From Methanolinea sp. (GTDB taxonomy: Archaea > Halobacteriota > Methanomicrobia > Methanomicrobiales > Methanospirillaceae): 36,282 nucleotides of DNA. Under the pieces are notes generated by a model. That model did not search any database. It was not told the DNA's origin and saw only the letters and a program-made list of their open reading frames with translations. The stretch spans positions 1-36,282 of the forward strand of contig JASEES010000009.1 in NCBI GenBank assembly GCA_030019395.1. The letters are read 5' to 3'. Of the stretch, positions 1-36,282 are shown piece after piece. Both the position numbers and the translations under genes were made by a program. The number at the start of each line of letters is the position of its first letter. Position 1 is the stretch's first letter.

Positions 1-394
1 CCCCTCCGGACCACCCCCCTGGTGAGGATAGGGAGCGGGCAGGGTTGACTGGGGATTGTGTCATGTCCTCTCCTCCAGCACTGGCCCTGTCGCCATACGG
101 GGGTGCCGCAGCGGCGGGGCTTTAGCCCCGGGAGCGCCTAAGGATTGGAGTGCGGTCTGCTGCTGCTCGGAGGTGCCCTTCGCGTGAGGATAGGGAGCGG
201 GCAGGGTTGATTGGGGATTGTGTTATGACGTGTTTTCTTGCGGCGGGGCTTCAGATTGGGTGTGAGTTCGGTCTTTTTCTCTGTTGCCCGGAGGGGGAGA
301 CCCCCTCCGGACCACCCCCGGTGAGGATGGGAAGCAGGCAGGGTTGACCGGGGATTGTGTCATGACGTGTTCCCCATCACTAGCCCTGTCGTCC
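1..394. repeat. Three diverged direct-repeat copies in a gene-free stretch
   Basis: No gene is supported in bases 1-463. A block beginning GTGAGGATAGGGAGC and running through GGGGATTGTGTCATG starts at 22, 184 and 321, giving periods of 162 and 137 bases. Copies 1 and 3 also share the preceding CCCCTCCGGACCACCCCC (1-18 and about 302-319) and a trailing GCCCTGTCG. Copies 1 and 2 share a GCGGCGGGGCTT segment (111-122 and 240-251). After copy 1 there is a perfect 6-bp hairpin, GGGGCT-TT-AGCCCC (116-129). The spacers differ in length and the copies differ by substitutions, so this is not a CRISPR. The first copy may extend beyond the window. Function unknown; a species-specific intergenic repeat or the remains of a mobile element is possible. 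Confidence 0.75.
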
Positions 395-443
395 AAATAT
401 TCCGGTTCCGTGTATTCCGGTCACAATCGGGATAAAAGGATAG

Positions 444-449
444 AAAAAA
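444..449 (-). terminator. Oligo-T terminator candidate after tfs
   Basis: Six consecutive T residues on the minus strand lie 14 bases past the tfs stop codon. Oligo-T tracts are the usual intrinsic termination signal for archaeal RNA polymerase. No hairpin is evident. Confidence 0.4.
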
Positions 450-463
450 GGACCGGCTGGATA

Positions 464-775
464 TCAGTCGTATTCCCGCCACGTGTGCCCGCACTCGCAG
501 CACCTGAAGAACCGGACCTCGCTCTCGTCGGCAGCCCGGAGCTGGCGGAGCCACCAGAAGGCAAGGTTATGCTCGCACTTGGGGCATTTTACTGCGATTG
601 TGGGCAGAGTGCGGACAGATCCTTCCTCCTCGACGATCACGATCTCCTTCTCGCGGCGTGTCCTCGTGATCTGCATCTGGTCATTCTTGTCAATTTTCCT
701 GTTGTAACCGCATTTCCGGCACTTCAACTGGCCTGCAGACGAGATCATCAGGCTTCCGCATTCAGGGCAGAACAT
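464..775 (-). CDS. tfs: Transcription factor S (TFS, TFIIS-like cleavage factor)
   Basis: This 103-residue protein matches archaeal TFS, which binds RNA polymerase and stimulates cleavage of backtracked transcripts. The N-terminal zinc ribbon has Cys3/Cys6 and Cys19/Cys22. The C-terminal ribbon has Cys64/Cys67 and Cys92/Cys95. The acidic pair Asp83-Glu84 on the C-terminal hairpin, the part that enters the polymerase channel and catalyses cleavage in TFIIS, is present, so this should be a cleavage-competent TFS rather than an inactive paralogue. The ATG at 775 follows GGAGG by about 14 bases, a somewhat long spacing. A TATA box lies upstream at about 811-820. The gene stands alone, divergent from artA. 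Confidence 0.93.
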   Translation of the reverse strand: MFCPECGSLMISSAGQLKCRKCGYNRKIDKNDQMQITRTRREKEIVIVEEEGSVRTLPTIAVKCPKCEHNLAFWWLRQLRAADESEVRFFRCCECGHTWREYD

Positions 776-807
776 CAGCCATTAATGCGCCTCCATGCGA
801 GATTAAG

Positions 808-821
808 GCTTGTATAAAAGA
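808..821 (-). promoter_or_regulatory. TATA box of tfs
   Basis: On the minus strand this reads CTTTTATACAAGCC, a good archaeal TATA element. A transcription start about 26 bases downstream would fall near 790, giving a leader of about 15 nt before the tfs ATG. Confidence 0.55.
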
Positions 822-943
822 AGGTAAAGAAGGTCCAAAAAAAAAGGGATGGCCTGTCCGGAGAGTGACGAGACGCAGTTGTCCCGGGGTCAAACCATTC
901 GTAATAGCACCTTTTTTCTTTTCGGGATACCCATAGGAATGGG

Positions 944-1750
944 ATGAAAGAGCTCCTCGTCCTCTTCTCCTGCATCTTTTTCCTTGCATTCCTGGTTCCA
1001 TGGCGTTACAGGAATCACTGTGCGCTACTCGGGTGGACGGGGATGGTTCTCTTCCTTTTTGCCGAAATCCCCTATTACCTTTCCATAAACAACGTCCTCT
1101 ATCCGGTCCTCGCGGTCCTGTCCGTCCCCTTCCTCGCTATAACCGGGAAAAACCTCCTTTCCGGAGAGCGGCTGGTCCGGCAGCTCTCGACGGCTGCAGC
1201 GGTTGCATTCCTGATTTATGCCCCTTTCGAATTTACACCGCTCGGTGACTGGCTGATCGCGGTCGTCGTGGACCAGACGGCGGCCGTTCTCTCTCTTGTC
1301 GGGTACCCCGTCGACCGGCTCGCGTGGAACCTCGTCTCCCGGAACGGTTACCGGGTGGAGATCATCCTCGCCTGCACGGGGATCCAGGCAATAGCCATCA
1401 TGCTCGGCGTGGTCAGCGCTGTCAGGACGACGTTCCGCCAGAAGGTTCTCTCGTTCCTGCTCATCGTCCCTGTCATCTACCTCCTCAACATCGCGAGGAA
1501 CGTCGGGGTCATCATTGCCTATTCCGGGCAGTGGTTCCCCTACCTGCCGGAGATTGCGGGCAACGGGGAACCGGGGTACGAGAGTTTCTTCTGGGCGCAC
1601 AACGTGATCGCCGAGGGGCTGGCACTTCTCCTCCTCATCGGAATAGCATGGGGACTCTTTTCCATCATCCCGGATCTGGCACGGTATGCCACGGACCTCG
1701 TTGACCTCTATATCAGGGAGATCAGGCGAGCGTTCGGTAGAGGTACGTGA
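944..1750 (+). CDS. artA: Archaeosortase A family membrane transpeptidase
   Basis: This 268-residue multi-pass membrane protein has the exosortase/archaeosortase signature. The proposed nucleophile is Cys144 in the motif ACTGIQ, followed by the conserved Arg185 in NIARN and His219 in FFWAHN. Family knowledge: ArtA removes the PGF-CTERM tail of surface proteins such as the S-layer glycoprotein and joins the new C-terminus to a lipid on the outer face of the membrane. About seven to eight hydrophobic segments are visible. The ATG at 944 has GGAATGGG directly upstream. Its 3' end overlaps the opposing CDP-alcohol phosphatidyltransferase gene by 29 bp. No obvious PGF-CTERM substrate is encoded in this window. 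Assignment to ArtA rather than another archaeosortase class is by resemblance and context. Confidence 0.87.
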   Translation: MKELLVLFSCIFFLAFLVPWRYRNHCALLGWTGMVLFLFAEIPYYLSINNVLYPVLAVLSVPFLAITGKNLLSGERLVRQLSTAAAVAFLIYAPFEFTPLGDWLIAVVVDQTAAVLSLVGYPVDRLAWNLVSRNGYRVEIILACTGIQAIAIMLGVVSAVRTTFRQKVLSFLLIVPVIYLLNIARNVGVIIAYSGQWFPYLPEIAGNGEPGYESFFWAHNVIAEGLALLLLIGIAWGLFSIIPDLARYATDLVDLYIREIRRAFGRGT

Positions 1751-2354
1751 TTCTCTGGACTGCGGAGAGGTTCGTGCAGATAGCGATGATGATGACCGAG
1801 ATCCAGATGAACCCCGTTGCTCCTCCGATGAGGAGGACGAGGCAGGTCTCGGGTCTCCCGAAGAACCCGACACCCTCGAGGGGGTCTTCTATCTTCCCGT
1901 CGACCCTCTCCTGGTAGCCGATCTCGGCGTAGACCACCGGCTTGATGAAGGTGTTCATCAGGGACCCGGTGACGGCAAGGGCGACAACGCAGAAATCGGC
2001 TGTCGGGGGAAGGGACAGGAAACGCGTGACGAGCGGGACACCGGAGACGCCTATCCCGACAATGACGAGGGCATCCACGTACTTATCCACGATCCAGTCA
2101 AAAACCGCCCCGAACCGTGACTGGGTCGATGTCTGGCGTGCGACTGACCCGTCGACCAGGTCGAGCAGCACGGAGACAAAGAGGGCGAGGCTGCCGGCGG
2201 GAAACATCCGGAGGGAAAAGAGAATGGCACAGAGGATACCAAAGACCAGCGCAAGGAATGAGACCTGGTTTGCCGAAAAACCCGCCCGTGAAAAGAGTGC
2301 TGCCACCGGCTCGATGTACCGCATGAAACGGGGCCGGAGGGCAGTAATGTTCAT
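1722..2354 (-). CDS. CDP-alcohol phosphatidyltransferase (probable archaetidylinositol phosphate synthase type)
   Basis: This 210-residue integral membrane enzyme carries the complete family motif D-x2-D-G-x2-A-R-x8-G-x3-D-x3-D: Asp65, Asp68, Gly69, Ala72, Arg73, Gly82, Asp86 and Asp90. The acidic residues bind the two metal ions that activate the CDP-lipid. The family transfers a CDP-activated lipid, CDP-archaeol in archaea, onto an alcohol head group. The start MNITALRPRF and the length resemble archaetidylinositol phosphate synthases, but head-group specificity cannot be settled from sequence alone; archaetidylserine or archaetidylglycerol phosphate synthase remain possible. The gene converges on artA with a 29-bp overlap. 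CDP-alcohol transferases are recurrent neighbours of archaeosortase genes, which fits lipid attachment of sorted proteins. Confidence 0.85.
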   Translation of the reverse strand: MNITALRPRFMRYIEPVAALFSRAGFSANQVSFLALVFGILCAILFSLRMFPAGSLALFVSVLLDLVDGSVARQTSTQSRFGAVFDWIVDKYVDALVIVGIGVSGVPLVTRFLSLPPTADFCVVALAVTGSLMNTFIKPVVYAEIGYQERVDGKIEDPLEGVGFFGRPETCLVLLIGGATGFIWISVIIIAICTNLSAVQRITYLYRTLA

Positions 2355-2527
2355 GCCTAAGTACCATGCCGGGACTGCGGATAATGGTTATCATCCCCGG
2401 CTGGTGACAGCCCCTATGGGGAAAATAACCGGATTTTTCAGGATAAAGGCGGCTTTGCAGTCTCTTGCCGGCCGGGGAACCTCTATATCAGAGCAGCACG
2501 ATACAGCTCTCTGTGGCGGGAGATTTC

Positions 2528-3247
2528 GTGCCGGAAAACAGAAGAAGGCCCCATGTCCTGATGATGTCAGAGATCACGGTAGACGGGAAGCTCACCCTCA
2601 AGAGGGGAGCATCCAGCAAAATCCTGATGAAATACATGGACCATGCGACCGAGATCCTCCTGCACAAAACGCGTGCCGCCTGCGATGCAATCATGGTCGG
2701 TTCCCGGACGATACAGATCGATAACTCGTTCCTGACAGTCCGGCTGGTCCCCGGGAAGAGCCCCCTCCGGGTCATCCCGAGCAGCATGGCAGATATTCCC
2801 CCGGATGCAAACGTCCTCGGGCCCGATGCACCCACGGTCATCGCTGTCTGTTCCCGGGCACCGGAAGAAAAGGTAGCGATGCTCCGGGCCAGGGGAGTTT
2901 CTGTCGTCGTTGCCGGAGAAGACCATGTCGACCTGCCGCTCCTCATGGAGAAGCTGCACGATGAGTTCGGTGTCCGGCGGATGATGCTCGAAGGAGGCCC
3001 CACTCTCAACTGGCACATGCTGCACCACCGGCTCGTGGACGAGATCCGGCTCATCCACCTCCCCTTCATCGTCGGGGGAGCCGACACGCCCTCGCTTGTC
3101 GGCGGGATGCACATCGAGGACGAGTCGCAGATGATCCGGCTGGCCCTGTCGTCCCATTACATGTGCGGCACGAACCTCGTGACAGAGTGGAGGGTCCTCT
3201 ATTCAGGGAAAGGAGGGGACACAAGTGGAGGAGATTCCGGGACATAG
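2528..3247 (+). CDS. arfC: 2,5-diamino-6-ribosylamino-pyrimidinone 5'-phosphate reductase
   Basis: This is the archaeal RibD-C/RIB7-type reductase of riboflavin and F420 deazaflavin precursor synthesis. It reduces the ribosyl group of the pyrimidinone phosphate to ribityl using NAD(P)H. Recognisable parts are the N-terminal SEITVDGKLTL motif, the VGSRTIQIDNSFLTVR stretch, and the C-terminal LEGGPTLNWHML and PFIVGGADTPSLVGG segments that shape the nucleotide site. I chose the GTG at 2528 because GGGAG lies five bases upstream and gives 239 residues, close to the family length. An upstream in-frame ATG at 2465 would add 21 residues unlike the family. The last 23 bases overlap the sppA start, suggesting translational coupling. 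Confidence 0.9.
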   Translation: MPENRRRPHVLMMSEITVDGKLTLKRGASSKILMKYMDHATEILLHKTRAACDAIMVGSRTIQIDNSFLTVRLVPGKSPLRVIPSSMADIPPDANVLGPDAPTVIAVCSRAPEEKVAMLRARGVSVVVAGEDHVDLPLLMEKLHDEFGVRRMMLEGGPTLNWHMLHHRLVDEIRLIHLPFIVGGADTPSLVGGMHIEDESQMIRLALSSHYMCGTNLVTEWRVLYSGKGGDTSGGDSGT

Positions 3248-4010
3248 CCAAAAGCCCGCAAGGCGCCTTTTCGTATTCGCTCTTCTCCTGCTCCTGGCAT
3301 TCCTTGCGGGAGCTGCGGCATTCTGGCTCCTCCAGTTGTCTGACACGCAGGAGATGGGGATTTCGGTCATCCGTATCGAGGGGACCATCATGACCGGCAC
3401 GGGCCACGGAGGGGGTTATACCGGCTCGGAATACGCGGGCCGGGCGATCCGGGATGCAGCCGACGATCCCCTCGTCAAAGCGATAGTGCTGCGCGTCAAC
3501 AGTCCCGGCGGCACCCCTGCGGCTGCCCAGGAGATCATCCGGGACATCAGGTATGCCATGGAAAAGAAGCCGGTGGTCGTCTCCATGGGTGACATTGCCA
3601 CCTCCGCGGCGTATGCCATCTCTGCACCGGCAGACCGCATCTATGCAAACCCCGACACCATTACGGGCGGGATTGGCACATCCTGGACATTTATTGACAT
3701 ATCGGACTGGCTTGCGGAGAATAACATCAGCGTCGAGGTGATTACCTCGGGGAGCAGGAAGGATATGGGATACGGGTACCGTCCCCTCTCGCCCGAGGAG
3801 CGCGAGTATGCCGGTATGATCGTAAACGAGAGTAACGAGGGGATCCTTTCCGGGATCCTTGCCGCACGGCCGGTCAACCGGAGTATTATCGAGGACGCAC
3901 GGGTGTTCCGCGGACAGGATGCCCTCGAAGCAGGCCTCGTTGACGAACTGGGAAACCTCAACGATGCCATCGAGGGAGCAAGGAAGCTTGCAGCCGGCTG
4001 GAAACCCTGA
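3225..4010 (+). CDS. sppA: Signal peptide peptidase SppA (S49 family)
   Basis: A 261-residue membrane-anchored serine protease. Residues 14-36 form one transmembrane segment, followed by the S49 domain. The Ser/Lys dyad is likely Ser127 in ATSAAYAIS and Lys179 in GSRKDMGYG; the fold signatures LRVNSPGG (about 89-96) and ITGGIGTS are present. SppA degrades remnant signal peptides and other membrane-embedded peptides. The start is the GTG at 3225, with AGGAGGGG ending 5-8 bases before it, inside the tail of arfC. The length is that of the short archaeal/Bacillus SppA form with one protease domain, not the double-domain E. coli protein. Confidence 0.92.
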   Translation: MEEIPGHSQKPARRLFVFALLLLLAFLAGAAAFWLLQLSDTQEMGISVIRIEGTIMTGTGHGGGYTGSEYAGRAIRDAADDPLVKAIVLRVNSPGGTPAAAQEIIRDIRYAMEKKPVVVSMGDIATSAAYAISAPADRIYANPDTITGGIGTSWTFIDISDWLAENNISVEVITSGSRKDMGYGYRPLSPEEREYAGMIVNESNEGILSGILAARPVNRSIIEDARVFRGQDALEAGLVDELGNLNDAIEGARKLAAGWKP

Positions 4011-4020
4011 ACTCTCCCCG

Positions 4021-5292
4021 TCAGACCATCGAGGCCGGGTCGGCCTTCATGAACTCCCTGCACACGGTCGTTGCATAACTCCCGGGGCCGAGGGAAAAAG
4101 TGAGGGTCACGTCCTTTCCCGCAACAGTCCATGCAACGTCCGTGGAGAGGACTGCCGGTCGCAGCGCCCCGTTGTACCGGGTCCCCACGATCTCCGAGGC
4201 CCGTGCGAAATCTTCCGGGGAGATGCCATGCCTGGCAAGGAGGAGGGCCATCGCAGAATCGTCCTCGCCGGCAGGCTGAACGGGCCGCGACCCCGGTACC
4301 ATGATCGCGACGCGGCACCTGCCCCTGGAGGCCATGGTGCGGGCAGCCTGGAGCATCGGGGACGAAACGACATCCTCTTTTCCGTCTGAAAAGAGGAGCC
4401 TGTCCCCCGCATGCGGGATCCGGAAGTCATCGCCGAGCCTCTCCATCCGGGACGAGACGGTGCAGTTGAAGAGGTGGGACTGGAATGCACTGACGAAGAG
4501 GGAGAGGAGCCGGGGCGGGAGGGAACACAGCGCACCCCGGTAGTCACCCGGGTGCGATACGAGGTGGTGGAGCATTGCCCTCTCGTAGGAGAGGGTCACG
4601 GGAAACGACCGCAGGGCAGCGGCAGGGTCACGGGACGAGAGGAACTCTCCGCGTGCTTCCCGCACGGCAGGGTCCTCGCCCGGGCAGGCCCTGCCGATGT
4701 AACAGGTGACAGCCCCTTCGAGGTCACCTTTGAGGATGTGGAGACCCACGAGGTGGGTGACGGGTCTTGCCACCCCGAACCTCTGGATGCCGAAGTAGTT
4801 GGGGATTCCCTGCCTGCACGTCTCCGCAACTTCCGCAAGCTCCCGGCAGGGGTCGGACGACCGCGTGTCCCGTATGGTGATCGAGAAACGGTTCCCCTCA
4901 TGCCCGCCGAGGGACAGGGGCTGCTGCGATCTCCCGACCGGGACTATTTCGATGTCTCCGAGGGTGACCCGTGCGATATCGTTTTCCCGGACCCCGTAGA
5001 TGGCGATCAGCTGGGTGGTGAGGGCATGGGTATCCTTCGTCCCCGTCCACGAGACCCGGCGGTGCGATATCCCCAGCTGCCTTGCGATCTCGCGGGCTGC
5101 CCGCTGCATCTCCCAGTTCCTCTTCGTCAGCCGGCAGACGAGGTACGGCCCCTCGTCTCCCGGTGCGGCAAAGACCTCGTCCACAGCAAAGTCCTCCGCA
5201 CGCTCCCGCAGCCTGCCGCCGGTTCCCGGTGTATCGCTCGCGTAGTAGCGCATCCCGAGGACCTTTTCGAGGGGATAGGGGCTCTCTCTCAT
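4021..5292 (-). CDS. truD: tRNA pseudouridine synthase TruD
   Basis: A 423-residue TruD-family enzyme that makes pseudouridine 13 (and in archaea possibly other sites) in tRNA. The catalytic aspartate is Asp87 in the motif GTKDTHALTTQ. Other family motifs are EDFAVDEV near residue 34 and NYFGIQRFG, the conserved RNA-binding segment. The N-terminal LRERAEDF region is typical. It lies 58 bases downstream of pth2 on the same strand; pth2-truD adjacency recurs in euryarchaea, so a two-gene operon is likely. Its 3' end faces sppA with a 10-base gap. Confidence 0.94.
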   Translation of the reverse strand: MRESPYPLEKVLGMRYYASDTPGTGGRLRERAEDFAVDEVFAAPGDEGPYLVCRLTKRNWEMQRAAREIARQLGISHRRVSWTGTKDTHALTTQLIAIYGVRENDIARVTLGDIEIVPVGRSQQPLSLGGHEGNRFSITIRDTRSSDPCRELAEVAETCRQGIPNYFGIQRFGVARPVTHLVGLHILKGDLEGAVTCYIGRACPGEDPAVREARGEFLSSRDPAAALRSFPVTLSYERAMLHHLVSHPGDYRGALCSLPPRLLSLFVSAFQSHLFNCTVSSRMERLGDDFRIPHAGDRLLFSDGKEDVVSSPMLQAARTMASRGRCRVAIMVPGSRPVQPAGEDDSAMALLLARHGISPEDFARASEIVGTRYNGALRPAVLSTDVAWTVAGKDVTLTFSLGPGSYATTVCREFMKADPASMV

Positions 5293-5350
5293 AAAACGGT
5301 CTTCCTGTCGGGGGACCCGCAGCCGGAAACGGGTGCCACCTGTCCGGCCT

Positions 5351-5713
5351 TCACAGGAGGGACAGGGAACTCGTTATCCGGTCGAGATCCTCGCTCTTTG
5401 CAGGCCCGAGGCCGAGCGCAGTCACGGTTCCCGGTGGGATCTCGGTCAGTCCCGCGTCCTGGACAAGACCGGTCGCGATCCCGGAGTGTTCCGCAAGGCT
5501 CTTGAGTTCCAGGAGATCGCGTTCCCCGGGAACCTTCAGGACGACCTTCTTCTGCCCTTCCTGGAACCATTTCTTCCTCGTGGCTGCATCGGCCCTCTCG
5601 TACGCGATGATCGCGGCATGGGCGACCTGGGCACACGTCTTGCCGCAGCTCATCCTGATATCGCTCCGGACGACGATGCACTGTTTCCAGACAAACTGTG
5701 GTTCTCTCTCCAT
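5351..5713 (-). CDS. pth2: Peptidyl-tRNA hydrolase, archaeal/eukaryotic Pth2 type
   Basis: A 120-residue Pth2 that releases tRNA from prematurely dropped peptidyl-tRNA. Family motifs are visible: the KTCAQVAHA segment with Lys25, Cys27 and His32, and the QDAGLTEIPPGT motif with Asp86, the likely catalytic aspartate. It ends ALGLGPAKSEDLDRIT, as in the family. The frame is open far upstream, but homology begins at the ATG at 5713; no convincing ribosome site precedes it, so a leaderless or short-leader message is possible. It probably heads an operon with truD and is divergent from the flavoprotein gene at 5889. Confidence 0.93.
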   Translation of the reverse strand: MEREPQFVWKQCIVVRSDIRMSCGKTCAQVAHAAIIAYERADAATRKKWFQEGQKKVVLKVPGERDLLELKSLAEHSGIATGLVQDAGLTEIPPGTVTALGLGPAKSEDLDRITSSLSLL

Positions 5714-5888
5714 CTGCGGGAGTATGTTTCCCCCTGCGAGGTGAAAAATGGGTGTGAGGGAGAATGTGCCGGCAGTCCGGGTTCCGGCAGGCCCGTGGTT
5801 TCCATCCCCGGCTGCTCCCGTTCTTTCGGTCCTCCGGTCTTTCAGATCCCTTGATACTGCCACGTGCTGACAATAAAAGGGGAAAACC

Positions 5889-7067
5889 GTGACGGGACAC
5901 TTCGACGTGGTCGTGGTCGGCGGCGGACCGTCGGGGAGCACGTGCGCCCGGTTGTGCGCAGAGCAGGGCCTCTCGGTCTGCCTCCTCGAGGAACATGCAT
6001 CCGCAGGAATCCCTGTCCAGTGTGCCGGACTCCTCTCCCTCGCAGCATTCGAAGAGTGCAGTGTCCCTGACTCGTGCATCATCGCGACGGTGAGGGGTGC
6101 CCGGATCGTTTCCTCGCTTGGCCCCGTCCTCTCCTTTGATGCGGGCGTTCCGAAAGCCCACGTGGTGGACCGTGCCATCCTCGACCGCGAGATGCTCGCG
6201 CGTGCTGCCCGGGCCGGGGCAGAGATCAGGATGAAGACCGCGTTCTTCCGGAGGGAGGGACACAGCATCGTTACGAGGGGGATACGCGGGAAGGAAGAGA
6301 TCTCGTTCGGGGTTCTCGTCGGGGCCGACGGGGCAGCGAGCCGGGTCGCCCGCGAGAGCGGCATGCCACGCCCCGCGCACGTCCTTGCCGGCCTCCAGGC
6401 AGACATAGCCTGGCGGATGGACGAGGGTCTCGTGGAGATCCACCCCGATGCCTCCCCGGACTTCTTCGGGTGGGCGATTCCCATCGGCCCGGGAAGGGCA
6501 CGGGTGGGCCTCGCCGGTCTTCGGGATGTCAGGACGACCTTCCCGCGGTTCCTGGGCCGGTTTTTCGGGGATGGTCACCAGGCAACCGTCCACCTCGTGA
6601 GCGGGGCGATCCCCATCGGGCCGAGGGCCCGGACGTATGGCAACCGTGTCCTGCTCGTCGGGGACGCTGCAGGGATGGCCAAGCCCACATCGGGCGGGGG
6701 CGTCTACACGGGTGTCCGGGCAGCGCGCCATGCTGCACACGTCATCGGGGAGGCTGTCAGGAAAGGGAAATTCAGCGATGACGACCTGTCCCCCTACGAG
6801 AAGGCCTGGAGAGCAGACTTCGGCCGCGAGCTTTCTCTTGGGCTCCGGCTCTTCGAGGTCCGCCGGAAAATGACACCTGGTGATATTGCAGGGATAATCA
6901 GGGCACTCGATGACCCTGCCATCATCAGGGACATCGTGTCCCTGGGAGACATGGACCGGCCCGGAAAGATTGTCCGCCGCCTTGCTACGAGGCCGGAACT
7001 CTTTCCCCTTCTTGGCACGATTATCCGCTCAATGGTATTAAAAAATTTCAATAAGAACATTTTTTAA
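5889..7067 (+). CDS. Geranylgeranyl reductase family FAD-dependent oxidoreductase
   Basis: A 392-residue flavoprotein with the N-terminal dinucleotide-binding motif VVVVGGGPSGS (7-17), a second FAD signature LVGDAAGMAKPTSGGGVYTG near 255-275, and the GIPVQCAGLLS segment typical of the family. Members hydrogenate geranylgeranyl chains of archaeal membrane lipids (digeranylgeranylglycerophospholipid reductase) or act on quinone-like substrates. Methanogens carry several paralogues, so the substrate is uncertain. The GTG start at 5889 has AAGGGGAAAAC just before it. The last codons are strikingly AT-rich and coincide with an inverted repeat ending at the stop codon, so the cbi operon control region overlaps the end of this gene. 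Confidence 0.85.
   Translation: MTGHFDVVVVGGGPSGSTCARLCAEQGLSVCLLEEHASAGIPVQCAGLLSLAAFEECSVPDSCIIATVRGARIVSSLGPVLSFDAGVPKAHVVDRAILDREMLARAARAGAEIRMKTAFFRREGHSIVTRGIRGKEEISFGVLVGADGAASRVARESGMPRPAHVLAGLQADIAWRMDEGLVEIHPDASPDFFGWAIPIGPGRARVGLAGLRDVRTTFPRFLGRFFGDGHQATVHLVSGAIPIGPRARTYGNRVLLVGDAAGMAKPTSGGGVYTGVRAARHAAHVIGEAVRKGKFSDDDLSPYEKAWRADFGRELSLGLRLFEVRRKMTPGDIAGIIRALDDPAIIRDIVSLGDMDRPGKIVRRLATRPELFPLLGTIIRSMVLKNFNKNIF
7038..7067. promoter_or_regulatory. AT-rich inverted repeat before the cbi operon
   Basis: Perfect 9-bp arms, TTAAAAAAT (7038-7046) and ATTTTTTAA (7059-7067), are separated by 12 bases. The right arm ends exactly at the stop codon of the preceding gene and lies about 49 bases before the cbiM start. 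It could be an operator for a metal-responsive repressor such as a NikR-type protein, a TATA-containing promoter (TTTTTTAAAG, 7060-7069), a terminator for the upstream gene, or a combination. No known operator consensus was recognised. Confidence 0.45.
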
Positions 7068-7115
7068 AGAATAAGTAAAACTGTCAAATGTAAGAGTATT
7101 ATTCTGGTGATTGGA

Positions 7116-7754
7116 TTGCACATCCCTGATAGTTTCATTCCACTCCTGCAGGCAGCAGTGTACTGGGTCATTGCCCTCGTGTTCATTGCCCTGTCCCTGC
7201 GGTGGGCAAGGGCCGAGATGCGTGAAGAAAAGGTCCCTCTCGTCGCCGTGCTTGCGGCGGGAATCTTTGCCATACAGGCGGTCAACGTCCCCATTCCGTG
7301 GGGGACGAGCGGTCACATGGTGGGGGCCGCCCTCGCTGCGATCGTCCTTGGTTCACCCTTTGCAGCGGTCTTCGTTCTCACCCTCGTCCTGATCGTCCAG
7401 GGAGTCTTGTTCGGTGACGGCGGGATCACGGTGATGGGGGCAAACATCATCAACATGGGTGTCATCGGGGGATTCGTCGGGTTCTACAGTTACAAGGGAT
7501 TAAACAGGGCCATCAGGAACCCGTATCCTGCTGCATTTGTGGCTGCCTGGCTCTCCCTGTTTGTTTCGGCCCTTGCCTGCGCAGTCGAGATGGCCATTGC
7601 AGGAACGTTTCCCTTGGGCCTCGGCCTCTTCTCCATGGGCTTATACCATGCCGTCATCGGGGTGATCGAGGGCGCGATAACGACTGTCGCACTCTACCTG
7701 ATCGTTACGGCACGACCTGACATCCTCCCGAAGGAATCGGGGGTGACCGCCTGA
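7116..7754 (+). CDS. cbiM: Cobalt/nickel ECF transporter substrate-binding membrane component CbiM
   Basis: This 212-residue multi-span membrane protein is the substrate-specific (S) subunit of a group I ECF transporter. I place the start at the TTG at 7116, not at upstream codons, because it yields the canonical MHIPDS N-terminus. In CbiM/NikM the amino group of Met1 and the side chain of His2 coordinate the metal, so nothing may precede that Met. A near-perfect ribosome site, GGTGAT (7106-7111), lies four bases before the TTG. Further family signatures are [16 protein letters not shown] with the metal-binding His and [16 protein letters not shown]. Cobalt versus nickel cannot be decided here. 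The stop codon overlaps the next start. Confidence 0.93.
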
Positions 7755-8101
7755 TGAAGAAGGACAATATCCTCATCTTTGGGATCATCATTGCCCTTGT
7801 AATCGCGGTTGCAGCGCCGTTCATCGCATCCAGCAACCCGGACGGCCTGGAGAGTGCATTCTTCGGGATATTCGGGGCAAAGGAGATCCATGGTTCGGAA
7901 CTTAACGAGGATGCCGCAGTCGCAGCCGAGGAACAGGTCCAGGAGATCACAGGGAACACGTTCTCGTATGCGGCACCGTTCCCGGATTATTCCATCGAAG
8001 GTCTCGCGAAGATGGGAGAGGCCCTTGCCATCGTGGCAGGGACGATCCTCGTCCTGCTTGTTGCATTCGGGCTCGGAAAAGCCTTTTCCCGCCCGGGATG
8101 A
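7754..8101 (+). CDS. PDGLE-domain membrane subunit of the cobalt/nickel transporter (CbiN/NikN-like)
   Basis: A 115-residue protein with an N-terminal transmembrane helix (about 5-26), the sequence SNPDGLESAFFG that defines the PDGLE domain, a polar extracytoplasmic middle, and a C-terminal transmembrane helix (about 88-110). In this family the small subunit works with CbiM/NikM in metal capture. PDGLE proteins are common in nickel-type systems, while classical CbiN carries a GADG-type loop that is absent here. The ATG at 7754 shares a base with the cbiM stop codon (TGATG), implying translational coupling. Confidence 0.85.
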   Translation: MKKDNILIFGIIIALVIAVAAPFIASSNPDGLESAFFGIFGAKEIHGSELNEDAAVAAEEQVQEITGNTFSYAAPFPDYSIEGLAKMGEALAIVAGTILVLLVAFGLGKAFSRPG

Positions 8102-8155
8102 AAGAATACCTATTTACTTTTTTGCGCCCCACCCGTTCGGGGTAAGGTTCTTTCC

Positions 8156-8989
8156 ATGCACCTCATCGAGACACGGGACCTCTGTCACGTCTACCCCGGA
8201 AACGTCAGGGGCCTTGACAGGGTGAACTTCATCGCACCGCGCAACGCGCGCATTGCAGTGATAGGTGCAAACGGAGCCGGGAAGAGCACGCTTTTCAAGC
8301 ACTTCAACGGTATCCTCCAGCCCACCTCGGGCACGATCCTGATCCGCGGCGAGCCGATCACCCGTGAAAATGTAAAAGAGGTACGGAAGTTCGTGGGTGT
8401 GGTCTTCCAGAACCCCGATGACCAGATCTTCTCTCCGACCGTCGAACAGGATGTGGCGTTCGGTCCGATGAACCTGGGACTCGACGGGGAGACTGTCCGC
8501 CACAGGGTGGAAGAGGCCCTCCGCGTGGTCGGGATCACCCACCTGCGTAACCGCGTCCCCCACCACCTCTCCGGCGGGGAGAAGAAGAGAGTCGCGATCG
8601 CCGGCATCATCGCAATGGAACCTCAGGTGCTGGTGCTCGACGAACCCACTGCGGGGCTCGATCCGGCCGGAGTCCGTGACCTCGTGGACTTTGTCAATTC
8701 GCTTGCCCGCAGGTTCGGCATGACAGTCATCTATTCCACGCACGACGTCTCGCTCGTCCCTGAAATGGCCGATATCGTGTACGTCATGGACAAGGGAAGG
8801 ATTGTTGCGAGCGGCACGTGCAGGGAGGTATTCGTGCAGCACGAGATGCTGGCATCCGTCCGCCTCGAAGTCCCTGTCATTCCACGTCTGATCGGGGCGC
8901 TGCGGCAGGAGGGGGTCGGGATCTCCATGGCGTACACATTTGACGAGGCAAAGAACGCTTTCCTGGAGGCATTCGGGAGGAGGGGATGA
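8156..8989 (+). CDS. cbiO: Cobalt/nickel ECF transporter ATPase CbiO
   Basis: A 277-residue ABC ATPase of the energizing module. Walker A is GANGAGKST (37-45), the Q-loop glutamine is Gln85 in FQNPDDQ, the signature is LSGGEKKR (138-145), Walker B is VLVLDEP (158-164), and the switch histidine is His196 in STHD. The FQNPDDQIFSPTVEQDVAFGP stretch is characteristic of ECF-type ATPases. It follows the PDGLE gene by 54 bases and overlaps cbiQ by 4 bases (GATGA), so the cassette order is cbiM-PDGLE-cbiO-cbiQ. The start ATG at 8156 has GGTAAGG about 9 bases before it. Confidence 0.95.
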   Translation: MHLIETRDLCHVYPGNVRGLDRVNFIAPRNARIAVIGANGAGKSTLFKHFNGILQPTSGTILIRGEPITRENVKEVRKFVGVVFQNPDDQIFSPTVEQDVAFGPMNLGLDGETVRHRVEEALRVVGITHLRNRVPHHLSGGEKKRVAIAGIIAMEPQVLVLDEPTAGLDPAGVRDLVDFVNSLARRFGMTVIYSTHDVSLVPEMADIVYVMDKGRIVASGTCREVFVQHEMLASVRLEVPVIPRLIGALRQEGVGISMAYTFDEAKNAFLEAFGRRG

Positions 8990-9813
8990 TCGAGGAACTC
9001 TTCTTCATCGAGAAGCAGGCATACAGGAAAAGCCCGGTCCACGATATCGACGCCCGGGCGAAGATCATCCTCTGCTTTGCAGCGATCGTCGCGATGGTCG
9101 CCGTCCCGTACTCGCCGGTCGTCTTTCCGGTCGGACTCGTCTTTTTCCTCCTCTTTGCGATCCTCTGGGCACTCTCGCGCCTCTCGCCCCTCGTCTATGG
9201 AAAGAGGGTCCTCATGGTGGTCCCCTTCGGTTTCTTTCTCATACTTGTCCAGATATTCGTACAGAACCCTTACTACACGGTTTACACGTCCATTGCTGAC
9301 CTCCCGTTCGGGATCCATGTCTACCGGGAGTCCGTCGAGTTTGCCTCTATCCTGTTCGTGAAATTCCTCGTCTCCATATCGTTTATCATCCTGCTCTCCT
9401 CCACGACGCGTGTCCAGGACCTCCTGGAGGGGGCCGGCAGGCTCGGTCTCCCGGCAGAGTTCTCACTCGTACTCGGGATGATGGTCCGGTACATATTTGT
9501 CTTCGGGTACATCACGCGTAAGGTTGGCGAATCGCTTGCCGCCCGTTGCTTCTCGCCCTTTGACCGGAACCTGCCGTACCGGTACCGCCTGCGTGTCCTC
9601 GCATATACCATCGGCACGCTCTTCATCCGGTCCTACGAGCAGGGAGAAAGGACGTACATGGCCATGCTCTGCAGGGGATACGGGCGCGAAAGCCACCTCT
9701 ACATCAGGAAGAAGCCCCTCGCAAGAAGGGACCTGTTCTTTCTTTTGGCCTGCATGCCCGTGGTCGTCTGCACCCCCGTCATCGCCTGGCTGTCCTCGCA
9801 GGGACTGCTCTGA
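8986..9813 (+). CDS. cbiQ: Cobalt/nickel ECF transporter transmembrane component CbiQ
   Basis: A 275-residue T-component that couples CbiO hydrolysis to movement of CbiM. It starts with the usual ...KSPVHDIDARAKII segment and has about five to six transmembrane helices. The coupling motif near the C-terminus is recognisable as EQGERTYMAMLCRGYGRES, with the Ala/Cys-Arg-Gly core that contacts the ATPase. The ATG overlaps the cbiO stop by four bases. It is the last gene of the metal-uptake operon; a CCCTTTTTCCC tract follows the stop. Confidence 0.93.
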   Translation: MIEELFFIEKQAYRKSPVHDIDARAKIILCFAAIVAMVAVPYSPVVFPVGLVFFLLFAILWALSRLSPLVYGKRVLMVVPFGFFLILVQIFVQNPYYTVYTSIADLPFGIHVYRESVEFASILFVKFLVSISFIILLSSTTRVQDLLEGAGRLGLPAEFSLVLGMMVRYIFVFGYITRKVGESLAARCFSPFDRNLPYRYRLRVLAYTIGTLFIRSYEQGERTYMAMLCRGYGRESHLYIRKKPLARRDLFFLLACMPVVVCTPVIAWLSSQGLL

Positions 9814-9852
9814 TCGCAACCCTTTTTCCCTTTGAGGGGACCTCTCTTTCTC

Positions 9853-10161
9853 ATGGCAAGCGCGTTTGGACGGGGATTCATCACAAACCTCATGCACATC
9901 TGCAAGCACTTCTCGGGGAAGCCCGAGGAAGCATTTTTCGGGGCAGCAGACCACCTGGAAGAGTTCATCGTTCCCGACCAGTTCAGGGGGACAGAGATCG
10001 AGGAACTCGCGGACAGGCTCCGCAAGCGGATCGTCTGGCACCAGCCGGGGACACTCGACAGGGAGGAGGCAGAAGAGGTGAAGAAACTCATCAACCGCCT
10101 GATCATTGCCATCGACAAGGGGCTCGGGATAAAAGATCCGGACCTCGGTGAATTCCAGTAA
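9853..10161 (+). CDS. Conserved small protein of unknown function
   Basis: A 102-residue soluble, probably all-helical protein with no recognised catalytic motif. It contains NLMHICKHFSGKPEEAFFGAADHLEEF, a central KRIVWHQPGT segment, and a charged C-terminal helix ending IKDPDLGEFQ. The ATG at 9853 was chosen over an in-frame TTG at 9832 because GAGGGG (9834-9839) then sits upstream as a ribosome site and the protein begins at its regular region. It lies between cbiQ (39 bases away) and gyrB (103 bases away) on the same strand. I recall similar unnamed proteins in other Methanomicrobiales, but cannot confirm this here. No function is claimed. Confidence 0.75.
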   Translation: MASAFGRGFITNLMHICKHFSGKPEEAFFGAADHLEEFIVPDQFRGTEIEELADRLRKRIVWHQPGTLDREEAEEVKKLINRLIIAIDKGLGIKDPDLGEFQ

Positions 10162-10252
10162 AATTACCCGGTTTTCCTGAATTAGGCTTATGTGTTTGCG
10201 CGTCCAATACTACATGTGACGCCCGTTCTGCTGGAAAAAGTGTGTTTTTTGA

Positions 10253-14708
<4,456 letters not shown>

Positions 14709-14722
14709 AGTCACCCGTCTCC

Positions 14723-14728
14723 TTTTTT
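14723..14728 (+). terminator. Oligo-T terminator candidate after gyrA
   Basis: A TTTTTT tract 15 bases past the gyrA stop is a plausible archaeal transcription terminator. A GC-rich imperfect hairpin (CCCGGCTGGCGCCGGGG) follows rather than precedes it. Confidence 0.45.
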
Positions 14729-14796
14729 CCCGGCTGGCGCCGGGGAGTTTGCCGGTCGCGATACATTCATCCCCTCGTTTTTCCCTCTTTTTCCCG

Positions 14797-15210
14797 ATGT
14801 ACCAGACGAGGATCCACCAGAAGACGCGTGGCGAGGGGGACATCGTTGATCTGTCGCAGCGCGTGAGGGAAGCGGTCCGGGAGAGCGGTGTCCGCGAGGG
14901 ACTGGTGAACGTCTTTGTGACCGGATCGACTGCTGCCGTGACCACGATCGAGTACGAGAGCGGGGTTCTCAAAGACCTTGTCCGGGCACTCTCGGTCATT
15001 GCACCTGCCACCATTCCCTACGCCCACGACGGTGCATGGGGCGACGGGAACGGTCGATCCCACGTCAGGGCAGCCATCGTCGGCCCCTCCCTTTCCATCC
15101 CGGTGACCGGGGGCGAGCCCGAGCTTGGAACGTGGCAGCAGGTCGTTCTCCTCGAACTCGATGTCAGGCAGGAAAGGGACAGGACAGTCATCATCACCGT
15201 CATGCCCTGA
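14797..15210 (+). CDS. YjbQ/UPF0047 family protein
   Basis: A 137-residue protein of the YjbQ (UPF0047) family, a compact trimeric beta fold. Recognisable family parts are VTGSTAAVTTIEYESG (41-56), YAHDGAWGDGNGRSHVRAAIVG (75-96) with the conserved His/Asp residues that can bind metal or phosphate, and the C-terminal LGTWQQVVLLELD. Some members have weak thiamine-phosphate-synthase activity; the physiological role is unsettled. I start at the ATG at 14797 because family similarity begins there. There is no ribosome site, and a TATA-like GATACATTC about 30 bases upstream suggests an almost leaderless message. It lies after gyrA but separated from it by an oligo-T tract. Confidence 0.88.
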   Translation: MYQTRIHQKTRGEGDIVDLSQRVREAVRESGVREGLVNVFVTGSTAAVTTIEYESGVLKDLVRALSVIAPATIPYAHDGAWGDGNGRSHVRAAIVGPSLSIPVTGGEPELGTWQQVVLLELDVRQERDRTVIITVMP

Positions 15211-15384
15211 AGGAACGAAACAATAACCCTGCATGTGCGGTCCACACCCGCACTTCGCCGGTCCCCCTCTCCAGGAAACACACCGGGTTCTTCCGAAGAC
15301 ACGGGTACCAGATTGAGAACGGCGCTTGCGGTTTTCATCCGGGGGCCGGCCGTGGCCCCATAGCCTTTCGCTGTCTCTCACTCG

Positions 15385-15390
15385 AAAAAA
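15385..15390 (-). terminator. Oligo-T terminator candidate after the UPF0147 gene
   Basis: TTTTTT on the minus strand starts 4 bases beyond the UPF0147 stop codon, consistent with an archaeal oligo-T terminator. The rest of 15211-15393 (183 bases) shows no gene. Confidence 0.4.
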
Positions 15391-15393
15391 GGG

Positions 15394-15657
15394 TCAGTCC
15401 AGCGGGATTGTCTCCAGCTGGGAGACGAGTTCCCAGATACGCGTCCGGGCATGGACGGGCATGTTTGGATCGTTGCTGATCTCGTCGATCTTGGATATCG
15501 CTTCAGCTGCCCGGAGCCCGGTTTTTTTGGAATTATTCATCAGCAGCTGGCGGGTCTCATCTGCGACCCTCCGGATATTTCGCGGTATGGTGCTGTCATC
15601 CATGATGTGCTGGAGCATCTGGATACAGTTCTCGATGGTCTTTTCAGGGTTGGTCAT
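15394..15657 (-). CDS. UPF0147 family small helical protein
   Basis: An 87-residue archaeal protein of the UPF0147 family. It is predicted to be a helical bundle, with segments such as [14 protein letters not shown] and [18 protein letters not shown] matching the family pattern. No catalytic residues are apparent and its function is unknown. GGAGGGG lies six bases before the ATG at 15657, an excellent ribosome site. It is divergent from the p27-like gene, and the TATATA between them is palindromic and could serve both strands. Confidence 0.88.
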
Positions 15658-15716
15658 GACAATCCCCTCCGGTCGTGCATGAAAAACTCATCAATAACGA
15701 GTCATTCCTGAACCAC

Positions 15717-15744
15717 TACTTATATAGAGGACAAGTCATATAAA
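15717..15744. promoter_or_regulatory. TATA elements between divergent UPF0147 and p27-like genes
   Basis: A palindromic TATATA (15721-15726) and a second CATATAAA (15737-15744) occupy the 114-base divergent region. The first can direct transcription leftward (start near 15697) and rightward (near 15749). The second would put a rightward start near 15766, just before the ATG at 15772. Confidence 0.5.
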
Positions 15745-15771
15745 CCATGCGAAACTGCGGTGTCGGGAAAA

Positions 15772-16170
15772 ATGGCTGGTGAAGGGCAGACGAAACGGGA
15801 AGACGAGATTATGGCCCGCTACCTCCTCAGGGGAGGAAAGATGCTCTCGGCGACATGCCCGGCATGCGGCTGCCCGCTCTTCGAGATCAGGGGGGAAAAG
15901 CTCTGCGTTGTCTGCACCGAAAGGAATGCAGAAAAAGGTGAGCCTGCTGCAGGACTGACCCGGCCGCCCCATCCGGGAGGAGTCGGGGGAGGAGAGGGGA
16001 CGATTCCTGACGGGTTCCGGATGAAGGAATCGCTCGAGCGTGCCATCGTCTCCCTCTGCGAAAAAGCAGCCGCCGAGGAGGACCCGGTACGGGCAAAGAT
16101 CCTGATGGAGGCCGTGCAGGCCGGCGCGGAGGCTTTCCGGAAACTTGCCGGGAAACCGGATCAGCGGTAG
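15772..16170 (+). CDS. Zinc-ribbon protein of the Sjogren/scleroderma autoantigen 1 (p27) family
   Basis: A 132-residue protein. The N-terminal domain has MARYLLRGGKMLSATCPACG followed by PLF and a second Cys pair, giving a zinc ribbon at Cys29/Cys32 and Cys45/Cys48. This pattern, including the LLRGGKML lead-in, is that of the archaeal relatives of the eukaryotic p27 autoantigen, whose role is unknown. A low-complexity Pro/Gly linker (about 60-80) connects to a helical C-terminal half. The ATG at 15772 is preferred; a GTG at 15760 in frame is an alternative. The 3' end overlaps the opposing hef gene by 10 bases. Confidence 0.85.
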   Translation: MAGEGQTKREDEIMARYLLRGGKMLSATCPACGCPLFEIRGEKLCVVCTERNAEKGEPAAGLTRPPHPGGVGGGEGTIPDGFRMKESLERAIVSLCEKAAAEEDPVRAKILMEAVQAGAEAFRKLAGKPDQR

Positions 16171-18401
16171 GGCCGGTGCGAGACTTCCCAAATCTTTTTT
16201 GCCCGTTCCTTTCCTATTCCCTTTACCCTGACAAGATCCTCCTCCTGTGCATTAACCACTGCCTGGACGGAGCCGAAGTGCTCGAGGAGGGCGCGTGCGT
16301 GCTTTGGCCCGATGTCGGGAAACGAGGCGATGATCATCTCTGCCTGCTCCCGCAGCGAGTACCCCGTTTTCCGGACAGGAAGTGTCCTCTCCCTGTCCCC
16401 TCCCTCCTCGCGCCTCGCAAGGATCCCGATGATCTGGGCCGTCTCCTCCTCGTTCCTGGAAAAGAGTACCGAGATGCCGAGGTCGACGGCAATCGCAGCC
16501 AGTGTGCCCCTGATTGCGTTCGGGTGGATGTCCCTTGCCGTGTAGATATCGTCGGTTCCCTCGATGATCAGGACGGGCCGCGGGGCACTCTCGGCGAGGA
16601 CCTTTAACTGGGCAAAGAGGTCCCGGTCAACGAGCGTGTCCACGAAATCCCTGACAGTCTTTCTCTCGACCAGTATCCTGTCCCCTATGGCATAGTCCCC
16701 GGAGGGGAGCCTCCCGATCGCGAGCTGGACGCGGAGAGTGCTTAGGACCTCGACGACCCGCGATGAGGTCTCGCGGTCATCCACCTTCACGACCAGCCCT
16801 TTCTCCGGGAAGTCCCCGATCGAGGACTGGACGGCAGGAGGCGACCGCGGAACGCTCTCGAAGGGGGCCGTTCCGTGGTGCATGCGCCGGATCCCGGCGA
16901 TCATCGACTTCTCGCGGGTCTGGCTCACGTACCGGAAGACCTCGTCGGTCGTCCCCTTCGTGACGAGGACGACGATCCTTCCCCTCCCGCTCCTTCCCGT
17001 CCGCCCTTTCCTCTGGATACTCCTGATCTCGGACGGGACGGCCTCGTAGAAGACGACGAGGTCCGTCGAGGGAATGTCGAGTCCTTCCTCGCCGACGGAG
17101 GTCGCGACAAGCACCCGGAAATCCCCCGCCCTGAACTTCTGCAGGGCCTCGATCTGTTTCTTCTGGGAGAGTCCCTTCTCCGTGTCCCTGGTGGCCTGGC
17201 CGACAAACCGCTGGCAGGGGATGCCCCGTTCCGAGAGGAAATCCACGATCTGCTGGACCATGTCACGGAATGTGGCAAAGATGATGATCCTGCTCTCCGG
17301 CGAGGTCTCAAGCTGTTCTGCAACGACATCTGCAAGGATCCCGGGTTTCGGGTGCAGCTCTCCTCTCCAGGACATGCAGCGCTCAAGGACCCTGATAAAG
17401 ACCGGATCCTTTGCCAGTCGTGCGGCAGACTTGGGGCTGCCGCTCCCGGTCCCCTCGGCGAGCAGGCGGTTGATGTACTGGCAGAAGACGCGGCTTCCCT
17501 GCGATTCTGCGAGGCCGACAGCATGGCGGAGCTTCATCAGCTCGGCATACAGGGACGCTCCCATGTAGCCTGCAGAGTCCCTTTCCTGGATTTTCTGCTG
17601 GACCTGGGCGTTGATGGCATTGAGGGCCTTCATGGAGAGCTGCTGGCGTGGAGGGACCATGAACCCGAGGGACCGGAGCTGAGCCAACCGGGAGTCGATC
17701 AGGGCGTTGATGTCCGCCGTGGCTTTTTTCAGCTCGTCGGGAAGATCCACCTGGATGATCTCGATCTCCCTTTCGTGGATGTAGGGTGCGACGTCAGGGT
17801 CACTCTCGGTCCGGCTCTCGACGCGGGTGATACCCAGGTTCCTGCAGACCTCCTCTACCTTCTCCCTCTCGCCGCCCGGCGACGCCGTCATCGCGAGCAC
17901 GAGGGGTGCCCGGGCGGTCTCGAGGTATCTCCGGGCAATGAAGACGTATGCATAGTTGCCGACCCCCCTGTGGCACTCGTCGAAGATGACGAGCACGACA
18001 TCGGAGAGGTCGTAACTCCCGGAGAGGATATCGTTCTTGATGACCTGCGGCGTTGCAAAGATGACCCGGGCGTCCTTCCATGCCCCTGCACGATCTGACG
18101 CGGGGGTCTCGCCCGTGAACATGGCAAACGTGCGTTCATTCTGCCCGGAGAGGGAGAGAAACTGCGAAAAGAAACGGAGGTGCTGCTCGACGAGCGGCTT
18201 TGTGGGGGCGAGCATCAGCACCCTGCCCCCCTGGTTGTAGAGGCGGGATGCTGCGACGAGGAGGGCTATTGCGGTCTTCCCAAGCCCCGTCGGGAGGACG
18301 ACCATCGTGTTCTCCTCGAGCGCCTTCATCGCGATGGAGAGCTGGTAGGCCCTCGAATCCAGGGTTCCCGGCGCGATGTAAGGGTGGGAGATCGCGGTCA
18401 T
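16161..18401 (-). CDS. hef: Hef-type helicase/nuclease (FANCM/XPF-like)
   Basis: A 746-residue fusion of an SF2 helicase and an XPF-family nuclease, acting on stalled forks and branched DNA. The helicase has Walker A PTGLGKT (37-43), the DECH box (141-144), the TASPGG motif (172-177) and motif VI QRKGRTGRSGRG (463-474). The ERCC4 nuclease spans about 537-665 with VDDRE and the catalytic signature GDRILVERKTVRD (Gly573, Asp574, Glu579-Arg580-Lys581, Asp585). Two helix-hairpin-helix motifs (about 692-745) end the protein. All key residues are intact, unlike some lineages where the helicase or nuclease part is lost. The ATG overlaps the glyS stop (ATGA), so it is the second gene of a glyS-hef operon. 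Confidence 0.96.
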   Translation of the reverse strand: MTAISHPYIAPGTLDSRAYQLSIAMKALEENTMVVLPTGLGKTAIALLVAASRLYNQGGRVLMLAPTKPLVEQHLRFFSQFLSLSGQNERTFAMFTGETPASDRAGAWKDARVIFATPQVIKNDILSGSYDLSDVVLVIFDECHRGVGNYAYVFIARRYLETARAPLVLAMTASPGGEREKVEEVCRNLGITRVESRTESDPDVAPYIHEREIEIIQVDLPDELKKATADINALIDSRLAQLRSLGFMVPPRQQLSMKALNAINAQVQQKIQERDSAGYMGASLYAELMKLRHAVGLAESQGSRVFCQYINRLLAEGTGSGSPKSAARLAKDPVFIRVLERCMSWRGELHPKPGILADVVAEQLETSPESRIIIFATFRDMVQQIVDFLSERGIPCQRFVGQATRDTEKGLSQKKQIEALQKFRAGDFRVLVATSVGEEGLDIPSTDLVVFYEAVPSEIRSIQRKGRTGRSGRGRIVVLVTKGTTDEVFRYVSQTREKSMIAGIRRMHHGTAPFESVPRSPPAVQSSIGDFPEKGLVVKVDDRETSSRVVEVLSTLRVQLAIGRLPSGDYAIGDRILVERKTVRDFVDTLVDRDLFAQLKVLAESAPRPVLIIEGTDDIYTARDIHPNAIRGTLAAIAVDLGISVLFSRNEEETAQIIGILARREEGGDRERTLPVRKTGYSLREQAEMIIASFPDIGPKHARALLEHFGSVQAVVNAQEEDLVRVKGIGKERAKKIWEVSHRPYR

Positions 18402-20122
18402 GGGGACTTGAGTTCCGCAAATGTGGTCCTGCCCCGGATGAGTGAACCGATGAGGGCGGGGAGGTCCCTGACGGGGACCCTGACCTGCTCCATGCTGTCC
18501 CTGTCGCGGAGCGTCACGGTCCCGTCTTCGGGCGTCTGGTAGTCCACGGTGATGGCAAAGGGTGTCCCGATCTCGTCCTGCCTCCTGTACCTCCTCCCGA
18601 TGGCGCCCGAGTCGTCGAACTCGGCAACGATGCCAAAGGTCGTGAGGTCTTCAAGGATCCGGCCCGCGATCTCGGGCAGGCCGTCGCGGTTCATCAGGGG
18701 AAATACGGCGGCCTGGATGGGTGCAATCCGGGGTGGGAGGCGAAGGACACGGCGTTCCTCGTCTTTGACGACCTCTTCTGCATAACTGTGTTCGAGAACC
18801 GCGTAGATCATCCGGTCGATGCCGTAACTGGGCTCGATGACGTGGGGGGTCACTTCCTCACCCGGAACCTCGACCTCCTCCTCGCGGATCTCGTAGAGGT
18901 CGGGCGGGATGAAGATCTCTTCGCCCCCCACGGAGACGGAAATCCCGCCTTCCGCGGGTGCGGACGCTTCGAGGGCTTCTGCCACCCTCTTTGCCCTGTC
19001 GCGGAAGCGGGGACCGAGTGCTCCCATGCGGGGCACGACCCTGACCCGCTTCTCCCTGCGGGGAGCCGGGTAGGGGATGAAGACAGAGAAACGCTCGCCG
19101 CTCTGTTTTTCGTGTGCCCGGAGGTCATAGTCGGTCCGGTCGGCAATCCCGACCGTCTCGACCCACCCGAACCTCTCGGAATAGACTTCCGCGTCCCAGC
19201 AGTCCATCGCGTAATGGGCCCTCTCGTCGGGGAGGTGCTGCCGGAAGCGGAGCCTTTCGGGTTTCACACCGATGGTTACCAGGAGGTCGTGGGTGAGTGC
19301 AAGGTAATACGCGATGAAGCTGTGGGCCACGACGCCCGCGTCCACTGCCTCCTGCATCGTCATCTCGACGGCAGGAGACCCCTCCTGCTGCTGCCTGATC
19401 CCAAGGAGGGGCATGCGGTATCCACTGTACCGGGAGAAGCGGGGATGATCCTTCTTTTCCGGGTGCACGAATATCTCGGCCTCGGCCTGGGTGAACTCCC
19501 GGAGCCGGATCATGCCCTGCCGGGGCGATATCTCGTTCCGGTAGGACTTGCCGATCTGGACTGCACCGAAGGGCAGCCTGTCCCGGTAGAACCGGAGGAG
19601 ACGCGAGAAGTCGGTGAACATCCCCTGGGCGGTCTCCGGCCGGAGGTACCCTTTCCTCTGGGAGCCGGGGCCTATGGAGGTCTCAAACATCAGGTTGAAC
19701 GAAAAGACCCCGACCTCGCCGAGGGGCTCGCTGCAGGAAGGGCAGGGGATGTCGCGGAGCCGGCGTGCAAGTTCCGCGGCATCCATTGCCGATGCCCCGG
19801 TAATTCCTGCCCCCTCGACGACGTGGTCCGCCCGCAGGTACTCCCTGCAGTGGGGGCACTGGCACATCTTGTCGGAAAAACCCTTGACGTGGCCCGAGGC
19901 AATGAATATCTCCTCCTGGCCGATGGTGGGGCACTCGATCTCGTAGTATCCTTCCCGCACGACGTAGAACTCGCGCCAGACGTCTTCGATCCGCCTTTTC
20001 ATCATCGAGCCGAGCGGACCGTAGTCGATGAAACCGGCGACCGAGCCGTAACATTCGGCCGTCGGCCAGATGAACCCCCTCCGCTTTGCAAGGTCCATTA
20101 TCGTATCGTAAATATCGCTCAT
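18398..20122 (-). CDS. glyS: Glycyl-tRNA synthetase, homodimeric class II type
   Basis: A 574-residue archaeal/eukaryotic-type GlyRS. Motifs include the N-terminal KRRGFIWPTAECYGSVAGFIDYGPLG, the zinc-binding insert CPHCREYLRADHVVEG with a later CPSC, motif 2 YRNEISPRQGMIRLREFTQAE, and motif 3 EPSYGIDRMIYAVLEHSY, followed by an anticodon-binding domain. Although the frame is open farther upstream, homology and length support the ATG at 20122. A TATA element (AGATATAAAG on the minus strand) is centred about 24 bases upstream, so the mRNA is probably leaderless. The stop codon overlaps the hef start. Confidence 0.96.
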   Translation of the reverse strand: MSDIYDTIMDLAKRRGFIWPTAECYGSVAGFIDYGPLGSMMKRRIEDVWREFYVVREGYYEIECPTIGQEEIFIASGHVKGFSDKMCQCPHCREYLRADHVVEGAGITGASAMDAAELARRLRDIPCPSCSEPLGEVGVFSFNLMFETSIGPGSQRKGYLRPETAQGMFTDFSRLLRFYRDRLPFGAVQIGKSYRNEISPRQGMIRLREFTQAEAEIFVHPEKKDHPRFSRYSGYRMPLLGIRQQQEGSPAVEMTMQEAVDAGVVAHSFIAYYLALTHDLLVTIGVKPERLRFRQHLPDERAHYAMDCWDAEVYSERFGWVETVGIADRTDYDLRAHEKQSGERFSVFIPYPAPRREKRVRVVPRMGALGPRFRDRAKRVAEALEASAPAEGGISVSVGGEEIFIPPDLYEIREEEVEVPGEEVTPHVIEPSYGIDRMIYAVLEHSYAEEVVKDEERRVLRLPPRIAPIQAAVFPLMNRDGLPEIAGRILEDLTTFGIVAEFDDSGAIGRRYRRQDEIGTPFAITVDYQTPEDGTVTLRDRDSMEQVRVPVRDLPALIGSLIRGRTTFAELKSP

Positions 20123-20140
20123 GGGCACAGGGTCACTCTC

Positions 20141-20150
20141 TTTATATCTG
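20141..20150 (-). promoter_or_regulatory. TATA box of glyS-hef
   Basis: The minus-strand sequence CAGATATAAA, centred about 24-26 bases before the glyS ATG, places the transcription start on or next to the ATG, as for leaderless archaeal messages. Confidence 0.55.
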
Positions 20151-20336
20151 GCACTGCTGCCACAAAAAACTGTGCGGGATTTCCGGTGTTGCGAAAAGGC
20201 ATAAAATATTTGTATGAGGAGGACCATTCCATCAGATCATGGCCCTTTCCGGAAGGATTCCGGCTATTACCGGGCGAAAAGATAGCATTAAATATGTTGC
20301 TGGGTATCTTATTCGGTAATCTGCCAGTGAGGCTTC

Positions 20337-20945
20337 ATGCAGGAAGACAAGAGAAAGCGAGAACTCCTCCAGTTGTTCTCTAACATATCAGGCAAGACCA
20401 AGATCGTGGAGCCCATGAAGAAGATTCACGGCACCCTGCGGGACCGCGATGCCGTGGAGAGAGAGATCGCACTCGTCATGAGGGAGATCCTGGAACAGGG
20501 CTTTTTCAAGACCAAGCTCAAGCCTATCCAGCTTGCCCGGCTCATCTCGTCGTACTATGCCGGCAAGAACGATACGGAGATAGCCCGGGAACTGGGCGAC
20601 GAGAAACTCTCAAAGACCGTTGCACGGGCACGCGTCCGGCTCAAGCTCTTCCGCGACCTTGATTTCAAGATGCCGTTTGACCAGGACCGCATGGAAGAAC
20701 TCCTCTCCTCGGGCAAGACGATGAAGGAGATCTCGGAGGAGCTCGGGGTCAGCCCTTCCACCCTCCGCGAGTACCGCCACGTCATCGAGCAGAGGGACGA
20801 CACCACGATCGACCCGTTCCTCGAGAGGATCAGGGACGTGATGGAAGACCGTGACCTCTCCGAGCAGATGACCCGGAGTGCCACGAAGGACAGCCTCGGC
20901 GAGTCGATCGACATCACCGAGGCCGAGCTGATCGACGTCACCTGA
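20337..20945 (+). CDS. Archaeal double helix-turn-helix protein, resembling conditioned-medium-induced protein 4
   Basis: A 202-residue highly charged, helical protein. Two helix-turn-helix-like segments are visible: about 77-108 (NDTEIARELGDEKLSKTVARAR) and 126-150 (KTMKEISEELGVSPSTLREY). This suggests a DNA-binding regulator. The overall layout recalls the haloarchaeal conditioned-medium-induced protein 4 family, named from expression studies and without an established mechanism; this match is from memory and moderate. The ATG at 20337 follows GTGAGG by four bases, and a TATA-like ATTAAATATG lies about 45 bases upstream. It is monocistronic and divergent from glyS. Confidence 0.75.
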   Translation: MQEDKRKRELLQLFSNISGKTKIVEPMKKIHGTLRDRDAVEREIALVMREILEQGFFKTKLKPIQLARLISSYYAGKNDTEIARELGDEKLSKTVARARVRLKLFRDLDFKMPFDQDRMEELLSSGKTMKEISEELGVSPSTLREYRHVIEQRDDTTIDPFLERIRDVMEDRDLSEQMTRSATKDSLGESIDITEAELIDVT

Positions 20946-21030
20946 CCGGTGTCCGGGACCACAAGCTATTTTTCTTCCAGCGCCCTCTTCCCAAGCGATC
21001 ATTTTCTTACATGAGCGGAGGGATCCGAGA

Positions 21031-21687
21031 ATGAAGATCACGTGGCTTGGTCACTCATGCACCCTGCTCTCGGGGAGCAGGACGGTGCTCATTGACCCGT
21101 TCGTGCCCGAAGGAAAGATCCGGGCAGAACCTGACATCGTTGCCGTGACCCACGGGCATGCCGACCACATGGGGTGCGTCTCTGACTTTCCGGGAGTCCC
21201 GGTGGTCGCGGTCAACGAGGTCGCGAAGTACCTGCAATCCCGCGGGATGGAAGCAGAGGCGATGAACATCGGCGGCACGATCGAGGTAAAGGGGGTCCGG
21301 TTCACCATGACGCCGGCCGTCCACTCGGCATGGCTCGAAGAGGCAGGCCCGGGCCACACGGGGGGTGCCGCTGCCGGCTTCGTCGTCAGGATGGATGGAA
21401 AGGCGGTCTACCACGCGGGCGACACGGCACTCTTCTCCGACATGGAACTGATAGGAAAACTCTACCACCCCGATGTCGCCCTCCTCCCCATCGGGAGCAG
21501 GTACACCATGGGCCCGGAGGAGGCAATGGTTGCCGCCCGGATGATCGGGGCACCGGTGGTGATCCCCATCCACTATAACACATGGCCCATCATCGCACAG
21601 GATCCATCCGGGTTTGCACGGGCGCTCGAACGAACGACCGACTGCAGGGCATGCATCCTGGAACCCGGCCAGAGCATCACGCTCTGA
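21031..21687 (+). CDS. UPF0173 metallo-beta-lactamase-fold hydrolase
   Basis: A 218-residue metal-dependent hydrolase of the UPF0173 family. The metal motif THGHADHMG gives His41, His43, Asp45 and His46. Other ligands are the His in AVHSAW, the Asp in YHAGDTALFSDM and the His in IPIHYNTWP near the C-terminus. The substrate is not known. GGAGGGAT lies about 8 bases before the ATG at 21031. It is transcribed with, but separated by 85 bases from, the double-HTH gene. Confidence 0.9.
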   Translation: MKITWLGHSCTLLSGSRTVLIDPFVPEGKIRAEPDIVAVTHGHADHMGCVSDFPGVPVVAVNEVAKYLQSRGMEAEAMNIGGTIEVKGVRFTMTPAVHSAWLEEAGPGHTGGAAAGFVVRMDGKAVYHAGDTALFSDMELIGKLYHPDVALLPIGSRYTMGPEEAMVAARMIGAPVVIPIHYNTWPIIAQDPSGFARALERTTDCRACILEPGQSITL

Positions 21688-21780
21688 CCGGAAAAACTCT
21701 TCCTGTAATCGCCTTCCCCTTTTTCTCATTACCGGAAACGGCATATGGTTATCCTGCAGGCGCTGACGCATCCGATACCC

Positions 21781-21790
21781 TTATATAAGA
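21781..21790 (+). promoter_or_regulatory. Strong TATA box before a mini-gene
   Basis: TTATATAAGA is a near-ideal archaeal TATA element. Transcription about 26 bases downstream would begin near 21811, just before the ribosome site of the 28-codon gene at 21828. Confidence 0.6.
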
Positions 21791-21827
21791 ATATACTGAT
21801 TGATGGATTATCCGGGTGTGATAAGCA

Positions 21828-21914
21828 ATGGAGCTTGACGGCAAGACAGTGATAGGGGCGGGCGTCATCCTCTTCATCATCGTGGTTGGTCTCTGGTACG
21901 TTTTCCTCAAGTGA
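21828..21914 (+). CDS. 28-residue single-span membrane mini-protein
   Basis: This short frame encodes a 28-residue protein beginning MELDGKTVIGAG and ending WYVFLK. A charged head of about six residues is followed by roughly 18 uninterrupted hydrophobic residues, then a terminal lysine. That is the layout of a one-helix membrane protein with N-out or N-in topology undetermined. The sequence supports expression: a strong TATA box at 21781, then GGTGTGAT (21815-21822), a near-consensus ribosome site, five bases before the ATG. It sits alone after the UPF0173 gene. No family is recognised; it may be a small subunit or regulator of a membrane complex, or a stand-alone peptide. No function is claimed. 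Confidence 0.6.
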   Translation: MELDGKTVIGAGVILFIIVVGLWYVFLK

Positions 21915-22116
21915 CCGGGACAAGGGTACGGCTGGCGGGACAAGGGGCTTTCAGGGTACGGAATCGGATAATCATGAGGATTTTGTACCAGGTTAAATAA
22001 GGGATTCATGGCTTTTTCGCGACCAATTGAAACATAGCGAGCAGATTTTCATTCATACCTGACCATGGAGAAGTATTTCCCGGGATAATGAGGGCGGAAA
22101 AAGAGATTTCTGTTTG

Positions 22117-22614
22117 TCAGGGGAATGTGCAGGGATTTGTCACATATATCCAATACCCCTTTCCCGGAAGGAGAGGATTTCCATCACTGTGACTTCCCGA
22201 ACCCCCTTTGATCAGAACGCTATCATACTGTTGCTGGTGAGCATCAAACCCGATAGCCATGGACCATCTGTTTTGAATTGAGGAAAAAGCATCCCGGGCA
22301 GGGATTGGTGTCGTTTTCGGGCAGCCTATTGCATTCCATCCCTGATAGAGATTGATGGGAGTTTTATTTTCCTTTTCCTGTAATGGGAAATGAACCTCTG
22401 CCGGGTTGGAAGAGTAGATCCAGATTCCCCTGTACGGCTCAATTCTTGAGTTCGCGGTCACTATCTGCCATCTTGCAGCAGAAGCATCATAAGTAAAAGT
22501 CAGGCGTCCATCCGTGGCTACGTCCCTGAAAACCGATTCTGCAGTATCCTGACCATCAGCAAGACGGTCAGGAACCGAGATGAAATTCCACCCTTTTTCA
22601 GGATTAAAAGGTTT
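22117..22614 (-). pseudogene. 5'-truncated remnant of a surface protein with two GWN repeat units
   Basis: An open frame of 165 codons encodes two tandem copies of a surface-protein module. The first runs from KGWNFISVPDRLADG through FTYDASAARW to YRGIWIYS; the second from QGWNAIGCPKTTPIPA through IGFDAHQQQYD to PGKGYWIYV. Modules with this GWN / FDA / GYWIY rhythm end many secreted methanogen proteins. The frame begins directly after an in-frame TAA at 22615-22617 with no ATG, GTG or TTG before the first module, and there is no signal peptide. It is therefore most likely the 3' remnant of a larger gene whose front was lost. A later in-frame GTG at 22461 would discard the first module. Nothing else is evident in the 202 bases between the mini-gene and this remnant. 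Confidence 0.7.
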
Positions 22615-22669
22615 TTAGAGGAAATTTACTGATTGAAAAGTCTCCTGATAACAACCGGAAAAAGAAAAA

Positions 22670-22679
22670 AAATATAAAT
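22670..22679 (+). promoter_or_regulatory. TATA box upstream of the beta-helix gene
   Basis: AAATATAAAT follows a purine-rich stretch (GGAAAAAGAAAAA). A start about 26 bases downstream would fall at about 22700, coinciding with the ATG of a 36-codon frame and leaving a leader of about 140 nt before the beta-helix gene. Confidence 0.5.
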
Positions 22680-22699
22680 CATGGTACCGGGATTGTTAG

Positions 22700-22810
22700 A
22701 TGGTGAAATCCTGGGGGAACGTGCAAAGGAATGCGCTTTCGGCCGCGGAGATTTCATCCGAACATGCCTGTCGTGCAGTCGAACGAACGGCACGAAGTGC
22801 ATCAGTGTGA
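22700..22810 (+). CDS. Possible 36-codon leader ORF before the beta-helix gene
   Basis: An ATG at the predicted transcription start opens a 36-codon frame beginning MVKSWGNVQRNAL, moderately Ala/Ser/Arg-rich, ending 32 bases before the next ATG. The peptide has no hydrophobic segment and no recognised family. It could be a leaderless upstream ORF that modulates translation of the secreted protein, or a chance frame in a 5' untranslated region. Confidence 0.25.
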   Translation: MVKSWGNVQRNALSAAEISSEHACRAVERTARSASV

Positions 22811-22842
22811 ATCCTTTTGGTAAGTGAGAAGGTGGATCTATC

Positions 22843-24186
22843 ATGACAGTCCAAAAATTTTCCGGGGGTTCCGGAAACCTCTTTGCCGTATTAACAATTG
22901 CATTCCTCTGCGTGTTCCTTCTGGTATCGGGAGCTGCAGCAGCGTCGACTCCCATCACCGGGCCGACAGTGATCACCGAGCCCGGTTCGTACTACCTGGC
23001 AAACGACATCAGGGACTCTCCAGACCCGGTAGCCATTCTCATCCAGTGTTCCAACGTCGTGCTCGATGGAAAGGGTAAGACCATCGATGGGACCGATAAG
23101 GTCGGAAGTTACGGGATACAAATCTACAACGCGGCAATGACACTCGTCAACGTCATTATCAAAAATGTCGTGCTGTCGGACTGGGACTCCGGGATATTCA
23201 TCAACGATGTCAAGAACAGCCAGTTCGAAAAGATTACTTCAATGAGCAACGTGAATCATGGCGTACTGGTGGCAAACAGCATGGGGAATACGTTCAGTAA
23301 GATCACAACAACGAACAACGGGGGAGTCGGAGTCCTGCTGTATTCCCAGAGCAATCACAACACACTCACCGAAGTTACATCCCAGAACAATGGCAACGAT
23401 GGTATCCGTTTCCGGTTCTCCAACGGAAACCGCCTCCAGAAGAGCAAGATCCTGGACAATGCTGGTCATGGAATAAATTTCAATGAAGCGGCAAACTACA
23501 ACACGGTTACCCAGAACAAGATTAACGGAAATAAACAAAATGGCATTGAAATTTGGAAAAGCAGTTACAATACAATAACGCAGAATACCCTCACGGGAAA
23601 TAAATGGACAGCTATCGATTGCCATGAGTCGGCGGATTACAATGTGATTACTGGGAATACTATAAAAGATACTGGCATTTATGGAATATATCTCCTTACA
23701 GACTGCAATGACAATATTATTTCCAAGAATGTCGTGCAGAACACGACACACTGGGGTATCATCTTGAAAGATAAATCCAATGATAATCTCATCGATGGGA
23801 ATCAGGTTGATAAAGCGTATCTTGGACTTAATCTCAACGCTGCCGATCAGAATATCATTTGCAATAACCTGGTCAGGGAAAATGAGTATGCCGGAATATG
23901 GGTTGGGAACAATGCCAAGAACAATGTCATCTTCAACAACTACTTTTACAACGTGAACAATACCCAGTTTGGCAGTGCCGGCGCCAATACATGGAACCTC
24001 ACGCGGGGCGAAGTCAAGAGTATCACCGGTGGAAAATTCTCGGGAGGGAACTCCTGGGGCCAGCCGAACGGGCAGGGTTTCTCACAGATCACCCCCGACT
24101 CGAACAAGGACGGTATCTGCGACAGCCCGTATACCCTCGCTGCAAATAATATCGACAAGCTGCCCCTGAAATTCAAGAAAAAATAA
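22843..24186 (+). CDS. Secreted right-handed parallel beta-helix (NosD/PbH1-type) repeat protein
   Basis: A 447-residue exported protein. Residues 1-35 form a signal peptide (hydrophobic core about 14-33, then AAAAS). From about 70 to 370 there are about a dozen 22-24-residue parallel beta-helix coils rich in Asn, with recurring N-x-I-T-x-N-x-I and Y-N-x-I-T patterns. The C-terminus has the NosD-type ending GICDSPYTL, then NIDKLPL and a lysine tail. Such proteins are found on methanogen surfaces and may bind or modify polysaccharide, but no catalytic residues are evident. No PGF-CTERM tail is present, so it is not an obvious archaeosortase substrate. GGTGGATC lies five bases before the ATG. 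The middle (about 23500-23850) is markedly more AT-rich than neighbouring genes. Confidence 0.87.
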   Translation: MTVQKFSGGSGNLFAVLTIAFLCVFLLVSGAAAASTPITGPTVITEPGSYYLANDIRDSPDPVAILIQCSNVVLDGKGKTIDGTDKVGSYGIQIYNAAMTLVNVIIKNVVLSDWDSGIFINDVKNSQFEKITSMSNVNHGVLVANSMGNTFSKITTTNNGGVGVLLYSQSNHNTLTEVTSQNNGNDGIRFRFSNGNRLQKSKILDNAGHGINFNEAANYNTVTQNKINGNKQNGIEIWKSSYNTITQNTLTGNKWTAIDCHESADYNVITGNTIKDTGIYGIYLLTDCNDNIISKNVVQNTTHWGIILKDKSNDNLIDGNQVDKAYLGLNLNAADQNIICNNLVRENEYAGIWVGNNAKNNVIFNNYFYNVNNTQFGSAGANTWNLTRGEVKSITGGKFSGGNSWGQPNGQGFSQITPDSNKDGICDSPYTLAANNIDKLPLKFKKK

Positions 24187-24188
24187 CC

Positions 24189-24194
24189 TTTTTT
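24189..24194 (+). terminator. Oligo-T terminator candidate after the beta-helix gene
   Basis: TTTTTT begins two bases past the stop codon, as expected for an archaeal oligo-T terminator. Confidence 0.45.
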
Positions 24195-24283
24195 CCCTCG
24201 CCATGGTGCAGCGAGGCAAGGGTACCTTCGGGATGGTTTCTCTTCTATCTGGAGTGGGGTGAAATGGAAGTATCGTGGATGAA

Positions 24284-25465
24284 TTAAAAGTCCGTCATCA
24301 CCCGGAACTGGTCGATCTCTTCCTTGTTCAGCTGCTCGAGGAAGAGCTCTGCCGCAGAGCGGACGTCCTTGCTCGCCGTGATCGCCCTCCCCACCACGAC
24401 GATATCGGCACCGGCGGAAAGGGCATCCCTGACCTTGTCCACTCGTATTCCGCCCGCTGTGGCGACGAGCAACCGCCCGCCTGCGGCCTTGCGGAGGGCA
24501 GGGATATCACCCCAGGCATGTGCCGAGCCTTCTGTATCGATGGCACGGTGGAGCTCAACGACGTCAGGCTTTGCTTTGAGTCCCTTGATAACCCTGACCG
24601 GGTCGGCAACGTTGAGCATGTCGATGACCGAGTAGATACCGGTCTTGCGGGCCTCGGCAATCGCTTTTTCGAGGGTTGCCTGCGGGGCAAGACCCGAGAT
24701 GACGACGGCATCGGCAGAGGCATCGGCTGCCATCCGGGCCTCGAGGTTGCCGGTATCGAGGACTTTGAGGTCGGCGATGATGAAGGCAGATGGCCGGACC
24801 TTGCGTATCTCGCTGATGATGGAGAGGCCGAACCTCTTGATCAGGGGGGTGCCGGCCTCGATGATGAGGTGATCGTTCTGCGGAAGCTCGGTGAGCACGG
24901 AGCGGACCTTTGCCATCTCCACGAGGTCGAGGGCGACCTGGAGATAGGGCGGGTCCCAGAGGCGCTGGACCTTGAAGCCCATGACGGCATGGGGTGCCCT
25001 GTCCTTTTCGTAGAGGAGGGTTTTTTGGTCCGGGAAGTTGTCGAGCGCCCGGGTAATGGCAAGCTTCGTTGCCCCGTAGTTGTACCGGTAGATCCGGTTG
25101 TAGTCGGAAGCTTCCGGGTCGAGGTAGACGCTTGCCAGGATGACGAGCGACTCGAGGTCCCTGTCCCCGAAGGCTCCTTCCTCGACAGCGTCCGCAACTG
25201 CCTTTGCAACGGCAGCCTGCACCGGCCCAAACATCTCCCGGATCTGGCTTCCCTTCCGGAGCGTTACCTTCGGGATGATGAGGGTTGCCGGTTTTGTCAT
25301 CAGGTTGGGCCGGATCACGGCAAGGAGGGGTGTATGCCCTGCAGAGAGCTGGGAGAGGGCGTTTGCAAACGCCGTCCCGACCGGTCCGTCCTTGTCCCCG
25401 AGGATAAGGTCCACGTGCGCGAGTTCCGGCCCCTCGCCGACCAGTGCTTCACCGATGTGGTACAT
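24284..25465 (-). CDS. fae-hps: Bifunctional formaldehyde-activating enzyme / 3-hexulose-6-phosphate synthase
   Basis: A 393-residue fusion. Residues 1 to about 165 are Fae, which condenses formaldehyde with tetrahydromethanopterin; the catalytic His17 is in ELAHVDLILGDK. Residues about 172-393 are Hps, an orotidine-decarboxylase-fold TIM barrel recognised by the ADLKVLDTGNLE motif (231-242) and the phosphate-binding TAGGIRVDK segment. In methanogens lacking the oxidative pentose phosphate pathway the fusion is thought to release ribulose 5-phosphate from hexulose phosphate and capture the formaldehyde set free. A minus-strand TATA (CATATATTTATC, about 25509-25520) and AAGGAG about 14 bases before the ATG support this start. 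Confidence 0.95.
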   Translation of the reverse strand: MYHIGEALVGEGPELAHVDLILGDKDGPVGTAFANALSQLSAGHTPLLAVIRPNLMTKPATLIIPKVTLRKGSQIREMFGPVQAAVAKAVADAVEEGAFGDRDLESLVILASVYLDPEASDYNRIYRYNYGATKLAITRALDNFPDQKTLLYEKDRAPHAVMGFKVQRLWDPPYLQVALDLVEMAKVRSVLTELPQNDHLIIEAGTPLIKRFGLSIISEIRKVRPSAFIIADLKVLDTGNLEARMAADASADAVVISGLAPQATLEKAIAEARKTGIYSVIDMLNVADPVRVIKGLKAKPDVVELHRAIDTEGSAHAWGDIPALRKAAGGRLLVATAGGIRVDKVRDALSAGADIVVVGRAITASKDVRSAAELFLEQLNKEEIDQFRVMTDF

Positions 25466-25535
25466 GAGAGAATCAGACTCCTTACTCAGTATGGAACCGG
25501 ACTGTAGATAAATATATGAGAATTCGGGGATCTTT

Positions 25536-26327
25536 TCAGGTCAGGAGACGCCCTGAAACGACGAGCACCGTGTTTCCGGCGAGGATGACCCTCTCTCCCT
25601 TCACCGTGACCCTGACTGCACCTCCCCTCCGGGAGCACTGGAACCCCGACAGGCTCGCCTTTGAAAGCCGCCCGGCCCAGTAGGGGCCGAGGGAACAATG
25701 GGCAGAACCGGTCACCGGGTCTTCCGGTATCCCGATCGAGGGGGCAAAGAAGCGTGATACGAAGTCATAGTCCGGCGTGTCCGACGGGGCGGTCACGATG
25801 ATCCCCCTGGCAGGAAGCGCGGCGAGGGCATCCATGTCAGGATCGAGGGTGCAGACGTCCGTTGCAGAGGGGAGTTCAAAGAAGAGATCGAACCGGGTCC
25901 TCCCCGGGAACACCACGGGGCACCCGAATGCGTCCTCGATTCCCTCCGGCGGATCGCATGCGTCCACGGGGACGGACGGGAAGTCAAGGGCTATTTCCCG
26001 GGAGTCCATCGAGGCAGCCAGCGGTCCTGACCGTGTCAGGAAACGGATGGAGGAATTCCCCTCTTCCCTCCCCGTCGCCCAGAGGACAAAAGCCGAGGCA
26101 AGTGTTGCATGACCGCACAGGTCGACCTCGGCCCGGGGTAAAAACCACCGGAGTTCCCACGAGTCATCGAGCCTGCGGAGGAATGCGGTCTCCGGGTGAT
26201 TCAGCTCAAAAGCCACGTTCTGAATCCAGGAACTCTCCCTCTCCTCTCCGGTGATGCAGACTGCCGCAGGGTTGCCGCAGAAAGGAGTGCTCGTGAATGC
26301 ATCGACGATGTGGAGTTCTGCGGGCAT
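25536..26327 (-). CDS. PhzF family isomerase-like protein
   Basis: A 263-residue protein of the PhzF/diaminopimelate-epimerase fold. Family signatures are VDAFTSTPFCGNPAAV at the N-terminus, Glu46 in NHPETAFL (the general acid/base of PhzF), the DLCGHATLASAF motif, and DPVTGSAHCSLGPYW in the second half. No phenazine cluster is nearby, so this is one of the many PhzF-like proteins of unknown substrate. It lies 70 bases upstream of fae-hps on the same strand, but the separate TATA box of fae-hps argues for independent transcription. Confidence 0.9.
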   Translation of the reverse strand: MPAELHIVDAFTSTPFCGNPAAVCITGEERESSWIQNVAFELNHPETAFLRRLDDSWELRWFLPRAEVDLCGHATLASAFVLWATGREEGNSSIRFLTRSGPLAASMDSREIALDFPSVPVDACDPPEGIEDAFGCPVVFPGRTRFDLFFELPSATDVCTLDPDMDALAALPARGIIVTAPSDTPDYDFVSRFFAPSIGIPEDPVTGSAHCSLGPYWAGRLSKASLSGFQCSRRGGAVRVTVKGERVILAGNTVLVVSGRLLT

Positions 26328-26400
26328 GCGGAAGTGGTTGTGCCCCGCGGGAGAAATAATGGATCGGCGTACCCGGACAGGAATTGTACGTCAGAAAATG

Positions 26401-26560
26401 TGGGGCCGGTGAGATTTGAACTCACGATCGACGGGTCTCTCCGACATGCGTCAGTGCTCCAACGGATCATCATCCGGTTTCAGCAGACCCATTGTTCATC
26501 ATTCACACGACGCGAAAGACCGCTGGAGCCCGTCGCCATTCCGGACTAGGCCACGACCCC
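26401..26560 (-). tRNA. tRNA-Trp (CCA) with an 86-nt intron
   Basis: Exon 1 (26560-26523) and exon 2 (26436-26401) fold into a complete cloverleaf. The acceptor stem pairs GGGGTCG with CGGCCCC, the D stem is GCC/GGC, the anticodon stem is ACGGG/CCCGT, and the T arm is GTGAG-TTCAAAT-CTCAC. The loop CTCCAG|A gives anticodon CCA (C34 at 26526). The intron sits between 37 and 38, the canonical archaeal site. A bulge-helix-bulge is evident: exon CTCC (32-35) pairs with intron GGAG, flanked by three-base bulges cut after their second base. The discriminator is A and no CCA is encoded. A TATA-like TTAAATCC lies about 30 bases upstream on the minus strand. Confidence 0.95.
26437..26522 (-). ncRNA. 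Box C/D guide RNA embedded in the tRNA-Trp intron
   Basis: Read on the minus strand, the intron contains box C (ATGATGA), box D' (CTGA), box C' (GATGATGA) and box D (CTGA) in order. CGTGTG and CGCATG form a 6-bp terminal stem. The guide before box D ends TTGGAGCA and pairs over ten positions with exon 1 and the first intron bases; the nucleotide opposite the fifth base upstream of box D is C34. The guide before box D' (ATGGGTCTG) pairs with AGACCCGT across the 3' splice site, and its fifth base faces C39. 2'-O-methylation of positions 34 and 39 by the unspliced intron is the mechanism established in Haloferax. Pairing to exon and intron together implies modification before splicing. Confidence 0.92.
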
Positions 26561-26664
26561 TTGACTGTATTAACTCACATTGAGCGGATTTAAGGGTTAT
26601 GCTGTGACAAGGCACGAAGGAAATTCCGGTGGGGCTATATGAATGAACATCGAACGATTTTGGG

Positions 26665-28365
26665 ATGGATGCAGGCAGTTACGATTGCGGTATTTCCGAC
26701 AAGCCCCTCCTCGGGTTCACGGTAGGCGAAATGTTCTCCCAGGTCGCCCGGAAATATCCGGATACCGAGGCCCTCGTCTCGGTGCACCAGGGGATACGGT
26801 ACACCTACCGGGACCTCCTCCGGAAGGTGGAAGAACTCGGGAAGGGACTGATGGCAATCGGGGTTGAAAAGGGCGACCGGGTCGGGATATGGGCCATGAA
26901 CCATGCCGAGTGGGTCGTGACCCAGGTCGCGACTGCAAAGATCGGGGCGATCATGGTCAACATCAATCCCGCCTACCGGACGTACGAGCTCGAGTACGTG
27001 CTCCGGCAGGCCGAGATCCAGACAGTGATCCTCCAGGACCGGTTCAAGACCTCCGACTACGTGGGCATGTTCCTCGAGGCGTGCCCGGAGGTCGCGGCGT
27101 CCCGCCCGGGCCACCTGCATACCGAGAAGTTCCCGTTCCTGAAAAACGTCATCTTCATGGGTGAAAACGCCCCGGACGGCATGTTCTCGTGGGACGAGAT
27201 CAACCACATGGGACACGACGTATCCGATGACGAACTTTTTGCCCGGGAAGAATCCCTCTCCTTTGATGATGCTGTCAACATCCAGTACACGAGTGGCACG
27301 ACGGGGTTTCCAAAAGGCGTCGTCCTCTCCCACCACAGCATCGTCAACAACGGCAACATCATCGGCGACGGGATGAACTTCACCGAAAAAGACAGGCTCT
27401 GCATCCCCGTTCCCTTCTACCACTGCTTCGGGATGGTGCTCTCGAACCTCGCCTGCATGACCCACGGATCGACCATGGTCCTGCCCGGACCGACGTTCAA
27501 CGCGGGGGAAGTCCTCCAGTGCATTGAAAAGGAGCGGTGCACGGCCCTCCACGGCGTCCCGACGATGTTCATCGCCGAGCTCTCCCACCCCGACTTTTCC
27601 CGGTACTCCATGGAGACCCTGCGCACCGGTATCATGGCAGGATCCCCCTGTCCCATCGAGGTGATGAAGGAGGTGAACAGGAAGATGCACATGTCAGAGA
27701 TCGTCATCGTGTACGGGCAGACGGAGACAGCCCCCGGGATCACGATGACAACGACCCGCGACCCGCTCGAGCGCAGGGTCTCGACGGTGGGGCGCGTCTT
27801 CCCCCATACCGAGATCAAGATCATCGACCCGAAGACAGGAAGGATCGTCCCCCGCGGAGAGGTTGGCGAGATCTGTGCCCGCGGGTACTGCGTCATGAAG
27901 TGCTACTACAACAACCCGAGTGCCACCCACGCAACGCTCGATGCAGACCGGTGGAACCATACCGGGGACCTCGGGACGATGGATGCCGAGGGGTACGTCA
28001 AGATCGTCGGGCGGTTAAAGGACATGGTCATCCGGGGCGGCGAGAACATCTACCCCCGCGAGATCGAGGAGTTCCTCCACAACCACCCGAAAATTGCCGA
28101 CGTGTACGTGATCGGCGTCCCCGACGAAAAGTACGGGGAGGAACTGATGGCCTGGATCATGGTCGAGAAGGGAGAGACGATGACCGGGGAGGAAGTCAGG
28201 GAGTTCTGCAGGGGAAAGATTGCCCACTACAAGATCCCGCGGTACGTCAAGTTCGTGACAGAGTTCCCGATGAACATATCGGGGAAGATCCAGAAGTACA
28301 AGATGAGGGAGATCTCCATCAGGGAACTTGGTCTTGAGAACGTGTCGAAGATCGAGACCGCGTGA
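26665..28365 (+). CDS. AMP-forming acyl-CoA synthetase (FadD-like)
   Basis: A 566-residue adenylate-forming enzyme that activates a carboxylic acid to acyl-AMP and then acyl-CoA. The phosphate loop is YTSGTTGFPKG (208-218); the adenine motif YGQTETAPG, the hinge WNHTGDLGTMD and GRLKDMVIRGGENIYPREIEE, and the catalytic lysine in SGKIQKYKMRE near the C-terminus are present. The closest class is medium/long-chain fatty acid CoA ligase; the true substrate (branched acid, fatty acid, aromatic acid) is open. A TATA-like GCTATATGAA centred about 26 bases before the ATG at 26665, and no ribosome site, suggest a leaderless message. Confidence 0.9.
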   Translation: MDAGSYDCGISDKPLLGFTVGEMFSQVARKYPDTEALVSVHQGIRYTYRDLLRKVEELGKGLMAIGVEKGDRVGIWAMNHAEWVVTQVATAKIGAIMVNINPAYRTYELEYVLRQAEIQTVILQDRFKTSDYVGMFLEACPEVAASRPGHLHTEKFPFLKNVIFMGENAPDGMFSWDEINHMGHDVSDDELFAREESLSFDDAVNIQYTSGTTGFPKGVVLSHHSIVNNGNIIGDGMNFTEKDRLCIPVPFYHCFGMVLSNLACMTHGSTMVLPGPTFNAGEVLQCIEKERCTALHGVPTMFIAELSHPDFSRYSMETLRTGIMAGSPCPIEVMKEVNRKMHMSEIVIVYGQTETAPGITMTTTRDPLERRVSTVGRVFPHTEIKIIDPKTGRIVPRGEVGEICARGYCVMKCYYNNPSATHATLDADRWNHTGDLGTMDAEGYVKIVGRLKDMVIRGGENIYPREIEEFLHNHPKIADVYVIGVPDEKYGEELMAWIMVEKGETMTGEEVREFCRGKIAHYKIPRYVKFVTEFPMNISGKIQKYKMREISIRELGLENVSKIETA

Positions 28366-28461
28366 GTGGCAGAGTGCGGACATCCTGGGCCGGGAAGGCT
28401 GATAAAAAGGAGATGTGAAAAGACCGTCGTATCGGGTACCGGGAGGAAACAAGGGGCGGCC

Positions 28462-29772
28462 CTAAGATTCCCGCACCCTTTCCACCAGTGCCCGTGCGGC
28501 CCGGGCCGCTTCGCGGAGGATCTCCTCCCCGCCGGGAACAGTCCTGTCGTGCATGAGGACGCTACCATGGCAGATCGTTGTCATGACGGCGCTTCCCGGG
28601 CAGGAATAGACGACGTTCGAGATGACGCTGTGTGCCGGCGTATTGCAGACGGCCCGCGGATCGAGCAGGATGATATCAGCAGGCTCGCCCGGTGCAATCC
28701 TTCCGTTTCCAAACCCCAGTGCCCGTGCCCCTGCCGATGTCGCCATGGCGAGGGCCTCTTCCGCGGGAAGCAGGGTCGGCGAGTTCCATGCAAACTTCTG
28801 GAGCAGGGCGGCAAACTTCAGGTCGGTCAACAGATCGAGGCTGTTGTTCGAGGCACAGCCGTCTGTCCCGAGGGTGACAGACGCCCCGGCCTCTTTTAAC
28901 CAGTGGTAGGGCATCGCCCGCCCGGTTGCCAGCTTCATGTTGCTCACGGGGTTATGCGAAACGTGGACGCCCCGTCGGGCAAGGAGCGTGCACTCGTCGC
29001 GGTCAAGCCAGCAGCAGTGGGCTGCGATCGTCCGGGGTGTGAGTATCCCGCACTCGTCGAGGATGGCCGGGGGGCGTTTTCCCCACTGTGCGACCGCATC
29101 CGTCACCTCCTTTTCCGTTTCGCTCAAGTGGATGTGGATTCCGATACCCTCGCTTTCGGAGTATTCCGCGCACCAGGAAAGACCTTCCTTCGAGACCGTG
29201 TAGACGGCATGGGGGCCCACGGCGGCCTTGATCCGGGGGTTTTTAAGCCCCCTGACGAACCTGACGAATTCTTCTGTATTCCTGCACTCCGCTTCCCGTT
29301 TCTCCCCGGAGAAGAGATCGATAAAGCCGTACGAGAGGACGGCACAGAGGCCCGCCTCGGCAACGGCCCGTGCCGCGTCCTGCATGAAGAAGTACATGTC
29401 CGAGAATGCAACCGTTCCGGAACGGATCATCTCCAGGCATGCAAGCTTCGTCCCCCAGTAGACGTCCTCCCCCGTCAGGTGCGCCTCGATCGGCCAGATC
29501 TTTCCTGACAACCACTCCTGGAGCGGCATGTCCTCGGCGTATCCCCGGAAGAGCGTCATGGCAGCATGGGTATGGGTGTTCACGAGGCCGGGCAGGGCGG
29601 TCGCCCCGTTCCCCTCGATCACGCGGTCGGCCCCCCTGCCTTCCGTGCGGCCGACGTCGCTTCCCACCGCTGCTATCATGCCCTGCTCGTCGGCGAAGAT
29701 ATCGACCCGCTCTCCATTGAGCCTCACGTCCCTGATGAGGAGGCTTCCCCTGCCGGATAGATCTGTTTCCAT
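28462..29772 (-). CDS. dadD: 5'-deoxyadenosine / methylthioadenosine / S-adenosylhomocysteine deaminase
   Basis: A 436-residue amidohydrolase that deaminates adenosine-type nucleosides left by SAM-using enzymes. Metal ligands are His67 and His69 in LVNTHTHA, later His residues in IGIHIHLSETEKE and IAAHCCWL, and the Asp in TLGTDGCASNN. In Methanocaldococcus the homologue is 5'-deoxyadenosine deaminase (DadD), which also accepts MTA and SAH, replacing the usual SAH hydrolase route. The ATG at 29772 has AGGAGAG eight bases upstream; upstream in-frame codons belong to the neighbour's shadow. It follows the phosphorylase gene by 13 bases, forming a two-gene salvage operon. Confidence 0.92.
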   Translation of the reverse strand: METDLSGRGSLLIRDVRLNGERVDIFADEQGMIAAVGSDVGRTEGRGADRVIEGNGATALPGLVNTHTHAAMTLFRGYAEDMPLQEWLSGKIWPIEAHLTGEDVYWGTKLACLEMIRSGTVAFSDMYFFMQDAARAVAEAGLCAVLSYGFIDLFSGEKREAECRNTEEFVRFVRGLKNPRIKAAVGPHAVYTVSKEGLSWCAEYSESEGIGIHIHLSETEKEVTDAVAQWGKRPPAILDECGILTPRTIAAHCCWLDRDECTLLARRGVHVSHNPVSNMKLATGRAMPYHWLKEAGASVTLGTDGCASNNSLDLLTDLKFAALLQKFAWNSPTLLPAEEALAMATSAGARALGFGNGRIAPGEPADIILLDPRAVCNTPAHSVISNVVYSCPGSAVMTTICHGSVLMHDRTVPGGEEILREAARAARALVERVRES

Positions 29773-29785
29773 GTGATGGTCTCTC

Positions 29786-30457
29786 CTATGACAGTCCCCG
29801 GATGATACGCGAGAGGATCTCCTCGTTCCTCTTCGCAAACGATGCCGACGACTCGAGGAGGCCCTCGTACGTGAACGTCTCGTCGGACAGGCCGTTTGCA
29901 TAGTTGTCCACGGTGCAGAACGCGGCGACCTCCATCCCGAGTTCAGTGGCAAGCGTTGCCTCGGACGCAACCGTCATCCCCACGATATCCCCGACAGACG
30001 CGAGCGCCCGGACTTCCGCCATGGTCTCTATACGGGGACCGGGTGTCTGGACGTACGTCCCGCCGAACCGGGCCCCGGGCACGATGGCCCGCAGGCTTTC
30101 GAGGAGCCGCGGCGAGAAACCGGGTGTGACATGGCATATGGCATGGTCATGGATGGACGGGACCGGAGCAAACGAGAAGTAATCGGTCGGGATCATGAGG
30201 GTCCCCGGCTGGATCTCCTTCTTCAGCGAGCCGGACGACCCGATCAGCACGAGGCGGTCCACGCCCAGCAGGGCGAGTGCCGCGAGGTGAGCGCGGTAAT
30301 TGATCCTGTGGGGAGGAAGCGACCTCTGGTGCCGCAGCAGGATCGCGATGTCGCCTGTCCTCACCTCGCAGTTCCCAAAGGGGGTATGCACGACCCTTTC
30401 CTCGAGGGGCGGGATTTGTGCATAGAGGAGGCTCGTTCCCCCGATGATCCCGAGCAT
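29786..30457 (-). CDS. 5'-methylthioinosine phosphorylase
   Basis: A 223-residue nucleoside phosphorylase of the MTAP/PNP family. It has the N-terminal LGIIGGTSLL, the phosphate-binding HQRSLPPHRINYRAHL segment, GSSGSLKKEI, TYVQTPGPRIET and MTVASEATLATELGM. The base-contacting segment reads VDNYANGLSDE, lacking the D-Y-D-C arrangement of adenine-specific MTAP, consistent with a 6-oxopurine (inosine-type) substrate. With DadD this gives MTA to methylthioinosine to hypoxanthine plus methylthioribose 1-phosphate. At 223 residues it is shorter than MTAP (about 280), as is typical of the MTIP subgroup. Confidence 0.87.
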   Translation of the reverse strand: MLGIIGGTSLLYAQIPPLEERVVHTPFGNCEVRTGDIAILLRHQRSLPPHRINYRAHLAALALLGVDRLVLIGSSGSLKKEIQPGTLMIPTDYFSFAPVPSIHDHAICHVTPGFSPRLLESLRAIVPGARFGGTYVQTPGPRIETMAEVRALASVGDIVGMTVASEATLATELGMEVAAFCTVDNYANGLSDETFTYEGLLESSASFAKRNEEILSRIIRGLS

Positions 30458-30585
30458 TCAGGAGCCCTCCAGGGTTTCAGAGATGGTCATGGGTTGTATA
30501 CATGGTTTGGGGAAAGGCAATGTTCTCGTTTTCGGTAGGAAATCTCCCATACCTGTATCATCAGGGACTGCCTCACCCTTGTACC

Positions 30586-31737
30586 ATGGGTCGGTTTGCC
30601 ATCGTTGATGATGACCGGATACGGGCAGGGGAATGCACGGATATCTATTTTGAGAGGGCGGTCGCGGTCCTCGAAAAGTCCGGGCATTCGCCGGAGGTTG
30701 CCATGGAGGTCACAGCATCGGATCTCCCGGGAGGATGGGGTATCGTGTGCGGGACTGAGGATGTCGTCTCGCTCTGCGAGGGCCTTCCGCTCTCGCTCGA
30801 CGCGATGCCGGAAGGCTCCCTCTTCTTTCCCCGCGAACCGGTGCTGCGCGTCAGGGGGAAATGGCCGGATATCGCACGGTACGAGACTGCCATCCTCGGG
30901 TTCCTCTGCCACGCGTCCGGCATTGCGACGGCCGCTGCCAGGGTGCGTGCCCTTGCAGGTGACCGGCAGGTCTTCTCGTTTGGTTCCCGCCGCCAGCACC
31001 CGGCAATTGCCACGATGGTCGAGCGGTCTGCATGGATCGGGGGTGTGGACGGCGTGAGCAACACCTGTGCCCCGCCCGGCGTTCCGCTCGCGGGCACGAT
31101 GCCGCATGCTTTCGTGATGTGCTACCCCTCGCCGGAAGAAGCCTTCCGCGCATTCGACCGGCATGCGCCACCGGAGGTCCCCCGGATCATGCTCTGCGAT
31201 ACGTACTGCGACGAGAAACAGGAGTCCCTGATCGCGGCGCGGTGCGGGGCGAGGGGGGTACGGCTCGATACGCCCCGTTCCCGCCGGGGCGACATGCGGG
31301 CGATACTCGAGGAGGTCAGGTGGGAACTGGATGCCGCCGGGTACAGCGACGTGATGGTCTTCCTCTCCGGGGGAATCACGCCCGGAGATGTTGCACAGTG
31401 CCGGGACATCGCGGATGCGTTCGGGATTGGCGGTGCCATTGCAAACGCCCCGGTCCTCGACTTCTCGATGGACATCGTCGAGAAGGACGGTACCGGGTGT
31501 GCCAAGAGGGGAAAGCGGAGCGGGGCGAAGCAGGTCTGGGAGTTGCCCGACATGCGCCACGTGGTGCTGCCGGAAGGACGAAAGGGACCACAAGGAGCGG
31601 ATCCGCTCCTCGTCCCGATGGTCCGGGACGGGGAGGTAGTGTTCCGGCAGGGCATGGAGTATGCGAGGGCCCGCGTCCTCCGGCGCATCCCTGCCATCAA
31701 AGAGCTCGTGGAGCGGGAAAACCGGAAAGAGAGGTAA
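30586..31737 (+). CDS. pncB: Nicotinate phosphoribosyltransferase
   Basis: A 383-residue NAPRTase that makes nicotinate mononucleotide from nicotinate and PRPP, with ATP hydrolysis, in NAD salvage. Recognisable parts are GECTDIYFERAV near the start, GKWPDIARYETAILGFL, the histidine in FGSRRQHPA that is phosphorylated in the family, the GGVDGVSNT segment and the PRPP-binding FLSGGITPGDV. I choose the ATG at 30586 because family proteins begin with MGRF-type sequences there. In-frame ATG codons farther upstream (for example 30520, preceded by GGGGAAAGG) are alternatives. It is divergent from the phosphorylase gene. Confidence 0.9.
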   Translation: MGRFAIVDDDRIRAGECTDIYFERAVAVLEKSGHSPEVAMEVTASDLPGGWGIVCGTEDVVSLCEGLPLSLDAMPEGSLFFPREPVLRVRGKWPDIARYETAILGFLCHASGIATAAARVRALAGDRQVFSFGSRRQHPAIATMVERSAWIGGVDGVSNTCAPPGVPLAGTMPHAFVMCYPSPEEAFRAFDRHAPPEVPRIMLCDTYCDEKQESLIAARCGARGVRLDTPRSRRGDMRAILEEVRWELDAAGYSDVMVFLSGGITPGDVAQCRDIADAFGIGGAIANAPVLDFSMDIVEKDGTGCAKRGKRSGAKQVWELPDMRHVVLPEGRKGPQGADPLLVPMVRDGEVVFRQGMEYARARVLRRIPAIKELVERENRKER

Positions 31738-31909
31738 GAGGAGGGAACCGCCACGCATTTTCCCCACGGGCGGGCATTTTCCCAACACGACACCCCGTCC
31801 CCGCAGGGGATCGACGGGGGAGGGGAGCGACGTTCCGACTGGCAACACCTCCTCTCCGCCTGAAGGAAACAATTCTTTTTTAGGCAGTACAGCATACATT
31901 GTAGGGCAC

Positions 31910-31981
31910 GGGCCGATAGATCAGCGGAAGATCGCTTCCTTGGCATGGAAGAGGCCGCGGGTTCAATTCCCGCTCGGTCCA
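31910..31981 (+). tRNA. tRNA-Ala (GGC)
   Basis: A 72-nt cloverleaf without an intron. The acceptor stem pairs GGGCCGA with TCGGTCC (one G-U, at 3-70), the D stem is GATC/GATC, the anticodon stem is CTTCC/GGAAG around TTGGCAT, and the T arm is GCGGG-TTCAATT-CCCGC. The anticodon GGC is at 31942-31944. The discriminator is A and no CCA is encoded. The G3-U70 pair, the classic alanine identity element, is present. Confidence 0.95.
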
Positions 31982-32052
31982 TCACTTTTTGTGTCCGGTG
32001 CACAAACCGGAGTGTTTTTTTCCTCGCTCGAAGATTCCCAATGTGATCTGCC

Positions 32053-32682
32053 TTGGCAATTAAGGAATGGCTCATCCCGCAGGACGAGGTTTTTTTCACT
32101 CTCTTCGAGAGGCTTGCCGCTGTCGTCGTGCTTGCCTCCTACCGCATCGTCGACCTTGTCGATGACTATACAAACGTCAGGGAGAAGGTTCACCAGATCG
32201 AGCAGCTGGAACACGAGGGCGACAAGATCACCCACGAAATTTACGAACAGCTCAACCAGACCTTCATCACCCCGCTCGAACCGGAAGAGATCTCGCGCCT
32301 GGCCTCGGCCCTCGACGATATCCTCGACTACATCAAGAGCACGGCAACGCGGATGTACCATTACCGTATCCAGGAGACCGACCCGCACATGCTCGAGCTC
32401 GCAAAACTCATCCAGCTCTCTGTCGTCGAGCTCGAGGAGGCCGTCAAGGGAATCCGTACCATGAAGAACCCGCGCCAGATAGAGCAGCGGTGCATCGAGG
32501 TGAACCGCCTGGAGAACCTGGCGGACGACGCCCTCCATGCCGCGTACGACGATCTCTTCCGGACAGACGATGCCATCACCATCATCAAGAGGAAGGACAT
32601 CTACGAGTACCTGGAGGACGCAACCGACAGGTGCGAGGATGTGGCCAACGTCCTCTCGGACATTGCCATCCGCCATTCCTGA
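32053..32682 (+). CDS. DUF47 / PhoU-like phosphate transport accessory protein
   Basis: A 209-residue all-helical cytoplasmic protein of the DUF47 family, related to PhoU. Residues in the pattern E-H-E-G-D-K-I-T-H-E (about 54-63) and L-E-N-L-A-D-D-A-L (about 156-164) are the PhoU-type metal-binding E/D-rich helices. DUF47 genes usually precede PiT genes and are thought to regulate the transporter. The start is a TTG at 32053 with GTGATC five bases upstream; the PiT gene begins 9 bases after the stop, so the two form an operon. Confidence 0.92.
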   Translation: MAIKEWLIPQDEVFFTLFERLAAVVVLASYRIVDLVDDYTNVREKVHQIEQLEHEGDKITHEIYEQLNQTFITPLEPEEISRLASALDDILDYIKSTATRMYHYRIQETDPHMLELAKLIQLSVVELEEAVKGIRTMKNPRQIEQRCIEVNRLENLADDALHAAYDDLFRTDDAITIIKRKDIYEYLEDATDRCEDVANVLSDIAIRHS

Positions 32683-32691
32683 CGGGTCACC

Positions 32692-33873
32692 ATGGAGACA
32701 CTGCTTGCCATCGGGATATTCCTTGCACTCCTCTTCAATTTTGTAAACGGCTTAAACGATGCCGCAAATTCCATTGCCACCGTCGTTGCGACGCGGGTCC
32801 TGTCTCCCGTCAGGGCGGTGGCGATGGCCGCATTCTTCAACATGGCCGGCCCGTTCGTCTTCACGACCGTTGTAGCCAAAACGATTGGAAAGGGTATCGT
32901 CGATCCCGGTTTTCTCATTCCCGAAGTGATCGTTATCGGGCTGGGCTCGGCAGTCCTGTGGGTCTTTCTCTCATCCTATGCCGGCATTCCCATCTCTGCG
33001 AGCCACGCGCTCGTCGGGGGACTCATCGGTTCTGCACTTGCATGGGGAGGGATCGGGTCGGTCCTCTGGCCGTCCATGGAACTCTTCGAAAAGACACTGG
33101 CCGTTTTCATCGCAGGAGGCGTCACCGGGGCCCTCCTCCTGTCGTATGCCGCGCGGAGGAAGCATGAAGAACACTGGGTCGAGTATACCGGGTTAGGGTT
33201 CCTGTGCGGGGCATCCCTCCTCCTGCCTCCTGCCATCGTATCCGGGGTGCTCCCCCTCAAGGGAATCCTTGCGATTATCGTCTTCATCGTGGTCTCGCCT
33301 GTGCTTGGCCTCGTGTCTGCATACCTCCTCGGGATGGTGGTCATCCGCCTCTTCCGCAACTCCCCGGCAGGGAAGATGAATGCACTGTTTTCGAGGCTGC
33401 AGGTTTTTTCAGCAGCGTTTTACAGCCTCGGCCACGGCAGCAACGATGCCCAGAACGCGATGGGTGTCATCACGGCCCTCCTCTTTGCAGCCGGTATCCT
33501 GACCGAGTTCGTGGTCCCTCCATGGGTCATCATCGTCTCGGGGCTTGCCATTGCGCTCGGGACGTTCCTTGGCGGGTGGCGGGTCGTCGAGACCATGGGG
33601 AGGAAGATCACGAAGCTCCGTCCCTACCAGGGTTTCTGTGCAGAGACGGGAGGAGGTGTCGTGCTCTCCTTCGTGACGGCCTTTGGCGTTCCGGTCTCGA
33701 CCACGCATGCCATCAGCGGCTCGATCATGGGCATCGGGGCGACGAGGGGCTACTCGGCTGTCCAGTGGGGTATCGTGAGGAAGATCGTAACGGCCTGGAT
33801 ACTGACAATCCCGCTCACGGCAACGTGTGGTTATATCGCGTTCCTGGTCTTCAGGGTGGTTTTTTCCTTCTGA
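32692..33873 (+). CDS. pit: PiT family inorganic phosphate transporter
   Basis: A 393-residue low-affinity phosphate permease with about ten transmembrane helices in two inverted halves. Each half carries the PiT signature: NGLNDAANSIAT near residue 19 and GHGSNDAQNAMG in the second half. The second-half SFVTAFGVPVSTTHAISGSIMG matches the first-half FLSSYAGIPISASHALVGGLIG. Transport is probably driven by Na+ or H+ with metal-phosphate as substrate. The 3' end overlaps the opposing nth gene by 23 bases. Confidence 0.95.
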   Translation: METLLAIGIFLALLFNFVNGLNDAANSIATVVATRVLSPVRAVAMAAFFNMAGPFVFTTVVAKTIGKGIVDPGFLIPEVIVIGLGSAVLWVFLSSYAGIPISASHALVGGLIGSALAWGGIGSVLWPSMELFEKTLAVFIAGGVTGALLLSYAARRKHEEHWVEYTGLGFLCGASLLLPPAIVSGVLPLKGILAIIVFIVVSPVLGLVSAYLLGMVVIRLFRNSPAGKMNALFSRLQVFSAAFYSLGHGSNDAQNAMGVITALLFAAGILTEFVVPPWVIIVSGLAIALGTFLGGWRVVETMGRKITKLRPYQGFCAETGGGVVLSFVTAFGVPVSTTHAISGSIMGIGATRGYSAVQWGIVRKIVTAWILTIPLTATCGYIAFLVFRVVFSF

Positions 33874-34528
33874 CCGGCTCCCCCTCGGAAGGATTGTCCG
33901 CGGACGGGCAGAGGCTCCCAAGCGGGCAGGTCGTGCACGAGGGTTTCCGGGCGGTGCAGGTTGTCCGCCCGTGCCTGATGAGGAGGTAATTGAGGTTTCC
34001 CCATGCACTTTGTGGGAAGAGGGCCATGAGGTCGCGCTCGATCCGGGCGGGGTCTTTGCCGGATGAGAACCCGAGGCGGCGGGAAAGCCGGGCCACGTGG
34101 GTGTCGACTGCGACGCCATCGTGAATGCCAAAGGCATGGTCAAGCACGATGTTTGCCGTCTTCCTGCCCACCCCCGGGAGGGTGAGGAGGTCGTCCATCC
34201 GATCCGGGACGCGCCCGCCGAACCGCTCGATCAGCGCCCTGGACGTTTTTATGATGTTTTGGGACTTCTCGCGGTAGAAACCCAGAGGGTGGATGATATC
34301 TTCAACGTCCCGGGGATCGGCATTCGCAAGGTCTTTGGGCTCCGGGTACCGGGAAAAGAGCCGATCCCGGATCGCGTTGACGCTCCTGTCGGTCGTCCTG
34401 GCCGAGAGGATGGTCAGGATGAGGATCTGGAACGGGTTCTCGAACCGGAGAAACGTTCGCGGGGAGCCGGGATCGCCGTACAGGTCTTCGAGAACGGAGT
34501 ATACCCGGCCGGCGCGTTCCCTGTCCAT
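33851..34528 (-). CDS. nth: Endonuclease III (thymine glycol glycosylase/AP lyase)
   Basis: A 225-residue base-excision repair enzyme for oxidised pyrimidines. The helix-hairpin-helix LPGVGRKTANIVL holds the catalytic Lys123; Asp142 is in VAVDTHVARLS. The 4Fe-4S cluster ligands are Cys191, Cys198, Cys201 and Cys207 (C-x6-C-x2-C-x5-C). The ATG at 34528 lies just three bases past the 3' end of tRNA-Pro on the same strand, with no room for a ribosome site. The mRNA may thus arise by tRNA 3'-end processing and be translated as a leaderless message; a TTG at 34531 is an alternative start. A Lys/Pro-rich tail overlaps the end of pit. Confidence 0.94.
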   Translation of the reverse strand: MDRERAGRVYSVLEDLYGDPGSPRTFLRFENPFQILILTILSARTTDRSVNAIRDRLFSRYPEPKDLANADPRDVEDIIHPLGFYREKSQNIIKTSRALIERFGGRVPDRMDDLLTLPGVGRKTANIVLDHAFGIHDGVAVDTHVARLSRRLGFSSGKDPARIERDLMALFPQSAWGNLNYLLIRHGRTTCTARKPSCTTCPLGSLCPSADNPSEGEPVRRKKPP

Positions 34529-34531
34529 CAA

Positions 34532-34606
34532 TGGGGTAGGGCAGATTCGAACTGCCGTCAAAGCGTCCCAAACGCTCTAGGATGGACCAGGCTACCCTAC
34601 TACCCC
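34532..34606 (-). tRNA. tRNA-Pro (TGG)
   Basis: A 75-nt intronless cloverleaf on the minus strand. The acceptor stem pairs GGGGTAG with CTACCCC, the anticodon stem pairs GAGCG with CGCTT around the loop TTTGGGA (anticodon TGG, followed by G37), and the T arm is GGCAG-TTCGAAT-CTGCC. The discriminator is A and no CCA is encoded. It directly precedes nth. Confidence 0.93.
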
Positions 34607-34642
34607 GGGAGATCAGATTTCTGTTGCATACCGGCAAATAGG

Positions 34643-35374
34643 TTATGGTGAGGGTGCCCGCAACAGGGGCACAGGCTCCTTTCCGGGAGCGCACACGAGC
34701 GTTCCTGCCCTTTTCCTCCCGGCAAGGACGTCTTCGAGAAGACCGGGCACTCTCCCGTCCAGGACGAGCAGCGGTATCCCGCTCCTGCTGATTACTTTTG
34801 CGGCAACGATGTCAAGAACGGTGTTTGACCCTGCCTCGAGCCCGCCACTCCCGACGATATCGAGCAGCTCTCCAAACGTCATCCGGTCGAAGCGGCGGGC
34901 CGAGGGATCGGCCTTCGGGTCCCGGGTGTAAATGCCGTCCACGGACGTCAGGTTGACGAGGATATCGGCCCGGGAGAGTTCCGCGAGGACGGCGGCGACG
35001 GCATCCGTCGTCTGCGCGGGTGTGACTCCGCCCATGACGACGATCTTCTGCCTTCCCATGTACGCAACCGCCTCTCCGGGGGTCTGTGCGACCTTCCGGT
35101 ATGCCGAATCGCCGAGCGCCGCGAGCAGGAGCGTGGCGTTGAGCCGGGTGACGAGGATGCCGATCTCGTCGCAGGATGCCTCGTCTGCGCCGCATTCCCG
35201 TGCAACCCCGATGTACCGGCGGGCTTCGCCACCCCCGCCGACGACAACCGCGATATCTGCCTGCCTGCAGAGCCGCTGGAGAACAGGTGCGTAGGAGAGG
35301 AGCGTGTGCGCCTCGAGCGAGGGAAACAGGACGGAGCCACCCAGTGAGAGGACGATGCGAACCATGCCAATCAT
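34643..35374 (-). CDS. pyrH: UMP kinase (archaeal type)
   Basis: A 243-residue amino-acid-kinase-fold enzyme that phosphorylates UMP to UDP in pyrimidine synthesis. Signatures are IVLSLGGSVLFP (N-terminal phosphate loop), VVVGGGGEARRYIGVARECGADE, the uridine-site segment GGVTPAQTTDAVAA, and LTSVDGIYTRDPKADP. The ATG at 35374 has GGAGAAATGA before it; an internal ATG at 35365 (starting MVRIV) agrees even better with some homologues and with a TATA centred near 35396. It is divergent from the zinc-ribbon mini-gene, with only 37 bases between starts. Confidence 0.93.
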   Translation of the reverse strand: MIGMVRIVLSLGGSVLFPSLEAHTLLSYAPVLQRLCRQADIAVVVGGGGEARRYIGVARECGADEASCDEIGILVTRLNATLLLAALGDSAYRKVAQTPGEAVAYMGRQKIVVMGGVTPAQTTDAVAAVLAELSRADILVNLTSVDGIYTRDPKADPSARRFDRMTFGELLDIVGSGGLEAGSNTVLDIVAAKVISRSGIPLLVLDGRVPGLLEDVLAGRKRAGTLVCAPGKEPVPLLRAPSP

Positions 35375-35411
35375 TCATTTCTCCATATTTCACATATACC
35401 TGTTGAAGGCG

Positions 35412-35570
35412 ATGGAGCATTGTCCGGCCTGCGGGAGCAGGGAGATTTACCCGGTTGCGGGGGGTTGCATCGGCCAGATCTACCGGTGCAAGGCCTGCGG
35501 GTACCGCGGGTCACTCGTGGTCGAGTGCGACGGAGACGACGAACCGCGGCGTGACAGCAATAACGGGTGA
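35412..35570 (+). CDS. Small zinc-ribbon protein
   Basis: A 52-residue protein starting MEHCPACGSREIYPV. Cys4/Cys7 and Cys26/Cys29 (in YRCKACGYRG) form one zinc ribbon, followed by a short acidic tail. Similar mini-ribbons are frequent in methanogens and their role is unknown. I selected the ATG at 35412 because the ribbon begins there; it is preceded by GAAGGCG and by CATATTTCACATATACC, whose TATA spacing allows a very short leader. The open frame extends farther upstream but overlaps pyrH. Confidence 0.7.
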   Translation: MEHCPACGSREIYPVAGGCIGQIYRCKACGYRGSLVVECDGDDEPRRDSNNG

Positions 35571-35618
35571 GCATTCATTACATTTATCGCCATGAACCGG
35601 TGAATGTGAGACTGATCC

Positions 35619-36282
35619 ATGAGGCAGATGCACAGGGCACTCCGGTGGTCACCGGAAGGACAGGAGGGAGCGGTCAGGTGCTCGCTCTGCCCCCACGGGT
35701 GCCTGATCAAGCCCGGGAAGACGGGGATATGCAGGGTGAGAGAGAACCGGGAGGGAGAGCTCTATGCCCTCACGTATGGCCGCGTGAGCGCAGAAGCGGT
35801 GGACCCGATCGAGAAGAAACCGCTGTACCATTTCCTGCCGGGGACGCTCTCCTATTCCCTGGGAAGCGTCGGGTGCAACTTCCATTGTGCGCACTGCCAG
35901 AACTGGCACATCTCCATGGCGGACACGGAGATGCCGGGACTCCGCGATCTGTCGCCCGAAGAGGGGGTACGGCGGGCACGGCAGGCAGGCTGCGCGAGCA
36001 TCTCCTGGACCTACAACGAACCCACGATCTGGCACGAATACACCCTCGACATGGGGAACCTGGCCCGGAAAGAGGGGCTTGCGACCGTGTACGTGACAAA
36101 CGGGTACATTACGGAAGAGGCACTGCGGGAACTCTCCCCGATGCTCCGGGCCTACCGCGTCGATATCAAGGCGTTCTCGGAGGATTTTTACAGGAAGGTC
36201 TGCGGGGCCCGCCTCCAGCCGGTCCTTGATTCGGCCGTCCTTGCGCGTGAACTTGGGATGCACGTCGAGGTGGTGACACTCG
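35619..36282 (+). CDS. AmmeMemoRadiSam system radical SAM enzyme (partial at window end)
   Basis: The frame runs open from the ATG at 35619 to the window edge: 221 codons of a protein usually around 330. An N-terminal Cys cluster (Cys21, Cys24, Cys28, Cys38) is followed by the radical SAM motif GCNFHCAHCQN with Cys86, Cys90 and Cys93 binding the SAM-coordinating 4Fe-4S cluster. The segments EKKPLYHFLPGTLSYSLG and ASISWTYNEPTIW are characteristic of the PflA-like enzymes found with AMMECR1 and MEMO proteins, hence the system name. The reaction is unknown or only recently proposed. Partners are not visible and may lie beyond the edge. An internal ATG at 35628 is an alternative start. Confidence 0.88.
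   Translation, partial: MRQMHRALRWSPEGQEGAVRCSLCPHGCLIKPGKTGICRVRENREGELYALTYGRVSAEAVDPIEKKPLYHFLPGTLSYSLGSVGCNFHCAHCQNWHISMADTEMPGLRDLSPEEGVRRARQAGCASISWTYNEPTIWHEYTLDMGNLARKEGLATVYVTNGYITEEALRELSPMLRAYRVDIKAFSEDFYRKVCGARLQPVLDSAVLARELGMHVEVVTL

Follow-up and report, generated by a model that had tools for sequence, protein, structure and literature searches.

The tRNA-Trp intron guide system has been known since 2001, and the intron guide of Haloferax volcanii was reportedly characterized by Clouet d'Orval 2001, Singh 2004 and Joardar 2008, as cited in reviews. In Haloferax the intron guides the formation of Cm34 and Um39, and the intron guide is present in at least 29 archaea (PMC2584109). 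The guide ribonucleoprotein works in trans and sequentially, with C34 modified before U39, and the guide in the Pyrococcus intron has been named sR50 (PMC7994747). Deletion of the intron in Haloferax abolishes both modifications and causes no growth defect under standard conditions; the guide is not essential there (PMC11408192). The second site has already been tabulated as `Um39 (or Cm39)' (PMC6313347).

The window, a stretch of 36,282 nucleotides of Methanolinea sp. DNA, carries a tRNA-Trp(CCA) gene that is interrupted at the canonical intron position (Table 1). This intron-bearing gene was missed by ARAGORN at its default settings and is detected both by the Rfam tRNA model and by the intron mode of ARAGORN. 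The latter places the intron one base earlier, which gives the same mature tRNA; the position defined by the bulge-helix-bulge motif was used instead. By inspection, this motif has bulges of 3 nt and a helix of 4 bp, CUCC/GGAG, and comparison with the pre-tRNAs of relatives shows that a CUCC/GGAG (or GAAG) splice helix is retained. Approximately 40 bases 5' of the gene (window 26561-26620, minus strand) the sequence CAGCATAACC(C/A)TTAAATC is kept genus-wide and is probably the promoter.

Table 1. Features of the tRNA-Trp(CCA) locus and its ordinary neighbours, in window coordinates.
Feature	Position	Strand	Basis or detail
Pre-tRNA-Trp(CCA), whole gene	26401..26560	-	Rfam tRNA 46.3 bits; ARAGORN with introns allowed
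5' exon, nt 1-37; C34 = 26526	26523..26560	-	
Intron, 86 nt, canonical 37/38 position	26437..26522	-	
3' exon, nt 38-73; C39 = 26435	26401..26436	-	
Bulge-helix-bulge splice motif	26436..26528	-	Helix 26528-26525 / 26442-26439; bulges 26524-26522 and 26438-26436; by inspection
sR3 box C/D sRNA core	26449..26506	-	RF01133, 61 bits versus gathering 41, E 2.4e-14
Box C AUGAUGA	26496..26502	-	Direct reading; sR3 alignment
D' guide	26485..26492	-	Pairs with 26438-26431 over the 3' splice site; +5 base opposite C39
Box D' CUGA	26480..26483	-	Direct reading; sR3 alignment
Box C' AUGAUGA	26467..26473	-	Direct reading; sR3 alignment
D guide	26456..26465	-	10 bp: nt 31-37 and intron nt 1-3; +5 base opposite C34
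Box D CUGA	26451..26454	-	Direct reading; sR3 alignment
Terminal stem, six pairs, closes the C/D kink-turn	26445..26509	-	Arms 26509-26504 / 26450-26445; by inspection
Fae-HPS fusion, neighbour	24284-25465	-	
PhzF-like, neighbour	25536-26327	-	
AMP-binding acyl-CoA synthetase, neighbour	26665-28365	+	

An earlier note on this DNA had read four boxes (C, D', C' and D) in the intron, together with a terminal stem, and all of these could be located there. The Rfam sR3 match (61 bits, or 48.9 bits when the whole genome is searched) spans the full length of the model. The features that define sR3 membership are found together: the 37/38 location, the four boxes with a score above the gathering threshold, the +5 register of the guides and the bulge-helix-bulge. 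The genes for fibrillarin and Nop5 are adjacent to one another in the genome of the window (G000:C10). As far as sequence can tell, the intron is confirmed as an ordinary member of the already-known sR3 kind, to which it adds one more species.

The targets of the guides were assessed by a pairing scan in which each intronic C[U/C]GA motif was compared with the whole pre-tRNA under the +5 rule, with no target presupposed. For box D the sole target with at least 6 bp was C34, with ten contiguous pairs including one G-U. Among the exon targets of box D', C39 ranked first, with eight pairs including one G-U, and the sole longer match was with the intron's own guide region. This unbiased scan is in agreement with the earlier proposal of a D guide pairing over ten contiguous positions, one of them G-U, to reach C34 and a D' guide crossing the 3' splice site to reach C39. 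For random guides of the same composition, the probability of 10 bp at C34 is P=2.4e-4 and that of 8 bp at C39 is P=1.1e-3; both pairings together were obtained in 0 of 200,000 random guide trials. The target of most archaeal box C/D sRNAs is rRNA, and this would favour a guide that chiefly serves another target of that sort, with the match to the tRNA being secondary. However, the matches to C34 and C39 are long, are exact in register and track the identity of position 39, and we regard such a role as extremely improbable.

We put at about 0.93 the probability that the intron is a dual box C/D guide of the sR3 type that directs 2'-O-methylation of C34 and C39, with splicing forming part of the same model. 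L7Ae, Nop5 and fibrillarin would assemble on the intron, either in the precursor or following excision. The D guide would direct 2'-O-methylation of the wobble base C34 in the unspliced pre-tRNA and the D' guide that of C39, and the bulge-helix-bulge would then let the splicing endonuclease excise the intron. By analogy with the described system, we infer that the guide may act in trans, on C34 before position 39, with methylation preceding splicing. The earlier description of a guide aimed at its own pre-tRNA therefore holds in the sense that guide and target belong to the product of the same gene, but not necessarily to the same molecule, since the Haloferax ribonucleoprotein acts in trans.

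The two guides of the window differ in their dependence on the intron. The D duplex comprises 10 bp on the precursor versus 7 bp on the mature tRNA, which bears out the claim that the D pairing needs intron bases. The same lengths of 10 and 7 bp apply to most of the precursors compared. An advantage of 2-4 bp on the precursor is present in all 109 distinct guide-bearing pre-tRNAs that were compared, and this supports methylation of C34 ahead of splicing. The D' target AGACCC, on the other hand, is identical before and after splicing because the last two intron bases, AG, duplicate A36-G37 (8 bp on the pre-tRNA versus 9 bp on the mature tRNA). Of the two guides, only D therefore needs intron bases, and the D' pairing in this species can do without the intron. 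Because nt 32-35 are taken up by the D duplex as well as by the bulge-helix-bulge, the two folds are mutually exclusive, and the competition between them that had been suggested stands.

The sR3 element was found in 53 of 61 relatives and, at E <= 0.1, in 278 of the 391 genomes of the phylum, with 228 above the Rfam cut-off. The comparison set consisted of 117 distinct pre-tRNAs, 109 of them with guide-bearing introns. Part of the compared loci were collected via a match to the D guide, a scan with many chance bacterial matches among the matches listed, and the sample is consequently biased for conservation of D and gives no frequency. Genomes G304 (a gap of N in the intron) and G001 and G376 (no clear tRNA-Trp) were not scored as guide losses. 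In G019, neither a full tRNA scan nor searches with two exon patterns and one for the intron start revealed a tRNA-Trp, and its absence is probably an assembly gap. Elsewhere in this genome (L119, G019:C2:78300-79000), three weak tRNA-like matches spaced by approximately 180 bp are in line with two tRNA-Ala genes and are possibly a decaying tandem array.

In 109 of 109 guide-bearing introns the D guide places a G at +5 to face C34, and the +5 base of the D' guide is G in 92 pre-tRNAs with C39. Outside the haloarchaea, tRNA-Trp has G31-C39 in all cases examined, and the D' base is G wherever the register was scored. The haloarchaea have A31-U39 in 13 of 13 distinct pre-tRNAs, consistent with the statement in the earlier note that Haloferax tRNA-Trp follows the same logic with U rather than C at position 39. 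Their D' +5 base was scored by script as A in ten and as G in three; in one haloarchaeal locus (L133, the D' box of which, CAGA, was missed by the motif) the scored G is A by eye, and after this correction two haloarchaea have a wobble G against U39. The D' guide thus varies with position 39, with G for C39 generally and mostly A for U39 in the haloarchaea. This tracking is consistent with function but does not amount to strong statistics, because it represents mostly one evolutionary change.

The D' half is looser than the D half. Variant D' boxes occur in L033, L185, L197, L233 and L266 (in a sample partly found via the D guide), in L036 and L265 one additional U separates box D' from its guide and shifts the register such that the +5 target would be A38 and not C39, and the D' guides of L038 and L195 are mismatched. 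These departures, set against a D guide and +5 base that are intact in 109 of 109 introns, would favour a model in which the D half alone works: the intron would guide Cm34, the D' elements would be kept for the k-turn architecture and C39 would be unmethylated or weakly methylated. The same model is favoured by Pyrococcus furiosus, in which methylation of C39 was predicted and was not detected (PMC7668247). However, Um39 is established in H. volcanii (PMC2584109), and the D' +5 base differs between methanogens and haloarchaea in keeping with their C39 or U39. In L252, moreover, the intron end is altered (...GAUACCC) and the D' guide is altered to fit it (GGGUAUA). The haloarchaea likewise have an altered intron end and a D' guide with the matching A; in L185 and L197 the intron end is altered but the old D' guide is kept, and it still fits the mature tRNA. 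The contrast between D and D' is itself biased where loci were found via the D guide, which further weakens the case for D alone, and we consider it unlikely. The preferred reading remains that of a guide with two working halves.

Several other features of the relatives were observed. In L020, L027 and L044, A37 replaces G37 in tRNA-Trp and the U of the D guide is then Watson-Crick paired; in the same loci the D' guide pairs better with the precursor (8 versus 6 bp). Large hairpin insertions between boxes D' and C' are present in L031, L032, L033, L071, L202 and L240, giving introns of up to 207 nt, and hairpins of the GAGAAACUC type recur in several of these insertions. The haloarchaeon G277 has two tRNA-Trp genes (L129 and L149) with the same intron sequence.

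The earlier note had held that loss of the boxes from a close relative that retains the intron would speak against the guide. Such a loss is seen in G020, from the same family as the window organism: its tRNA-Trp intron, of 96 nt, still has an intact bulge-helix-bulge but is devoid of boxes D and D' and of both guides. However, nop5 and fibrillarin are also gone from this genome. Searching G020 with the Pfam Nop model gave no match. In a joined query with fibrillarin, Nop5, a TctA-like protein, Cbf5 and a thymidylate-synthase-like protein, the first four formed a conserved neighbourhood in G019, G022, G015, G018 and G023; the thymidylate-synthase-like gene adjoins it in G019 and G022 and lies elsewhere in G015, G018 and G023. 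In G020, cbf5, tctA and the thymidylate-synthase-like gene are on one contig, with 213 bases separating the latter two. This interval contains a tRNA-Gln alone, and the same tRNA-Gln is within the neighbourhood in G019 and G022. Neither nop5 nor the fibrillarin gene was found in G020 by the joined query, and the locus is free of gaps with intact neighbours (L301, G020:C50:76000-92000; L051/L072); the pair is therefore missing from a gap-free locus. Its absence alongside the loss of the guide supports a guide function and is no refutation of it.

A similar pattern was observed in G073, G065 and G081, in which tRNA-Trp is either intronless or interrupted by a short intron with no guide and in which fibrillarin and Nop5 were not found by the joined query. 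G065, a complete genome (1,067,436 bp) from another Halobacteriota family, has an intronless tRNA-Trp, and a full-sensitivity profile search of the complete contig recovered neither fibrillarin nor Nop5, the top matches being a PCMT methyltransferase and topoisomerase VI-B. Many other tRNAs of G065 were called with long introns (L309-L363), some of them doubtful. Both genes are present in all five guide-bearing genomes tested (G000, G015, G018, G022 and G023), and neither is present in four of the five tested genomes that lack the guide; the lineages compared are not independent. G066 has both genes, yet its intron (31 nt) is guideless; both are also present in G019.

The persistence of guideless introns in G020, G066 and G073, like the Haloferax intron deletion, which leaves growth unimpaired under standard conditions (PMC11408192), would be compatible with a plain splicing intron carrying a fossil guide, kept for splicing or by descent after its use in methylation was lost in this genome. 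This reading is very unlikely given that conservation of the guides and boxes far exceeds that of the spacers in the window and almost every relative, that fibrillarin and nop5 are present in the genome of the window and that both are absent from four of the five tested genomes without a guide.

It is likely that some Halobacteriota lost fibrillarin and Nop5, the core of RNA-guided 2'-O-methylation, and that the tRNA-Trp intron guide was lost along with them. Fibrillarin is nearly ubiquitous among archaea (PMC8481954) and was reported missing in eight of 148, with loss and missing data not told apart (PMC7608942). Real loss of fibrillarin is favoured by the clean gap at the G020 locus and by the completeness of G065. 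No link between the absence of fibrillarin and the tRNA-Trp intron was found in the literature searched; this co-loss of the guide, fibrillarin and nop5 is what is new here, the feature in the window itself being already known. The co-loss provides natural genetic evidence that supports the role of the guide, and it is the part worth following. If it is true, the system is dispensable in nature, in line with the unimpaired growth of the Haloferax knock-out, and the genomes concerned would be natural knockouts for asking what purpose Cm34 serves.

Among the described systems, Rfam RF01133 sR3 (Pyrococcus-type) has the same boxes, guides and gene as the window, and its consensus D' guide, like that of the window, already has the +5 G that corresponds to a C39 target; relative to this model, the spacer between D' and C' in the window is 3 nt longer. 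The guide of Haloferax volcanii resembles that of the window in its 37/38 intron, its bulge-helix-bulge and the assignment of D to C34 and D' to position 39. The haloarchaea, however, combine A31-U39 with a D' guide that carries A or a wobble G; their boxes are degenerate, CCGA being frequent, and their intron measures 99-107 nt. The window has G31-C39, canonical boxes and an intron of 86 nt. The sR49 type, responsible for Cm34 of elongator tRNA-Met, is likewise a box C/D guide for C34 of an intron-bearing pre-tRNA but, unlike the guide in the window, is encoded outside the tRNA gene (PMC2584109).
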